Assembly (NCBI RefSeq): GCF_022458895.1
Contig: NZ_JAINFL010000011.1
Coordinates: 124,001 to 188,000, forward strand
DNA length: 64,000 bases
Reading direction: 5' to 3'
DNA from: Roseihalotalea indica
GTDB taxonomy: Bacteria > Bacteroidota > Bacteroidia > Cytophagales > Cyclobacteriaceae
Of the stretch, positions 1 to 64,000 are shown one piece after another; the first letter of the stretch is position 1, and each line of letters starts with the position of its first letter. A program made the position numbers and the translations under genes. The notes under the pieces were generated by a model that was not told the DNA's origin, made no database searches, and worked only from the letters and a program-made list of their open reading frames with translations.

Positions 1-2
1 AG

Positions 3-98
3 AATATTGATCAACCTACTCCTCAGGAGAGCAATACTGCTACGGATATTTCTTCAGTAGAAGAACACTCGGCAGCAGAAACGAAGGGAAATTCATAA
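3..98 (+). CDS. C-terminal end of an upstream gene (partial)
   Basis: An open frame runs from the window edge to a TAA at 96-98, giving a 31-residue tail rich in Glu, Ser, Thr and Gln. A strong intrinsic terminator lies 15 bp downstream, which supports this being a real gene end. The tail is low in complexity and gives no clue to function. Confidence 0.5.
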   Translation, partial: NIDQPTPQESNTATDISSVEEHSAAETKGNS

Positions 99-113
99 AA
101 GAAAAATACTGAT

Positions 114-143
114 AAAGGGCTGAAGTTTCAGCCCTTTTTTTTT
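114..143 (+). terminator. Rho-independent terminator
   Basis: A perfect 11-bp stem (AAAGGGCTGAA / TTCAGCCCTTT, loop GT) runs straight into a long T tract. It closes the upstream transcription unit 15 bp after its stop. The T tract ends about 30 bp before the lpxH start. Confidence 0.9.
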
Positions 144-174
144 GCCCTCTCTTGTACTTACTTTTGCCTGCGCT

Positions 175-960
175 ATGCAAGAACTGGATTTACGCCTGCC
201 CATTCGCTTACCCGACAACAAGAAAATATACTTCGCTTCTGATTTCCATTTAGGTGCTCCCGATCCGGCCACTAGTCGGTTACGTGAAGAAACGATCGTA
301 CGGTGGCTAGAGACAATTCGGCAAGATGCCCACGTTATTTTTCTGGTTGGCGACCTGTTTGATTTCTGGTTTGAGTACCGATACGTAATCCCTAAAGGTT
401 TTTTACGTTTCCAGAGTAAAATGATACAGCTGATTGAACAGGGAATTGCATTAGTCATTTTCACCGGAAATCATGATTTGTGGATGTTCGACTATTTTGA
501 GAAAGAGCTTGGGGTGCCAATTTTTCGGAATCCAATCTCTATTCAGATCAATGAGCAGCATATTCATCTAGGACACGGTGATGGATTAGGCCCGGGTGAT
601 AAGGTGTACAAACTCATTAAAAAGGTGTTTACCTCTAAGCCCTGCCAGCGATTTTTCTCTCTGATCCATCCTGACGTAGGAATATATCTGGCTAATCTGT
701 GGTCTGGCAAAAGTCGGCAGAAAAACGAAAAGGAAGATGAGTCTTTTCGTGGGCCTGAATACGAATGGATTTATCAGTATTGCCGAGAAGTAGAAGCACA
801 CCACCACCATGATTACTACATATTCGGGCACCGGCATTTGCCGTTGGATATACCAGTAGCTGAAAATAGTCGTTATTTTAATTTAGGTGAGTGGATTACT
901 CAACAATCGTATGGTGTGTTTGATGGCCAGCAATTTCAGTTACAGACATTCCGCTCTTAG
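175..960 (+). CDS. lpxH: UDP-2,3-diacylglucosamine diphosphatase (LpxH-like metallophosphoesterase)
   Basis: A calcineurin-like phosphoesterase of 261 residues. The family's metal-binding motifs appear in order: SDFHLG near residue 22, GDLFDFW, GNHD, HLGHGD and GHRH. The GDLFDFW form and the spacing are typical of LpxH, which removes UMP from UDP-2,3-diacylglucosamine to make lipid X at the inner face of the cytoplasmic membrane (lipid A pathway). I start at ATG 175; the longer frame begins at a TTG inside the terminator T tract, which is unlikely. The next gene probably starts within its last codons, so the two may be translationally coupled. Bacteroidota often carry more than one LpxH-like protein, so the exact substrate is not certain. 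Confidence 0.8.
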   Translation: MQELDLRLPIRLPDNKKIYFASDFHLGAPDPATSRLREETIVRWLETIRQDAHVIFLVGDLFDFWFEYRYVIPKGFLRFQSKMIQLIEQGIALVIFTGNHDLWMFDYFEKELGVPIFRNPISIQINEQHIHLGHGDGLGPGDKVYKLIKKVFTSKPCQRFFSLIHPDVGIYLANLWSGKSRQKNEKEDESFRGPEYEWIYQYCREVEAHHHHDYYIFGHRHLPLDIPVAENSRYFNLGEWITQQSYGVFDGQQFQLQTFRS

Positions 961-1735
961 CCTTCTGCTGTTGAGTTTGCTGCTGATCGGCCCCATTGCC
1001 TATGCTCAGCACTGGCAACTGATAGATAGCCTTCCGCAAACAGCACCGCACTCTATCGCTCAGGACCTGACCGGACGGTTGTATATTGCTGATGAACAAG
1101 GTAGTATCACGCAATACAGTGCTCGCGGAGATAGTTTGCGCACCTACCACCCGCAAAGCCAGGAACCGCCAACCCTTTTGCCCTGGCAACTGCTGCGGAT
1201 ACAAGCATATTTCCCTTTTCAGCAAACCTTACGGGTACTCGACCAGAACCTTACCGAAGTTTCTGCTTTTTCAATTCCTGAACCATTACTGGCTAACCCT
1301 ACCCTCAGCGCTGATCAGCATTTGTGGTACATTAACTCGGAATGGATACTGAATAAGTATCAGCCTGTTTTAGAGCAGACCGTCCTTACAGCATCATTAC
1401 AGTGGTACATTGAGCCGAAAAGTAGTATCCGTTTGCTTCATGAGTATCAAAACCGATTATATATACAGGTAGATCAGGAGGTTATTGTATTCGATCTTTT
1501 CGGAAACTACCTTGCCCGCTTACCAGCCGATGTGGCTAGCCCGATGCGTTTCTTTCAGGAAGAATTGTATTACTTTACTGATAAACACCTGGTTTTTATC
1601 AACCTGTACACTAATATTGTCCGGCAGTTACCCCTTCCACCAATCAAACTAACGGATGTGTTGGTAAGTGAAGAACGGTTATATGCATTTGCTAATCAGT
1701 ATGTATATATCTATTCAGGGCTAAGTGCACCATAA
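923..1735 (+). CDS. Secreted hypothetical protein, probable beta-propeller
   Basis: A 270-residue protein with a clear Sec signal peptide: a hydrophobic Leu-rich core ending in AYAQ. The mature part repeats a pattern of short beta-strands ending in hydrophobic-aromatic residues with acidic turns (for example GRLYIADEQG, QRLYIQVDQE-type and ERLYAFANQY-type stretches). This suggests a small WD/NHL-like propeller. In-frame ATGs at 911 and 923 both fit; 923 gives the tidier signal peptide and overlaps lpxH by 38 bp. No enzymatic motif was recognised. The tight overlap implies co-transcription with lpxH, but the functional link is unknown. Confidence 0.65.
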   Translation: MASNFSYRHSALSLLLLSLLLIGPIAYAQHWQLIDSLPQTAPHSIAQDLTGRLYIADEQGSITQYSARGDSLRTYHPQSQEPPTLLPWQLLRIQAYFPFQQTLRVLDQNLTEVSAFSIPEPLLANPTLSADQHLWYINSEWILNKYQPVLEQTVLTASLQWYIEPKSSIRLLHEYQNRLYIQVDQEVIVFDLFGNYLARLPADVASPMRFFQEELYYFTDKHLVFINLYTNIVRQLPLPPIKLTDVLVSEERLYAFANQYVYIYSGLSAP

Positions 1736-1755
1736 ATTGTAGGCTATGTGCAAAA

Positions 1756-2232
1756 ATGATATATTCGTTAATGCTTGATTCAATCAACCAAAAACTAGCG
1801 TTTCTGGGGCTTCTTACCAATTTTATGGTTTTCGTAAGCTGCCTATGGATCGGCAATCCCGCACAGGCACAAGATGCTCCAATACAACCGGATACCCTAT
1901 CCCCTACCGTGGACTCTGCCTTTTTTTACCCCCCTACCGTTCCCCTAGAGAATCGAGTCAGGTACTCACGAAATATCCTTACGCAAAGTTTTGATTTCCA
2001 GCTAGAGACTATCTCTCCCGGCAAGTTTCAGATAAACATTACCGGAGGTAGTCGAACAGATATGAGTATTAAAGTATACGATGTTATTGGAAACCTTCTC
2101 TATGAAGACGATGTACGCATTCGTGGCTTTTTGCAGAAAGAGCTGGACCTATCTGATTACAAATCCAACTTCTTTATTATCCGAATTGGCAACGATGAGG
2201 TTAACAAGACAAAGAGTATTGTGGCTCTGTAG
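1756..2232 (+). CDS. Small secreted protein with a type IX secretion-like C-terminal domain
   Basis: A 158-residue protein with an N-terminal hydrophobic segment ending in PAQAQ (signal peptide), a short Pro/Asp-rich linker and a C-terminal beta-sandwich of about 75 residues. The last part reads IKVYDVIGNLLYEDDV, then a DLSDYKSNFFIIRI stretch and a final KTKSIVAL. That is the classic layout of the Por/T9SS type A sorting domain, in which VYDxxG is followed by a strand and a terminal lysine-strand. The protein carries little else besides this domain, which is odd for a T9SS cargo. It lies 20 bp after the preceding gene and is probably in the same operon. Confidence 0.65.
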   Translation: MIYSLMLDSINQKLAFLGLLTNFMVFVSCLWIGNPAQAQDAPIQPDTLSPTVDSAFFYPPTVPLENRVRYSRNILTQSFDFQLETISPGKFQINITGGSRTDMSIKVYDVIGNLLYEDDVRIRGFLQKELDLSDYKSNFFIIRIGNDEVNKTKSIVAL

Positions 2233-2274
2233 TTTTCAAATTCATAAATTCAAATGCTTGCACTCATTCCTGAC

Positions 2275-2307
2275 CAAAAAAAAGCCTGTATTTTAACAAT
2301 ACAGGCT
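2275..2307 (-). terminator. Rho-independent terminator of the FKBP gene
   Basis: A 10-bp perfect stem (AGCCTGTATT / AATACAGGCT, loop of five) has an A tract on its plus-strand left side, which is a U tract on the minus-strand transcript. It lies about 30 bp beyond the FKBP stop. It may also slow plus-strand transcripts arriving from the genes before it. Confidence 0.85.
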
Positions 2308-2338
2308 CTCAATAATTATAAACTAGTTTAAGATTGAC

Positions 2339-2770
2339 TTATTGGCCTATCTCAACCAACTCTATATCAAATTTCAAATCTCTTCCAGCTAAAGGATGGT
2401 TTGCATCTAATACAACAGTATCCCCGCTGATTTCAGTAACGGTTACTGGCACTTGCTTACCTTGAGTGTTTACGGCTAACTGCTGGCCTACTTCCGGGGT
2501 AATATCAGGTGGAAAATTCTCTTTAGGAACTTCCATGATCATTTCTTTCTTTTTGTCACCGTAAGCCTCTTGGCTGGGGATGGATACCTGCTTGCTTTGT
2601 CCAACTTCCATTCCGCTAACGGCTTTTTCAAATCCGGGAATCATTTGCCCTTGTCCAAGGGTGAATTCCAACGGCTCATTACGCTTACGTGATGAGTCAA
2701 ATTCTGATCCGTCTTCTAACGTTCCGGTGTAATGAACTCGTACGGTATCTCCAGTTTTTGCTGCTGCCAT
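2339..2770 (-). CDS. FKBP-type peptidyl-prolyl cis-trans isomerase, SlyD-like
   Basis: A cytoplasmic protein of 143 residues. It has the FKBP core (VRVHYTGTLEDGSEFDSS, then EFTLGQGQMIPGFEKAV) interrupted by an inserted flap after QEAYG, and closes with an LAGRDLKFDIELVEI strand. This FKBP plus IF-domain arrangement is that of SlyD/FkpA-type short isomerases and folding chaperones. The His/Cys-rich metal-binding tail of E. coli SlyD is absent. There is no signal peptide. It is a single-gene unit with its own terminator. Confidence 0.9.
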   Translation of the reverse strand: MAAAKTGDTVRVHYTGTLEDGSEFDSSRKRNEPLEFTLGQGQMIPGFEKAVSGMEVGQSKQVSIPSQEAYGDKKKEMIMEVPKENFPPDITPEVGQQLAVNTQGKQVPVTVTEISGDTVVLDANHPLAGRDLKFDIELVEIGQ

Positions 2771-2973
2771 GATTAAATATATTTATGGTTATGAAAAATA
2801 GTGTATGATGGCATCATACGATGAAAAATAGGGAATAGCAACTATACCGCTTTTCCCTGATATGCAATAATTGCAGCGAACACGCTAATTCATGTTCAAC
2901 GATACTATAAACGAATAAAACGAGTAATAATTCCCGCTCACCGAATAAATCGCTCTTCCCACCTGCTTTATTA

Positions 2974-2981
2974 TAACTTTG
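2974..2981 (+). promoter_or_regulatory. Bacteroidota-type -7 box (TAACTTTG)
   Basis: TAACTTTG matches the TANNTTTG -7 element of the Bacteroidota primary sigma factor exactly. It lies 25 bp before the ATG at 3006. It also argues against the TTG at 2979 as a start codon, since that TTG lies inside the box. A clear -33 TTTG was not found. Confidence 0.45.
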
Positions 2982-3005
2982 GATATAACCTCAACAATAA
3001 GCTTT

Positions 3006-3251
3006 ATGGCACCTACTTCACCCAACGACCAAGAGTTTCACCAACTCATCTCAAACCTTAATCACAAAGTTACGGGTAGTCTGGCTCGCCTGGAAGGCCT
3101 ATACTTATTATATAAGAAGGAAGGCAACCTTCGGGATGATTTGTGGGAAAAAGCTTTTCAACAAGCCCGACAGGAAACGCAAAGACTACTAATGCAAAGC
3201 TTTGCTCTTTCTCAATCTCAGCAGCAGAAAACTCCCCTGCAAGTAGCATAA
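3006..3251 (+). CDS. Small hypothetical protein with a helical, histidine-kinase H-box-like segment
   Basis: An 81-residue, highly charged, all-helical protein starting at the first ATG, behind a good -7 box. Residues about 15-33 (ISNLNHKVTGSLARLEGLYL) resemble the dimerisation/phosphoacceptor helix of Bacteroidota histidine kinases (consensus like NHKLRGPLARIxGL), but with T and S in place of the usual R and P. No kinase domain, receiver or membrane segment is attached. The likeness could be chance in a short amphipathic helix. It stands between an FKBP gene on the other strand and a TonB receptor. Confidence 0.55.
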   Translation: MAPTSPNDQEFHQLISNLNHKVTGSLARLEGLYLLYKKEGNLRDDLWEKAFQQARQETQRLLMQSFALSQSQQQKTPLQVA

Positions 3252-3327
3252 AAACCGTTTTTCACCACCTATTTTCTGAACCTAAACTCCTGTCGCGCGT
3301 TAGACCTCACAAACCTTAACGCAAAGT

Positions 3328-5727
3328 ATGCCTCGCTTTTTTCTGGAATTTTTTATTGCCGGACTACTCTTCTCATCTCTTGGTTTTGGACAATCTAATT
3401 TTACTATCAGTGGCTATATTCGTGATGCAGCGAATGGCGAAGATCTGATCGGTGCAACCGTAGCAGTAAAAGAACTTTCCGGCACTGGGACTACCACCAA
3501 CGTATATGGCTTTTATTCGCTCACGCTCCCCCGGGGAGACTATCAACTGACATACTCTTACATCGGATATGAATCTAAGGGGTTCCCAATTTCACTCACG
3601 GCTGACCAAACACTGACCGTTGAGCTTCAATCGCAGGATGTAGAGTTGGAAGAAGTAGTTATATCTGCTGATCGGCCCGATGCCAATGTGCAAGACGTTA
3701 CCATGAGCCGTAATAATCTACAAATTGAGAAGGTGCAGAGCCTCCCGGCCCTTTTTGGCGAAGTGGATATTTTAAAGACCGTGCAACTACTACCCGGAGT
3801 CATCAGTGCGGGTGAGGGAACTACCGGCTTATTTGTGCGGGGTGGTTCGGCTGATCAAAACCTGGTATTGCTGGATGGCGCTACGGTCTTTAACCCATCT
3901 CACTTTTTAGGCTTCTTTTCGGTTTTCAACCCCGATGCCATCAAGAATATCGAGATTTACAAAGGGGGAATTCCCGCTCGCTTTGGTAGCCGTCTTTCTT
4001 CCATTCTTGATATTCAGATGAAAGAAGGTAATAATAAACAGTTTAATGTCTCGGGGGGGCTAGGGCTCATCTCTAGTCGGCTGACGGTGGAAGGGCCTCT
4101 CAAGAAAAATCAGTCTTCCTTTATCCTCTCGGGTCGGCGTACCTATGCTGATCTTTTTTTGCGAGCATTTGGCAACGAAGACGTACGCGACAACACCTTA
4201 TATTTTTATGACTTTAATGCCAAGGCTAACTATATTCTAAACGATAGAAACCGACTTTTTCTCTCGGGCTACTTTGGTCGGGATAAGTTCGGCATTGCCG
4301 ATCAGTTTGGCATTGACTGGGGAAATGCTACTTCTACCCTGCGTTGGAACCATCTTTTCTCCGATAAAATATTTCTGAACAGCACACTGGTCTACAGTAA
4401 CTTTGACTATGGCTTTGATATTGATGCCGAAACTGCGGAGTTTACCTGGACGTCTCGCCTGAAAGAATACAGTGCTAAGTTTGACGCCAACTTTTTCCCA
4501 TCTCCTAATCATGCCATAGACTTCGGCTATCATCTATCTCACTTTGATTTTGAACCGGCTAAAATTATTCCTCAGGGTAGCGGGTTGAACTTTACCCCGT
4601 TCATTCTGGATAATAAATACGCGCTGGAACATGCCGTGTATGTCGGCAATAACCAGCAGGTGAGCGAGCGAGTTTCTATGGAATACGGGCTACGATATTC
4701 TCTCTTCCAGCATATTGGCCCAGGGAAAGTTTTGCAGTACGCCGATGATCAGCCCCTGTCTGATGAAACCATCACCGGGCAGACTGATTTCGATAAGCTA
4801 AAAAATATTCAATCATACCACGGTCTGGAACCTCGCTTTGGTGTGCGTTACCTGCTGGATGCTGAGAAATCACTAAAATTCTCGTACAACCGGATGCGTC
4901 AATACATTCAGGTAGCCTCCAATGCTTCGGCTGGTTTACCCATTGACCGCTGGATTCCCGCCGACACCTACGTCCCTCCCATGATTGGCGACCAGGTAGT
5001 GCTGGGGTACTTCCAGAATCTGCGGCAAAATACTGTGGAAGCTTCGGTAGAAGTATACTACAAGTGGATGCACGACATTATTGATTTTCTGACCGGCACC
5101 GATATTCTGCTAAACGACAATATTGAAACCGAAATCTCAGTAGGCCGGGGCTGGGCGTATGGCGCTGAATTTCTGCTTCGGAAAGATGTTGGCAGAACCA
5201 CTGGATGGATTGCCTATACGCTGTCCCGCACCCGTCAGCAGGTTGATGAAATTAATCAAGGGAAACCCTACAATGCCCGTTATGATCGCACGCATGACAT
5301 TGCTTTGGTATTATCTCACCAGGCCACTCCCCGGCTCACCCTGTCCGGTAACTGGATTTACAGCACCGGTACGGCAGTATCTTACCCAGCAGGGCGATAC
5401 CAGCTAAACGGTTTATCTGTTCCTTATTACGACCCGGGCCAGCGGAATGCGTACCGAATGCCCAACTACCACCGCTTTGATATTTCGGCTGTTTTAGAAA
5501 ATAAGAATAACAAGAACCGGCGCTGGCAGAGCAGTTGGAGCTTCTCGGTATATAATATTTATGGCCGGAAGAATACGTTTGTCATTACCTTTGAAGACAT
5601 TTATAATGATGACATCACTTTTGACCCGGATGTGGATGAAGAACCTATCTCGTCTCAGGAGCCAGGTTCGGTAAAAACTTATTTATTCCGGTTTATTCCG
5701 TCCATTACCTACAATTTTAAGTTTTGA
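3328..5727 (+). CDS. TonB-dependent outer-membrane receptor with carboxypeptidase-like regulatory domain
   Basis: A 799-residue protein with a signal peptide ending in GFGQ. Next comes a carboxypeptidase-D regulatory-like beta domain (about 25-110; GYIRDAANGEDLIGATV, YGFYSLTLPRGDY), then a TonB plug domain (about 130-235; LFVRGGSADQNLVLLDGATV) and a beta-barrel that ends in the aromatic strand YNFKF. It imports an unknown ligand across the outer membrane using TonB energy. It is shorter than SusC proteins and is followed at once by a DUF4249 lipoprotein rather than by SusD. That pairing is common in Bacteroidota and is thought to be a receptor with an accessory surface lipoprotein. The stop and the next start are 5 bp apart. 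Confidence 0.9.
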   Translation: MPRFFLEFFIAGLLFSSLGFGQSNFTISGYIRDAANGEDLIGATVAVKELSGTGTTTNVYGFYSLTLPRGDYQLTYSYIGYESKGFPISLTADQTLTVELQSQDVELEEVVISADRPDANVQDVTMSRNNLQIEKVQSLPALFGEVDILKTVQLLPGVISAGEGTTGLFVRGGSADQNLVLLDGATVFNPSHFLGFFSVFNPDAIKNIEIYKGGIPARFGSRLSSILDIQMKEGNNKQFNVSGGLGLISSRLTVEGPLKKNQSSFILSGRRTYADLFLRAFGNEDVRDNTLYFYDFNAKANYILNDRNRLFLSGYFGRDKFGIADQFGIDWGNATSTLRWNHLFSDKIFLNSTLVYSNFDYGFDIDAETAEFTWTSRLKEYSAKFDANFFPSPNHAIDFGYHLSHFDFEPAKIIPQGSGLNFTPFILDNKYALEHAVYVGNNQQVSERVSMEYGLRYSLFQHIGPGKVLQYADDQPLSDETITGQTDFDKLKNIQSYHGLEPRFGVRYLLDAEKSLKFSYNRMRQYIQVASNASAGLPIDRWIPADTYVPPMIGDQVVLGYFQNLRQNTVEASVEVYYKWMHDIIDFLTGTDILLNDNIETEISVGRGWAYGAEFLLRKDVGRTTGWIAYTLSRTRQQVDEINQGKPYNARYDRTHDIALVLSHQATPRLTLSGNWIYSTGTAVSYPAGRYQLNGLSVPYYDPGQRNAYRMPNYHRFDISAVLENKNNKNRRWQSSWSFSVYNIYGRKNTFVITFEDIYNDDITFDPDVDEEPISSQEPGSVKTYLFRFIPSITYNFKF

Positions 5728-5732
5728 TAGCG

Positions 5733-6578
5733 ATGCGAACTGCAAGTCTCTTTTGTGTAATACTCAGTCTGATTGGGTTATCCTGCCGCGAACAGATTAC
5801 GCTGGATTTGCCTAACGATGACCCCCAGCTCGTTATCGAAGGCTACGTTACCTATTGGGAAGCTACACCTGAACGCAATGGTGCCCGGGTGAAGCTTACC
5901 ACCACCGGCAACTATTACAATTCGGATGTAGACAACCCGGTATCTGATGCAGTTGTCTCCATTTTGCATGAAGAATCACAACAGCAATTCACGTTGGTAG
6001 AACAAGAGGATTCGGCGGGCCTTTATGTGAATAATCAGATTCCGATTGACTCCGGCAATACGTATACGCTTACCGTAGCCTATCAGAATCAGACATACGA
6101 AGGGAGTGGCACCGTAATGCCCGTAGCCGAACTGGACTCATTCAGCTATCGCTATCTGGAAGATTTATTATTCCTGGATGATGGCTATTATTTTTTCTTT
6201 AGTGGACGCACTCCAAAAGAACGAGGCATCAATTATTACCGCTTCATGATCTATGAAGATGACTCCCTGTACAACACCCCGGGTGATCTGCTCATTCAAA
6301 ACGATGAGTTTTTATCGGCTCAGATTGATACGCTCCAATTGGCTAATTATGCCTTTGAGCTAGGAGATAGCGTTCGTATTGAGATGTTCAGCTTAAATCC
6401 CCGCATGTACGATTACTACGGAGAGCTTCAGGAGCTGCTTTTTAATGATGGGGGATTATTCAGCGGCCCTCCGCGGAATCCCACCTCCACTATGAGAAAT
6501 GTGAACGATCCTGAGAATCCGCCACTGGGCTTCTTTCAGGTTTCTTCAGCCCTCTCCGGCGGTGCTGTGATTGACTGA
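5733..6578 (+). CDS. DUF4249-type lipoprotein, partner of the TonB receptor
   Basis: A 281-residue protein with a short hydrophobic signal ending in LIGLSC, a probable lipidation cysteine. A beta-rich mature domain begins EQITLDLPNDDPQLVIEGYV. The opening pattern (Leu-Pro-x-x-x-Pro-xx-VIEGYVT) and the position directly after a receptor with a carboxypeptidase-like domain are typical of DUF4249 proteins. I start at ATG 5733; the frame also holds a TTG overlapping the receptor stop. Its role is probably ligand capture at the cell surface, but the substrate is unknown. Confidence 0.75.
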   Translation: MRTASLFCVILSLIGLSCREQITLDLPNDDPQLVIEGYVTYWEATPERNGARVKLTTTGNYYNSDVDNPVSDAVVSILHEESQQQFTLVEQEDSAGLYVNNQIPIDSGNTYTLTVAYQNQTYEGSGTVMPVAELDSFSYRYLEDLLFLDDGYYFFFSGRTPKERGINYYRFMIYEDDSLYNTPGDLLIQNDEFLSAQIDTLQLANYAFELGDSVRIEMFSLNPRMYDYYGELQELLFNDGGLFSGPPRNPTSTMRNVNDPENPPLGFFQVSSALSGGAVID

Positions 6579-6622
6579 CGATTGTATAGAAAAATCGGTA
6601 TATTTCCGCAAAGCTCATTGTT

Positions 6623-8536
6623 ATGTCCGCCCTTGCTATTTTAAAACAATATTGGGGATATGCAGCTTTCCGTCCACTTCAGGAAGATATCATCGACGCG
6701 GTAATCGCGGGGCACGATACACTAGCTCTGCTTCCGACGGGTGGAGGAAAGAGCATTTGCTTTCAGGTTCCGGCCCTGATGCGGGAAGGGGTTTGTATTG
6801 TCGTTTCTCCTCTGATTGCACTAATGAAAGATCAGGTGGAGCAATTGAAAAAAAGGGGGATTCCCGCCGTAGCGATTTACTCTGGTATGAGTGCCCGCGA
6901 GATTGATTTCTACCTGGACAATTGTGTATACGGCAATATCAAGTTCCTGTATGTTTCTCCCGAGCGGCTCAAAACTGAATTATTCTTGGAACGAGCCCGC
7001 CGCATGAATATTTGCTTGCTGGCTATCGATGAAGCTCACTGTATCTCGCAATGGGGATACGACTTCCGCCCGCCCTACCTACAGATTGCTGATTTTCGGG
7101 AAGAGATTCCTAATGTTAACCTTATTGCGCTAACGGCTACCGCAACCCGCACCGTAAAACAGGATATTCAGGAAAAACTGGCGTTTCGGAATGAAAAGGT
7201 TTTTCAGAAAAGTTTTGCTCGCTCCAACTTGTCGTACTCTTCTTTTTACGAAGAAGATAAAGAACAAAGGCTGCTTAAGACTCTGGATGGCGTACCGGGC
7301 ACAGCGGTCATATATGCGCGTAGCCGAAAGCGCACTCGTGTTATTGCTAAAAAATTACAGGCCCGGGGTATTTCGGCCGATTTTTACCATGCCGGACTAA
7401 CTACCGAAGAGCGGTCTGCCAAACAAGACTCATGGATTCAGGGAAAAACCCGCGTTATCGTGGCGACGAATGCCTTTGGAATGGGGATTGACAAACCTGA
7501 CGTTCGCCTGGTCGTGCATCTGGATTTACCCGATACCCTGGAAGCTTATTATCAGGAGGCTGGCCGAGCTGGGCGCGATGAGAAAAAGGCTTACGCGGTA
7601 ATATTATATGATCAGAATGACCTGGATAGCCTGACTAAACGGATAGAAGTCTCTTTTCCACCGGCTGAGTATCTGCGAACAGTCTATCAGAATATTGCAA
7701 ACTATCTGAAAGTAGCGGTTGGAAGTAGCTTTCTGGCCAGTTATGATTTTGACCTGCCGCAGTTTTCCGAGACGTATCAACTCCACCCGATTTCGGTGTA
7801 TCATGCCGTTAAGCGGCTACAGGACGAAGGCTTTCTTCAGATGAATGAAAGTTTTTATCTGTCTTCTACCGTCCATATCCTATTAGAATATCAGGCACTT
7901 TACAAATTTAAAATTGCCAACGCGGCCCTGGACCCTATCCTTAACACACTGCTACGGTTACACGGCGGAGAACTGTACGCTAACTTTGTAGCCATCTCAG
8001 AATCTCAGATAGCCAAAGTTCTCCAGACCTCGGTGAACGATGTGATGCGAAAGTTAAAGAACTTGCACGAAAGGGAAGTGCTGATTTACCAGCCCCGTAA
8101 AGACCAGCCTCAACTGGTGTTTACCACCCCCCGTTTTGACGCCAAGCAGCTTCCGCTATCACCGGCCCGTCTGGCTGAAAAAAAACAGCACTACGCGGAT
8201 AAAGTAAAAGCGGTGATCCATTACGTGTCGCATCCGGTGCGGTGCCGTACTCAACTTTTGTTAGAGTACTTCGATGAGCATTACCCTATAGACTGTGGTG
8301 TATGCGACCATTGCCTGCAAAAAAAGAAAAGCAAGTCGCCAACAGCCTCACCCACGGAGAAACTTGCCGCACGAGATGTTATCGTAAGTTACTTAAAGAA
8401 AAATCCCAGCACCCCTGATAAGCTAATACATGAGCTGAAAACCCATGACGAAACAGTTGTGGTAAGTGTAGTAAAAGAGATGCTGGATCAGGGAGAGTTG
8501 TTCTATGATAAACAAGGGTGCCTCTCGGTAAGCTAA
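6623..8536 (+). CDS. recQ: RecQ-family ATP-dependent DNA helicase
   Basis: A 637-residue 3'-5' DNA helicase used in recombination and fork repair. Visible motifs: FRPLQ (motif 0, residues 16-20), Walker A TGGGKS (39-44), SPLIALMKDQV, the DEAH box at 136-139 followed by CISQWGYDFRPPY, TATAT, and in the second RecA lobe NAFGMGIDKPDVR and QEAGRAGRD. A zinc-binding element near residue 550 (CRT...CGVCDHC) and a winged-helix part follow. The C-terminal HRDC domain of E. coli RecQ is missing. Many Bacteroidota carry two RecQ paralogues, and this is the short type. Confidence 0.93.
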   Translation: MSALAILKQYWGYAAFRPLQEDIIDAVIAGHDTLALLPTGGGKSICFQVPALMREGVCIVVSPLIALMKDQVEQLKKRGIPAVAIYSGMSAREIDFYLDNCVYGNIKFLYVSPERLKTELFLERARRMNICLLAIDEAHCISQWGYDFRPPYLQIADFREEIPNVNLIALTATATRTVKQDIQEKLAFRNEKVFQKSFARSNLSYSSFYEEDKEQRLLKTLDGVPGTAVIYARSRKRTRVIAKKLQARGISADFYHAGLTTEERSAKQDSWIQGKTRVIVATNAFGMGIDKPDVRLVVHLDLPDTLEAYYQEAGRAGRDEKKAYAVILYDQNDLDSLTKRIEVSFPPAEYLRTVYQNIANYLKVAVGSSFLASYDFDLPQFSETYQLHPISVYHAVKRLQDEGFLQMNESFYLSSTVHILLEYQALYKFKIANAALDPILNTLLRLHGGELYANFVAISESQIAKVLQTSVNDVMRKLKNLHEREVLIYQPRKDQPQLVFTTPRFDAKQLPLSPARLAEKKQHYADKVKAVIHYVSHPVRCRTQLLLEYFDEHYPIDCGVCDHCLQKKKSKSPTASPTEKLAARDVIVSYLKKNPSTPDKLIHELKTHDETVVVSVVKEMLDQGELFYDKQGCLSVS

Positions 8537-8573
8537 TGGCTATGCTCACCGGGCTCCTTGCTAATCATCTTTA

Positions 8574-8828
8574 TTAATAAACAAAAGCGTCTTGAATATC
8601 GATCAGATCAAGATAAGGCTTTAAGCATTTGGTAGTAGTAAAAGGGATAATATTTGAAACCTTGCTTTTACGAGTATCAAACCAAATTTCAGCAAAAAAC
8701 CGTCCGGTATAATATAAGAAAACCTTACGTCCTGCGAAGTACCGGCTACACAGCAGCTGTCCGTTGCCTAATACATACTGAGTTCTTTCTTCAAGTGACA
8801 GCTTATGAAAGGAATACAAATTGTCCAT
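8574..8828 (-). CDS. Small hypothetical protein
   Basis: An 84-residue protein with no signal peptide. Its middle is aromatic-rich and beta-strand-like (FAGRKVFLYYTGRFFAEIWFDT) and it ends in helical FIPFTTTKCLKPYLDLIDIQ-type sequence. The residue pattern looks coding and it sits convergently with recQ, 37 bp away. Small cytoplasmic proteins beginning MDNLYxFxKLxLEER are common in Cytophagales; their function is unknown. Confidence 0.6.
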   Translation of the reverse strand: MDNLYSFHKLSLEERTQYVLGNGQLLCSRYFAGRKVFLYYTGRFFAEIWFDTRKSKVSNIIPFTTTKCLKPYLDLIDIQDAFVY

Positions 8829-9066
8829 AGCGAGTAGTGAATTTAACTATTTTTATGCAAAATAGTACAAATGTATTATTTATCCAACATTCTGTACATT
8901 TTTATTTCAATATCAATAATTTTTTTCATTTATCAAAGACCTAATTTCACCTCTTTTATTCTTTTTTTAGCAGGAAACAGAGCTTTTAGCATTCTTAGAT
9001 GGCTTAATGCTTCTGGAGGTCGCTCTAAATGTACTTAATCTCCAACGATGTAAGATAATGCTTATT

Positions 9067-10539
9067 TTATGATAAGTGTGTGCGGAGGCTAACAATGTAA
9101 CCCGCAGCCAGCGCTAACAGAAAAGAAGGAAATAATTCAGCAATATTTGTCATATAAGGCCCGACGCCCTCCCACTGAGTTGCTACGAACTTAAAAAATG
9201 GAACACTCAGGAAGCCGGTAATCATGGAAGCTAACGCTCCCTGCTCAGTGTATTTGCTCCAGAATAAAGAAAGGAGAATCACAGGGCAAAAAGTAGCGGC
9301 AATGCCGGACCAGCCAAATATCACAAACCAGAAGATAGTACGGGTAGGCGATAGAACTGCTACCGTCAGGGCAACTCCTAAAGCCGCTAGTGAAAGTATA
9401 AGCGTTACTTTCTTAGAAAATGAGGATAACTGAATATCCGAAAGATCGGGGTGGTATACCTTCTGATACAAATCGCGGGTAACGGCACTGGAGGCCACTA
9501 CTAACAGAGAGTCGATGGTAGACATGATGGCCGAAAGCACCGCAGCAATGTAAAAGCCGCTCATCAATGTGGGTAGCAATTGATCGGCTGAGTAAATCAG
9601 CACTTCCTGCCCGCCATTACCAAGCACCTGCGTGGGGTCTTCTCCCGGACTAGTGAATAAATAACGGCCCAACAACCCCAACGTTACTGCCGAGACATTC
9701 ATTATAAATGTTAATGAAACAGAAACCCATTTACCTTTATCAATTTCGTTTTCACTTTTCACTGACATAAACCGCACAAAGAGCTGTGGCGAGCCCAGGT
9801 AACCTAAACCGATCATCACAAAGCCGAAAATTTTCGCCAGGTTCAGCCACGAAAACCCACCCGGCCCCCACCAGCTTAGCAGGTCAGCATCCAGAGTTCT
9901 GATTTCATCGATTAAGTTGGGGGGAGTTTGAGTCAGCATGACCAAAGGCAACAGCACCAAACCCAAAACCATCATTCCTCCCTGAAAGACATCGGACCAG
10001 GCCACGGCAATGAACCCTCCGAAAGACATGTATAATACAACAATGAAAAACCCGATGACTGCTCCCACATAATAGTTCCAACCTAAGAACGACTCAAAGG
10101 CAGTACCCGTGGCATCAATCTGAGCACTTACATAAATAGTTACAAAAAAGGCGAGGGCTACGGCCGCTACTAAGCGTAAGCGATGAGAAGTAGCCTGAAA
10201 GCGGCTTTCCAGATAGTCAGGAACAGTAATGGAATCGTAATGATCGGTTAAGCGCTTGAAGGGTTTTCCCATGATAAACCAGGCCACCACTTCACCAGCT
10301 ACAGTACCGATGACTACCCAGTAAGCAAACACTCCAAAGATGGCTCCCATGCCAGTAAGCCCCAACAGTGCCCAGGCTGAAGAACCCGTTGCCCGGGAAG
10401 AAAAGGCCGCGACCCAGTACCCCAGACGCTTTCCGCCGACATAATAATCTTTAATATCTTTTATCTGTCCGGCAGCGACAAAGCCAATAAGCAGCAATAC
10501 ACCCAGGTAACAGGCCAGAACCACATATTTGATGACCAT
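9067..10539 (-). CDS. Sodium/solute symporter (SSS family, PutP-like)
   Basis: A 490-residue integral membrane protein with about 13 hydrophobic segments. The family signatures are present: KDYYVGGKRLGYW near the N-terminus, SSAWALLGLTG, and AVLSAIMSTIDSLLVVASSAV in the middle, where the adjacent Ser/Thr residues form the sodium site. The overall form is closest to sodium/proline symporters. It starts 1 nt after the stop of the serine hydrolase gene and so is co-translated with it. This suggests that it imports a product released by that periplasmic enzyme, perhaps an amino acid or peptide product. The substrate cannot be read from the sequence. Confidence 0.88.
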   Translation of the reverse strand: MVIKYVVLACYLGVLLLIGFVAAGQIKDIKDYYVGGKRLGYWVAAFSSRATGSSAWALLGLTGMGAIFGVFAYWVVIGTVAGEVVAWFIMGKPFKRLTDHYDSITVPDYLESRFQATSHRLRLVAAVALAFFVTIYVSAQIDATGTAFESFLGWNYYVGAVIGFFIVVLYMSFGGFIAVAWSDVFQGGMMVLGLVLLPLVMLTQTPPNLIDEIRTLDADLLSWWGPGGFSWLNLAKIFGFVMIGLGYLGSPQLFVRFMSVKSENEIDKGKWVSVSLTFIMNVSAVTLGLLGRYLFTSPGEDPTQVLGNGGQEVLIYSADQLLPTLMSGFYIAAVLSAIMSTIDSLLVVASSAVTRDLYQKVYHPDLSDIQLSSFSKKVTLILSLAALGVALTVAVLSPTRTIFWFVIFGWSGIAATFCPVILLSLFWSKYTEQGALASMITGFLSVPFFKFVATQWEGVGPYMTNIAELFPSFLLALAAGYIVSLRTHLS

Positions 10540-10540
10540 G

Positions 10541-12100
10541 CTACAGCAACACTTTTAACGCACTCTGGGCTTGCTGGTAAGCTTCTTTCTCGGCGTTGGT
10601 GCGATTAGGGTTGACACTTAATGCTTTCTGGTAATGTTGCGCAGCAAGTTCTTTCTGCCCCAGCTGCTGGTTAATGGTAGCCACTTCCATAAATGTTTGC
10701 CAGTGAGGATTCACCTTACTATTAAGGGTAGCCACTGCCAGAGCACTTTCCGGGTCTCCCTCCTGTGCCAACCGACCAGATAAAGCGCTTAGGTCCTGCT
10801 GAGTGTTTTTGTAATCATAAGGAAAACTTTCTACTAACTGATAATATTGATCAACGGCTGCCTCGCCCCCGTCGATTTCCCAGGCAGCATACATAGCCGA
10901 TTGCAAATCCCGCTCATCTATATCAGATGCCCCGCGGGTGCTCGCTTTAGAATTTTTCTTGGCACGAGCTACCCGGCGGCCAGCTGGCGCTTGCTCATCA
11001 AGTAATTTGACTACCTCTAGTGATACCTGATTCATGCGCGCCGTACTAACTTCGCCGGTATTACTCAGCATAATAATAGCGTGCCCATCCTCCGGAAAGC
11101 GAGCATAAAAGCCACTAAACCCGCGAATATGACCACTATGAAAAATCATGTCAACCGACTCTTGAGAAGTCAGCGGAATTTTGGCGATACCTACCCCGTA
11201 GCCATAGCGGTTTTCATAAGGAGGTATCCACTCCTGATTGGCATCGGTATAGGGGCGCATCATACGTTGTAGCGATTTTTGTGGCAATACTGTGGTACCA
11301 TATAATGCCTGATCCCACTGGAAGAGGTCAGTGATTGTGCCGTATAAATTTCCGGCTCCTTGCAAATTCTGCATATGCATGCTATACACATTATTATAAC
11401 CGTCCGGTGTTTTCTCGTATCCGTAAGCTCGCTGGGAGATAATACGCTGGCGGTCATCTACCGCGGTATGTTGCAGGGCCAGTGGGCGGGTAATGCGTTC
11501 TTCTATTAATTGGTCAAATGGCTTACCGGTTACTTTTTCTACAATCATACTGAGCAGCAAATACCCGCTATTGCTATACTGGTACTTAGAGCCAGGTTTG
11601 AACTCCAGATCGCCACTGACAAACTTCTCTACAAGTTCTTCCAGATCATATCGGTTATAAAGCGAGTCGGACCACACATAAGGAATGCTGGTATAATTAG
11701 GAATGCCCGACTGATGGGTAAGTAATTGATGCAACGTAACCTTCTTACCAATATCACGGCGGTACTCAGGCAGATAGTCTGAGATTGTATGATTGAGCTT
11801 GAGCCTGCCCTCATCTACCAATTGCAACACCAGCACTGCGGTGAACTGCTTACTAATAGATGCCAGGTTAAACTTGGTATCTACGGTATTGGGGATGTTC
11901 CATTCCCGGTTAGCCAGCCCAAAAGCTTGCTGATACAGAATATTGCCCTGGCTTGCCACCAGCACCGCTCCCTGAAAGTCATCCTGATTGGCAAACTCCT
12001 GAAAAACCTGGTCTATCTGCTCCTCAATTTTCTGGCCGAAGGATGTATGGTTTCCCAACAACAGTATAAACAGCCCTATGGCTAAGCGAAAGTACTTCAT
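10541..12100 (-). CDS. Serine hydrolase (beta-lactamase/class C PBP family) with C-terminal TPR region
   Basis: A 519-residue exported protein with a signal peptide ending in SFGQ. The penicillin-binding fold shows SISK at 81-84 (nucleophile Ser and general-base Lys), YSNSGY as the second motif and HSGH near the KTG position. After about residue 380 a basic linker leads into two or three tetratricopeptide-like helical repeats (ALAVATLNSKVNPHW, QKELAAQHYQKALSVNPN). Such enzymes act as D-amino-acid peptidases, esterases or amidases in the periplasm rather than true beta-lactamases. The symporter gene begins 1 nt later, so the two form an operon. Confidence 0.87.
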   Translation of the reverse strand: MKYFRLAIGLFILLLGNHTSFGQKIEEQIDQVFQEFANQDDFQGAVLVASQGNILYQQAFGLANREWNIPNTVDTKFNLASISKQFTAVLVLQLVDEGRLKLNHTISDYLPEYRRDIGKKVTLHQLLTHQSGIPNYTSIPYVWSDSLYNRYDLEELVEKFVSGDLEFKPGSKYQYSNSGYLLLSMIVEKVTGKPFDQLIEERITRPLALQHTAVDDRQRIISQRAYGYEKTPDGYNNVYSMHMQNLQGAGNLYGTITDLFQWDQALYGTTVLPQKSLQRMMRPYTDANQEWIPPYENRYGYGVGIAKIPLTSQESVDMIFHSGHIRGFSGFYARFPEDGHAIIMLSNTGEVSTARMNQVSLEVVKLLDEQAPAGRRVARAKKNSKASTRGASDIDERDLQSAMYAAWEIDGGEAAVDQYYQLVESFPYDYKNTQQDLSALSGRLAQEGDPESALAVATLNSKVNPHWQTFMEVATINQQLGQKELAAQHYQKALSVNPNRTNAEKEAYQQAQSALKVLL

Positions 12101-12253
12101 AATATATGATAGGTAGAGGGCTAAAATTAATAATTATACCCACATACTAAAACAGATGTTACTTTTAACCAACGTAAAGGGCAAAAACTAACACTTTATT
12201 GTAGTTTCGCGTAGTCAACGGTAAGCTATTCCAATTTTAATCTTCTTCAAACT

Positions 12254-12832
12254 ATGGGTTCCTCAGCCTTACAACTTTCCGATGAACAGATTCATTGGGT
12301 TCAACAGCAACCTTTGTTCTTTGTCGCTACAGCTCCGCTCCAGGCCGACGGGCACATTAATGTTTCTCCCAAGGGGCTGGATTGCCTCCGGGTTATAAAT
12401 CCTAAAACAGTAGCTTACCTTGATCTGACTGGCAGTGGTAATGAGACTTCCGCGCATATTGCCGAAAATGGGCGCATTACCTTCATGTGGTGCTCTTTTG
12501 ATAAGAAGCCTAAAATTTTTCGCACCTATGGCCAGGGTGAGGTAGTATTACCAGGAACAGATCGCTGGGCCGAGCTCATTTCCCTTTTTCCGGATTTCCC
12601 TGGCAGCCGGCAGATCGTGATTAACCACATTGAGCAGACAAAAACCTCCTGTGGCTTCGGGGTGCCCTTGATGGAACTTCAGGAAGAGCGCAGCACGCTA
12701 ACCGACTGGGCTAATAAACAAGGCGAGGAAGGCATACAGGAATATCAAAAGAAGAAGAACACGCTAAGCCTGGATGGCCTGCCTACCCATCTGGCAAAAG
12801 CAACGGCTATCAGTCAGGAGAAAGAACATTAA
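12254..12832 (+). CDS. Pyridoxamine 5'-phosphate oxidase-family flavoprotein
   Basis: A cytoplasmic split-barrel protein of 192 residues. The N-terminal half carries the FMN-binding pattern of the PPOX superfamily (PLFFVATAPLQADGHINVSPKGLD, then VAYLDLTGSGNETSAHI and GRITFMWCSF). It lacks the C-terminal part of the true PdxH, so it is more likely a general flavin or F420-type reductase. Its stop codon overlaps that of the convergent regulator gene within a single TTAA (12829-12832). Confidence 0.85.
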   Translation: MGSSALQLSDEQIHWVQQQPLFFVATAPLQADGHINVSPKGLDCLRVINPKTVAYLDLTGSGNETSAHIAENGRITFMWCSFDKKPKIFRTYGQGEVVLPGTDRWAELISLFPDFPGSRQIVINHIEQTKTSCGFGVPLMELQEERSTLTDWANKQGEEGIQEYQKKKNTLSLDGLPTHLAKATAISQEKEH

Positions 12833-13632
12833 TCAGAGACAGCAAACCGGAAGCCCACTCCGTGAATGTTTTCAATCAGAATGCTGGAGTCCTGCTGCAA
12901 GTATTTGCGCAAGCGCGATATGAAAACATCCAGACTACGACCGGCAAAATAATTGTCCTCTCCCCAAATAGCTTTCAAAATACTTTCCCGCCGCACCACC
13001 TCGTTACGCCGAGATTGCAGATATTCAAGTAATAGTGCCTCTCGTTGGGTTAGCTCGCGGGTTTCATCCTGAATAGTCAACTGCTGTTGAGCCTGATCAA
13101 AGGTAAAGCTGCCTATTTCTACCAGAGGTGCTTCACAGGTAGCGGAAACCACATAACTAGCATTTTGATAGATGAGACTAAGAACCTTATCTATCAAAGC
13201 TTCCTGCCCGATTGAGAGCCCGATAAAATGTATATTCCTACTCTTCAACTGCCCCACTTCATTTTCCGCAGGCTTTTTATCCGCAAGCACAAGAACTGAC
13301 AAGCGACTATTGCGGTGGCGCAACTGAGTGGTGGCTATCATCTCATCTGAATGCCACACTTCACCATCAACCATACAAAGAGCGATGGGCTGCTGGTGTA
13401 AATAGTCAATGGCTTGCTGCCTATTTATACAATGGATTATTTGGTATTGCGGTAAGGGCAAAGTCGCTTGAAGAGTATGAGCTATACTTTTGTCACTTCC
13501 TATATATAACAGCGTAGTAGTCTTCTTATCAGTCAAAGCTTTCGTAATGAAATCCGTTATAACTCTTACTATTGTTAAATTTTCCCCATTTGCTGAATAG
13601 CCGCAGATCTGCTCTGCCCTCTTTCCTTTCAT
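12829..13632 (-). CDS. OmpR-type DNA-binding protein with degenerate receiver domain
   Basis: A 267-residue protein. The C-terminal winged helix is intact (LTQREALLLEYLQSRRNEVV, RRESILKAIWG, RSLDVFISRLRKYL, IHGVGFRF), as in OmpR/PhoB regulators. The receiver-like part begins TTLLYIGSDKS, where the usual acidic pair is missing, but it keeps an Asp at the phosphorylation strand (ALCMVDGE) and a Lys in LADKK. There is also a 35-residue N-terminal extension. No kinase gene is adjacent. It probably works without classical phosphorylation. A 14-bp palindrome lies 94 bp upstream of the start and could be its own operator. Confidence 0.8.
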   Translation of the reverse strand: MKGKRAEQICGYSANGENLTIVRVITDFITKALTDKKTTTLLYIGSDKSIAHTLQATLPLPQYQIIHCINRQQAIDYLHQQPIALCMVDGEVWHSDEMIATTQLRHRNSRLSVLVLADKKPAENEVGQLKSRNIHFIGLSIGQEALIDKVLSLIYQNASYVVSATCEAPLVEIGSFTFDQAQQQLTIQDETRELTQREALLLEYLQSRRNEVVRRESILKAIWGEDNYFAGRSLDVFISRLRKYLQQDSSILIENIHGVGFRFAVSD

Positions 13633-13725
13633 CTCAGTTTGATATGTAGCTTCTAAGAAGATCCGAGGTTAAATCTTCTTCTATAAAGTACTCCCGGACT
13701 TTCAACTCATTGCTTTTAATCACTA

Positions 13726-13739
13726 TGGCGTATACGCCA
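13726..13739. promoter_or_regulatory. Perfect 14-bp palindrome, candidate operator
   Basis: TGGCGTATACGCCA is identical to its reverse complement. It lies in the upstream region of the response-regulator gene and is the only long GC-containing palindrome in an otherwise AT-rich stretch. Its position fits autoregulation, but OmpR-type proteins usually bind direct repeats, so another dimeric regulator is equally possible. Confidence 0.35.
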
Positions 13740-14115
13740 CAGGTTATCATTTTGAAAAACCATTCGGACAAACAGCAAACTACTCAGTGAAACTCGCTAT
13801 TTAATGACTACTTCAACGCAAGATGCAATGACTTGCTGTCCATAATCCTGGTTAAGAATCTTAAAAGTGCATTTAAAAAGTACATCTTTAAAAAAAGTTA
13901 TTACTTAAGAACAAGATTATTTACCAATGAGCGTACACAAAGTATAAATAACCGCAAATACATCTTCTATTACGCATTATTCCCATATGATAAAGATAAG
14001 AAAAGCGAAGAGGGACACCACAGTTTGCCAAGCACACTCATTGAAGTTGTAGCTCACCGTAATGGGCAACTATAGAAAATTAAGGTTATGGTACATGATT
14101 CTTTATTTCGTGCGG

Positions 14116-14140
14116 AAAGCGTCAACTTGGCGCTTTTTTT
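14116..14140 (+). terminator. Rho-independent terminator in intergenic region
   Basis: An 8-bp stem (AAAGCGTC / GGCGCTTT with one G-T pair, loop of five) is followed by a run of seven T. No clear plus-strand gene precedes it, which points to an unannotated transcript upstream. It lies about 70 bp before the aspartic protease start. Confidence 0.75.
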
Positions 14141-14209
14141 GTTTTCTGAAGATATGTATATTTCGCTAACCCTCATGCAGCGCAACGTTGCAATTACAAA
14201 CAGGTGTTC

Positions 14210-15394
14210 ATGAAGAACTCGGCTTTCCGTTTACTTATAGTTATGGTTCTTACTCTGGGGCTTAGTCCCTGGGTTGTGGCTTCTGTGCTCACCCAGGTTC
14301 CGTTCACCCTGCATGAGAACCATATCTTTGTGGATATCCAGGTGAATGAATCCGAGCCTCTGCGCTTTATTTTTGATACGGGAGCAGCCTCTACGGTTAT
14401 TAATGAAGAAGAAGCTGACCGGTTGGATATTCCGCACGATGGTTTCTCTACCGTACGAAGCAAACGGGGACCTAAATTCGTATACTACTCTAACTACAAC
14501 ACCCTCACACTGGGGCAGGTATCTCTACCGCGCGTAAAGTTAGTACATTTACCGCTCGAGCATCTGCACCGCGCGCTAGACACTCCGGTGCAGGGCATTA
14601 TTGGTCAGGATATTCTTAAAAAGTATATAATAGAGATCAACTACGATCAGTCTGCTATTATTTTTCACGACCCTCAGGTATTCATTCCGCCAGCTGAATA
14701 CCACCAGCAGGGGTTTGATCTTATCGGCGGCCGTCCCTACGTAGATGGCTCATTTCGCCTTAATAATGGTGAGACGTTATCGGGAAAGTTTCAGTTAGAT
14801 AATGGCTCAGGTGCTTTTGTAACGCTCTACTCCCCTTTTGTGGATGAACACCACCTGACCCGGAAAATCGGTAAGACCAAGCAAATTTATACCATGAGTT
14901 TTTCGGGCATGGTTGACCGTAATTATGCGGGGCGCTTGCAGGAGTTTGCCTTCGGCTGGTTTAGCCTGTCGGATATTCCCATTCGCCTCAATCAGTCCCG
15001 CTATTATAAACGGGCGTTTAAGCATGGTATCGGGCACATTGGCAATGCTCTGCTAAAACGCTTCAATATCGTCCTTGACTATCAGCACAAGAAATCTTAC
15101 TGGCAACCCAACCAGTCGTTTGCCAACGAATTTACCCTGGCTTACTCCGGGCTGGTAGTAAAAGCCGACGACCATCAGGAAAAAGTAGTAATTCGCCATG
15201 TTTTTGAAGACTCACCAGCAGCCATGGCCGGTTTTACCCCTGACGACGAGATTGTGCAAATCAATGAAATTTCGGCCAGTGGGCGCAGCAGTCACGAAGT
15301 ACAAACACTGTTGAACTGTCAGACCCCCTTGGAGGTGACTATCCGCCGAAAAAATCAGGTAAAAAAACTGAACCTCTATCCTTTAGCACTTTAA
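14210..15394 (+). CDS. Secreted retropepsin-like aspartic protease with PDZ domain
   Basis: A 394-residue exported protein with a signal peptide ending in WVVA. The catalytic loop FDTGAA at residues 55-60 follows PFTLHENHIFVDIQVN. A second, related half contains GKFQLDNGSGAFVTLY, with DNGS where a two-lobed enzyme would have DTG/DSG. The C-terminal 80 residues (GLVVKADDHQEKVVI, SPAAMAGFTPDDEIVQIN) form a PDZ domain that would bind peptide ends. I start at ATG 14210 rather than GTG 14204. The thioesterase gene follows after 17 bp. The target is unknown. Confidence 0.85.
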   Translation: MKNSAFRLLIVMVLTLGLSPWVVASVLTQVPFTLHENHIFVDIQVNESEPLRFIFDTGAASTVINEEEADRLDIPHDGFSTVRSKRGPKFVYYSNYNTLTLGQVSLPRVKLVHLPLEHLHRALDTPVQGIIGQDILKKYIIEINYDQSAIIFHDPQVFIPPAEYHQQGFDLIGGRPYVDGSFRLNNGETLSGKFQLDNGSGAFVTLYSPFVDEHHLTRKIGKTKQIYTMSFSGMVDRNYAGRLQEFAFGWFSLSDIPIRLNQSRYYKRAFKHGIGHIGNALLKRFNIVLDYQHKKSYWQPNQSFANEFTLAYSGLVVKADDHQEKVVIRHVFEDSPAAMAGFTPDDEIVQINEISASGRSSHEVQTLLNCQTPLEVTIRRKNQVKKLNLYPLAL

Positions 15395-15411
15395 TTTATT
15401 TTCTTAGCACC

Positions 15412-15816
15412 ATGAAGCCTTATGTTTTTGAACAGAAGCGGCAGGTGCAACCGGATGACCTGGATGTCATGCAGCACGTGAATAACGTTCGCTATGTGCA
15501 GTGGATTCAGGATGTAGCCGAAGCCCACTGGCGGCATCAAGCTCCGGATGATATGCAGCAACAGTTTGTCTGGGTGGTGCTCAGCCACTTTATAGAGTAT
15601 AAAAACCCGGTCTTTTTGCCGGATGATGTGCAGCTCCGCACATATGTAGGTGAAGCCTCCGGCCCGAAATACGACCGCTTTGTGGAGATCTGGAAACCAC
15701 AGGAAGAAAAGCTCTGTGTCAAAGCAAAATCTGTTTGGTGCCTTTTGGATGCTCAAACCCAACGCCCCAAACGCGTGACCAATGAAATTCGGCAGATTTT
15801 TGAAGAACCTTCTTAA
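15412..15816 (+). CDS. Acyl-CoA thioesterase (hotdog fold, YbgC/4HBT-like)
   Basis: A 134-residue single-hotdog protein. The motif DDLDVMQHVNNVRYVQWIQD near residue 17 is the 4-hydroxybenzoyl-CoA thioesterase signature, including the catalytic Asp before the MQHVNN helix. The strand YKNPVFLPDDVQLRTYVGE follows as expected. It would hydrolyse a cytoplasmic acyl-CoA. It is 17 bp downstream of the aspartic protease and 87 bp upstream of the FAD enzyme, all on one strand. Confidence 0.85.
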   Translation: MKPYVFEQKRQVQPDDLDVMQHVNNVRYVQWIQDVAEAHWRHQAPDDMQQQFVWVVLSHFIEYKNPVFLPDDVQLRTYVGEASGPKYDRFVEIWKPQEEKLCVKAKSVWCLLDAQTQRPKRVTNEIRQIFEEPS

Positions 15817-15903
15817 AACCCGCTACTCTCTTACAAATCCTCAAACTTTTGCGCTTTTCCCGGGTTCCGATGCTAGGGACTATACTTCATAAAATTTTTT
15901 CCA

Positions 15904-17157
15904 ATGCCTGAACCCAACAATAGTGATGTTATCGTCATTGGTGCCGGACTCTCCGGACTCATTGCCTCGCTTACTTTGCAAGAACAACACCGCACCGTTA
16001 AACTGTTGGAAGCCTCTGACCGCCCGGGCGGCAGAATAAAAACGGATCTGGTAGATGGCTATTTGCTAGACCGGGGCTTTCAGGTACTCCTCACCGAATA
16101 CCCCGAAGCCAAGCGCTATCTGGACTACGACGCTTTACAGCTTCGCTCCTTCACCCCGGGGGCTCTTATCCTGAACGAAGATGGTAAGCATGAAATTACC
16201 GACCCCAGCCGCGTACCTGCCGCTGCTTTTAAAACACTGTTTTCCAATATTGCCTCAATAAATGACAAGCTTCGCGTCCTGAAACTAAAAGGCAGACTAA
16301 AGCCCAAAACCGTAGAGGAGATTTTCAATCAAACAGAAAAGAGCACACTGGCTGTTATTCAGGAATATGGCTTTAGCGAACGTATGCTCCGGAACTTCTT
16401 TCAGCCCTTTATGGCCGGTATCTTTCTGGAAGAGGCTCTAACCACCTCGCGCCGGGAGTTTGACTTTGTATTCAAGATGTTTTCAGAAGGAGACACAGCC
16501 GTTCCCGCACGTGGCATGGAAGAAATTCCTAAGCAACTGGCTCAGAAGCTTAAGCCGGATACATTGCTTACCGGCCAACAGGTACAATCTATTGAGGGAC
16601 AAACTGTAACTACTGCGGATGGTAGCACGTTCACTGCCCCGCAAATTCTGGTGGCCACCGAACCTAATAATTTACTAAAAAGCCTTAGCAACCAAACTAG
16701 CACAGAGCAGCATCATTCTACAGTGAATGTATACTTCACCGCTGAAGTCTCCCCCATTCCTAAACCAATACTGGCCCTTAATGCCAAAGCTAACCGATTG
16801 GTGAACAATATTGTGGTTATGAACGAGGTATCCCCGGCCTATGCTCCGGAAGACAAATACCTGATTTCTGCTGCGATCACCGGGCAACGAACCGAATCTG
16901 ATGAAGACCTAACCACGGAAATCAAAGCAGAGCTATCACCCTGGTTTGGAAAACAACTCGAGAGCTGGCAACATCTCAAAACCTACCGCATCGATTATGC
17001 GCTACCCAATCAGGATTCGGTTACCCATGACCTGACAAAAGAACGATGCCAAGTACGGGAAGGGCTGTTTATCACCGGAGATTACCTGCTCAACGGTTCT
17101 ATTAATGCTGCTATGCGCGCCGGACGGCAGGCAGCCGAAATACTCATGCAAAGTTAA
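15904..17157 (+). CDS. FAD-dependent amine oxidase/desaturase-like oxidoreductase
   Basis: A 417-residue flavoprotein. The N-terminus carries the dinucleotide-binding motif VIVIGAGLSGLIASLTL and, 15 residues on, the second signature LLEASDRPGGRIKTD typical of the amine oxidase/phytoene desaturase/protoporphyrinogen oxidase superfamily. The C-terminus has the matching FAD motif GLFITGDYLLNGSINAAMRAG. There is no signal peptide. It resembles the short, uncharacterised NAD(P)-binding FAD oxidoreductases of Bacteroidota. No carotenoid gene is near to support a desaturase role. Confidence 0.85.
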   Translation: MPEPNNSDVIVIGAGLSGLIASLTLQEQHRTVKLLEASDRPGGRIKTDLVDGYLLDRGFQVLLTEYPEAKRYLDYDALQLRSFTPGALILNEDGKHEITDPSRVPAAAFKTLFSNIASINDKLRVLKLKGRLKPKTVEEIFNQTEKSTLAVIQEYGFSERMLRNFFQPFMAGIFLEEALTTSRREFDFVFKMFSEGDTAVPARGMEEIPKQLAQKLKPDTLLTGQQVQSIEGQTVTTADGSTFTAPQILVATEPNNLLKSLSNQTSTEQHHSTVNVYFTAEVSPIPKPILALNAKANRLVNNIVVMNEVSPAYAPEDKYLISAAITGQRTESDEDLTTEIKAELSPWFGKQLESWQHLKTYRIDYALPNQDSVTHDLTKERCQVREGLFITGDYLLNGSINAAMRAGRQAAEILMQS

Positions 17158-17177
17158 GCATCTCCTTCCATCACCAT

Positions 17178-17243
17178 AGCCTTCGGAAGTTTCCAAAAAT
17201 CAATAGTATCAAGATTGATAACGGCCTGAAACTTCCCAAGGCT
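17178..17243. terminator. Long imperfect inverted repeat with nested stem
   Basis: Arms of 16 nt at 17178-17193 (AGCCTTCGGAAGTTTC) and 17228-17243 (GAAACTTCCCAAGGCT) pair at 15 of 16 positions around a 34-nt loop. The loop holds a second stem, ATCAAT (17199-17204) / ATTGAT (17214-17219). No clean T run follows, only scattered T-rich sequence. It may terminate the oxidoreductase transcript or be a structured RNA. Confidence 0.55.
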
Positions 17244-17377
17244 TAATAATTCGTTTTCGCCCTTTTGTGGTTATCTGTATTCATCCTACCACAATAAATT
17301 ATTACCTTGAGTGGATCACTTTCTTTTTGACAGAAAGTACATCCAAACGGAAGCGCACACTACTAAACAACAAAAAC

Positions 17378-18976
17378 GTGATACTCTCCTTTTTAAAAGC
17401 TCTCTCAGCGGCTATTCTATTCCTCATGCTGGCGGGCTGTTACAGCAAACAATCCGATACACGCCCTAATATTGTGCTTATCATGGCCGATGATATGGGC
17501 TATTCTGACATAGGTTACTATGGTTCTGAAATTCAGACTCCAAACCTGGACCGATTAGCTGAGGAAGGTATGCGAATGACCCAATTTTACAACACGGCCA
17601 AATGTACCGAAACCCGGGCTACCCTTTTAACCGGGCTTTACTTTCAACAGTCCAACAATCTGCTCAAATCCGATAATAACGTCACGCTGGCTGAGGTACT
17701 AAGAGAAAGTGGCTATCAGACGATCATGAGCGGAAAATGGCACCTGGGAAATTGGGAAGAAGAAGTAGACACTCCCAACAAACGGGGCTTTGACCATTAC
17801 TTTGGTTTTCTGTGCGGCGCGACTAATTTCTTTACCGGTCGCGACTATGGTACGGACCGCAACTACATGCGCATGGACCAGGAAGTATACGAAGCACCCG
17901 AAGATTTTTATACCACTGATGCATTTACCACATACGCCCTGGATCAGGTTTCCCAAGCCAGCCAGCAAGACTCTCCCTTCTTCCTGTATCTGGCCTATAA
18001 CGCACCTCACTACCCGCTTCAGGCACCTGAAGAAAACATTGAGAAGTATCGTGGTCGCTACCAAATGGGTTGGGACCGTCTTCGCGAGCAACGTCTTCAA
18101 AAAATGCACGAATTAGGTATCATCGACGAGCAGTGGCAGCTTTCACCACGCGACACATTAGCTCCATCGTGGGACGACCTTAGTCAGGATGAGCAACAGG
18201 AAGAACAACAGCTAATGGAAGTATACGCCGGCATGATCGACCGCCTGGATCAGCAAATCGGGCGATTGCTCAATCAGCTGGACTCGCTGGGCATTGCCGA
18301 TAACACGCTAGTCATGTTCTTATCCGATAACGGTGGCTGCCCCTTCGATGCTAACCGCACTCCGAACCTGTCTCCCGGCCCTGCTGAATCTTCCCGAACC
18401 TACGATACCGAATGGGCGCAAGCATCGAACACCCCGTTCCGTAAATACAAACAATGGATTCACGAGGGGGGCATCGCCACTCCCATGATCATCCGCTGGC
18501 CGGATCAAATCTCGCCTAACAGCATGAGCGGTCAGCCAGGACAAATTCTGGATATGATGCCTACCCTGGTTGAGGTTGCCAATGCTTCGTATCCGCAGAA
18601 GCACCAGAAGCACGATATTTTACCGATGGAAGGTGTCAGTCTGTTACCAATTTGGCAAGGAAATACCCTGGAACGAGAACGCCCTCTCTTCTGGGAATAC
18701 CGAGGCAGCCGCGCCCTTCGCGATGGCGACTGGAAACTAGTGGGAGAACGGGGCGGCCCGTGGGAATTGTATAACCTGGCGGAAGATCGCACCGAAATGA
18801 ACAACTTGATTGACCAGCAAGCCGATCGGGCAGCGAAGATGATACAGACCTTCGATGCCCAAGCCAAACGGGTTGGTGCAAGGACTTCGGAAGAAGCCAT
18901 GGCTATGCCCCTTAATCAGCAGGACCGTTACTTGTACGAAGATGAAAAAGGTGCCGCCAGTGCCGGTGAAGAGTAG
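17378..18976 (+). CDS. S1-family sulfatase, lipoprotein, with unusual CTETR active-site signature
   Basis: A sulfatase with a textbook lipobox (LMLAGC, Cys 21 from the GTG start) and the metal-binding opening NIVLIMADDMGYSDIGYYGS. The formylglycine motif reads C76-T-E-T-R80, then ATLLTG. The consensus is C/S-x-P/A-x-R, so Glu at the third place is atypical. Other family parts are present: GKWHLG, FLYLAYNAPHYPLQAP, MFLSDNGG and the closing RDGDWKLVGERGGPWELYNL. The frame extends upstream to a GTG at 17267, but the extension carries no signal. It probably removes sulfate from a glycan at the cell surface or periplasm. Confidence 0.88.
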   Translation: MILSFLKALSAAILFLMLAGCYSKQSDTRPNIVLIMADDMGYSDIGYYGSEIQTPNLDRLAEEGMRMTQFYNTAKCTETRATLLTGLYFQQSNNLLKSDNNVTLAEVLRESGYQTIMSGKWHLGNWEEEVDTPNKRGFDHYFGFLCGATNFFTGRDYGTDRNYMRMDQEVYEAPEDFYTTDAFTTYALDQVSQASQQDSPFFLYLAYNAPHYPLQAPEENIEKYRGRYQMGWDRLREQRLQKMHELGIIDEQWQLSPRDTLAPSWDDLSQDEQQEEQQLMEVYAGMIDRLDQQIGRLLNQLDSLGIADNTLVMFLSDNGGCPFDANRTPNLSPGPAESSRTYDTEWAQASNTPFRKYKQWIHEGGIATPMIIRWPDQISPNSMSGQPGQILDMMPTLVEVANASYPQKHQKHDILPMEGVSLLPIWQGNTLERERPLFWEYRGSRALRDGDWKLVGERGGPWELYNLAEDRTEMNNLIDQQADRAAKMIQTFDAQAKRVGARTSEEAMAMPLNQQDRYLYEDEKGAASAGEE

Positions 18977-19030
18977 TTTATTGCCATTGTTGATAGGTGG
19001 TCAATAAACAAATGTGTTCTAATGGCTTAA

Positions 19031-20488
19031 CTATTTCCCTGAAGTTTGCTGATTGATTTGTGCCTGTTCGTAAGCAGCATTGTATTTCGGATTTCGCTCA
19101 TCTGGCACCGGAGCATTAGTCTCCTTCCGCCAGTCTATTAGCAGTTGATGCAATTCTTTAGCTTTCTCCGGGTTCGTATCAGCCAGGTTATGCTCTTCAC
19201 CCACATCGTCTTTCAGGTTGTACAGCTCCAGTTCTCCGTCTTCAAAATATTCGTGCAGTTTCCAGTCACCCATCCGTACTACCGAGCCAGGACGCGTACG
19301 AAACAACGGATCTCGGCCCTGGTCTAGTTGCTCATGATAGGCTTGCAGGTAGATGGGAAAGTGCCAGAAAATGGGTCGCTCTGGCAAGTTTTTTTCGTTA
19401 AATAAGGGAGATATATCGATTCCATCCAGCAATGTATTGTTAGGTTTACCCCCTACCAGTGCTTGCAGCGTAGGGTAAATATCCATATTCGTAACCGGGG
19501 TCTCTGAGCGGCTTCCGGCCTTAATATGGCCTTTCCAGCGAATGATCATTGGCACCCGAATACCTCCTTCGTAATAAGAGCCTTTTCCAGCTCGCAAGGG
19601 TTGCTGGCTGGAGATCGCCCGAATTCCCCCGTTGTCAGATGTCAGGACGATGAGCGTATTATCAGCAAGCCCTCGTTCATCCAACACGGTTATAATGCGC
19701 CCCACATTCTGGTCAACCGAGGCTACCATGGCGGCGTAGTCGGGCCGCCCTTGTCCGTTGGATGCTGGTTTATCTTTAAACTTCTCAATAAGCTCTTCTT
19801 TACCCATGATGGGAGTGTGTACTGAGTAATAAGGCAGGTACAAAAAGAAGGTGGTGTCCTCATTATTTTCCAGAAAATTGATCGCCTCGCTGGTGAGCCG
19901 ATCGGTCAGGTATTCCCCTTCCGGGCCATTATCCAGATGATCTACGTTATACGGACTGAAGTATCCGCCCTTTCCCGGATTACCCCGGGTGCTGCCTCCT
20001 ACGTTTACTAGAAACCCCTGCGTTGTGGGGTCTTCGCCCAGGTGCCACTTGCCAAATGTACCAGTTACATAACCTCTGTCCCGAAGCATTTCGGCCAGCG
20101 TATATACTGAGTCAGCCAGCACTTCGGTATTTTTAGTGGGAATTAACTGCCGGGTTCGGGTATCGCCCCGGTCCGATGGGCTAACCGTATAAATTCCATG
20201 ACGAGGGGTATTCATTCCGGAGATCAGGCAGGCCCGGCTGGGGGCACAGTTAGCCGCCTGAGCGTATGCCTGCGTAAACAGCAGACCTTCGGATGCCAGG
20301 CGGTCAATATTCGGAGTTTCATAGTATTGACTACCCATACATCCTAAATCTTTCCACCCGAGATCATCTACATTGATATAAATTATGTTGGGAAGATTCT
20401 TTTGGGCCAGAAGCGTTCCGCTCAGGGCTATAAGTGCAACGACTACGCTGACAGCCCGAAGGCCAATCTGTATCAAACTGAGTTTCAT
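19031..20488 (-). CDS. S1-family sulfatase (secreted)
   Basis: A 485-residue sulfatase with a Sec signal peptide ending in LLAQ. It has the metal ligands in NIIYINVDDLGWKDLGC and the canonical formylglycine signature C81-A-P-S-R, followed by ACLISG. Later motifs are GKWHLG, FFLYLPYYSVHTPI, LTSDNGG and GDWKLHEYFEDGELELYNL. I start at the ATG at 20488; the longer frame to 20551 adds 21 residues without signal character. It converges with the preceding sulfatase, 54 bp apart. Activity needs a formylglycine-generating enzyme or anSME encoded elsewhere. Confidence 0.92.
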   Translation of the reverse strand: MKLSLIQIGLRAVSVVVALIALSGTLLAQKNLPNIIYINVDDLGWKDLGCMGSQYYETPNIDRLASEGLLFTQAYAQAANCAPSRACLISGMNTPRHGIYTVSPSDRGDTRTRQLIPTKNTEVLADSVYTLAEMLRDRGYVTGTFGKWHLGEDPTTQGFLVNVGGSTRGNPGKGGYFSPYNVDHLDNGPEGEYLTDRLTSEAINFLENNEDTTFFLYLPYYSVHTPIMGKEELIEKFKDKPASNGQGRPDYAAMVASVDQNVGRIITVLDERGLADNTLIVLTSDNGGIRAISSQQPLRAGKGSYYEGGIRVPMIIRWKGHIKAGSRSETPVTNMDIYPTLQALVGGKPNNTLLDGIDISPLFNEKNLPERPIFWHFPIYLQAYHEQLDQGRDPLFRTRPGSVVRMGDWKLHEYFEDGELELYNLKDDVGEEHNLADTNPEKAKELHQLLIDWRKETNAPVPDERNPKYNAAYEQAQINQQTSGK

Positions 20489-20633
20489 CAAAATGTTAGG
20501 TTGAGTATTTACTGTCATCTTCAAAAGCAATGAGATGAAGCCTATTGGCAAAATACCAACTTTTTACTTAAACCAGTTGCATGTCATACGCATAACAACC
20601 AATTTGTCATTGCTTTCAATGTATACGACCTAA

Positions 20634-23954
<3,321 letters not shown>

Positions 23955-24072
23955 AATAACATTGATTGTTGAATGGTTAGATTGTTAGTAAGCTTAGTAT
24001 AGCATCTTAGTTCATTATTCATTACTCATCAATCATTATTCACTATTCATTATTAAAACCTAAACTATACAC

Positions 24073-25551
24073 ATGAATTTCAGTAAGTTAAACGTATGGA
24101 CGCTGATCGTTTTTCTATGTAGCGTGGTAATGGCCGGTTGCTCATCGGAAGCTCAGAAAAACGACGAACAAGCATCATCTACATCACCACCCAACATTAT
24201 CTACATTCTAGCGGATGATCTGGGCTACGGCGACTTAAGCTGTTATGGTCAGAGCAAATTTGAAACTCCTAATATCGACCGGCTGGCCGCCCAGGGTATG
24301 TTGTTTACGCAGCACTACTCCGGCAGCACCGTATGTGCCCCCTCCCGCTCTGCCCTTATGACGGGCCTGCATACGGGCCACACTCCCATTCGCGGCAATA
24401 AGGAAATCCGGCCGGAGGGGCAGTTTCCTATGCCAGCCAGCACTGTTACCTTAGCCGAAGTGCTCAAAAAGGCAGGCTATGCTACTGGCGCTTTTGGAAA
24501 GTGGGGGCTGGGTTTTCCCGGCTCAGAAGGTGACCCAAATAACCAGGGCTTTGATGAGTTTTTTGGCTACAACTGCCAGCGATTTGGCCACAACTACTAC
24601 ACCCAGCACCTGTGGCATAATCAGGATTCTATTGTGCTGGAAGGCAATGCGGGAACCCAGACCGGAACCTACGCACCGTCATTAATCCACGAAAAAACGC
24701 TGGCTTTTATTGATCAGCATCAGGATGAACCATTTTTTCTGTATGTGCCCAGCATTATCCCCCATGCCGAGCTGGTAGCTCCGGCAGAAGTGATGGGTGA
24801 ATACAGTGGGAAATTCTCACCCGAAACGCCGTATGAAGGAGTCGACAGCGGGGATGATTACCGGGAAGGACCGTACGGATCACAGGAAGAACCACATGCC
24901 GCCTTTGTAGCCATGATCTCCATACTGGACCAGCAGGTTGGCGAAATTATGGAAAAAGTGGAGTCACTTGGGCTGGAAGATAACACGTTGATCATTTTCA
25001 CTTCCGACAATGGCCCCCACCAGGAAGGGGGTGCTGACCCGGAGTTTTTCGATAGCAACGGTGAGCTTCGCGGCTTCAAACGTGACCTGTACGAAGGTGG
25101 TATCCGCGTGCCTATGATTGCACGCTGGCCCGGCAAGATTGAAGCTGGCAGCGAAAGTGATCATATCTCTGCTTTCTGGGATGTCTTCCCTACGGTAGCC
25201 GCTCTGGCTGGTCTTGATAACACGCCTAAGTCCGATGGCATTTCGTTTGCCTCCACCCTACTGGGAGAATCAGGGCAGGAAGAACATGATTATCTGTATT
25301 GGGAATTTCATGAAAAAGGGGGGCGGCTGGCGGCTCGGAAAGGGGACTGGAAAGCCGTACAGTACGAGGTGCTGGAGAATCCGGATAACCCCATTGAACT
25401 GTATAATCTGGCCGAAGACGTAGCCGAAGAACATAACGTGGCCGATGAACATCCGGAGATTGTAGCCGAGATGGAAAAGATCATCAAAACCACCCGCACT
25501 CCTTCACCAGTTTTCACTTTTGATCAGGGCACGTATCTGAATGCGAAGTAA
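24073..25551 (+). CDS. S1-family sulfatase (lipoprotein, arylsulfatase A-like)
   Basis: A 492-residue sulfatase with a strong lipobox (VVMAGC, Cys 23). The metal-binding opening is NIIYILADDLGYGDLSCYG and the canonical formylglycine motif is C88-A-P-S-R, followed by SALMTGLHTG. Further motifs are GKWGLG, SDNGPHQEGG and KGDWKAVQYEVLENPDNP. The gene follows the GH2 enzyme on the same strand after 118 bp. That gap is filled by a run of CATTATTCA-like repeats (about 24008-24054), so it may be co-transcribed. Confidence 0.92.
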   Translation: MNFSKLNVWTLIVFLCSVVMAGCSSEAQKNDEQASSTSPPNIIYILADDLGYGDLSCYGQSKFETPNIDRLAAQGMLFTQHYSGSTVCAPSRSALMTGLHTGHTPIRGNKEIRPEGQFPMPASTVTLAEVLKKAGYATGAFGKWGLGFPGSEGDPNNQGFDEFFGYNCQRFGHNYYTQHLWHNQDSIVLEGNAGTQTGTYAPSLIHEKTLAFIDQHQDEPFFLYVPSIIPHAELVAPAEVMGEYSGKFSPETPYEGVDSGDDYREGPYGSQEEPHAAFVAMISILDQQVGEIMEKVESLGLEDNTLIIFTSDNGPHQEGGADPEFFDSNGELRGFKRDLYEGGIRVPMIARWPGKIEAGSESDHISAFWDVFPTVAALAGLDNTPKSDGISFASTLLGESGQEEHDYLYWEFHEKGGRLAARKGDWKAVQYEVLENPDNPIELYNLAEDVAEEHNVADEHPEIVAEMEKIIKTTRTPSPVFTFDQGTYLNAK

Positions 25552-25572
25552 AGCCTCAAGTATATAAATCAC

Positions 25573-25609
25573 TCAGGAGGTGAGCGCCCGTTTTTCGTTC
25601 ATCTCCTGA
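25573..25609. terminator. Inverted repeat between convergent genes, probable bidirectional terminator
   Basis: A 14-bp stem (TCAGGAGGTGAGCG / CGTTCATCTCCTGA, two G-T pairs) lies between the convergent sulfatase and carboxypeptidase genes. It has a loop containing five T. There is no classic T tract after it in either direction, so termination strength is uncertain. Confidence 0.55.
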
Positions 25610-25635
25610 TATTTCCCTTCACTGTCCTACCTAGC

Positions 25636-26871
25636 TCATTGCACCGCTACAGCAATGACTTTTACCAAACCGGAGCCTAATGCAAGCCAGTCCTGTACTG
25701 ATCTTCGGGCACCCAGCTTATCTACTTTCTCCACCTTCAATTCCATCAAGTAAGCAGGAAGTTGCTCCTCTGCCCAAAGGGCCTGATTCACGGTCATCCT
25801 TCCGGCTTTGCCAGCTGTAGTGGTCTCCGGCATCTCGCGCAAGCCTTCTTCCGACTCAAAGGAAGTATGCTGCACCATTTCATTCCACACTCGCTGACCT
25901 ACCGGCAAATCCGGCCCCTGTATGTAATCGGCCGACTCGGTATTATGCAGCGTCAGAAAAAAATCAATGCTGTTTCCTTCGGATAGCCAGTCAACGATGG
26001 CTGTCTTCTGAGCCTGTATCTCGGGCATTTCTTCTGACTTTACTAAATCCCAGTTACGGTTCAGGTCGTGCCCAAATTTATTAAACCGAACCCCGCCCCG
26101 GGCCACTCCGTCGGGGTCGGCCATCGGGATAATCTTAAAAGCAAATTGATCCAGCAGCGCATCCCCTTCCTCCGTATCCAACAGGTACCGAAGAGCTCCT
26201 TCCATTACCCAGGAAGTACCCGATTCCCAGGAATGCTGCCGGGCCATTATCCAGACTACCTTTTTATGCTCCAGCGGTACATCCGGGTGAGTAATGGTTA
26301 AAAGCTGAATGGGTGTTCCCTCGGCAGTCTGCCCGATGTCCTGCTGAGAGAGGCTGGGATGATCTTCATAAGCAGCCAGAAGGGTTTCAAGATCTGCGGT
26401 GGTGTAGGGTGGTTGGTGGGCAATCCAGATGGTATCCTGTTCAGGGGTAATCTTCAGTCGTAACTCTACCTTTTCTTCATTCCACACCACCTCATCATCG
26501 GTCAGGTGACGCCAGGTAGATTGATCGTAGCTGATGACGGGGCGGGTTTCAGAGGTGATGGCGTGGGCACCGGGTTTGTAGTTGTATTCCCCAACCAATT
26601 CGGTAAGCTCAATTGTCAGGGGTTGGTCTTTGGCTCCTTCCAGGCGGAAGTAGTACCAGCTGGCCTGTCGGTTCCGGTTATCCCAATCGGATTCGCCTTC
26701 TACGGCACATCGCCAGTGGGCCTTGCTCACCTGTTCTACCTTCCCTAAGCTTCCGGCCTCAAAATCGGTGTGTATGGAAATTTCATCCTTGTTCTCCGTC
26801 TTTTCTTCGGTGGTTTGCTGGCAGGATAATAAGGTTAAGAAAAAGAGACTGGCGAGTGTATATAATCTCAT
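25636..26871 (-). CDS. M14-family zinc carboxypeptidase (lipoprotein)
   Basis: A 411-residue protein with a short signal ending in LLSC (Cys 17). An N-terminal beta domain of about 150 residues (WYYFRLEGAKDQPLTIELTEL) is of the type that precedes cytosolic-carboxypeptidase-like M14 enzymes. The catalytic domain shows the zinc motif HSWESG (HxxE), the third zinc ligand in LTLHNTES, the substrate-binding FNKFGHDLNRNWD and the catalytic Glu in AYLMELKVEK. It would trim C-terminal residues from peptides. It is the last of five minus-strand secreted hydrolases. Confidence 0.87.
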   Translation of the reverse strand: MRLYTLASLFFLTLLSCQQTTEEKTENKDEISIHTDFEAGSLGKVEQVSKAHWRCAVEGESDWDNRNRQASWYYFRLEGAKDQPLTIELTELVGEYNYKPGAHAITSETRPVISYDQSTWRHLTDDEVVWNEEKVELRLKITPEQDTIWIAHQPPYTTADLETLLAAYEDHPSLSQQDIGQTAEGTPIQLLTITHPDVPLEHKKVVWIMARQHSWESGTSWVMEGALRYLLDTEEGDALLDQFAFKIIPMADPDGVARGGVRFNKFGHDLNRNWDLVKSEEMPEIQAQKTAIVDWLSEGNSIDFFLTLHNTESADYIQGPDLPVGQRVWNEMVQHTSFESEEGLREMPETTTAGKAGRMTVNQALWAEEQLPAYLMELKVEKVDKLGARRSVQDWLALGSGLVKVIAVAVQ

Positions 26872-26901
26872 CTCTGAAAAGATTTAATAGGATGTTGTAT
26901 C

Positions 26902-26947
26902 AAAAAAAGCAGGAATATCGGTAGCCAATAAGCTATGATATTCCTGC
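26902..26947 (-). terminator. Rho-independent terminator after the M20 peptidase gene
   Basis: On the minus strand an 11-bp stem (GCAGGAATATC / GATATTCCTGC) with an inner TAGC/GCTA extension is followed by seven T. A weaker hairpin at 26973-26998 (CGATTTTCT / AGAAAATCG) stands between it and the M20 stop. The M14 gene therefore probably has its own promoter. Confidence 0.85.
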
Positions 26948-27019
26948 ATGATGAAAACGGCTCTTTAAAATACGATTTTCTGAAAGATGAGAAAATCGCC
27001 AGGTGTGAAATTTTTGGGG

Positions 27020-28345
27020 CTATTTGGCAAATCCCGCTTCGGCTAATAGAAGCACCAGGGTTCGCTGGGTAGCCAGATAACTATCTTTCGGAAGGTACCA
27101 TTCGTCTAGCGAGTGGGCTTTGCCTCCGTCGCCTCCGGCCCCAATGGTTACGGCGGGTACTCCTTTACTGATCGGGGTATTGGAATTGGTAGAACCGGTT
27201 CTCAGATTGGGCTTTCCGCCAAACTGCTGGGTAGCGGCAATGGCTCGCTGCACCAGGGCCAGATCAGCCGGTAACTTGCCGGACGGACGGTCGCCAATCA
27301 TTTCTACTTTCACTTCCAGGTCCGGGCCACTTCGCTTCACGGCATTTTCTTCCTTCAGGGCTTTCTGAACGGCATCCTGCAACAGCTTATCAATACCCTC
27401 CAGTTTCTCCGGGCTTTCCGAACGCATATCCACCTGCATCCACGATTCAAACGGGATGGCGTTCACCGATGTACCACCACCGATCACTCCTACATTGTAG
27501 CTGGTTCGCGGACCTTCTTTGGTAAACTCGTCGGCAGCCTCGGAAAAATAGGTAATGGCTTTTCCCAAAGCATGATGCGGGTTCACTAAGCCAAAAGCAC
27601 CCCAAGAGTGTCCACCGGGACCAACGTACGTGATCTTATATCGATGAGAACCTAGCCCCACATGGGTGATCCGGTCCAGGCCACCCCCATCCACGGCGAT
27701 GTAGGAGTCTATCTGAGGGCCACCTTCGCGAAACAGATACTTCACTCCGCGCAGGTCACCCAGGCCTTCCTCGCCAACGGTACCGATGAACAGCACATCG
27801 CTTTCAGTTTCAATATCGTTCTCTTCCATGGCCTGAAGTACAGCCAGCACCATTGCCAGTCCGCGGGTGTCGTCTACAATGCCGGGGGCAAAGAGGGTGT
27901 CGCCTTTCTGCTTCACGGTCACGTCAGTTTCTTCAGGAAAGACGGTATCCAGGTGGGCTTCCAGCACCACAGTTTTGTCGCTGGACTTTCCTTTACGCAG
28001 TCCGATAGCGTTTCCTTCTTCATCAATCCAGACCGAATCGGCACCGTATTGCTTTAGCATCTCTGCGTATTTGGCGGCTCGTTTCTCTTCTTTGAATGGC
28101 GGAGCGGGAATCTCGGTAAGTGTAATCAGATTTTCCAGGGCCTTATCTTCCGTATTCTGGATGGCTTGCAGGGCAGTTTGTACTTTTTTGTTTTTGGCGA
28201 TGGATGATACTTCTTTTCCGTATTTTTTATCAACCGCAACTTCTTCCGAATCTCCGTTTTGAGCCCGAAGGGATTGAAAAGATAAAGCCAGTATAGTCAT
28301 TCCGGCCAGCATCATTCGTAGGAAAGGGGTAGTGGTGTAACTCAT
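27020..28345 (-). CDS. M20-family metallopeptidase (secreted)
   Basis: A 441-residue enzyme with a signal peptide ending in SLRAQ. The dinuclear zinc site can be traced: LEAHLDTVF (His, catalytic Asp), GIVDDTRG (bridging Asp), GTVGEEGLGD (catalytic Glu pair), IAVDGGG, and the final His in GGKAHSLDEWY. A dimerisation domain sits in the middle (GPGGHSWGAFG). The family includes di- and tripeptidases (PepT-like) and aminoacylases. The export signal suggests peptide hydrolysis in the periplasm. Confidence 0.88.
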   Translation of the reverse strand: MSYTTTPFLRMMLAGMTILALSFQSLRAQNGDSEEVAVDKKYGKEVSSIAKNKKVQTALQAIQNTEDKALENLITLTEIPAPPFKEEKRAAKYAEMLKQYGADSVWIDEEGNAIGLRKGKSSDKTVVLEAHLDTVFPEETDVTVKQKGDTLFAPGIVDDTRGLAMVLAVLQAMEENDIETESDVLFIGTVGEEGLGDLRGVKYLFREGGPQIDSYIAVDGGGLDRITHVGLGSHRYKITYVGPGGHSWGAFGLVNPHHALGKAITYFSEAADEFTKEGPRTSYNVGVIGGGTSVNAIPFESWMQVDMRSESPEKLEGIDKLLQDAVQKALKEENAVKRSGPDLEVKVEMIGDRPSGKLPADLALVQRAIAATQQFGGKPNLRTGSTNSNTPISKGVPAVTIGAGGDGGKAHSLDEWYLPKDSYLATQRTLVLLLAEAGFAK

Positions 28346-28430
28346 AAATTTGTTTTTTGATGTTTGGTTTGTGGGGTTAGAAATTTAGTTGGTATGATCA
28401 CTCATATAAATCAGTTTTTCAATTTTTAAT

Positions 28431-30080
28431 TTACTCGGGAGCACCTGCGGCACCTTCCCAGTCGGGGTCGGCCACTCCGGTGAAGGTTTTGGTTTCCGGA
28501 TTGTAGATGACGGCATGAACGCGGCCAAAGCGGGCTTCTTCGGCAATTTCTTTCACATTAAATCCGTGTGCTTCAATGGCTTTTACGGTTTCATCATTCC
28601 AACCTTCGGCGCTGTGCATTTCCAGCAGTACGGTATCTTCATCGGCGTACACGCGGGGTAATGCCAGAGCTTCTTCCAGCGATTTTTGCTGATCAACTAC
28701 CCGGCTAATCACTGAGACAATGGCAGTCGGAATTCGCGAACCACCGGCCGCTCCTAATGCCAGAAACGGCTCATCACCTTGGCTGAGCACCATTGGTGAA
28801 ATATGGGACGCGGCTCGCTGTCCGGGCTCAAACTCTCCCAGGTATCCGCCCAAGGTCACCGCGTATAGAAAGCCCAGGCCATCGGTCGCTACTTTAGAAC
28901 CCATGTTTGGCCCCAGTGATTGGGTGAGTGCGACCATCATGCCACTACTATCGGCGGTGGATAGATGCGTAGTATGTCCCATTTCAGCCCGCCAGCTTGC
29001 AGGTATATTCGTAGAATTATTAGATTTCAGAGCCGTGGTTTCGCTAGTTCCTGCCAGCAGCGCTTGAGCATACTCATCGGTGATAAGAATAGGAATGGAG
29101 TCTTCGGTCTGATGGCGCCGATCCTGATAGCCCAGCTCCATTGCCTGATAGAGATTAGCTGCCCAATCATCTTCATCCTCAGGTTCGGGCATTTGCTCAA
29201 TCAGGTTGAGGATTTCCAGTGTAATAGCGCCATACGAAGGCATGGATAGACCATAAACATCATATCCTTCGAATTCGCTATGCAGAACCTCAGCATCTCG
29301 GGCTTCGTATCCGGCCAAATCCTCTTGAGTGATGATACCTCCGTTGGCCTCCATATCCTGCGCGATTTTTTCAGCTATCGCTCCTTTATAAAATGCATCA
29401 CCCCCGCCGTCAGCAATTTGACGCAAGGTATTGGCCAGGTCTTTCTGGACAAACAGCTCTCCGGCTGCGTAGGTAGAGGAATCAGCTTTAAGAAAATACT
29501 TGCTGCTCCCGGCAAACTCTTTCAAACGGTCTTGCTGCGAATGGTGACGGGCAGCGGCCATCGGTAACAATTCGTATCCATTTTCGGCGTAGCCAATAGC
29601 GGGTTGAATAACTGTACTTAGCGGCAGGCTTCCGTAATCGGCCAGCAATTTGGTAAGACCCGCTACCACTCCGGGAATACCGATAGTTGCATAGCCGTAG
29701 GGTGCTTTGGGAGCGGTAGCAGCATCGTAGGTTAATGGGGCCTGGGTAGTCGCATCTACTCCTTTCACCGTGCCATCGGGTAGGCGAACAATGGCTTGCA
29801 GGCGTCCTCCCAAGCCGCTCATACTGGGTTCTACCACTGCGAGGGCAAAAGCCGAAGCAACCGCGGCATCTACGGCATTACCACCCTGTCTGAGCATTTC
29901 TACTCCGGCCTTCGTGGCCAGTGGATGCGCAGCCGATACCATGCCCCCCGGAGAAGTATCTGTTTGGGAAAGCTCGGTTTCTGATGTGGGTTTTTGTTGG
30001 TCGGTTGAAGATTGGCAGGCGAGTAAAAAGGATACGAACAAGGCTAGGTACCCGGTACTAGTCCATCGGAAATATTTCAT
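28431..30080 (-). CDS. ggt: Gamma-glutamyltransferase (lipoprotein)
   Basis: A 549-residue enzyme with a lipobox (SFLLAC). The N-terminal signature is SAAHPLATKAGVEMLRQGG, followed by NAVDAAVASAFALAVVEPSM. The autoprocessing site is T370 in MGHTTHLSTADSSG, where the new N-terminal Thr becomes the nucleophile. The small subunit contains SHISPMVLSQGDEPFLALG and GGSRIPTAI. It transfers or hydrolyses gamma-glutamyl groups, for example from glutathione. Lipidation instead of simple periplasmic export is notable. It lies in a row of secreted peptidases. Confidence 0.92.
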   Translation of the reverse strand: MKYFRWTSTGYLALFVSFLLACQSSTDQQKPTSETELSQTDTSPGGMVSAAHPLATKAGVEMLRQGGNAVDAAVASAFALAVVEPSMSGLGGRLQAIVRLPDGTVKGVDATTQAPLTYDAATAPKAPYGYATIGIPGVVAGLTKLLADYGSLPLSTVIQPAIGYAENGYELLPMAAARHHSQQDRLKEFAGSSKYFLKADSSTYAAGELFVQKDLANTLRQIADGGGDAFYKGAIAEKIAQDMEANGGIITQEDLAGYEARDAEVLHSEFEGYDVYGLSMPSYGAITLEILNLIEQMPEPEDEDDWAANLYQAMELGYQDRRHQTEDSIPILITDEYAQALLAGTSETTALKSNNSTNIPASWRAEMGHTTHLSTADSSGMMVALTQSLGPNMGSKVATDGLGFLYAVTLGGYLGEFEPGQRAASHISPMVLSQGDEPFLALGAAGGSRIPTAIVSVISRVVDQQKSLEEALALPRVYADEDTVLLEMHSAEGWNDETVKAIEAHGFNVKEIAEEARFGRVHAVIYNPETKTFTGVADPDWEGAAGAPE

Positions 30081-30277
30081 AATGAGTAAGGATGCGTAGG
30101 TTATAATATAGAAAGATACTTTTGATGTTGATATTACTTTGGTTTAGGGTGAATTCAAAAAAGATGGTTAGTAATTTCGTTAGTATTGGATTTAAACCCA
30201 ATGCTGAAAACGCATTATAGTTGGTTTGTTACGTATATCTTGATTGGCATTAGTCAGGTGCGTCGCCCGATCGCTCA

Positions 30278-31381
30278 TTACTCTTTTTCCAGGCTGACCG
30301 CATCTTCAATAAAAAGGCTGGCAATCTTGTAGTGGAAATCATCGTAATCTACATCGGATAGATTAGCCGCCATCGCCACAATGATGTTTTCTTCCCGATT
30401 GAACATAAACATGGTCGTGCCCCCCACCGAGCCGCCGGAATGACCGGTCCATCGGCGTCCGCTTTCATCAGTGCGATCGAACCAGCCAATGCCGTAGTTG
30501 GTGGGCCGCCCGTCGGTAGTTTTCTGAGAAGTGAAAAGTGCATCCAGCGTTTCGGCTTTCAGAAAGCCGGGCTCCATCAGCATCTTCCCGAAGTCGATCA
30601 GATCTTCGGTGGTGGAAAGGAAGCCGCCGCCAGCCCACTTGTAGCTATTATCAACCCAGGGAGCATTCTGAAGGGTATCATTCACCAGCACGTAGAAGTT
30701 GGTACGATTCTCAATGATCTTTTCAGGATAATCGGCCACGGTGTTTTCCATGTGCATGGGCTGGAATACCTCATTAACCATATACGTTATGAAGTTATCT
30801 TCGGCGGCTGACTCAATAGCCGCGCTGATCAGGTTCCAGCCGTAGCTGCTGTACGAATAGTCAGTTTCCGGCTCAAAGAGTAATGTATCCTCGGCAAAGA
30901 TGACCAGGCCTTCATCTACCGTTGCGTATCGCTGCGTGCTTAGAAATTCTTCGCCCCGATAATGACGGATGCCCGCTGTATGCCCGCCAAGCTGACGTAG
31001 TGTAACGTCATATTTCTTCTGAGGGAAGGACGGCACGTAGGTTTGAATGGGCTCATCCAGATCAAGTTTACCCGCCTCGTACAGCTGAGCCAGGGCAATA
31101 GAGGTAAATGATTTCGATACGCTACCAATGCGAAATTTGGTTTCCGCCGGATCGGTAGGCACTTTCAGCTCCAAGTCGGCATAACCAAAGCCTTCTGACC
31201 ACAACATCTCACCATCCTGATAGACGCTGATACAAAAACCGGGTATCTGCTGCTCTTCAACGAAAGCTCGGGCCATTTTCTTTGCTTCGGTAACACTAGC
31301 GGACTGTTGAGCATATCCGGATAGTTGAATAGCAAAAAAGACAGTTAGTAGAAGAGAGACGAATGTTATTCGAGTTTTCAT
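30278..31381 (-). CDS. Serine hydrolase of the beta-lactamase fold, LACTB-like
   Basis: A 367-residue exported enzyme with a signal peptide ending in SGYAQ. The nucleophile motif is S87-V-S-K90. The second motif reads YSYSSYGWN, with Ser where most relatives have Asn (YSNxGY); the same change is seen in LACTB-type proteases. The third motif is GHSGGSVGG. The longer frame adds nine residues before the Lys-Arg-containing true N-terminus. It may act as a peptidase or esterase; the peptidase neighbours favour the former. Confidence 0.86.
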   Translation of the reverse strand: MKTRITFVSLLLTVFFAIQLSGYAQQSASVTEAKKMARAFVEEQQIPGFCISVYQDGEMLWSEGFGYADLELKVPTDPAETKFRIGSVSKSFTSIALAQLYEAGKLDLDEPIQTYVPSFPQKKYDVTLRQLGGHTAGIRHYRGEEFLSTQRYATVDEGLVIFAEDTLLFEPETDYSYSSYGWNLISAAIESAAEDNFITYMVNEVFQPMHMENTVADYPEKIIENRTNFYVLVNDTLQNAPWVDNSYKWAGGGFLSTTEDLIDFGKMLMEPGFLKAETLDALFTSQKTTDGRPTNYGIGWFDRTDESGRRWTGHSGGSVGGTTMFMFNREENIIVAMAANLSDVDYDDFHYKIASLFIEDAVSLEKE

Positions 31382-31432
31382 ATTGAGGGTGTGATTGAGT
31401 GGATGCATTTGGCGATGGCTAAATAAACGTTC

Positions 31433-33574
31433 TTACTTCTGTTCGCCGGAGGCTTGTCCTTGGTCGCTGCCTAGGTGGCGGAGGAGGTAGTCCGCGATGG
31501 CGGCATTTACCTTTCGCTGGTTGGCGTGTTTCATGAAGTGGTGGGTATCGTCTACGATCACCATCGTTTCTAATGGCACCTCTTTTTTGCGCAGCCGCCC
31601 GACCAGATCGGTACTTTGGTGGAAGTTTACGTTGCGGTCATCGTCACCGTGAATGATCAGCACGGGTGAGGTCCAGGTATCCACGGATGATACGGGCGAG
31701 GACTCCCAGGCTACGTCCATGGCTTCTTTTAGGTCGGGAGCTTTTTCATAGTCCGACATATCAAAAGAGTACCGGCCTCCTACCCTATTATGCACGCCGT
31801 GAATATCCACTCCAGCGGCAAACAGATCGGAATCACGGCCGAGGGCCATGGCGGTGAGATAGCCACCGTAGGAGCCTCCATAAATTCCGATCCGGTCCGG
31901 GTCAACGAAAGATTGCTCGGCCAGCCATTCGCCTCCGGCTTTCACATCCTGATACTCAGAGGCACCGCGTGACCCTCCATCTACTGGCTTATGAAAATCG
32001 TAGCCGTAACCAATACCCAGGCGGTAATTCACCGAAAGCACCACAAAACCCTGACTAGCCAGATACTGATTCATGGCGTAAGCATTGGAGTAGTAAGAAG
32101 AGTAATGCCAGCCCAACAGCATTTGCCGAGGCGGACCACCGTGCACATAAATGATAGCCGGTTTCTTATCCGGACCTTCGGCTGACTGAAAGAGTGTGGC
32201 ATGAATTTGCGTACCATCAGGGGCTTCGTATACAACCTGCTCGGGCACCACCAGTTGTTCCGTAGGGAAATCATCGGGAACCATATCTTCTCCCAGCAGC
32301 GTAACTTCTCTACTCTCTAATTCCATTACTGCCGGTAAAGGTGGGCGCTGGGCAGTGGCACTCAGGTATACCAGGTCATTTTCTTTGGTAAGCACCGGTG
32401 TCCACTCGTTGCCATCTCCGGGCGTCATGACTTGGGCATTCGCTTTATCAACTGAAACCTTTATAATATGGCGACGGTCAATATCCAGTTCGTCCGGTCC
32501 GGTATTGGCACAGAACACCAGTGATTTTTTATCCGGGCTCAGTGTGATGTACTCGGCCATATAATCTCCGAGAGTCAACAACAGCGGTTCACCACCCTGT
32601 TCATCGATACTGTACAAATGAGGCCAGCCATCGTGATACGAGAGAAAAACTACGTGGCCATCTGCATAATGAAGGTTAAAGCCTCCCTGCGTGCTTGGTA
32701 CTGAACCGGGCATGGTATTGGGCGATTGCCATAACTCCGCTACCTCTCCGCTATTAACATCAGCCAGCATTACGGACCAGGGACGAGGAATAGCGGCTAA
32801 AATTGAATCCGGCTCTCCTGCATCGGTTGGCATACGAACAAAAGCCAGCGCCTGACCATCGGGCGACCAGCGAGGTTCCCGGTCTTGATCGAATGAAGGC
32901 GCAATCCACTGAATTTGCGTGCTGTCGTTTTCGTAGATGCCAATGTAAGAGTGATCGTCCCGGTCAGAACGGAAGGCTAGTTTTGAGCCGTCGGGCGACC
33001 AGACCGGCGACTCGCTTTCCCCGCCTGCGGAGAAGAGCTGTGAAGCTTCTTTTTCCCCATCGATAGGTACTGTCCAGACCTGATCATCTTTTATAAAAGC
33101 TATGGTTTTGCTATCGGGGGAAATGGCCGGTGATATTCCTTCGCCCAACGCCACCGGTTCGCCACCCTCAAACGGAATGCTCCATAACTGTACTTTGGGT
33201 AGCTTCGGCATAGATGAAGGATTTACCGGACGGGCGTCATCCCAATTACTACCAAAGTCTCCTCCCCGAATATACACCACCCAATTTCCATCAGGCGATA
33301 CCATGAGTGAGGAAATCTCCTGTCCATCGTCTTTGGAGTAGGATGTGATTTGGCGAGGCTCGAAATCCGGCCCTTCCGCTACGAAGATATTTCGTCGGCC
33401 AGAGGCATTGACCGCCCAGGCTATTTTATTGTCCCCACCCGCCGTTAGCTCATTGGGAAACGGATAGGAGGTAATCTGATCTAAGGTAAAATCAGCTTGC
33501 TGAGCCAGCGTTAATGTGGAGGAAATCAGTAAGACTACCGGGATCAAACGAAAAGGAAACAACTTTGCGATCAT
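31433..33574 (-). CDS. S9-family prolyl oligopeptidase-type peptidase
   Basis: A 713-residue exported enzyme with a signal peptide ending in LTLAQQ. The first two thirds form a beta-propeller with repeated PD40-like units (SPDGNWVVYIRG, SPDGSKLAFRSD, SPDGQALAFVR, SPDKKSLVFC). The C-terminal alpha/beta-hydrolase domain has YVHGGPPRQM, the nucleophile elbow GGSYGG with S568, the Asp in IIHGDDDRNV and the His in DTHHFM. It resembles dipeptidyl or acylaminoacyl peptidases that cleave short peptides. The LACTB-like gene follows 51 bp later. Confidence 0.9.
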   Translation of the reverse strand: MIAKLFPFRLIPVVLLISSTLTLAQQADFTLDQITSYPFPNELTAGGDNKIAWAVNASGRRNIFVAEGPDFEPRQITSYSKDDGQEISSLMVSPDGNWVVYIRGGDFGSNWDDARPVNPSSMPKLPKVQLWSIPFEGGEPVALGEGISPAISPDSKTIAFIKDDQVWTVPIDGEKEASQLFSAGGESESPVWSPDGSKLAFRSDRDDHSYIGIYENDSTQIQWIAPSFDQDREPRWSPDGQALAFVRMPTDAGEPDSILAAIPRPWSVMLADVNSGEVAELWQSPNTMPGSVPSTQGGFNLHYADGHVVFLSYHDGWPHLYSIDEQGGEPLLLTLGDYMAEYITLSPDKKSLVFCANTGPDELDIDRRHIIKVSVDKANAQVMTPGDGNEWTPVLTKENDLVYLSATAQRPPLPAVMELESREVTLLGEDMVPDDFPTEQLVVPEQVVYEAPDGTQIHATLFQSAEGPDKKPAIIYVHGGPPRQMLLGWHYSSYYSNAYAMNQYLASQGFVVLSVNYRLGIGYGYDFHKPVDGGSRGASEYQDVKAGGEWLAEQSFVDPDRIGIYGGSYGGYLTAMALGRDSDLFAAGVDIHGVHNRVGGRYSFDMSDYEKAPDLKEAMDVAWESSPVSSVDTWTSPVLIIHGDDDRNVNFHQSTDLVGRLRKKEVPLETMVIVDDTHHFMKHANQRKVNAAIADYLLRHLGSDQGQASGEQK

Positions 33575-33891
33575 GGCAGGTCAGGGGTAAAGGATGATTA
33601 ATGAATGATAACTTATGATTAATGCTAAGTTGATTTTTATTTTTGATGCTATGGTGCGAAAGCTATAATTAGTTTGCTTTCAACCTTCTTCCATTAACAA
33701 TAGAGTAGATACAGAATCATACTAACCATATTATCAACAGAACGCTTTATAGATTTTTATTTGGCTATTCGCAAGAAGTTCAATATAAATATTGGAAACA
33801 AGAATTATTCAGCTAATCTTTCATAAGTAAATCTATTGACCATATCATACGCATTCAACCTCGCTGGCACTCATCATTTAAGAAGCAAATT
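33575..33891. other. Intergenic region, AT-rich
   Basis: A 317-bp stretch between two minus-strand genes, rich in A and T. It starts with a partly repetitive TGATTAATG/TGATAACTTATGATTAATG run at 33593-33622. I see no gene, clear terminator or recognised regulatory element. It must hold the promoter of the S9 peptidase gene. Confidence 0.4.
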
Positions 33892-35997
33892 TTACCGTAT
33901 GCCGTATACCGGAAATTCCGTGATGCGAAGGGTGGTGCAGCCATAGGGAACCAGCGTAATCTCAGTGGTTTGATCTCCAGGTACGCGCTCTCCCCACCAG
34001 GCAGGGAAAACAGGAGCGCTGTTCACCAGCTTCCACTCGGGTACGCGCGCGCCTCGCATTTTGAGTTCAATGGGCGCATTCTCCAGATTCCAGGGATACT
34101 CTCCCTCCCATTCTTTCTCAATAACTTCTACTGACTCAGTCAGATTGTTAATATCTTCTTCAAACAGGGCATAGTTCCAGTCATCCAGAGCAGTTACTTC
34201 CTGAAATTCCCGGTATCCATCGTGGCGGTCTTTGGACTTCTTCTCATCGCGTATTTTCAGAGCATACACCAAAGGACCACGCTCAATGGCGGTAGCAAAA
34301 TTATACCACTGCGATGTTTTTAACTCCATCGCCAGGGTCAGTACTACTTCATCGCCATCCTGCCACTCTCGCTCAATTGCAGCTATCTGATTCTGTACAG
34401 CTCCGTTCCAGGTTTCACCATTGATGGTAACTGCTGCGTGCTGAGCCCAACCCGGAATTCGCAGATGAAATGGAAACGTCGCTGCCTCGCTGAGCGATAA
34501 GGTAAATTGCACTTCTTCCCGGAACGGAAAACCGGTTTCTTCGGTCACTTCCAAATCCACATTGTCCGCTACTTTCAAAGTGACCTGACTGGGGGCGTAC
34601 AGTAAGGCAGCCACTCCTCCATCGGCGGTAGCATACCACAGATTTTGCACGTACTTGGGCCAGGACTGATGCATGTTTGAGGTACAGCAGGGATAACCTG
34701 TCAGAGTACCAAACACAAAGTCGGTTCCCCGATGGTTTGCCGTTTCAAAAGAGGTTTCCAGTTCATCGGTCAGGGCTACCTGGTTGGCGGCCTGAAAGTA
34801 CTGGCGCGACATGAAGTCGTCGGAAGCCTGAGTAGGCAAAGCGTTGTAGGTGATCTTCTCGAGCTGATCAGCAAACTCCATATCGCCGGTGATGGTGAGC
34901 ATGGTTTCCAGGGAGAACATCTCTTCGGCAATCGAACAGAACTCTACACCCTGCACCGGATTATTACCGTGCAACGGTTCATCGCCGCCGTACATACCCT
35001 GGGGCTGCCCGTGGTATTTCTTTACATCCAGCAAGGCTTTTTTCACCGCCTGCTGATGCTTTTCATCAGGCTGCTGCTGATCATACACGATAGGTTGCTT
35101 CAGTCCCTGGGCAAAGTTTACGCAGTGCATTCCGCCAATTTTAGAAACCGTAAGCGATTCAATTTCTTCAGGATCAAAAGGGTAACGCTGCATCCGGGCG
35201 TAGTGCCAGGGTGAGACAGGATCGTTATAGTTTTCGTCGTTCAGGAAAATGGTTGTCCACGGAAAGGTTTGTTCAGCAATGATGTTGCCTAAATCCAGCA
35301 GAAAGGCATCGCCGGTGATGTTGTAGAGCCAGTACACCACTTGCAGGTTATCACCACCTCGTCGGTTAGCCCAGAGTGTCCAGTGGTCGAGCGGGGTGTT
35401 GGGTAGCTCCTGTAGCTGATACCGGAAGTAGTTGGTCAGCACCGTGATAACGCGTTCGTCGCCCGTGGCATCGTAGTATTGTTGGAGAATTTTGAGCATT
35501 ACCATCTTGGGCCACCAATCGCGCCGCATGCTACGTTGCAGCCCCGGTTCGTACTTCGGTTCCTCTACGAAGGGTGTGGGGCCGATGTAGCCGCTTTCCG
35601 CCTGATGGGTGAGCGTCCACTCTACCCAGGGTTGTACTTTAGCTTTAAGTTTTTCATCATCCAGAATGTAAGCCAGGGGTAGCAACCCGTCAATCCAGTA
35701 AGGCCCACGTTCCCAACCGTCGCCATCACCGCCCAGCCAGCCGTTGCGTTTGCCCATCACTTCGGGGTAAATAGAATCCAGTTTGCCGGTCATACCGTCG
35801 CGCATGCGGTGCAGTTGATCCAGCAGCCAGCCTTGGGGTTGAATGCTGCCCAGCGGCAACTCCAGGTAGGGTTTTTCGGTTAATGGTGCCCGGTTTTGCC
35901 GGTAAGGGGTTAGGGAATTTCTATCAGTTGACTGGCCTTCTACTTTTCCGGGAATGAGTCCGGCCATGAGTAGAAGCAGTCCGACAAGATTTTTCAT
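33892..35997 (-). CDS. Glycoside hydrolase family 127-type (DUF1680) enzyme, beta-L-arabinofuranosidase-like
   Basis: A 701-residue exported protein with a signal peptide ending in VEGQ. An (alpha/alpha)6 barrel opens with PLGSIQPQGWLLDQLHRMRDG and GGDGDGWERGPYWIDGLLPLAY. The zinc-thiolate active site of GH127 can be read: E352-F-C354 in GVEFCSIAEEM and the Cys pair C437-C438 in GYPCCTSNMHQSWPKYVQ. These correspond to Glu338, Cys340, Cys417 and Cys418 of the Bifidobacterium enzyme. C-terminal beta-sandwiches follow. Related families (GH146 and others) share this site, so the sugar may not be arabinose. Confidence 0.85.
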   Translation of the reverse strand: MKNLVGLLLLMAGLIPGKVEGQSTDRNSLTPYRQNRAPLTEKPYLELPLGSIQPQGWLLDQLHRMRDGMTGKLDSIYPEVMGKRNGWLGGDGDGWERGPYWIDGLLPLAYILDDEKLKAKVQPWVEWTLTHQAESGYIGPTPFVEEPKYEPGLQRSMRRDWWPKMVMLKILQQYYDATGDERVITVLTNYFRYQLQELPNTPLDHWTLWANRRGGDNLQVVYWLYNITGDAFLLDLGNIIAEQTFPWTTIFLNDENYNDPVSPWHYARMQRYPFDPEEIESLTVSKIGGMHCVNFAQGLKQPIVYDQQQPDEKHQQAVKKALLDVKKYHGQPQGMYGGDEPLHGNNPVQGVEFCSIAEEMFSLETMLTITGDMEFADQLEKITYNALPTQASDDFMSRQYFQAANQVALTDELETSFETANHRGTDFVFGTLTGYPCCTSNMHQSWPKYVQNLWYATADGGVAALLYAPSQVTLKVADNVDLEVTEETGFPFREEVQFTLSLSEAATFPFHLRIPGWAQHAAVTINGETWNGAVQNQIAAIEREWQDGDEVVLTLAMELKTSQWYNFATAIERGPLVYALKIRDEKKSKDRHDGYREFQEVTALDDWNYALFEEDINNLTESVEVIEKEWEGEYPWNLENAPIELKMRGARVPEWKLVNSAPVFPAWWGERVPGDQTTEITLVPYGCTTLRITEFPVYGIR

Positions 35998-36073
35998 TTC
36001 TTCTGATTGTGTAGTAAAACAAGGAAGTTAATAACACCTGCTCATACTACGTAACAGGTGCTTAAATTTCTGC

Positions 36074-36224
36074 ATGTATTCCCTATCAGAAAAATTTATT
36101 TTTCAATAGACTAAAGATTATTACGGTTGATTTTGCATGTGATGTTTCGCCCTACTCAGAGTCCTCTTCGAGTGACTCTGAGTGGGGCGAATGTATTCCC
36201 TGTCAGAAAAATTATTTTCAATGA
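36074..36224. repeat. Direct repeats flanking a 17-bp hairpin
   Basis: Two near-identical stretches of about 34 nt start ATGTATTCCCTRTCAGAAAA, at 36074 and at 36191, 117 bp apart. Between them a 17-bp stem with one G-T pair (36147-36163 / 36174-36190; core CGCCC..ACTCAGAGTC) has a 10-nt loop. The right copy runs into the stop codon of the small secreted protein gene. No T run follows the hairpin on either strand. Confidence 0.6.
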
Positions 36225-36565
36225 TTAGAGCTTCCTGAGCTTGGTATCAGGGGAGCATCGGTAATAATTTCCAGCGCTTGTTCTTCTGTAAAACCCGCGT
36301 TTACTAATGCTTGGTGATATTTTTTATTGAGTTTGGCAATTCGCTCAATAACATCGGAAGTTTCGTAATACTCAAGTTGCCCTTCTATCACGGACTGCAT
36401 GGTAAAAGTGTACATTTGTTTCATCCGCTGGCTATCCAACCCTCCTACCTGAAAGTCAGTAGAAGCTTTAGCGTCTGTATCTTCGGCCTTATTCTGGTTT
36501 TGCGCACACGCAGGAATTGTGGCGAATGAGCATATGAAAAAGAATGAGATAATTGTAAGTTTCAT
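36218..36565 (-). CDS. Small secreted hypothetical protein
   Basis: A 115-residue protein with a signal peptide ending in CAQNQ. Its helical, charged mature part (DSQRMKQMYTFTMQSVIEG, VIERIAKLNKKYHQALVNAGF) ends with EEQALEIITDAPL. The last segment looks like a small helical hairpin of the kind seen in periplasmic proteins that track metal or envelope stress, but no family was recognised. It lies between the GH127 gene and a serine hydrolase, all on the minus strand. Confidence 0.6.
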   Translation of the reverse strand: MKLTIISFFFICSFATIPACAQNQNKAEDTDAKASTDFQVGGLDSQRMKQMYTFTMQSVIEGQLEYYETSDVIERIAKLNKKYHQALVNAGFTEEQALEIITDAPLIPSSGSSNH

Positions 36566-36655
36566 AGGTTGTGGGTTATTGGGTTTTATGCCCGGTTATT
36601 AAAATTATTAAAAAAATAAATATCTGTATAGGAATTAGCAACTGGATGAAGCTTT

Positions 36656-37972
36656 CTACTCCTTGGTCAGTTCAAAGCTCCGCCCGGCCTGGTTTAAGAC
36701 CAGTTTATCCTCAGCAGGAAAAAATTCTATCTTCAATCCTGCCTGATCGAATTTGAACTCAGTAGGTCCGATGGCGTCCAGTCGAAACTCCGGCTGTCCG
36801 GTACCCTGACCAATGAGTGTACTGCCTTTTTTAGTAATAGTCAGTTTTATGGGAAAGTCCGGACTGGAATACACCCCCAGAAATTCATCCAGGTCTTCAG
36901 GCTCCAGCGTCAGGGCTGGTTTGAACTCCGGTAGCGTATAGTCTTTTCCGAAATAGATGCTCAATACCCCAATCAGAATATCGTTCATAGGCATCACCGC
37001 CCCATTCGTGGTATAGGCGATGGATACTTTTTCCTGAGGAAAATAAAAAGCGTTAGACTGAAATCCATCAATACCCCCAGCGTGCCCCAAAGCTTTTTTA
37101 TCGTAGAAAGGAACCTGCATCAAACCCAAACCGTACCCGTCCTGAATGTCAGTCATTTTTGCCAGCGAGCTTTCGGAGACCACTTTATTGGAAAAAAGGC
37201 AGTTGAGAAACCTGTTTAAATCGGTAGGGTTGGAGACCATAGCTCCGGCTCCTACCGGAACGGACATGTCCGTTTCAGTAGCCAACTCCCATTCCCCAAA
37301 GTTAGTGTATGACTTCGCTTCGTTGTTCTCTACTGATATTTTAGAGCCATAATAGGTATTGTTTAGCGCACAAGGCTCACAGACTCTTTCCTGCACAATA
37401 TCACGAAAGTCTTTTTCCTCAATCTGCTCGGCAATGTAGGAGAGCAACACATAATTGGCATTGGAGTATTCATACTTTGAGCCGGGTTCAAAGGCACTTC
37501 CGAAACTCACAATTTTCTTCACCAGCTCCTCTCTAATAATGGGCTGTTCCATCCAAGATTGATAATCTTCGGAATTGGTGAAGTTAAAAATACCGCTTCG
37601 GTGTCGTAACATCTGCTCCATCGTAATCTCACTGGCATGGGTTACCTGGGGGTAGAATTCCGAGAGCCTGGTGTCTAACGTCAGCTTACCCTCTTCAACC
37701 AACTGCATGATAATGGCTGCCGTAAATGTTTTAGAAATCGAGCCAATCCGGTATTTGGTTTGAGAATTTGCTTTCACGTTATCCTCAATACTGGCATAAC
37801 CGAAAGCGTGCTGATACACCTCGTTTCCTTCACTAAAAAGCGACAGGCTCCCCATCCCCTGGTCGTTCTCTTCAATCAGCGTGAATAGGCGATCCATTTT
37901 TTGCTTGTCAAAATCCTGACAATAGGTATTCATAGAAATAAAGATGGCCAAACTTAGAACTTTGAGTTTCAT
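36656..37972 (-). CDS. Serine hydrolase (beta-lactamase/class C PBP family)
   Basis: A 438-residue exported protein with a signal peptide ending in NTYCQ. Active-site motifs are S78-I-S-K81, YEYSNANYVLL and LGHAGGIDG. A C-terminal beta-barrel-like domain of about 100 residues (DEFLGVYSSPDFPIKLTITKKG) is of the DUF3471/lipocalin type often attached to such enzymes. A start four codons upstream (37984) is possible. It probably cleaves a D-amino acid amide or an ester outside the cytoplasm. Confidence 0.87.
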   Translation of the reverse strand: MKLKVLSLAIFISMNTYCQDFDKQKMDRLFTLIEENDQGMGSLSLFSEGNEVYQHAFGYASIEDNVKANSQTKYRIGSISKTFTAAIIMQLVEEGKLTLDTRLSEFYPQVTHASEITMEQMLRHRSGIFNFTNSEDYQSWMEQPIIREELVKKIVSFGSAFEPGSKYEYSNANYVLLSYIAEQIEEKDFRDIVQERVCEPCALNNTYYGSKISVENNEAKSYTNFGEWELATETDMSVPVGAGAMVSNPTDLNRFLNCLFSNKVVSESSLAKMTDIQDGYGLGLMQVPFYDKKALGHAGGIDGFQSNAFYFPQEKVSIAYTTNGAVMPMNDILIGVLSIYFGKDYTLPEFKPALTLEPEDLDEFLGVYSSPDFPIKLTITKKGSTLIGQGTGQPEFRLDAIGPTEFKFDQAGLKIEFFPAEDKLVLNQAGRSFELTKE

Positions 37973-38174
37973 GCTTTTATACATTAGCGTTTATTCGATC
38001 ATTATGGAAGAAGCCTTTTCCTTTTGAAAATCTTATCCGACCGGGTAGGTAAGCGTTACGGGAGGCAGTCAGCAGGAAGTTGTATAGAAGATTGGCCTCC
38101 TGCTTCCTGGTACATGTTTCAAAGAAAACCAGAATCATGTTTGTTAGGGGACTCATGGGGTGCATTTAGCATTA

Positions 38175-38783
38175 CTACTTTAGTTGTTCTACCAGCTCCA
38201 GACGTTTTACAATAGAATTCATTTTTAGAATGGTTCCGGGAGATAATACCGCATTGGCACCAATTTTAGCGTGATCTCCTACCAATGAACCAAACTTATG
38301 TACTCCAGTGGCTATCCTCTGCCCGTCTACCAGCACGTCAATGGTCTTATCCGTCCGTTCATTGTAATGATTAGCCGCAATGGAGCCTGCTTCAAAATTC
38401 ACATGGCTCCCGATGATACTATTTCCAATATAATTAAAATGCGCAATAGAAGTGTTTGAGCAGATGATACTGCTTTTAATCTCTGCCCCCGGACCAATTT
38501 TGACATTCTTATCCAGAAACACTCCTTCCCGAAAATAAGCATTTGCGCCAATGAAGCAGTCCGCCTGGATAATCATGGGTGCTTTCAGCATCACGTTCCG
38601 CTCAATCACGGCACTCTGGTGGATGGCAATGCCATTTTCAATGATGAAATGATGGGGGCTTAGCTCAGCCATTGCGCTGATTAGTACCTCCTTAAGATGA
38701 GCGGTAATAAGCCAGGGTAGATTTGCTTTTACAGAATCAAGCAGGGAAGGAAAAGAAGCAATGTATTGGCTGAGATCAATCAT
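38175..38783 (-). CDS. Left-handed beta-helix acyltransferase, GlmU C-domain-like
   Basis: A 202-residue cytoplasmic protein. From about residue 50 it shows hexapeptide repeats (IHQSAVIERNVMLKAPMII, IGANAYFREGVFLDKNVKIG, IGSHVNFEAGSIAANH) that form a left-handed beta helix. The HFNYIGNSIIGSHVNFEAG stretch matches the acetyltransferase half of GlmU and related nucleotide-sugar enzymes. The nucleotidyltransferase half is absent, so it is a stand-alone acyltransferase or a regulatory homologue. It is not obviously linked to its neighbours. Confidence 0.8.
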   Translation of the reverse strand: MIDLSQYIASFPSLLDSVKANLPWLITAHLKEVLISAMAELSPHHFIIENGIAIHQSAVIERNVMLKAPMIIQADCFIGANAYFREGVFLDKNVKIGPGAEIKSSIICSNTSIAHFNYIGNSIIGSHVNFEAGSIAANHYNERTDKTIDVLVDGQRIATGVHKFGSLVGDHAKIGANAVLSPGTILKMNSIVKRLELVEQLK

Positions 38784-38924
38784 AGGTTATTAGTAGCGGT
38801 CAGGATGAAAATGCGTTATATATAAAAACTTCATGGGTATTGCGCAGACAGAATCGCAAGTCAGACCAAGATACCCAACTCAAGCGATAAAATGTAATCG
38901 ATGGGCTTCCTGATTTCCCGTAGT

Positions 38925-39878
38925 CTAGGTAGCGCTTTCAATCCAATCAATGGCCTCTGTTATGCAATCTTCGGATAGGCATTCCACCTCCGGATAAACT
39001 CCATCGGGCACACTGTTTTTATTTATATCGCAATACTCCTCTACCGCCAATAGTAACAAAGCATTGCTTTTGAAGGTCATTAGCTGTAAATGGGAGGTCT
39101 TGCCCCGAGTACGGGTGCCGAACACTCTGGTGCTATCCTGAAACATGAAGGCCAGGGCAAGAAATTCTCCGGCACTTACGGTATTGTTGCTCGTTAACAC
39201 GGCCACTTTTTTATCATGATTGCTCAGTGAGCGTTCACAGATCAGTGTATCAATTAAAACATCACCAAAGTAAAACCGGTCATTTTTGCAAACGATGGTT
39301 CGGAGTTCATTCTGATTATTGCGGGATAGACCCACCAGCGTATCGCTAAACAAGGGCGCTAGTCCCAGACATTCGCTGCCAAGCTTCCCCCCGGAATTTT
39401 CTCTCAGATCAATAATCCAACCTGACAATGCCGCTGACTTGTCAAGGTCCAGTAAAGCTTTTCGGATGACCGATGAATACTGATGCGTGATACTATCGTT
39501 CGCCACCAAACCCGGCAGCTTTAGATAACCGATGCTATCTCCCACAATATCAGTCTTTATTTGAGGAATACTGATGGTATCCGTACTCAAACGATTGGGA
39601 GTAGTAGCATCCACAAATACGCTGTGCCCGTCATCAATAAGCTCAACAGTATACTTGATTGCATCGTAGGCATCCTGATTAGAAGCAAAGCGCGTAATAG
39701 AATCCTTCACATCCTGCTTCAGAGCTGCCCAGTTAATATCATTCTTTTTAATGGATTCCTGCTTTATAATCTCAAATGCCTGCTCAAAGAATGCCTCGTA
39801 GGTCCACTCGGGTTCTTTGGTGTTTTGGCAGGCGCTCAATAGCAGAGTCAATACAAATAGATAAATAGTCAGCTTCAT
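38925..39878 (-). CDS. S41-family protease (lipoprotein)
   Basis: A 317-residue protein with a clear lipobox (LLLSAC, Cys 17). An N-terminal helical part (YDAIKYTVELIDDGHSVFVD) leads into the tail-specific-protease catalytic domain, with no PDZ domain visible between. Signatures: GWIIDLRENSGGKLG, the nucleophile Ser in NNTVSAGEFLALAFM and RTRGKTS, whose Lys would be the base. Such proteases degrade misfolded or tagged exported proteins. This one is short and anchored in a membrane. Confidence 0.87.
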   Translation of the reverse strand: MKLTIYLFVLTLLLSACQNTKEPEWTYEAFFEQAFEIIKQESIKKNDINWAALKQDVKDSITRFASNQDAYDAIKYTVELIDDGHSVFVDATTPNRLSTDTISIPQIKTDIVGDSIGYLKLPGLVANDSITHQYSSVIRKALLDLDKSAALSGWIIDLRENSGGKLGSECLGLAPLFSDTLVGLSRNNQNELRTIVCKNDRFYFGDVLIDTLICERSLSNHDKKVAVLTSNNTVSAGEFLALAFMFQDSTRVFGTRTRGKTSHLQLMTFKSNALLLLAVEEYCDINKNSVPDGVYPEVECLSEDCITEAIDWIESAT

Positions 39879-40053
39879 ATGAATTTTGCTTCAGGCTATT
39901 AGCTTAACTTACACTTTACCTGCCATGTCCGCAAATGTTCTCTCAGTATTGAGAGGATTTGCTTAGCTTCTTTTTCATTGGCCCCCTTTATAACTTTTGG
40001 GTAACAGGTAAGTTAAAACTCATGAGAAAAATGATTACCGACCAGCTACATCA

Positions 40054-41160
40054 ATGACTAACCTGACAACAAGTATAGTATTATTTGCTATTCTAATCGC
40101 TCCGCTTTGGGTTTCAGCTCAGAATCAATACCATAGTGATGAATTGAAGCCTATTGCTTCCTTCGGCCAAAGCATGGCGATTGGTTTAAGTGTGTCGTCT
40201 GACAACCGGGTGTTTGTGGCCTTTCCTAATCATGATGGCGGCGGAGAGTTTACCCTTACCGAAGTGATAGACGGGAAAATTGCTCCGTACCCGAACGAGG
40301 AATGGAACACCGAAGGAGACTACGGTACTCATTTTCTAAGGGTACAAGACCTGTACGTAGACACGGATGATTATTTATGGGTTTTAGACTCTAAACCAGC
40401 ATCTCAGGGTTCTATCTTTGGCGATTCGGGAGAAAAGCAGCAGGGACAGTTTAAGCTGGTAAAAATCAATACCCAAACGGATAAGGTTGAAGAAATCTAC
40501 ACTTTTGATGATCTGGACAAAACATCGTCCGGCCTGAATGATGTACGGGTGGATACTGAAAAGCAACTGGCTTACCTCTCTGACCCGGGGCAAGCCGCTA
40601 TCGTAATACTAGACCTAACCACTGGCAAAACCCGCAAGGCCCTGGAAAAAACCGACTTTACATTGGCTGACGATGAGGTGTTGCTTACCTACCATGGCCA
40701 TGAAATGTGGAATAAGCAGGGGAAACCTTTTTCTTCCAACGTGAATGGTATTGCGCTAACCAAAGACAATAAGTATCTGTACTTTAAGCCGATCAACCAG
40801 TTACATCTGTTTAGAATAGAGACTGAGTACCTGGCCAATGCATCCCTCTCAGCTGAGGAGTTGAAAAGTAAGGTGAAAGATATGGGGGAGGTAGGTCCCA
40901 CGCATGGCTTGGAAGCCGATGCTAAGGGAAACATTTACCTGTCTACCTCCACTGACTTTGCTATGAAGTACATTTCGCCCGATGGAAAGCTGCACACGCT
41001 GGTACAAGACTCCCGCCTTCTCTGGCCCGATTCACTGGGCATTGGCTCCGATGGTTTTCTGTATTTCACCTGTGCCCAGCTACAGCGGTTACCCCAGTGG
41101 AATGATGGCGAAGACCGCACAGAATACCCTTACACTGCCTATAAAGTTAAACTTCCTTAA
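40054..41160 (+). CDS. Major royal jelly/yellow-type secreted beta-propeller
   Basis: A 368-residue protein with a signal peptide ending in WVSAQ. It is built of propeller blades with the landmarks of the royal jelly/yellow family: DDYLWVLDSKPA, GLNDVRVDTEKQLAYLSD, FSSNVNGIALTKDNKYLYFKP and GLEADAKGNIYLS. Bacterial members have unknown functions, sometimes suggested as lactonase-like sugar or quinone enzymes. A sulfatase gene follows 82 bp later on the same strand. Confidence 0.85.
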   Translation: MTNLTTSIVLFAILIAPLWVSAQNQYHSDELKPIASFGQSMAIGLSVSSDNRVFVAFPNHDGGGEFTLTEVIDGKIAPYPNEEWNTEGDYGTHFLRVQDLYVDTDDYLWVLDSKPASQGSIFGDSGEKQQGQFKLVKINTQTDKVEEIYTFDDLDKTSSGLNDVRVDTEKQLAYLSDPGQAAIVILDLTTGKTRKALEKTDFTLADDEVLLTYHGHEMWNKQGKPFSSNVNGIALTKDNKYLYFKPINQLHLFRIETEYLANASLSAEELKSKVKDMGEVGPTHGLEADAKGNIYLSTSTDFAMKYISPDGKLHTLVQDSRLLWPDSLGIGSDGFLYFTCAQLQRLPQWNDGEDRTEYPYTAYKVKLP

Positions 41161-41242
41161 TATTTTGCGGACAGGTATTTATCAAGCACTTGGTATTGAG
41201 AAACCAACCCAATTGGTTTAACTAGGCATTCAATTTTACTGT

Positions 41243-43108
41243 ATGAAGCGTCATTTCCGTCTATCGTTTGTCATTTTCAGTTTTCTTTTCCTTGCAACCC
41301 ACATGTATCCGCTGTTAGCGCAGCAAGCTCGCCCCAATATCATCATCTTCATCAGTGATGATCAGAGTCAGATGGATGTAGGATGTTACGGGAACCCGGA
41401 TGTAAAAACCCCTTTTATGGATAAACTGGCCGCTGAGGGTATGCGCTTCACGGCGGCCTATGCTGCCACGCCCATGTGTGCTCCTTCCCGAAGCAACATG
41501 TTTACCGGGCTATATCCCTTTAGAAACGGTTCTCAAATGAATCATTTTGCAGTACAGCCCGGCACCAAAATGTTACCTGATTATCTGAAAAGCTTAGGCT
41601 ACCGGGTAGTTATTGCCGGTAAAGTAGATGTATACCCTCAACCGGACTTTGAGCATATTGGCGAGTATTTCGGTAAATATTTTCCTATCAGCAACCGAGA
41701 TGATCCGCGCCACGTGAGTACGCAGTTTATCAAGGATAACTTTAACAATAATGCCGAGCAGCCCATTTGTTTGATTGTTTCTACCTGGCTGCCTCATGTG
41801 CCCTGGGTAGAGAACGAAATGTTTGACCCGGCCACCCTTACCCTGCCCGACTACCTGGTAGACACCGAAGCTACCCGACAGGCAGTGGCCGCGTACTATC
41901 AAAGCATCTCAGCCGCCGACCATATGTTGGGCGAAGTGATGCAGGCATTGGATGATACGGGGCAGCAGGATAATACGGTTTTCATGTTCTTCTCAGATCA
42001 AGGCCCTCAATTTCCCTCTGCCAAATGGACCACCTACCGGCAGGGGCTCAACATTCCGTTCATCGTTCGCTGGCCGGAAAAGATCAAAAAAGGTAGTGTG
42101 TCAGAAGCACTTATTTCCTTAACTGACCTGACCCCTACATTGATTGATCTGGCCGGAGGGCAGGCAGCACCCAATTTAGACGGCCATAGTTTTAAAGAGG
42201 TGTTGCTGGGCAACAAACAGGAGCACCGCGACTATGCTTTTGCCGAAACATCGGTAGAACCCCATTATTGGTACAACTATGTTCCTTCCCGCACCATCAT
42301 CACCAAACAAGGACTGCATTACATCAAAAACTACTTTCCCGGCGTGCGCTTCATTACTCATATTGACAAGGTAGAGCAAGATCATTTTTATTTTGATTCC
42401 TGGGTAGAGAAAGCAGCGCATGATCAAACAGCGCAAGAACTGCTACACCGGTATAGCTACCGCCCCCCGGAAGAACTCTATGACATCAGCAATGACCCGG
42501 GGGAATTTAATAACCTGGTGAAAGAAGCAGCCTATGCCCAGGATCTTACGGATCTACAGCAACTCCTCAGCCATGCGTTAGAGCAACAAGGCGAAACCGA
42601 AGCCATGATTCTACACGGTAGCCTGCCTACCTTTTTTGATCGCTCCTATCAGGTTGAGCAACATATAAGCGTTAGCGATCAGTCGTTTGACAGAACCAAG
42701 TGGAATCCCGACACCTTGTTTATTTCAGCCTATGTAGAGGGTATTGAGCAAAATGGTATCCTGTGTGACTATTTCGGGCGGTTTCACCTTTTCACCCATG
42801 ACGATAAAATTGGCATTGCCCTAGAAGATAGTCAACGATACGAAAGCAGGCCATTGTCCGAGCCTCAGGGACATTTGCTAGTAAAATTAACCCAGGCGGG
42901 CAGGCTGACGATACACTATAACAATCAGGAAATTCTGTCGTCTCAGCTTGAAAAAGACTACACAAAAATTCAACCGGGTTATTTTTCCTGTGGCCTGATA
43001 CGGGATAAGGTTCTTCCGGAAGGCCAGCCCAATGTATTTGAAGGTAAAATTCACAATCTCAGAGTCAGTATTAACACGATGTCAAGAAACCCAATGCCCC
43101 GGCAATGA
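41243..43108 (+). CDS. S1-family sulfatase with C-terminal beta-sandwich extension
   Basis: A 621-residue exported sulfatase with a signal peptide ending in PLLAQ. The metal-binding opening is NIIIFISDDQSQMDVGCYG and the formylglycine motif C79-A-P-S-R is followed by SNMFTGLYP. FFSDQGPQFPSAKWTTYRQG and DISNDPGEFNNLV mark the later core. After about residue 470 comes an extra domain of roughly 150 residues with a jelly-roll-like strand pattern (KIGIALEDSQRYESRPL, LTIHYNNQEILSS), perhaps for carbohydrate binding. Only sulfatases of certain S1 subfamilies have such tails. It marks the last catabolic gene before the accessory region. Confidence 0.9.
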   Translation: MKRHFRLSFVIFSFLFLATHMYPLLAQQARPNIIIFISDDQSQMDVGCYGNPDVKTPFMDKLAAEGMRFTAAYAATPMCAPSRSNMFTGLYPFRNGSQMNHFAVQPGTKMLPDYLKSLGYRVVIAGKVDVYPQPDFEHIGEYFGKYFPISNRDDPRHVSTQFIKDNFNNNAEQPICLIVSTWLPHVPWVENEMFDPATLTLPDYLVDTEATRQAVAAYYQSISAADHMLGEVMQALDDTGQQDNTVFMFFSDQGPQFPSAKWTTYRQGLNIPFIVRWPEKIKKGSVSEALISLTDLTPTLIDLAGGQAAPNLDGHSFKEVLLGNKQEHRDYAFAETSVEPHYWYNYVPSRTIITKQGLHYIKNYFPGVRFITHIDKVEQDHFYFDSWVEKAAHDQTAQELLHRYSYRPPEELYDISNDPGEFNNLVKEAAYAQDLTDLQQLLSHALEQQGETEAMILHGSLPTFFDRSYQVEQHISVSDQSFDRTKWNPDTLFISAYVEGIEQNGILCDYFGRFHLFTHDDKIGIALEDSQRYESRPLSEPQGHLLVKLTQAGRLTIHYNNQEILSSQLEKDYTKIQPGYFSCGLIRDKVLPEGQPNVFEGKIHNLRVSINTMSRNPMPRQ

Positions 43109-43117
43109 CGCTACATT

Positions 43118-43187
43118 GGCATAACACGCAACCTAGCGCAGCTTTGCTAGGCTGACAGCTGGGGCAGTCCCGCTGCAAAATGTCAGG
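43118..43187 (-). repeat. Degenerate attC-like repeat D
   Basis: This repeat directly follows (and slightly overlaps) the stop of the 43183-43767 gene. It contains CTAGCGCAGCTTTGCTAGGCT and GCTGCAAAATGT, which recur with few changes in repeat B at 46352-46478. Inner CTAGC/GCTAG arms form a hairpin. The outer ends GGCATAAC and GTCAGGG are only partly complementary, so the site looks decayed or recombined. Confidence 0.4.
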
Positions 43188-43767
43188 GACCGTATTTTTT
43201 TATTCTCCAAATTAGTACTATCACGAAGGTCAGCGTCAGAAAATTCGAAAAATAATTCCCAAATTCTATCCAACAGTACTTTTTTATTGCACTTTCTATT
43301 TCCTTGTTTGCTTCGGCAAAGTTTTGTTTATCAATTTTAATTGTTGACGCCCTGTCCCAGGTCATTTGCACAGTTGTTGAGTACCAGTTTCCGTCAAATT
43401 TTGTTCCTATCATTAATCCATTCGCAACACTGCTTTCAAGATCAAAATATTGTTTTTTCTCATGTCCAATTACAAATTCTTTCCAAAATACTTTCGTCTC
43501 ACCTTTAAAGTCTCCAAGGTAGTAAAGAGTCGAATAAGTTGAATTAGTTTCAATTATTAAGTCAGTCGGTGTGGAAGGAATTGCATGGGGAACGGTAAAC
43601 AATAGTTTCAATAGTCCAAATCCAAGAAAACCAAGAATTCCAAGTCCGTAAAGTAGTCTTTGGTGCATTTTTCTTTTTGGCCATATTGACATGAAGACAA
43701 GTCCGATTAAGATTATGTCAACTGCAATAACGAATGGAAGCATAAATCCTAAAAATTGGTAAACCAT
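43183..43767 (-). CDS. Hypothetical membrane protein
   Basis: A 194-residue protein with two N-terminal transmembrane segments (VYQFLGFMLPFVIAVDIIL, LGILGFLGFGLLKLLFTVP), a periplasmic domain of about 90 residues and a C-terminal transmembrane segment (FLTLTFVIVLIWRIKK). I start at ATG 43767; the frame extends to 43911, but that part has no membrane or coding character. No family was recognised. A repeat follows it immediately, as for the other minus-strand genes of this region. Confidence 0.6.
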   Translation of the reverse strand: MVYQFLGFMLPFVIAVDIILIGLVFMSIWPKRKMHQRLLYGLGILGFLGFGLLKLLFTVPHAIPSTPTDLIIETNSTYSTLYYLGDFKGETKVFWKEFVIGHEKKQYFDLESSVANGLMIGTKFDGNWYSTTVQMTWDRASTIKIDKQNFAEANKEIESAIKKYCWIEFGNYFSNFLTLTFVIVLIWRIKKYGP

Positions 43768-44002
43768 GTTTATTGTCTTCTTTTCAATCTCCCCTGACGA
43801 TCTTACGTATGGCCCGTTGCAGGGAATGCGGTAGAATTTTTCGCTGTACCCAAAAGATAGTGAATTGCAATGAATTCCGACTAAAGAGTTCAGCCGCCAT
43901 GAGCTATACATATTATTATCTGCTGTTTTCTGTATTACTTACTGGCTTTTTGATATTCAAAATTCGGTTTTTACCAGAATTTTTCAATAGCATTTGAATA
44001 AC

Positions 44003-44043
44003 ATGTTAGAAATAGTTAACATTATGTTAGAAATAAATAACAT
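44003..44043. promoter_or_regulatory. Two tandem operator dyads of module 1
   Basis: ATGTTAGAAATAGTTAACAT (44003-44022) and ATGTTAGAAATAAATAACAT (44024-44043) are inverted repeats with ATGTTA/TAACAT arms, 21 bp apart, so they lie on the same helix face. They end 4 bp before the ATG of the membrane protein. The open frame continues upstream through them, but that translation is just the repeat read twice. They match ATGT-N12-ACAT, the same pattern as in front of module 2. They are likely binding sites of the XRE protein at 44457. Confidence 0.65.
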
Positions 44044-44047
44044 AGTT

Positions 44048-44473
44048 ATGAAAGCAAGAAATTTAGCCATAGCAAAGTTTTCCGTGGCAGCCTTTATTCT
44101 GGGTTTAATGGGCTTTTGGATATTCAAGACAACAAAGCCATTTAATGAATTCGCTTACGGAGTCATTGGAGTCATGCTGCTTGTCGTCGGATTCGTGATC
44201 TATTCTGGTATTCAGGCCTTCAAGGATGCCAAATCAGGTCTAAACCCAGTGGATGAACTATCGAGAAAGATAACTCAAAAAGCGGCTGCCACCGCCTTCC
44301 ATATTTCGATTTATATGTGGCTTGTCGGTTTGTTTATACTGGATATATTTCCGGTTGATTCGGTAAATAAAGCCAAATTCGTCATAGCAATCGGCATGAT
44401 GGGTATGACCCTCATTTTTCTTTTTATTCGCTTGTACCTTTCTAGAGTAGGAATAGATGATAACAAGGATTAA
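44048..44473 (+). CDS. Small membrane protein of XRE module 1
   Basis: A 141-residue protein with four hydrophobic segments ([75 protein letters not shown]). The loop after the second segment reads [19 protein letters not shown], a DE-xx-RKI motif shared with the module 2 protein. The start at 44048 lies just after the operator dyads. The last 17 bp overlap the XRE gene. The fold resembles DUF2178-like proteins that accompany small HTH regulators, but the family assignment is tentative. It may hold the regulator at the membrane or control its activity. Confidence 0.7.
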
Positions 44474-44648
44474 GGAACTCCGTGCCAGAGAGAATTTGAC
44501 ACAGATTGATCTTGCTCAAAAAGTTGGTGTGCGCAGAGAAACAATTGTTTTTCTTGAGAGGGGAAAGTACAACCCATCCCTTAAATTGGCGCATGATATT
44601 TCCAAGGTATTTAAAATGAGAATTGAAGAGGTCTTTATTCTGGAATAA
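44457..44648 (+). CDS. XRE-family helix-turn-helix repressor, module 1
   Basis: A 63-residue single-domain Cro/CI-type protein: [21 protein letters not shown], then [20 protein letters not shown] (recognition helix region) and [12 protein letters not shown]. About half its residues are identical to the XRE protein of module 2, with the same length. It starts inside the 3' end of the membrane protein gene, which implies coupled translation in fixed ratio. It would bind the dyads in front of its own operon. Confidence 0.85.
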
Positions 44649-44828
44649 TTAGAATGCAAAACCGTAGACTTCTAATTACATAATGACCGGATATGGCATG
44701 TACCTTTGGACTATTTCATACAGCTGTCCTTGGTTGCCCCTCTCTGATGTAGGAGGTGGAATTGATATGGTGAATTCTTCTAATCTTCACTCCTTGTTAC
44801 AAATATTTTGACAAGCATTATAGACTTT

Positions 44829-44891
44829 ATGTAAATAAAACTTGACATTCAGGAAATTTTATTTCATGTTTATGTAAATAAAACTTTACAT
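44829..44891. promoter_or_regulatory. Two operator dyads of module 2
   Basis: ATGTAAATAAAACTTGACAT (44829-44848) and ATGTAAATAAAACTTTACAT (44872-44891) differ at one base and are 43 bp apart, about four helical turns. The second has longer arms (TTTATGTAAA / TTTACATAAA). Both match ATGT-N12-ACAT as in module 1, though the inner sequence differs. They end 21 bp before the ATG at 44913, placing them over the promoter or leader. Confidence 0.65.
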
Positions 44892-44912
44892 AAAGTCAAA
44901 CTTACTATACTT

Positions 44913-45326
44913 ATGAACGCAAAACTAAATGAGTGGGAAGTCACCACCAAAAAGAATGTCAGGCACTTAGCCTTTTGGACTGGGAGTTGGTTGCTTACCG
45001 TAGCCATAGCTACTTTTGGCCCGAAATTTATATGGAATTCCGATTCCATCATTACCATCCTGATCATATTGATCAGCACCATCATTGGCATTGGTATGAT
45101 ACTCATGAACAGGAAGTATATCAATGGATTAGACGAAATGCAAAGAAAAATTAATACGGATGCGATGGCCATTGCACTGGGTGTTGGCGTGGTGGGTGGT
45201 ATAAGTTATTCCATGTTAGATATAGCCGATATCATATCATTCAATGCGGAAATAGGTCATTTAATCATCCTCATTGGGGTAACTTATGTTATTGGAGTTT
45301 TTGTGGGTAATATTAGGTACAAATGA
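44913..45326 (+). CDS. Small membrane protein of XRE module 2
   Basis: A 137-residue protein with four hydrophobic segments (FWTGSWLLTVAIATFG, IITILIILISTIIGIGMIL, AIALGVGVVGGISYSML, LIILIGVTYVIGVFVG). Between the second and third is YINGLDEMQRKINTDAMAIA, the same DE-xx-RKI motif as in module 1. The N-terminal 20 residues are hydrophilic. Its stop overlaps the start of the next XRE gene as ATGA. The two membrane proteins are diverged paralogues by topology and motif. Confidence 0.75.
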   Translation: MNAKLNEWEVTTKKNVRHLAFWTGSWLLTVAIATFGPKFIWNSDSIITILIILISTIIGIGMILMNRKYINGLDEMQRKINTDAMAIALGVGVVGGISYSMLDIADIISFNAEIGHLIILIGVTYVIGVFVGNIRYK

Positions 45327-45514
45327 AAAATCGGATCAAAGTACTTCGGGCAGAACGTAACATGACCCAGGCCGAACTGGCGGATGAAGTTCAGGTCTCT
45401 CGACAAACGATCAACGCGATTGAAAAAGAGAAATTTGATCCTAGTTTACCGCTTGCTTTCAAGATTTCCAGATTATTTCAAGTATCCATCGAAGATATTT
45501 TTCAGGATGATTAA
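45323..45514 (+). CDS. XRE-family helix-turn-helix repressor, module 2
   Basis: A 63-residue Cro/CI-type protein: RIKVLRAERNMTQAELADEV, SRQTINAIEKEKFDPSLPLA, FQVSIEDIFQDD. It resembles the small YozG-like regulators that are often paired with a membrane protein. The 4-bp ATGA overlap with the upstream gene indicates translational coupling. The residues of the recognition helix (RQTINAIEKE against [10 protein letters not shown] in module 1) differ, consistent with different inner operator sequences. Each may recognise its own pair of dyads. Confidence 0.88.
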   Translation: MKNRIKVLRAERNMTQAELADEVQVSRQTINAIEKEKFDPSLPLAFKISRLFQVSIEDIFQDD

Positions 45515-45842
45515 ATAGCTCGAAACGAGTTGTTGTCTCCTGGAAGACACAAATAACATTAGTACGCCTAATAATTTTACTCTTGTAGGGAGGTCTGAAA
45601 GTTTTGGGAATACAACGCTGGTTGAAATTTCATGTGAACACATCCAACGACAACTAAAATAGTATAATTCGCCCACTATCTTCAGATGGTAGGATTGTCG
45701 TATGCACCACAATGCCTAGGACAGCCGTCGCTCGGCTTATTGGCTATTTTACTTTCAATTATCAATATCTTTACATGGAGAGATTAGCTTCCGAATGCGT
45801 TGCAAACAGGGCTGACCGCTGCATGATGTTGTGTGCAGTTTT
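45515..45842. other. Intergenic region between module 2 and the cassette-like genes
   Basis: A 328-bp gap. Its right part is taken by attC-like repeat A (45705-45834). The left part (45515-45704) shows no gene or obvious terminator. It could be a decayed cassette end. Short frames here are overlapped by the repeat and look random. Confidence 0.4.
45705..45834 (-). repeat. attC-like repeat A (degenerate)
   Basis: A stretch of about 130 bp lies 9 bp beyond the stop of the 45843-46337 gene. It shares CTTTCAATTATCA and the GGAG..AGCTTC block with repeat C, and GCTGACCGCTGCATGATGTT resembles the right end of repeat B. Inverted ends are recognisable (GCTGACCGCTGCAT / ATGC..GGACAGCC) but weaker than in B and C, and no clear GTT is left at the far end. 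It probably marks an old cassette boundary. Confidence 0.45.
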
Positions 45843-46337
45843 TTATCTTCTTATTCTCGCCTCTTCTGGAATATTAATAATTCCTGATCCGTCCACTAGC
45901 CATTTTCCGTCTGATTCTTTTATTTTCATAGTCAGTTGGAAAGTTTCCCACTCAATTCCTTGTACAATCAGAAATTCAGAGTCAGTGTCCTGTTGATGTA
46001 ATTCAAATCCTTTCTCAGGATAATCTTGGGCATCTAAAATTGGATCAAATCCTAATCCAAGCTCTGGATCTTGTATCTTTGCCTCTGTGATAATGCGTTC
46101 AAGTTCAGATTTAAAGTTGTCAGTTACGGTCTTCTGTGATTTAACCCATTCAACCAAAGTCAGTTCTGAACTGCCGTCATCGATGAATTTTATGTAATCG
46201 TTGATAAACACAAGGGCAATCTCAGGACTTGGTGATGCAATGACCCGATTTGCTATATCTTCTCGACTGTCTGTTATCGAGGTTTGAAAACCAATTGATA
46301 CAAGTCCAAATATAATTGTCAATAATCTCAAATTCAT
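45843..46337 (-). CDS. Secreted hypothetical protein (DUF3828-like)
   Basis: A 164-residue protein with a signal peptide (LRLLTIIFGLVSIGFQTS). The mature domain alternates helices and strands (FINDYIKFIDDG, FDPILDAQDYPEKGF, FQLTMKIKESDGKWLVDGSG) and ends IINIPEE. This pattern resembles DUF3828/lumazine-like stress proteins in which an NTF2-like fold ends in a GKWLVDG strand. I start at ATG 46337, 15 bp beyond the repeat end. Repeats flank it on both sides, as in a gene cassette. Confidence 0.6.
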   Translation of the reverse strand: MNLRLLTIIFGLVSIGFQTSITDSREDIANRVIASPSPEIALVFINDYIKFIDDGSSELTLVEWVKSQKTVTDNFKSELERIITEAKIQDPELGLGFDPILDAQDYPEKGFELHQQDTDSEFLIVQGIEWETFQLTMKIKESDGKWLVDGSGIINIPEEARIRR

Positions 46338-46351
46338 CTTTTTAAATAGCA

Positions 46352-46478
46352 CACCAACGACCATTGCGAGCCGATGGCCGACTTGTTGGCGTTTTACTTT
46401 AGTTTATCATTTTACTTTCTTGGAGCAGCTGACGAGCTAGCTCAACTTCGCTAGGCTAACGGCTGCAAAATGTTACCC
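46352..46478 (-). repeat. attC-like repeat B
   Basis: A 127-bp element between two minus-strand genes. Read on the minus strand it begins GGGTAAC, which contains the TAA stop of the upstream gene, and ends GTTGGTG. The first arm ATTTTGCAGCCG pairs with CGGCTCGCAAT of the last arm, with one or two extra bases on one side. The centre TTGTTGGCGTTT, with CTTT and GGAGCAG blocks, matches repeat C. The ATG of the next gene follows 15 bp after it. AAC and GTT at the ends are the invariant bases of integron attC sites. Confidence 0.6.
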
Positions 46479-47540
46479 ACCATTTTTACTTAATACTCTT
46501 ATACGATTATCTCTCAAGACACCTATTTTCCCATCGTCAATTAAATATACAAAAGCATTCTTTTTTACTTTTTCCAATTTTACTATGCTAGTAAGCTCTA
46601 AATTTAATTCTGAGATCACCGTCCAGTTCTCTTCAAGAGAGAGATCTTTGGACAAATTCCCTTCTACTAATTCATCACCAGACACCCTATAAATCCTATT
46701 TTTATCAACATCTATTGTACCTGCATCAATGTTCCGTCCAGGTCTATGGACATAATCTTTTTTACCTTCCTCATTTTTCACTTCAACCAGACTGGCATTA
46801 GACTGAAAAATTATCCTTGCAACTAGCGAATCAAATTCCAGAATTGGCCCCGCATCTGGAGAATGACCTGAACCACAAAACACAAAAATTTTATCTTTAT
46901 CAGAGGCAATAGATTCAATAGGAAATAGCTCTATCTGGTAAGCATTGATTTTTGGCTCTAGATATCTATTTTCAATCGTACTAAACACCATCAAATCGCC
47001 ACCCCATTCACCGTAATCAAATCCTAGCCAAATATTGTTTTCTTGGTCAACAGCCATAGCTTTTGGAGGAGACTTTAGATGGTTCACTCGTACCTGAGGA
47101 TTTAGTGATTGATCAAATTCGTATGTTTTCTTGTTATCAAAATTGATAATTTCTGATTCGGTAATCAGGTAAATTGAACTATCTGTGGTTCTGGCAATCA
47201 TCAGAACGTCTTCTTTCACTACACCAATCTCAGCCCACTGATTAGTATCTAAGTTGTAAGACTTTAATTCACCCTTTTTTTTAGCAATCATTAGATTGTT
47301 GTTGGGTAGAGTTATCAAAGTTGATATATCACCGTCTATTTTTCTATACTCATTACCCTCTAAATCAATCAAAAGAAGATTATTTTCAGAATCAATGGCA
47401 GCTACATAATTTTGACAAATCACAAAATCTTTGAAGCTATCAGAAGTTGAATCATGCTGCTCAGTTTCGTTTGCATTGGGGAGACAACTTGACAACACAA
47501 GAAGTAGAATATAGTACATCAATTTAATCTCTAGCTTCAT
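46473..47540 (-). CDS. Hypothetical lipoprotein, probable beta-propeller
   Basis: A 355-residue protein with a lipobox (LLVLSSC, Cys 19). The mature part is a series of short strand repeats (VAAIDSENNLLLIDLEG, STLITLPNNNLMIAKKKG, PKAMAVDQENNIWLGFDYG) typical of WD/NHL-type propellers. It is AT-richer than the catabolic genes to its left. Its ATG lies 13 bp from repeat C and its stop codon is inside repeat B, exactly as in an integron cassette. Function is unknown. Confidence 0.65.
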   Translation of the reverse strand: MKLEIKLMYYILLLVLSSCLPNANETEQHDSTSDSFKDFVICQNYVAAIDSENNLLLIDLEGNEYRKIDGDISTLITLPNNNLMIAKKKGELKSYNLDTNQWAEIGVVKEDVLMIARTTDSSIYLITESEIINFDNKKTYEFDQSLNPQVRVNHLKSPPKAMAVDQENNIWLGFDYGEWGGDLMVFSTIENRYLEPKINAYQIELFPIESIASDKDKIFVFCGSGHSPDAGPILEFDSLVARIIFQSNASLVEVKNEEGKKDYVHRPGRNIDAGTIDVDKNRIYRVSGDELVEGNLSKDLSLEENWTVISELNLELTSIVKLEKVKKNAFVYLIDDGKIGVLRDNRIRVLSKNGG

Positions 47541-47553
47541 TCAATTTTATGGT

Positions 47554-47682
47554 GAGTAACGTAAGATGCACCAGCCGGGCCGGAGTTGTTGGCGTTTATC
47601 TTTCAATTATCAACTTTCGCGTTTGGAGCAATAAGCTTCAGAGTGAGTTTTAAAGAGGCATGGATGGTGCATAATGTTACCC
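47554..47682 (-). repeat. attC-like repeat C
   Basis: A 129-bp element. On the minus strand it begins GGGTAACATTATGCACCA and ends TGGTGCATCTTACGTTACTC. The outer R-like boxes GGGTAAC/GTTACTC and the inner L-like boxes ATGCACCA/TGGTGCAT are complementary, with unequal spacers (3 and 5 nt) that leave unpaired bases. This is the folding plan of an integron attC site. It begins 6 bp after the stop of one gene and ends 13 bp before the start of the next. Confidence 0.65.
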
Positions 47683-47688
47683 ACATTT

Positions 47689-48123
47689 TTATTCTCTGTA
47701 ACAAATTAGTTTTATCCTGTCGTCATCGATATCAAGAGAAAATTGGCCAACGCTTTCAATTAGCTCCTTAATTTGATCTAAATTCTGTTCAAATTGAGCA
47801 TCTCTGTCTATAACTTTTGGGAAGATTAAATACTCAATCTCTTTGAATGTTAACCATCCTCCAAGTGAATTATGACCTTCAAATCCATTTTGCCAATAAT
47901 CAAACCCAAATGTTGTGTCTTCTTCCAAGTACAATTCACCTCTTTGATCCTTCTGTACTTTTTTGAATTCTATTTTTTTGATTTTATCAGCATCTTCAAC
48001 AAGCCTATCTATCAAGCGTACCCATTTTGAGTTTGACATAAGATGCTCCGAAAATCTAGAAACAGCTTTCTCGATTTCTCGGTCGATTTGTTCATCGTAT
48101 CTTTTCGCCTTTTTTGTTCTCAT
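47689..48123 (-). CDS. Hypothetical cytoplasmic protein
   Basis: A 144-residue charged protein without signal or membrane segment. It begins with basic helices (KKAKRYDEQIDREIEKAVSR), followed by SNSKWVRLIDRLVEDADKI and a middle with GFDYWQNGFEGHNSLGGWL and FKEIEYLIFPKV. The SNSKW opening and the aromatic middle recall uncharacterised or immunity-like small proteins (perhaps DUF6678), but I cannot confirm this. It is the most upstream gene of the cassette-like series, starting 9 bp after a GTTACCC box. Confidence 0.6.
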   Translation of the reverse strand: MRTKKAKRYDEQIDREIEKAVSRFSEHLMSNSKWVRLIDRLVEDADKIKKIEFKKVQKDQRGELYLEEDTTFGFDYWQNGFEGHNSLGGWLTFKEIEYLIFPKVIDRDAQFEQNLDQIKELIESVGQFSLDIDDDRIKLICYRE

Positions 48124-48463
48124 TCAAATTGTGGGTAACATAGAGATAGCGCATATTGCGGCTATCTTTTATATAGTTGAGGGTGGTGATTGATGCTAAT
48201 ACAGCAAATTTGATACCTGTCAGGGGTTAGGCTCTGCCAAAAATCAATTGTTCAACATATAGGCTTCTGATTGTAGTTACCAGGTATTCACGATATTTGC
48301 ATTTTCTGTATCAGACGGTTTCTATCATTTAGCAAAGTTAACGGTTCAAGGTCTTCAACCTACTAAACTCATTCATTCACCAAGGGGGTTAGCTGGAGGC
48401 CGTCAATATGTAATTAACCATCCTAATTGCCTCCGGCCAACTGCTAACCACTCTCCCCTCCTA
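48124..48463. other. Intergenic region between accessory region and BlaI/M56 pair
   Basis: A 340-bp gap. The first 45 bp carry the half-site described at 48133-48166. The remainder (48170-48463) has no recognisable gene, terminator or repeat. No integrase gene is present. Confidence 0.4.
48133..48166 (-). repeat. Single attC-like end upstream of the cassette-like series
   Basis: Read on the minus strand this ends in GTTACCC, the perfect complement of the GGGTAAC box of repeats B and C, 9 bp before the ATG at 48123. A hairpin AGATAGCCGCA / TGCGCTATCT with one bulge lies beside it. No matching second half was found further up, so this could be a truncated site or the start of the array. Confidence 0.4.
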
Positions 48464-48826
48464 CTAAGCAGACTTATCAATAATCTTTTTCAGTGCCTCA
48501 ATCTCCTCCTCACTTAGCTTTTCTTCCTTCACCATGAACGATAGCAGGGATACCGGGGAGTTGTCAAAGTAGCCTGAGAGCAATTTTTTCAGGTACATCT
48601 TCCGGTATTCGGCTTTGGAGATGGCCGGGTAGTATTCGTAGGTCTTGCCGTAGGCGGTGTAGCCCAGATAGCCTTTCTTCTCCAGAATTCGCACTACGGA
48701 GGAGATTGTGTTGTAAGGTGGCTTGGGATCATCAGGGAGTTCCTCAATCACATCTTTCACAAAAGCCTTCTTCAGCCTCCAGAATACCTGCATGATCCTT
48801 TCTTCGGTTTTGGTGAGTTCTTCCAT
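48464..48826 (-). CDS. BlaI/MecI/CopY-family transcriptional repressor
   Basis: A 120-residue winged-helix repressor: LTKTEERIMQVFWRLKKAFV, PPYNTISSVVRILEKKGYLG (recognition helix), then YYPAISKAEYRKMYLKKLL. The last part is the dimerisation helix region and contains the usual protease-sensitive stretch. It starts in a TAATG overlap with the M56 stop codon, so it is translated after the sensor. The reverse order (repressor first) is more common. It would bind the repeats upstream of the M56 gene and be released when the sensor signals. Confidence 0.9.
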   Translation of the reverse strand: MEELTKTEERIMQVFWRLKKAFVKDVIEELPDDPKPPYNTISSVVRILEKKGYLGYTAYGKTYEYYPAISKAEYRKMYLKKLLSGYFDNSPVSLLSFMVKEEKLSEEEIEALKKIIDKSA

Positions 48827-50283
48827 TATTGCTTAGGTGTGAGTACAAATTCAATATCTACCGTGCCCTGTTCCGGGTGAGGTATGGGATTTATTTCTAC
48901 CTGCTCCGGATCAAAATAGCCCATCTTGGCAATGGCTTTCTGAGCAGCAATTAGTTTAAAGCGTTTAAATACCTCTCCTTTTTCCAGGTGAATTTCCTCC
49001 AGTATTTTCTCTTTGGACACTCCCTGGTTTCCATGAATAAAAATATCCTCAATGCGCACGATTTCGCCTTCATATACCTCCATGAGCAAATCAACCAAAT
49101 TATCCCCTACTTCCTGTTTCTGTACTTTTAAGTTGAAGAACAAATACCCCCGATCCATGTACATACTGGAAACATCGCTCCCATCAGGATCATAATTAAG
49201 CCGTTCATTAACCACTAGTGAGTCATATAAATCACCGGATTTTAGCTTTAGGGCTGCTGTTAGCGCGGCATCATTGTATACCGTATTACCCACCCAACGT
49301 ATTTGCCGGATATGAACACTGCCGTCTTTACTTGCCACGGTGCCACGTAGCATGGTTGCTTCCGGTGAAGGTTCATCCAGGCAGCTGCTTAGCAGAAAGA
49401 GTCCGGCAGCTAGTGGAAGTACGAGAGCAAACTGCCATTTGTGCCGAGAGCTGGAGCGAGGTTTACTCAGCATGACAATCCTCCGACTGATCTGTTTTCC
49501 CGAGAACGCCGAAGCTAATGAAACCGGACGAGCCTCCGTTGCCAGTTTTAACAGCAGGTGAGCATACTGCTTTTGATGGGCTCCCCTTCCGCCAATAGTC
49601 TCGTCAGCCAGATACTCTTGCACCTCTTGTAGCTGCTGTTGCAGATACCCCACCATAGGGTGAAACCAGAAAAAAACACCCACAACTTCCAACAACAACC
49701 GATCGTAAGTATGCCTTTGCTGAACGTGTGCCCGCTCATGAGCCATGATAAACTGTTCTTCCTGGGAGTTAAACTGGTTAGGATACTTGCCCAGAAAAAT
49801 ATAGTGCAAAAAGGAAAAGGCGGGCCATTCATAAGGAACGCTTACCTTCCAATATGAACCTTCCCACTGCCGCGGATGCTTCTTAATCAGTTGCACAATC
49901 GTGTATACATTCTTTGCCAACCGATATGCCTGATAAAATACTCCTATACTATACAATATACTACCTAACCATAATAGTATGGTCGTCCATCGCAGCCCGG
50001 TAGATACCCCTCCATCAATCGGTGTTATAATATCTGCCGCTTCGCTGGAAGTAGGAAACAATTTAAATGCAGGTTGCCAGACCGTGGCTTCCTGTCCCCA
50101 GAAGGTAAAACCCCATGATGGAGCAGATAACAGTGGCAGCGCGAGACTAAGAAGCACACTACCAATTAGGCAGACCCGCATCCAGGAGAAATGGGTAAGG
50201 TGAGAAAAAAGCCACCGATAGGCCAGAGCAAAGACCAGCAGGTATACTGAGGCTTCTAGCAGATACAATAGAATCGTAGACAT
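48826..50283 (-). CDS. M56-family sensor metalloprotease fused to two POTRA-like domains
   Basis: A 485-residue membrane protein related to BlaR1/MecR1. Transmembrane segments lie near residues 5-25, 35-52 and 100-120. The zinc protease motif is H182-E-R-A-H186, with WFHPMVGYL and EYLADE beyond it. A further transmembrane segment (about 284-300) leads to an exterior C-terminus. There, instead of a penicillin-binding domain, two POTRA-like units occur: about 325-408 (IRQIRWVGNTVYNDAAL ... DRGYLFFNLKV) and 409-482 (IEDIFIHGNQGVSKEKILEE ... AIAKMGYFDPEQVEI). These match the BamA repeat pattern. The signal sensed may relate to outer-membrane protein export. Confidence 0.85.
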   Translation of the reverse strand: MSTILLYLLEASVYLLVFALAYRWLFSHLTHFSWMRVCLIGSVLLSLALPLLSAPSWGFTFWGQEATVWQPAFKLFPTSSEAADIITPIDGGVSTGLRWTTILLWLGSILYSIGVFYQAYRLAKNVYTIVQLIKKHPRQWEGSYWKVSVPYEWPAFSFLHYIFLGKYPNQFNSQEEQFIMAHERAHVQQRHTYDRLLLEVVGVFFWFHPMVGYLQQQLQEVQEYLADETIGGRGAHQKQYAHLLLKLATEARPVSLASAFSGKQISRRIVMLSKPRSSSRHKWQFALVLPLAAGLFLLSSCLDEPSPEATMLRGTVASKDGSVHIRQIRWVGNTVYNDAALTAALKLKSGDLYDSLVVNERLNYDPDGSDVSSMYMDRGYLFFNLKVQKQEVGDNLVDLLMEVYEGEIVRIEDIFIHGNQGVSKEKILEEIHLEKGEVFKRFKLIAAQKAIAKMGYFDPEQVEINPIPHPEQGTVDIEFVLTPKQ

Positions 50284-50305
50284 AAGGGTAAGATTTTAAG
50301 TATCC

Positions 50306-50385
50306 CCAAATGTATAACGCATAAATCAGTTTTACAACTTATTTTTCAGTTTTAAAACGTAATTATCAGTTTATATACTTAAAGT
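50306..50385. promoter_or_regulatory. Four tandem 20-bp repeats, BlaI-type operator array
   Basis: Units start at 50306, 50326, 50346 and 50366, each 20 bp. Three begin TCAGTTT and hold GTTTTACAAC, GTTTTAAAAC (a perfect palindrome) and GTTTATATAC. The first is more diverged (GTATAACGCATAA). The exact 20-bp phase puts every unit on the same helix face. The array lies 22-102 bp upstream of the M56 start, where BlaI-family repressors bind to shut off their own operon. Confidence 0.7.
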
Positions 50386-50989
50386 ATTGACTTACAATAT
50401 ATTAAAATAACCAAATTTTCATTTAGCCTTATTCCAATTTTCCTGGAGTTGCCAGAAATGACAGAAGCAGCACACCGTGTATGATCAATATAGAGGATCT
50501 TTATCTTTAGGCAGAGGGAGGTAAAAAGCTTGCATCTTTAGGCAGACTCAAATCAATTGTGCTGCCTTGCAGACTGACGATTGAAATTGTTATATCTGTT
50601 TTCACAATGCTAAGCAGATGGATAATATGTAGAATACCTGGATAATTAACTTAAGGGGCAAAGGCCACCTGACTAGCACGAGATTATATCCAGCTCAAGG
50701 TCTTAAAAGTACGTGAAGGGTATTAGCTGCTGAGGACGAGCAGACCAGAAACAGTATAAAATTATCTGCTTACATGGCTATCAGTGCTTGTAAGCATCTT
50801 AATCCAGCAACGAGCAGATTTTAAAAATCAGTATCTGAATTCCTACAGCATGTTTTGTATACAGGAAAATTCTTATGAATGGTGTAAACGAATTTCCTTT
50901 GCGGAATGCAAACTAAAACGCACATTGGTGATACAAAAAAACAACTCTTAAAATAAGATTTTCTTGAGACCTCAGTATTCCAAAAAAAT
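50386..50989. other. Intergenic region, no gene seen
   Basis: About 600 bp without a credible gene. A 13-bp direct repeat ATCTTTAGGCAGA occurs at 50503-50515 and 50534-50546. A 63-codon minus-strand frame (50821-51012) overlaps the stop of the 295-residue gene, is rich in Phe/Cys/Ser and is not convincing. No intrinsic terminator was seen for the minus-strand gene that ends at 50990. Confidence 0.45.
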
Positions 50990-51877
50990 TTAACTGACAG
51001 TCGTCTGAACAAAAACCTCTTCTCTATACCAGCCTTTCCATTTTTGGTTTTGTTGATTATTAGTTGGCTTTCCGGTTACGTGCCGATCTTTCATGCTTCT
51101 GTTTTGGAGCCTTTTGGCTAATTTTTCCGGCCTGTGCCTATTTTTCGCTCTTTGATTCTGAGGTCTTCCAGAAAAATCACTCTTTCCGCGGAACCCACTA
51201 TAGGCACTGGCCTTCGGGCTCACAGGGAGAAATGATTCAAGTACTATTTGTTCTACTAAAGAGATATCTTTTCCACTTTCTTGCGCTGTATTTTGAGTAG
51301 TGGAAACATATTTTTTACTACCGTAATCGCTGGTTGCACTTATCCCCTCGCAAAATGAATATACCAGTGATTCTCCAATAGTAATTTCATAATGGTAGTT
51401 AGTAGATATAGCGTACTCTTGAGATGCTTTTTCAGTAGATTCCAAGGCGTACTCTATAATTTCACTTTCAAACGTAGATGTAATCTGCGATACCGAAGAC
51501 TCATCCTTACCTGTCTCAACTTTGCTTTCAACTACCTCCTCTTCCTGAGCAGCAGTATTAGCAGATGAAAATAAACCGCCGGTCAATTTCATCACATTAC
51601 AATGTTGCTCGGCTGTTTTATTAACAGTATTAATCTTTTGTGGAGCACAAAGTTTAGGTGATGAAACCTTTACATCATAACTGTATATATCCCGACTCTC
51701 TACGTATAGTTCCTTAGGATCGGGCAAGGTAGTATTTCTAACTTCATCTCGAAGGTGCTTCCAGGTTTCATTGAATTCCCCTCTGTAACTAACAGTATGA
51801 TGAACTCCTCGAGGTTGCATATCCATAACACTCTCAGAAGTCTCGGCCACGATGCTTTTTTTAAATATATTTCTCAT
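50990..51877 (-). CDS. ORFan protein of unknown function
   Basis: A 295-residue protein with no signal peptide or membrane segment and no family recognised. The first 200 residues are acidic and rich in Ser, Thr and Glu (QEEEVVESKVETGKDESSVS). The last 75 are strongly basic and rich in Gln, Asn, Arg and Lys (RPQNQRAKNRHRPEKLAKR, GKPTNNQQNQKWKGW). The acidic head and basic tail suggest a nucleic-acid or partner-binding disordered tail. It stands alone between long AT-rich gaps. Its start codon is abutted by interleaved inverted repeats. Coding status rests on the long open frame. Confidence 0.5.
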   Translation of the reverse strand: MRNIFKKSIVAETSESVMDMQPRGVHHTVSYRGEFNETWKHLRDEVRNTTLPDPKELYVESRDIYSYDVKVSSPKLCAPQKINTVNKTAEQHCNVMKLTGGLFSSANTAAQEEEVVESKVETGKDESSVSQITSTFESEIIEYALESTEKASQEYAISTNYHYEITIGESLVYSFCEGISATSDYGSKKYVSTTQNTAQESGKDISLVEQIVLESFLPVSPKASAYSGFRGKSDFSGRPQNQRAKNRHRPEKLAKRLQNRSMKDRHVTGKPTNNQQNQKWKGWYREEVFVQTTVS

Positions 51878-51879
51878 GT

Positions 51880-51912
51880 CATCAGTCTTTACCTGAATAA
51901 ACTGATGTAAAG
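51880..51912 (-). promoter_or_regulatory. Interleaved inverted repeats directly upstream of the ORFan start
   Basis: CATCAGT (51880-51886) pairs with ACTGATG (51901-51907), while CTTTA (51887-51891) pairs with TAAAG (51908-51912). The two pairings interlock, so in the mRNA the hairpins exclude each other or form a tight pseudoknot. The element ends 2 nt before the ATG and covers the ribosome-binding region. It could equally be a DNA operator. Confidence 0.45.
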
Positions 51913-52320
51913 ATAAGGTAAGAAAATATAAAAATTAAACTTTTTTAATATTTTTTTTCAATTTGTGAACATAACTTACAGTTAAAGTACATAAAAAGAG
52001 TATTTATATTGCATACTATTTCTTTTTATCTATAAAATCATAAAACGAATAGTAATTCTCATTGCCCACTATTATCGCTATCAGCGTTTTTAATCAGTAA
52101 GGGGGTACGGAATTGACAATTTTATTGGTCTGATGCCTAACTCTACCCATGAATTATCAGAAGCAGGCTGGCGAGTTTCTTAAGAACCTTTTGGCGCTAG
52201 GCAAATAGCAATAAACCCATTACCTTCTGACTGCCAATGACTTATAAATAGTAAACAGGAGCATAACTAAATATATCCGTAGAAATGAATCGCTGCTAAC
52301 GACAGTAGGCAAATCATTCG
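51913..52320. other. Intergenic region, no gene seen
   Basis: About 400 bp between the ORFan and the molybdenum hydroxylase genes, very AT-rich at its left. It must hold the ORFan promoter. I see no gene, strong hairpin or mobile-element end. The molybdenum hydroxylase stop at 52321 is not followed by a clear terminator. Confidence 0.4.
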
Positions 52321-54513
52321 TCACTCACCTAGAACTTTTTCGGGGGTGATAGGGAGTTGCCGAACACGCTTACTACAGGCTTGATACACTGCATTAGCAA
52401 TAGCAGCACTCGAGGGTCCTTGAGCGGCTTCTCCCCCTCCCAGCGCAGGTTCTTCCGGCCGGTTAATCACCGCTACTTCTACCAGCGGCACATCCTGAAA
52501 GCGGAAGATGGGGTAGCTGTCCCAGTTCAGGCTGGTGATGTGCTGCTCGTTGAAAAGTACCTCCTCGCGCAGTGTCCAACTAGCTGATTGTATCATACCT
52601 CCTTCCGTTTGGTTCTTCAATCCGTCGGGGTTAATGGCTTCTCCGGCGTCGATCACTCCCCACATGCGTTGCATCTGCACTTTTCCGCTGCTGGGGTCTA
52701 CTTTCAGTTTGGCGGCTACCGCACAGTAAGAAGCCGAGTTCTTGTAACGGGAAAAGGCGTACCCCATTCCTTCGTGCTCTCCGGCTGACTGCCCCTGGGT
52801 CATTTCCCGTAACTTCTTCATGACCGCGATGGCCCGAGGGTCTTCCGAATGCATGAGGCGAAACTCCAGCGGGTCTTTTCCAGCCTTTTCAGCCAGTTCG
52901 TCCATGAAGGATTCAATGGCAAAGATGTTGGCATAGGCGCCCAGACTTCGCAGAGAGGAAACACGCAGAGGCCCTTCGAAAAAGTGGGCATCTACTTTAA
53001 GTTGCGGGACGGTGTAATACGGCTGGGAGTTGCGGTAACCACCTCCACTATACCCGTACGATTTCTGAGGAAACGGCTTTTCCAGATAATGGGCAGTAAG
53101 CAGATTGCCCGGATCACCGCTCGGGCGGGTACTGTGAGAGTCTGACCAGAGTTCGGTACGCCAGTCGGCAATCTTCCCGTTGGCATCGAGGTTGGCTTCA
53201 AGTTCCATCACCATCGCCGTTCCATAGGGTTCCCACCCGTGTTCGTCTTCCCGGGCCCATTGCACCCGCACATGTTTTCCCGGATAGGCCATTGCTAGTA
53301 GTGCTGCATCTACCGCAGCATCGTCGGAGGCATTATGCCCGTAACAACCCGAACCAGGCACGCCTTTGATGTGGATATTCTCGGCAGCTAACCCGACCAC
53401 CTCCGGCATGGCATTGCGCAGCGGAAATACTCCCTGACTGTTTGACCAGACATGCAGTTGATCGCCTTCGTATAATGCAACACCACAAGCTGGCCCGATG
53501 GCCCCGTGCATAATGTAGGGCTTGAAGTAATTCGCCTTCAGCGTATTTTCATTGGCCTGAAAATTCGCTTCCTCTACCGCTTCACTATTGGCCGGTAAGC
53601 TCTTCAGGTGTTCTGCCAAATCCTGGCCGCCCGGCAATGCTGGTGCTTCCGACCACTTCGCACTGGCTCGCAGTATGCGCTGAGCTTTCTCCGCCTGATA
53701 CTCATCTTCGGTGATCACTCCCAGAAAGCTTCCGTTCCTGACCACTTTCAGCACTCCACTTACCTGTTGCTTCAATGCCTCTTCATCAAAATCCAGCAAT
53801 TCTGCCTTATACGCCGGTGGGCGGACGACCCGCGCATACACCATACCGGGAAAGCGTAAATCCTGAATATACATAGGCTCTCCCCGCACCATCTGACTGA
53901 TATCCGGACGAGGAATGGGTTTTCCTACCCATTGGTAATCCTTCTTTGGCTTCAGAGCGACTGAGGCCGGTACTTCTCCCTCTAGTTGTTCTCCGTCTAA
54001 TATCTCGGCAAAGGTCATTTTCTGCCCACCGTTTGATGTAGATACTTCACCATTCGCCAGGGTCAGTTTGTCTGTGCTTGTTCCCAGCTTTTTAGCAGCT
54101 CGCTCCAGTAACAATGTCCGGGCATAGGCCGCTGCATACCGCACCGCTATTGCACTGTTGATGATCGAGCCACTTCCGGCGGTGTAGCCCTCGTCGGGAG
54201 TCACTCCTGTTTCTACCAAGTGGACTTCAATCTGATTCATATCAGTAGAAAGTTCTTCGGCGGCCATCTGGGCGATTGCCGTGCGAATGCCTTGTCCTAG
54301 TTCAATCTTACCGGTATAAACACGTATTCTCCCATCTTCCAGCACCTGCAGCCAGGCATTTACTTTCGGGTACCGGGAGAGGCTTCCGGGCAGTTCGCCC
54401 TCAACGGCGGGTGCTTTTTCCGCGGATAGTCCACAGCCGCTAAACAGGGTAAAAGCCACGGTGAGGCCGCCCGTATCTCTCAGAAACTTACGTCGGGTAT
54501 AGGTGGATTTCAT
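52321..54513 (-). CDS. Molybdenum hydroxylase large subunit (xanthine dehydrogenase/IorB family), Tat-exported
   Basis: A 730-residue protein starting at ATG 54513 with a twin-arginine leader (TRRKFLRDTGGLTVAFTLFSGCG). It has the molybdopterin cytosine dinucleotide-binding domains of isoquinoline 1-oxidoreductase beta-type enzymes: GRIRVYTGKIELGQGIRTAI, GSGCYGHNASDDAAVDAA and the C-terminal GGGEAAQGPSSAAIANA, whose Glu would be the catalytic base. The enzyme would hydroxylate an aldehyde or N-heterocycle in the periplasm. The iron-sulfur subunit gene lies 11 bp upstream. No FAD subunit gene is present, so electrons probably pass to a cytochrome or quinone. Confidence 0.9.
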   Translation of the reverse strand: MKSTYTRRKFLRDTGGLTVAFTLFSGCGLSAEKAPAVEGELPGSLSRYPKVNAWLQVLEDGRIRVYTGKIELGQGIRTAIAQMAAEELSTDMNQIEVHLVETGVTPDEGYTAGSGSIINSAIAVRYAAAYARTLLLERAAKKLGTSTDKLTLANGEVSTSNGGQKMTFAEILDGEQLEGEVPASVALKPKKDYQWVGKPIPRPDISQMVRGEPMYIQDLRFPGMVYARVVRPPAYKAELLDFDEEALKQQVSGVLKVVRNGSFLGVITEDEYQAEKAQRILRASAKWSEAPALPGGQDLAEHLKSLPANSEAVEEANFQANENTLKANYFKPYIMHGAIGPACGVALYEGDQLHVWSNSQGVFPLRNAMPEVVGLAAENIHIKGVPGSGCYGHNASDDAAVDAALLAMAYPGKHVRVQWAREDEHGWEPYGTAMVMELEANLDANGKIADWRTELWSDSHSTRPSGDPGNLLTAHYLEKPFPQKSYGYSGGGYRNSQPYYTVPQLKVDAHFFEGPLRVSSLRSLGAYANIFAIESFMDELAEKAGKDPLEFRLMHSEDPRAIAVMKKLREMTQGQSAGEHEGMGYAFSRYKNSASYCAVAAKLKVDPSSGKVQMQRMWGVIDAGEAINPDGLKNQTEGGMIQSASWTLREEVLFNEQHITSLNWDSYPIFRFQDVPLVEVAVINRPEEPALGGGEAAQGPSSAAIANAVYQACSKRVRQLPITPEKVLGE

Positions 54514-54524
54514 AGTAATAGGAT

Positions 54525-54998
54525 TTAAGGGTTGGTGGTTTCGGCAGCGGACTGAATGGCCCGAATCACGCGGGTGTGCGTTCCGCAGCGGCAAAGTACC
54601 CGTTGCATTCCCTCCCGAATAGCCGCTTCATCGGGCTGAGGGTTTTCCTCCAGCAAAGCCACAGCTGAAATAATCATTCCGTTGAGGCAGTAGCCACACT
54701 GAGCCGTCTGCTCCTTTTCAAAGGCCTGCTGCACCGGATGCAACGCACCATCCTCCGTCATCAATCCCTTCAAGGTAGTAATCGTCTTATCCTGCACCGA
54801 CACCACCGGGATTCTACAGCTTGGGTTGGCTTTGCCGTCTAGCAGCACCATACAGGCTCCACACTGCTCCAACCCACAGCCAAACTTTGGGCCGTTAAGC
54901 TCAAGCTGGTTGCGTAATACATATAATAATGGAGTATCCGGCTCAGCCTCTACCGTATGTGCTTTTCCGTTTACTTTCAGGGAAAATGTTTCTTTCAT
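54525..54998 (-). CDS. Molybdenum hydroxylase small subunit, two [2Fe-2S] clusters (IorA-like)
   Basis: A 157-residue protein. The plant-type ferredoxin domain holds FGCGLEQCGACMVLL, with the fourth Cys in NPSC; the C-terminal helical [2Fe-2S] domain holds QCGYCLNGMI and LCRCGTH. It carries electrons from the molybdenum centre of the large subunit. I start at ATG 54998. It has no export signal and would travel through Tat together with the large subunit. Confidence 0.92.
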   Translation of the reverse strand: MKETFSLKVNGKAHTVEAEPDTPLLYVLRNQLELNGPKFGCGLEQCGACMVLLDGKANPSCRIPVVSVQDKTITTLKGLMTEDGALHPVQQAFEKEQTAQCGYCLNGMIISAVALLEENPQPDEAAIREGMQRVLCRCGTHTRVIRAIQSAAETTNP

Positions 54999-55068
54999 GA
55001 TAGTTTCATGTTTTATGTATTTTATCAAGTAGGAATCCCATTAATGATATTCCTGCAAGAACATATTG

Positions 55069-56133
55069 TTAAGCTTTATAATATTCTACCATTCCCCCAT
55101 TAAAGGAAGCTACTTTCTCCACCAATTGTTGCCGTTCGGCTTCACTATATGCGGTAAAGGAACGAGCCAGATCGATTTTCTCCTGCAACATCTCCGCATG
55201 ATCAGGACCAGTAATTAGAACGCTGACGGGCAGGGACCAAACGAAGTGGATGGCTTCCTGCACACTCAGGGCGTTGGGAACGATGCGGGGTTTGTCACCA
55301 CTATTAAAATGCGAAGTTCCGCCGAAGAAACCACCGTTGGCCAGGGTTTTCATCGCCAGCGGGGCAATACCTTTCTCTACCAGTTTCGGTAGTACATTAT
55401 TAATAAAGCTTTTGTAATTCGGATCAAACGCATTGATGGGCATCTGGCAGGTTTCGGGTACGTCCGTACTTTCCAGCATGCGCTGATGAGCGTGGTAATC
55501 CCGATGGCCGGTAAAGCCAATATGTCTAATCTTACCTTCTTCTCGCGCTTCCAGGAGATACTCCAGCACCCCATTCTCCAGCCTGTCATCCACATCGTTG
55601 GGACTGCTGATGGCGTGGATCTGGTATAGATCGAGGTAATCGGTTTTCAGTCTGCGCAGGGAATCTTCCAGGTGCTGCCGGGCGGTTTTGGCATTGGTAA
55701 CCCGGGTCTTGGTCATGACAAACGCTACATCCCGGTACTTAGGACAGAGAAACTTGCCGTAGCGCTCCTCTCCCAGCCCGTTGCCGTATTGCTCGGCATT
55801 ATCGAAGAACCGAACTCCCCCGCCAATAGCCGTTTCAATGGTTTTCTCAGCTTCCTTTTCATTCATCCGGGCAATATGAGCCCCACCCAGGCCCAGCATG
55901 GTAACCGACTCACCGGTCTTCCCCAGCAAGCGTTGCGGGAGCAGATCTCCAAACCTGTCCTGCATTGGAGCTGTCTGCGCTACTTCCTGAAATTTTGCCA
56001 GTCCGGCGTTCGCGCCGGATTCTTCACTTCCACTCGCTTTGGGCTGACAAGCCATTGGCACCATCATCCCGGTAGTGAGTCCGGCTAATGACTTTAAGAA
56101 AGCTCTTCGATCGTGGTTATCCTTCTCTTTCAT
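55069..56133 (-). CDS. Aldo/keto reductase with Tat signal
   Basis: A 354-residue protein with a twin-arginine leader (DRRAFLKSLAGLTTGMMVPMAC). The barrel holds the tetrad: Asp and Tyr in FFDNAEQYGNG, Lys in VMTKTRV and His in LYQIHAI. It acts on a carbonyl compound with NADP(H), which makes periplasmic export unusual, though Tat-exported oxidoreductases often fold around cofactor first. A lipid-type Cys follows the leader. It starts 4 bp after the TonB receptor stop and is 70 bp from the next gene. Confidence 0.87.
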   Translation of the reverse strand: MKEKDNHDRRAFLKSLAGLTTGMMVPMACQPKASGSEESGANAGLAKFQEVAQTAPMQDRFGDLLPQRLLGKTGESVTMLGLGGAHIARMNEKEAEKTIETAIGGGVRFFDNAEQYGNGLGEERYGKFLCPKYRDVAFVMTKTRVTNAKTARQHLEDSLRRLKTDYLDLYQIHAISSPNDVDDRLENGVLEYLLEAREEGKIRHIGFTGHRDYHAHQRMLESTDVPETCQMPINAFDPNYKSFINNVLPKLVEKGIAPLAMKTLANGGFFGGTSHFNSGDKPRIVPNALSVQEAIHFVWSLPVSVLITGPDHAEMLQEKIDLARSFTAYSEAERQQLVEKVASFNGGMVEYYKA

Positions 56134-56137
56134 ACGC

Positions 56138-58003
56138 TTAAAATTGGTAGTGAAACCCACCTAGCACATTAATGCCGGGCATGGGATAGCCTAGTTCTAC
56201 CTGATAGGTTTGATCTAACAGGTTATTTCCTTCTACGAACAGATGCATCCAGTCCGTCACATTCCAGCGGAAGCGGGCATTCGCCAGGGTATAACTTTCA
56301 GCGGGAACCTCCGGAGATAAAGAAATACTGAGATCAGCTAGTTGCTGTACATCCAACTGTAAGCCGAAACGATAGAAGTCATAGTTCGCAACCACTCCCA
56401 GCGTGTGCCGGGGAGCATACAAAACGGTTTCGGAGACATCCAGAAAGCTATAGTTCAACATCATGTCCAGATCGGTATTGAAGAAATACTTCGCCTGAAA
56501 ATCTACACCCTGATTAGAAAACGCACCTGTATTCCGGCGTTGCGGTGGTCCGGGAGTGGCAGAAGGCACTTCCTGAATCAGATTATCTCCTTCACTGATA
56601 AACGCGCTCAGCTCCAGACTTACTTTTTTGTCCATCAGGGTTTGCATCAGTCCGACCTCATAATTCCATACTTCTTCCGGCTTGAGATCTTCATTTGCGG
56701 GCGGGAACAAAAACAGATCTACAATGGCCGGACTGCGAAAGGCTTTAGCGGCGGAAGCTTTCAGCGTTGTACTTTCCGTGGCCTGATACGCTAAACCTAC
56801 GGCCGGAGTGGTATTGCCGCCGTACTGTGAATTCTGAATAAAGCGGATGCCTCCTTCCAACGTGAGCTTATCCCAAAAAGTATGTTCTACCAAAGCATAA
56901 AAATCAACCTCATTAATTCGTTGTTTTTTGTCAAAGCCTACCTTTGCTGGTGGTGGCAGGCTATCATTCTCGGCTTTTCCGCCAAAGTTCTTATAATCTA
57001 CCCCTACGGTAATAATATTATCCGGTAGCAATGTCAGGTTCTGATACAGCGTAAAGCCCTGGTTAACATCCGTTGAGCGGAAGCCATCGGTAAACTCATG
57101 TTTTCCGGCATTGTAAAACACTTTGAAGGCTCCCTGTACCTTGTCAAAGGTATTTTCTAAGGAAAGAGCCGCTCGTCCGCGTAGATATTTCCGGCGGTCA
57201 TTCTCCAGTGGCACTTCCACTGTTCCGGGTTGATAGTAGATAGCATTGGCAAGCTGCCCGTCGACCGTCGCTACCCATGACTCGTTGAGCTGATACCCCA
57301 CTTTGAGATAGCCAGTGGTATTCTCAAATTCATCTTTGCCATCTTCCCGGAAGCCATCAGTCTGCTCGCTATTGAGGGCAACCATTGCTTCCAGATCACC
57401 TTTTTTATAGCTGATAGTACCGTTATACTTGCTACTGTTGAAGGAGCCGTACGCCAGTTGAGTAGAACCATTAAGCCCCTCTTCGGCCTGCCGGGTGATG
57501 ATATTGATAGCCCCGCCCATAGCATTGGAGCCATACAGTAAGGAAGCTGCTCCCTTGAGCACTTCTACCCGTTCAATATCTGTTGAGGTGTAAGCATCAG
57601 CAATCGGATGGCCGAAGATGCCCATGAACTGGGGTTGCCCGTCAATCAAAACCAGCACTCGGGAATTGGGCGTTCCGCTAATGCCACGAATGCTAATGGT
57701 GCCTCCCGAATTTGGGCCTATTCCGTAGCCAATCACGCCCCGGGCGTTCAGAAAAAGTCCGGGAACCTGACTGGCAAGCACAGGTAAGATATTGGTGTGC
57801 CCGCTTTGCTCAATTGCTTCCCGAGTGACTACCGAGATGCTGCCGGGCACTTTGCTCTTTTGCTGCTCCAGCCGCGTACCGGTGATGACCACCGGGTCTA
57901 GTTCTACGGTGGAGGTATCTCTTTCCTGAGCCAGCAGCGGCAAACTTAATAGTAGAGTAAGCAGTAATCCGCCTATTCGCACGCTAAATACTTTAAATCG
58001 CAT
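56138..58003 (-). CDS. TonB-dependent outer-membrane receptor (BtuB-like size)
   Basis: A 621-residue receptor with a signal peptide ending in LPLLAQ. It lacks the carboxypeptidase-like domain found in SusC types. The TonB box region and plug follow directly (LDPVVITGTRLEQQ, ISIRGISGTPNSRVLVLIDG, VEVLKGAASLLYGSNAMGGAINI), then a 22-strand-type barrel ending in FHYQF. The start at ATG 58003 lies inside the end of the phosphoribosyltransferase gene (11-bp overlap). Size and plug resemble importers of cobalamin, siderophores or small organics. The ligand is unknown. Confidence 0.9.
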   Translation of the reverse strand: MRFKVFSVRIGGLLLTLLLSLPLLAQERDTSTVELDPVVITGTRLEQQKSKVPGSISVVTREAIEQSGHTNILPVLASQVPGLFLNARGVIGYGIGPNSGGTISIRGISGTPNSRVLVLIDGQPQFMGIFGHPIADAYTSTDIERVEVLKGAASLLYGSNAMGGAINIITRQAEEGLNGSTQLAYGSFNSSKYNGTISYKKGDLEAMVALNSEQTDGFREDGKDEFENTTGYLKVGYQLNESWVATVDGQLANAIYYQPGTVEVPLENDRRKYLRGRAALSLENTFDKVQGAFKVFYNAGKHEFTDGFRSTDVNQGFTLYQNLTLLPDNIITVGVDYKNFGGKAENDSLPPPAKVGFDKKQRINEVDFYALVEHTFWDKLTLEGGIRFIQNSQYGGNTTPAVGLAYQATESTTLKASAAKAFRSPAIVDLFLFPPANEDLKPEEVWNYEVGLMQTLMDKKVSLELSAFISEGDNLIQEVPSATPGPPQRRNTGAFSNQGVDFQAKYFFNTDLDMMLNYSFLDVSETVLYAPRHTLGVVANYDFYRFGLQLDVQQLADLSISLSPEVPAESYTLANARFRWNVTDWMHLFVEGNNLLDQTYQVELGYPMPGINVLGGFHYQF

Positions 58004-58418
58004 AGTCAACTGCTTTCCAGGGCCAATTCACACAGGTTTTAATATCCGGAAACAACACATAGTCTGCTTTTCCTTTTAGTACGAAGGTTGATACCTGATA
58101 GTCGGCTAAGCGGGTTTTGGCCGCCTCCAGGGTCTTACCACTCACTGACACATCGTCTACCAGTAAGATACGGGCATTGGGGGTAAAGTCAGGCAGCGAT
58201 TCCCGAACCCAAACAGGATCTTCGTACGATGGGTTATTGTCATCATCCCGGTAGTTGAGTTGGACGATGATAAGCCCGCACTGAAGTTGATGGGCGACCA
58301 GGCTGGCGGGTACCACTCCCCCTCGCCCGATACCTATTACCCAGTCGGTTTCGGGTAAAGGAAAGGTATACAGTGCTTCACTAATGGCTGAAAACGAAAG
58401 AGCTACCTTCTCACTCAT
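57993..58418 (-). CDS. Phosphoribosyltransferase-family protein
   Basis: A 141-residue type I PRTase fold. It has the hallmark ILLVDDVSVSGKTLEAA, in which the two Asp hold the ribose of PRPP, and GIGRGGVVPASLVAHQL as the earlier loop. The hood that would show base specificity is short. It is overlapped on both sides (ATGA with the membrane protein, 11 bp with the TonB receptor), so it is part of one transport or salvage operon. It may attach phosphoribose to an imported base. Confidence 0.87.
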   Translation of the reverse strand: MSEKVALSFSAISEALYTFPLPETDWVIGIGRGGVVPASLVAHQLQCGLIIVQLNYRDDDNNPSYEDPVWVRESLPDFTPNARILLVDDVSVSGKTLEAAKTRLADYQVSTFVLKGKADYVLFPDIKTCVNWPWKAVDYAI

Positions 58419-58942
58419 ACCAAACGTTGCTGATACCGAAGAACAACGATGTTAATTATAGCCAGCACGATTAACCCCGGCCAGGCATTACTAACCGAGT
58501 TCATAAAAAACTGCGCTGGTTCTACACCGCCCACCAGAGGAATGACGAAGAGTAACACCGATGAAACCACCTTGGTGAGCATATACGACAACGGGGCTGC
58601 CAGCCAGGCTATCCCTTTAACCTGAAGCAACCGATGAGCGATCAGGGCAAAAATGATTAGCTCAAAGCTCAGTACCACCAGAATTTGCCACTGAGGATTT
58701 CCAGTGATCAGAAAATTGATCAACGGTGCTAACCCTGCAACAATAACTCCAACGGGCAGGCTGAAGAATACTACTGCGATGAACGGAATGTAAAACATGG
58801 GTAGCAGTATGGCTCCTACCGGAGTACCCTGAACCGGTGGAATGAGATGAATGAGAAAAGGCAATATGCAAGCTATCGCCAGTAAGACAAAGGTCGCTTT
58901 TAACGGAATGCGCGTCAGGCTCAGGCTGTTGGTATAATTCAT
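58415..58942 (-). CDS. ECF-type S-component-like membrane protein
   Basis: A 175-residue protein with about six hydrophobic segments. The pattern GTPVGAILLPMFYIPFIAVV followed by GLAPLINFLITGNPQ is characteristic of S components of energy-coupling factor transporters, which bind a vitamin or base and use a shared ATPase pair. I start at ATG 58942. ATPase (EcfA) and EcfT genes are not nearby. An intrinsic-terminator-like hairpin lies 20 bp before the start codon and could attenuate this operon. Confidence 0.65.
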   Translation of the reverse strand: MNYTNSLSLTRIPLKATFVLLAIACILPFLIHLIPPVQGTPVGAILLPMFYIPFIAVVFFSLPVGVIVAGLAPLINFLITGNPQWQILVVLSFELIIFALIAHRLLQVKGIAWLAAPLSYMLTKVVSSVLLFVIPLVGGVEPAQFFMNSVSNAWPGLIVLAIINIVVLRYQQRLV

Positions 58943-58961
58943 GCGTGTAGAGGTTTGAGTC

Positions 58962-58996
58962 AAAAAAAATAGTGGCGACAGTTGCCTGTCAGCCAC
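58962..58996 (-). terminator. Terminator hairpin in the leader of the transport operon
   Basis: On the minus strand GTGGCTGACAG / CTGTCGCCAC pairs with one bulged T around a GCAA loop and runs into TATTTTTTTT. It lies 73 bp after the TIM-barrel gene stop and ends about 20 nt before the ATG at 58942, which leaves no room for a promoter behind it. It is either a plain terminator of the upstream operon with read-through, or an attenuator. Confidence 0.8.
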
Positions 58997-59069
58997 AGTA
59001 AGATAATGAAATCTTATGGTTTTGTAAATTTCCGGCTGAAGAAAGGTTAGCGGCGTCAGGCGATAGAAA

Positions 59070-59951
59070 TCACTTGAGTTTGGCCTGAAGTTTAGCCAGG
59101 CCAGCCAGGTTCTGCGACAGCACTTCTTTCACATCTTCTTCTTCCTGATGCCCGATGATACCGATGGGTCCCTGATAGCCGCTGTCTTTAATAGTTTGTA
59201 GCATGGACAGTTCCTCCTCTCCTTCTCCCAGGATCAATATCTTTTCTCCGTCTTTGACCATGCCGTTCAGGTTAATAGCAAGCAGATATGGTTTCATCTT
59301 CTGTAATAACTCCGGAAACTGATCAATTTCATGATGGGCGTGATGGAAGTTATAAACCATACCCAGATGATCGTCTCCCAGGGAGTCAATGATCATTAAC
59401 TGGTTTTCCGGTTTGCCAAACCAGTCTCCATGATTGTACATACCTAGCGTACACCCGATCTCCTTAGCCCGCTCGCGAAAATCGCGGATAAACGCAATGG
59501 TATGACTCGCCTTTTCTTCGTCTGAAAGCCCTTTATAAAACTGGGGACTGAAGGAAAACCAACACTCAGTCTGCACGTTATTCTCTTTCATTTTCGCCCA
59601 CAAGGCTTCATTATCTTTGCCCAGATATCCGGCAGAGTCTTGCTCAATCCAGAACCAGATTCCCTGGAGTTCTACATCATGTTCTTCCAATGCCTGAAGC
59701 TCTTCTTCGAAGGATGGGAGGTGCTCGGTGCGCCAATCGTAGGCGAATTTTGTAATTCCCAGATCCTGTAGCATCTCAGCCCGTTCCTGAGGACCACGTT
59801 CCACCCGATCAAAAGGCACAATGCACCAGGCTACCAGATTGGAGGGGGCAAAAAGGCCATCTTCCTCATTGACCGGAGCAGTGGACTGACAAGCTGATAG
59901 CAGGAGGTTAACGATCAATAGGAAAACAGAATAATGCAGAGTCTTTTTCAT
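59070..59951 (-). CDS. Lipoprotein with xylose-isomerase-like TIM barrel
   Basis: A 293-residue protein with a lipobox (LLLSAC, Cys 20). The mature domain follows the sugar phosphate isomerase/epimerase fold: AEMLQDLGITKFAYDW, EVELQGIWFW-type strand, GCTLGMYNHGDWFGKP and HLGMVYNFHHAHHEI, with several His and Glu at barrel strand ends that could hold a metal. Exported forms of this family accompany PVC-type dehydrogenase genes in Bacteroidota and are thought to act on sugars. It is the last gene of a three-gene operon. Confidence 0.85.
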   Translation of the reverse strand: MKKTLHYSVFLLIVNLLLSACQSTAPVNEEDGLFAPSNLVAWCIVPFDRVERGPQERAEMLQDLGITKFAYDWRTEHLPSFEEELQALEEHDVELQGIWFWIEQDSAGYLGKDNEALWAKMKENNVQTECWFSFSPQFYKGLSDEEKASHTIAFIRDFRERAKEIGCTLGMYNHGDWFGKPENQLMIIDSLGDDHLGMVYNFHHAHHEIDQFPELLQKMKPYLLAINLNGMVKDGEKILILGEGEEELSMLQTIKDSGYQGPIGIIGHQEEEDVKEVLSQNLAGLAKLQAKLK

Positions 59952-60001
59952 AACAGATGCGGTTGTTTTACAAAGCAAGATGCTTTCTGAGAAAGTGAAT
60001 A

Positions 60002-61192
60002 CTAGTGCCCGTAACCTTCGTTGTAAAATACACACAAACCGTCTTTTCCGGCTACCACAATGTCATTCCGACCGGTGCCACGCAGGTCTACGATGGCCAT
60101 GTACAGACCCGCTCCTTTCCCCACTCCCAGAGGACCATAAGCAATCGTATGTTTAGTAAATGACTCGCCATTCCACTGAAAGTAGTACAGTCCGAGCGGA
60201 TCGCCGGAGCCAGGGTCGTGCCCATTATGAGCCCGGTAGCGTTTGCCGGTTACCAGTTCGGGTTGACCATCTCCGGTTACATCAATCCACTCCATGGTAT
60301 GAAATTGGGAATTATAGGGATCAATCGGATGCGCTATCCAGCTTCGTTTCCCCCCTTCATCAGTACTCTGCTCGTACCACGACAAGCCATATCCATGCCC
60401 TTGCCCTACGATGACATCATTTTTACCATCGCCATTAACATCTTCTACCAAAATAGGAACGCTGGCAGGCCCCAAGGAAAGCTCTTTATGCTCTGTCCAG
60501 GTTCCGGTGAGCGGGTCTTCCGGTGCTTCGTACCAGCCATCCGCGCTGATCAGATCACCCCGCCCATCTCCATTGAGATCGCCAAAACCCAAACCATGTC
60601 CCTGATTATCGGCCACATCTACTTTGGTGAAGGTACCTAGTGATTTCCCTTGCGCGTCCCGGTCCATCCGATAAAATTTAAGCGCGTTACCAGGGTTATT
60701 GGGGACAATCTCAAGATTTCCATCGCCATCTATATCCCAGCCGCGAGTGCACTCCACGGGGCCGGTACTATCAATAAGGTGCTCTACCCAGGGATCGCCG
60801 TTGCCGGGGTTCTCCCGCCAGCAGATGATCTGGTTTCCCCAGGCACCCGTCACATAATCCATATTTCCATCGGCATTCACATCTACCGGAATGGTAGAAA
60901 AATCGTTGTAGTACTCATTCCAGCGCTCAACATCAATCACAAAATGCCGCACTTCGTAGTCTGGCCCTTCGTACCAGTAAGCACCTGAGATCAGGTCCAG
61001 CGTGTCATCGCCATCAATATCAAAGGCTCCTACCGACTCGTAGCTCTCCATGGCAATGGTTTTTCGCTCAAACTGAACGGGCTTGCTGATATTTTCAGGG
61101 GGGGGCGACTGAGCGAACATTGATCCTCCGATAAGCGATAAAAAAAGAACATTTACTCCGCGCACGGACATTGTTAGGTTGTTGGTATTCAT
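60002..61192 (-). CDS. Secreted FG-GAP/VCBS-repeat protein
   Basis: A 396-residue protein with a signal peptide ending in SMFAQ. Repeated calcium-binding loops of the type DIDGDDTLD, DVNADGNMD, DIDGDGNLE, DLNGDGRGD, DVNGDGKND and DVTGDGQPE are spaced about 50-60 residues apart. They form a seven-bladed integrin-like propeller. Such proteins act as surface binding or scaffold subunits. It lies 10 bp after the cytochrome-domain gene and 50 bp before the TIM-barrel lipoprotein, so the three are co-transcribed. Confidence 0.9.
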   Translation of the reverse strand: MNTNNLTMSVRGVNVLFLSLIGGSMFAQSPPPENISKPVQFERKTIAMESYESVGAFDIDGDDTLDLISGAYWYEGPDYEVRHFVIDVERWNEYYNDFSTIPVDVNADGNMDYVTGAWGNQIICWRENPGNGDPWVEHLIDSTGPVECTRGWDIDGDGNLEIVPNNPGNALKFYRMDRDAQGKSLGTFTKVDVADNQGHGLGFGDLNGDGRGDLISADGWYEAPEDPLTGTWTEHKELSLGPASVPILVEDVNGDGKNDVIVGQGHGYGLSWYEQSTDEGGKRSWIAHPIDPYNSQFHTMEWIDVTGDGQPELVTGKRYRAHNGHDPGSGDPLGLYYFQWNGESFTKHTIAYGPLGVGKGAGLYMAIVDLRGTGRNDIVVAGKDGLCVFYNEGYGH

Positions 61193-61202
61193 GAAGAAAA
61201 TA

Positions 61203-64000
61203 TTAAGACTGCATGGATAAGAGATAAGAAAGCAGGGCGTTGAAATCATCCTGAGAAAGCACCTCACCGAAATGATCCGGCATCAGGGTGTACTGAGACG
61301 CTTTCTGTTCAGCAATGTTGTTTTTGGGTACTGAAAATTCTTCGCCGGTCATATTGGCGAACACCATCGCTGCCCCTTCTTCCCTACGGAATAATCCGGT
61401 CATCACTTTTCCATCTTTGGTTTTGATGGTGTAGGTACGAAACGCCTCTGAGATGTTGCGGTTAGGGTCCAGGATTTTAGTAGCCAGTGACTCGGCACCC
61501 CAATTGCCAATTCCCGTTAGTTGCGGGCCAATCATCCCGCCATCGTTATTGACCCGGTGGCAGGTCTTACAGTTTTGGTTAAACACCATCACCCCAGACT
61601 GGGCCAGCGAATCAGCTTCTGTGAAACTTGCCAGACGGGTTTTAATCAACTCATTGCGCTCTTCATTCACCGCAGGAACGTTGGCCGTAATACTTTCAAA
61701 GGTTTGAAGTTGCTTATCGGAGATATTCAGCAATAGGCGTTCTTTCACTTTAGGGTCGACCAACGCCCGGGCAAAAATATCTCCCTGCTGCACTTTCTGG
61801 AAGAGCACTTCCCGAGCCTCAGCCGAACCGGCCAGGGCCATCGCCACTTCCCGTTGCAAGTCCGGGGGCAGGTTCTCAGCACCCGTCAGCACCTTTATTG
61901 TAACCGGGGCGCTCATTTCACCCAGCATGCTGATCAGCTTTCGTTTCAGTGAACTGTCTTCCGCATCATCAGCCAGCAGTTGCTGTACTAAGGCGGCATT
62001 TTCTTCGGGAGCAATCTGAAGCAGAGCTTTGGCAGCGGCCACCTTTACATTTTCATTGGCAGATGCATGTTGTAAGGCCGTTTTCATAGCCGGACTTAGC
62101 GCAGACAAGCGGTAGTTTCCAGCCAATGTCACCGCCAGTGTCAACTTTTGCGCTATCTCCTCAGACATTTCCACAGTATCTGCGGTAGCCTCTGATCTTC
62201 CGGCGGGCAGGTACTGATCAAATAGCTGCTCTGCCAGTTGAGAGCCCCAGGGAGTCATGGCCCGGGGGCTGTCCATACCACGCTGTACCAAGCCCTCCTG
62301 TACGGCCTGAAAACCAGCAAACCCCTGATCTAAGTTCTTTTCGGTTTTCTGTCGGGCCAGTTGGATGACCGCATTCACCTGAGAGGATGGAACAAAACGC
62401 GTTGCATGCTGTAGCTGGCTAGCCAGTTGGTCTTGGTGCGCCTCATGATCTTGCAGATAGGCGTACAGAAAGCGCCCAGCATCGGTATTTTCCACTCCGG
62501 TCATCACATCAGCCAGGGCTTCAGTCTGTCGCTCGTCCCACTCCTGGGCTACTACCTGTTGCATCATTGATTCATCGCGCAACAGATTGCGCAGTGCCAG
62601 GCGTACGGTATACTGGTAGTGGGTATCATAATCAGGAATTTTGGCTTTCTGGGACAACAAATGTTCTACCGTTTCCATAGAAGGATACTTAGTAATAGCT
62701 TCCACCGCTGCCCGCTGAACGTGAAGATCATCGTCACCCAACGCTTCTGTAATCAGCGGATAATACGTTTGAGCGGAATCATCCATTTCCCGCAATATGC
62801 GCATGGCATGAGTTCTGATCACCGGACTGGTATGTTTTGCGGCTTTTTGGATCATCGATTCATTCAGGGCATCCAGTCGCTGCAAGCCCCAGAGCGCCAG
62901 GGTATAAGATCGCTCCTGGGTTTTAGAGTCTTCCAGCAGAGCCGTCAATGGGCTTACTGCATCAGCTCCTATACGATCTACCAGTTCATCAGCAGCGGTC
63001 ATCCGCACAAAGATGTTATCATCTTCCAAGGTAGCGATCAGCTCATCGGTAGAGGCTGCGGCCAGATTGGGCATTGCCTCAGTTTGATCATTATTGCCTG
63101 TATAGGTGATGCGCCAGATCCGGCCCCGCACCTTATCACGCTTGGGGTGGTCTAACGGCACTTCATAGTGACCGATGATGCTATTATAAAAGTCAGCTAC
63201 GTACAGAGCGCCATCCGGCCCTAGTTTGATGTCTACCGGGCGAAACCAGGGGTCTTCGCTTTTTACCAGATCTTCCTCAGCCTGCGCAATAGGAGTAGAA
63301 CCTTCAAATTTGAAAGAATTCCGGTGAATGCGGCAAGTGACCACATCGCCAATGTAAAAGTTCTTCTGGTATTCTTCAGGAAACTGGGTAGCAGCATAAT
63401 AGACTAAACCGGATAATGCCGTAGACTCTTCGCCGTGGGGTTTGGTATCCGGGGCAAAGCCAATGCCGATCTCTTTCTTGCCAAAGTGGGGGTAATCCGC
63501 TCCGCGAATGAGCTGGTAAATGGGCGAGGTATGGCAATCGGTAGAATACATATAACCCCACTCATCGAAGGCCAGTCCGAAGGGGTTTACCTGCCCAAAA
63601 GTATTTTGCTCTACCCTACTGCCATTAGGTAGAAAACGGAATGTATTACCCGAGGTCATGGTAATGGAATCGCCATCGGTGCCGGCAATGGTAGAGGTGT
63701 TGGTAAAGCCGTGGCAGGTGTATATCCAGCCATCGTAGCCCCGGATGAGGTTATTAACCATACCGTGGGTATCTGTATGACCGAACTCTCCTAATACCGC
63801 CTCGCTGCGATCGGCCTGAGCATCACCATTGGTATCGGTAAATCGGTACATGTTAGGAATACTGTAGGCAAACGTTTCGTTAGCCAGAGGCAATACCCCA
63901 ATAGGAATGTTCAGCGTATCTTCGTAATGAATAAATGTATCCGCTTTTCCATCTCCATCGGTATCTTCCAGTACAGACAGTTTATCGGCACCTTCGCCCG
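61203..64000 (-). CDS. PVC-type membrane-bound dehydrogenase with HEAT repeats and c-type cytochrome (5' end missing)
   Basis: The frame stays open to the window edge, so the N-terminus lies beyond 64000; the TTG near 63893 is not a real start. The visible 932 residues begin with a propeller-like dehydrogenase domain (LEDTDGDGKADTFIHYEDTL, GYDGWIYTCHGF, DIKLGPDGALYVADFYN). A long array of HEAT-like helical repeats follows (from about 330), then a terminal cytochrome c domain with the haem motif CKTCH and GGMIGPQLTGIG. Such proteins are abundant in Planctomycetes and Bacteroidota and are presumed to oxidise sugars or alcohols in the periplasm. Confidence 0.9.
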   Translation of the reverse strand, partial: GEGADKLSVLEDTDGDGKADTFIHYEDTLNIPIGVLPLANETFAYSIPNMYRFTDTNGDAQADRSEAVLGEFGHTDTHGMVNNLIRGYDGWIYTCHGFTNTSTIAGTDGDSITMTSGNTFRFLPNGSRVEQNTFGQVNPFGLAFDEWGYMYSTDCHTSPIYQLIRGADYPHFGKKEIGIGFAPDTKPHGEESTALSGLVYYAATQFPEEYQKNFYIGDVVTCRIHRNSFKFEGSTPIAQAEEDLVKSEDPWFRPVDIKLGPDGALYVADFYNSIIGHYEVPLDHPKRDKVRGRIWRITYTGNNDQTEAMPNLAAASTDELIATLEDDNIFVRMTAADELVDRIGADAVSPLTALLEDSKTQERSYTLALWGLQRLDALNESMIQKAAKHTSPVIRTHAMRILREMDDSAQTYYPLITEALGDDDLHVQRAAVEAITKYPSMETVEHLLSQKAKIPDYDTHYQYTVRLALRNLLRDESMMQQVVAQEWDERQTEALADVMTGVENTDAGRFLYAYLQDHEAHQDQLASQLQHATRFVPSSQVNAVIQLARQKTEKNLDQGFAGFQAVQEGLVQRGMDSPRAMTPWGSQLAEQLFDQYLPAGRSEATADTVEMSEEIAQKLTLAVTLAGNYRLSALSPAMKTALQHASANENVKVAAAKALLQIAPEENAALVQQLLADDAEDSSLKRKLISMLGEMSAPVTIKVLTGAENLPPDLQREVAMALAGSAEAREVLFQKVQQGDIFARALVDPKVKERLLLNISDKQLQTFESITANVPAVNEERNELIKTRLASFTEADSLAQSGVMVFNQNCKTCHRVNNDGGMIGPQLTGIGNWGAESLATKILDPNRNISEAFRTYTIKTKDGKVMTGLFRREEGAAMVFANMTGEEFSVPKNNIAEQKASQYTLMPDHFGEVLSQDDFNALLSYLLSMQS

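Follow-up and report, generated by a model that had tools for sequence, protein, structure and literature searches.

An integron-like gene-cassette array without an integrase in Roseihalotalea indica, and its probable relation to a recombinase-headed system of the Bacteroidota

The window analysed here, a 64-kb stretch of the Roseihalotalea indica chromosome, carries on its minus strand a cassette array (43123-48139) with three recognisable sites of about 120 bp and others that are degenerate, preceded by an attI-like palindrome. Its four minus-strand open reading frames, 47689-48123, 46473-47540, 45843-46337 and 43183-43767, are present as the first-pass annotation gave them, with alternative longer starts for two (45843-46364 and 43183-43911). 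Four plus-strand open reading frames between 43994 and 45514 were absent from that annotation. In the order in which the array is read, its features are:

48145..48166, minus strand: attI-like palindrome GATAGCCGCAATATGCGCTATC, separated by 5 nt from the GTT of the first cassette (48137-48139); its function is putative, from sequence
47560..48138, minus strand: cassette 1, gene 47689-48123 (144 aa), no confident family
47558..47678, minus strand: attC-like site C, 121 bp from AAC to GTT; profile score 90.6 bits, with arm pairing
46358..47559, minus strand: cassette 2, gene 46473-47540 (355 aa); start and end arms complementary at 6/7 variable bases
46356..46474, minus strand: attC-like site B, 119 bp; profile score 85.2 bits
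45713..46357, minus strand: cassette 3, gene 45843-46337 (longer start 46364); complementary ends
45711..45830, minus strand: third attC-like site, 120 bp; profile score 68.8 bits at 45706-45832
43796..43930 (ends approximate), minus strand: possible degenerate site before the last cassette, from core-like words seen by eye only
43123..43797, minus strand: last cassette, carrying gene 43183-43767; its site, 43123-43184, is short or truncated

Repeats B and C thus lie where they had been reported, here delimited by their AAC and GTT ends, and the GTTACCC box described ahead of the 48123 ATG supplies the minus-strand GTT at 48137-48139. The claim that a member of the repeat family follows every gene gains a third full copy at 45706-45832 but holds only loosely for the last gene, where the copy at 43118-43182 is short and weakly B-like (83% over 29 bp). 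A search of the 64 kb with a home-made profile returned only three full-length copies at E <= 1 and missed the possible site at 43796-43930; neither an integrase nor an integrase remnant was found in the window. By definition, a CALIN has two or more attC sites under the published attC model and no IntI close by. The cassette 1 protein has only a Pfam match below cut-off, and the cassette 2 gene has no Pfam family and no match among 13 relatives.

The sites are imperfect palindromes with AAC and GTT ends, as integron recombination sites are. Single-strand folding, as expected of attC, gives a mixed picture: for site C on the plus strand none of 200 shuffles folded as well (z -2.75; minus strand z -1.54, 14/200), site B is unexceptional (z -1.10 and -1.69; 26 and 10/200 shuffles as good), as is the third copy (z 0.03 and 0.42; 98 and 129/200). 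RNAalifold on a MAFFT alignment of the sites predicted no pairs. A structure-only scan for AACA...CGTT with pairing arms (threshold 9) gave two matches on the minus strand of the window and none on the plus strand or in one shuffled copy; two of the three window copies pass it and the third, whose R' box is degenerate (CATTG where CGTTG is expected), fails.

A further pattern lies in the ends of the cassettes. By eye, the start of cassette 1, GTTACCCAC, is complementary to its end, GTGGGTAAC, as is that of cassette 3, GTTGGTGTGC, to GCACACAAC with a 1-nt gap, and that of the last cassette, GTCAGGG, to CCCTGAC, with C for T in both. The arms of site B are TTGC-AGCCG and TTGCGAGCCG, with one extra base in the 3' arm. 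With complementarity taken as a match at 6 or more of the 7 variable bases, the two ends of one cassette are complementary in 28/36 segments against 1/58 across an integrated site, and in an unselected set in 46/62 against 4/107; the test is failed by 8/36 and 16/62 segments, respectively. Pairing is better between own arms than after arms are swapped (0/2000 permutations), and between the boxes of one integrated site it does not exceed random expectation. Such complementarity between a cassette's own ends but not in place is the signature of circular cassettes and crossover at G^TT. The first-pass annotation had seen its main weakness in boxes that depart from the RYYYAAC consensus beyond AAC. 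The departure is real, and the RYYYAAC/GTTRRRY consensus does not describe this site family, yet it is a property of the family itself: CGTTA or CGTTG occurs in 55/59 sites with variable bases beyond, and beyond AACA and CGTTR each cassette has a box of its own, which pairs with the opposite end of that cassette.

Arrays of the same site family are found in a relative, Catalinimonas alkaloidigena (G136), which has four, each starting downstream of a tyrosine recombinase gene on the same strand. They hold 31 of the 34 site matches in that genome; solitary R1 sites outside arrays number 3/34 there, and several occur in G095 and G075. Identical cassettes occur in different C. alkaloidigena arrays, and most segments they share both start and finish at GTT, the breakpoints falling there in 13/18 and 10/17 cases against 5.4% by chance, so that sequence comparison in this species points to cassettes bounded by G^TT and mobile as single units. 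The integrase and its leader also behave as a unit, shared as far as the GTT and followed by different first cassettes: recombinase and leader are identical exactly to GTT in two of the arrays (L153 and L154), and a leader of more than 40 identical bases precedes different first cassettes in C. alkaloidigena (L152) and G005 (L146). In L151-L154, L146 and L281 a palindrome stands at the corresponding position ahead of the first GTT, which provides a candidate attI next to the integrase in these relatives. The leader of the window also precedes a cassette in L144, and in the sister genome G001 a palindrome and a cassette survive at the syntenic locus, along with what is left of an integrase.

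The array-associated recombinase retains its catalytic residues, with the complete set in 42/45, and lacks in 45/45 the insert of about 43 residues that holds the I2 helix of IntI, the region measuring 56-61 residues in the 45 array-type enzymes against 97-99 in 120 IntI. Five array recombinases scored 188-233 bits, all under the IntI (TIGR02249) cut-off of 265. In the tree they group as sister to IntI, and a branch with SH-aLRT 100 separates 12 Xer from 30 insert-less sequences. The array-associated integrase is not IntI and, because the recombinases beside the arrays lack the IntI-specific insert, the system is not a classical integron. The first-pass reading as an integron-type array therefore stands for the array and its attC-like sites but not for the integrase, while its suggestion of a possibly relic array with the integrase elsewhere is supported by the relatives, in which the integrase was found. 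Across the phylum, 71 of the 198 genomes sampled yielded a match to the recombinase. It lies directly upstream of arrays, on the same strand, in G136 (four times), G004:C56, G005:C42 and G095. Structured sites lie downstream in 27/36 unselected recombinase neighbourhoods against 3 matches in 157 kb of control; the remaining 9/36, three of them with ample sequence, have no downstream site, and G095:C1:3605025 has no R1 site alongside.

That the array is an ordinary integron remnant, its sites being normal attC on which a classical IntI acts from another place in the genome, would account for the shared ends, the G^TT logic and the attC-like hairpins. Full IntI genes do occur, in 3/16 phylum genomes, where action in trans is possible as a result, and IntI in G155 comes after a series of small same-strand open reading frames with one 122-bp site. 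We nevertheless consider this improbable. IntI above cut-off was found in only 2/148 family-sample genomes and, among the 11 with R1 sites, only in G004, whose single gene is catalytically altered (QSHRHY) and has no site in its 19.9-kb locus. Three full IntI genes are surrounded by just 2, 0 and 2 isolated matches, and C. alkaloidigena has no IntI above cut-off, yet carries four arrays headed by the insert-less enzyme. It is likewise improbable that this enzyme belongs to a separate mobile element, for example of IS91 type, that inserts beside arrays and does not move cassettes. Related recombinases do lie next to IS91-like open reading frames (by eye) within an array (L153, 7548-9460), but those of the arrays stand at the array head, on the same strand and followed by the palindrome and first GTT, and both the L152/L146 leader and the L153/L154 unit argue against independent insertion.

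Movement of the modules by housekeeping XerC/XerD at dif-like sites is barely credible. The recombinase is Xer-related, archaeal Xer is among its best fold matches and one of five (L151), at 224, clears the cut-off of the NCBI archaeal-XerA model (220), but the sites are hairpins of about 120 bp with cassette-private arms, unlike the 28-bp dif, the SH-aLRT 100 branch separates array recombinases from Bacteroidota Xer, and the recombinase does not qualify as a housekeeping XerC/XerD. The pdif modules of XerC/XerD are comparable in that a Xer-related recombinase mobilises genes as modules, and differ in their short double-stranded dif-like sites and housekeeping enzymes. Equally hard to sustain is a reading of the sites as repeats that do not move and simply come after genes, in the manner of terminators or REP-like elements. 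Site B and the third copy fold unremarkably on their own and single sites exist outside arrays, but identical GTT-bounded cassettes in different contexts and the complementarity of cassette ends contradict it, as do arrays headed by a recombinase.

Very probably, on comparison of sequences, the window holds what is left of an integron-like array of cassettes in the chromosome, one that lacks its integrase and belongs to a Bacteroidota-wide system. We infer that the array-associated recombinase moves the cassettes: it would excise them as circles and insert these by joining the cassette site to the attI-like palindrome at G^TT. The R. indica copy would formerly have had such a recombinase gene and since lost it. 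The closest known systems are chromosomal integrons of Vibrio type with IntI, or CALINs where the integrase is missing. They share the imperfect palindrome of about 60-150 bp after the gene, AAC and GTT ends, G^TT crossover, attI by the integrase, toxin-antitoxin cargo and arrays without an integrase. The present system differs in a recombinase without the IntI insert, a box consensus reduced to AACA/CGTTR with longer cassette-private arms, arrays downstream of and codirectional with the recombinase, and palindromic attI candidates. In IntI-based integrons a single strand, the bottom one, recombines under the guidance of extrahelical bases in the R''/L'' arm; here the extra base is in that arm in 8 of 62 segments and in the other arm in 29 (equal in 25).

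The integrons of Salinibacter ruber and of Chlorobi/Ignavibacteriae, likewise of the Bacteroidetes/Chlorobi group, were found through IntI according to the accessible text (PMC9024848), whereas the five array recombinases that were scored fall below its cut-off. An 'integron-like' subgroup of simple tyrosine recombinases (PMC8138268) probably includes the array enzymes; the accessible part of that paper calls the insertion essential for integron function and names no cassette arrays for members without it. Our literature search found no published report of such a system. More tentatively, and with slightly less than even confidence, the Bacteroidota may hold a phylum-wide second class of integron, built on a recombinase that is sister to IntI and at no time carried the I2 insert. 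If so, I2 would be younger than cassettes, attI, attC-like hairpins and the G^TT crossover, such sites would be recognisable without it, and the system would be a surviving relative of the ancestor, still lacking I2, from which all integrons descend. In the accessible text of PMC7790495, I2 is described as needed for cassette capture and present in no other protein, and its acquisition as what made integron integrases. Natural cassette arrays beside I2-less recombinases make this account directly testable. With a matching recombinase in over a third of the genomes sampled, IntI-based surveys may have overlooked a large system of gene exchange whose cargo includes toxin-antitoxin and methyltransferase-like genes.

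On the minus strand of the window, from 48139 to 43123, small unrelated genes are arranged with copies of one ~120-bp repeat between them:

47558-47678, minus strand: repeat C, attC-like
46356-46474, minus strand: repeat B, attC-like
45706-45832: third copy, recovered by profile search

Repeats B and C are present in the window sequence as the first-pass annotation described them, and with the third copy they make up all copies in the window at E ≤ 1. A further family member claimed at 43118-43182 does exist as a repeat but is short and weak as a member of the family. A structure-only scan (AACA...CGTT with pairing arms, threshold 9) of the whole window gave two matches, both on the minus strand, with the plus strand and one shuffled copy giving none. 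Pfam has no above-cut-off match for any of the four array genes, and a search of window ORFs of 150 aa or more found no integrase. Plus-strand genes sit within the minus-strand array at 43994-45514 as two similar pairs, by eye a small membrane-like protein and a 63-aa HTH-like protein.

Repeat C as a DNA query has a match at E ≤ 1 in 6/6 relatives, the sixth of which, in G006, is not significant (E 0.67). Using R1, a sequence-only model built from 33 sites, with 150 candidates scored per genome, 16, 10, 10, 34, 32 and 34 sites were found in relatives G001-G005 and in G136 (Catalinimonas alkaloidigena) respectively, and none in G006 and G084. At least 11 of 148 genomes in a family-level sample carry R1 sites at E ≤ 1e-4, a lower bound, since filters were stricter here and 22 candidates were scored in each genome. 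In G004 these sites separate short ORFs, mostly in one direction, in long arrays. In C. alkaloidigena four arrays contain 31 of the 34 R1 matches. The 20 sites of a single array at locus L199 (G088:C1:2922500-2941500) fall into several length classes of ~82, 123 and 155-166 bp. Among the cassette cargo at loci L146 (6457-16487) and L211 are toxins of the PemK/MazF, ParE and PIN-type families; other cargo genes resemble DNA methyltransferase genes by eye.

Among 59 sites of at least 45 bits, with ends picked by best pairing, R' reads CGTTA or CGTTG in 55 and an A follows AAC in 55. The two arms of the folded site belong together: across 63 distinct sites with ends placed by sequence, own arms have a mean score of 9.39 versus 6.05 when swapped, and 0/2000 permutations reach the observed sum. 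The net extra base lies in the R'/L' arm in 29 of 62 sites and in the R''/L'' arm in 8, with the arms equal in 25. A double prime, as in T12'' or G20'', denotes the R''/L'' arm. The extrahelical bases of classical attC are given as T12'' and G20'' in an excerpt of PMC3053210. This suggests a contrast, the extra base being mostly in the R'/L' arm here and in the R''/L'' arm in classical attC.

All four C. alkaloidigena arrays start downstream of a same-strand tyrosine recombinase. A same-strand recombinase also lies upstream of an array at G004:C56, G005:C42 and G095:C1:5695457, and the arrangement recurs in G018, G005:C9 and G075, but with broken or partial recombinases. The recombinase at G095:C1:3605025 has no adjoining R1 site, G001:C27 has a partial recombinase and no R1 site, and the neighbourhood of the G003:C628 recombinase is cut off by the contig end. 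Generality was tested on 36 neighbourhoods of matching recombinases chosen regardless of arrays (16 regions by TIGR02249 rank and 20 from a phylum sample, excluding four regions picked for R1 sites). Downstream, at least one structured site is present in 27/36 and at least two in 21/36, with 107 sites in total; six of the 36 had less than 1.2 kb downstream, and three of the other 30 were without a site. The same scan gave 3 matches in eight control stretches (157 kb together) and 0 upstream of the recombinases, in stretches only 18-1029 bp long. The recombinase profile matches 71/198 phylum-sample genomes at E ≤ 1e-55, a few of these matches being a shorter IS91-associated type or partial.

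A small, divergent zinc-ribbon-like gene adjoins the array recombinase at L142 10027-10455, L151 2897-3274, L153 17866-18288 and L154 2106-2528, with weak, below cut-off DUF2116 matches in the three tested. The N-terminus of some array recombinases (L142, L146 and L152; 468, 556 and 474 aa) is extended by ~170-280 aa, and this extension has no above-cut-off Pfam match. An array at L153 contains an insertion (7548-9460) made up of a related recombinase of 262 aa and, after it, an IS91-like transposase ORF (by eye). Reverse-transcriptase ORFs, group II intron-like by eye, occur at L151 13179-15067 and L154 15232-17148, with related stretches in L152 and L153; they are encoded on the opposite strand from the cassettes and adjoin R'' of cassette sites. 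The same placement, opposite strand and beside R'', is described for group IIC-attC introns in an excerpt of PMC7923331.

Identical cassettes are found in different arrays of C. alkaloidigena. Among 18 shared segments (≥ 95% identity and ≥ 150 bp), GTT lies within 3 nt of the 5' end in 13/18 and of the 3' end in 10/17, against a chance expectation of 5.4%; ends without GTT include those set by inserted elements, those a few bases farther off and homology outside cassettes. The leaders, attI-like stretches between recombinase and first GTT, are palindromes with GTT 4-9 nt beyond. Two recombinase-plus-leader units in this genome are 92.8% alike over 1529 bp, exactly up to GTT, after which the first cassettes differ, and the leaders of G136 (L152) and G005 (L146) share more than 40 identical bases with different cassettes after them. 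Across 16 loci, with sites scoring 30 bits or more, at least six of the seven variable bases pair between the post-GTT start and pre-AAC end of the same cassette in 28/36 cases, whereas the box pair within a single integrated site reaches this in 1/58 and random pairings in 1.5%. The corresponding counts in the 36 unselected neighbourhoods are 46/62 versus 4/107. Low pairing (≤ 4) in the 16 loci falls mostly on segments longer than 1.1 kb, where a missed site is possible, and 36/44 segments up to 1.2 kb pass the pairing test in the unselected neighbourhoods. Own-end pairing is the trace that circular cassettes would leave.

One alternative would be a classical IntI. This exceeds the cut-off in 2/148 genomes of the family sample and, among the 11 with R1 sites, in G004 alone. 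The G004 gene (L139 9518-10594, G004:C13) has the insert and scores 303 bits; its catalytic positions read QSHRHY, its 19.9-kb locus holds no structured sites by scan, and it is apparently a disabled orphan. A full IntI is present in 3/16 phylum genomes with the insert-less recombinase, with 2, 0 and 2 isolated structure-scan matches around the three genes. Ahead of IntI in G155 stand several small same-strand ORFs in succession together with one 122-bp site, so this gene possibly has an array of its own. At G166:C32 and G156:C5 (L284-L287) a full IntI sits amid apparently ordinary chromosomal genes with no array.

By RecQ the nearest genomes to that of the window are three uncultured Flammeovirgaceae (77-81% identity), with a Catalimonadaceae isolate at 67%. 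The M56-BlaI pair adjoining the window array is kept in G001, G002 and G004, and no sites surround it in the 14 kb (G002) and 19 kb (G004) examined. In G001 the C-terminal remnant of an integrase lies downstream of BlaI and matches the L152 recombinase at 72% over 39 aa (E 1.6e-12). Next come AAACGCACCGGTGCGTTT, GTT, a cassette whose two ends are complementary by eye, and a site. The window has the palindrome GATAGCCGCAATATGCGCTATC before the first cassette's GTT, and no integrase remnant was detected there. Elsewhere in G001, at L144, a leader similar to that of the window precedes a cassette. Given the remnant, palindrome and cassette at the shared locus, the window palindrome without a remnant and the similar L144 leader, the window array is most likely the same chromosomal platform as in G001, its recombinase lost.

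No published report of Bacteroidota cassette arrays with insert-less recombinases was among the matches listed, in a coverage that mostly excludes subscription papers and preprints. An excerpt of PMC9024848 places complete integrons within Bacteroidetes/Chlorobi in Chlorobi, Ignavibacteriae and Salinibacter ruber. The I2 helix, carried by the ~43-residue insert that the array-associated recombinases lack, is described in part of PMC7790495 as necessary for cassette capture and absent from any other protein. By such membership criteria the array system is not an IntI integron; judged from its cassettes and breakpoints in sequence, it would nevertheless work like one.
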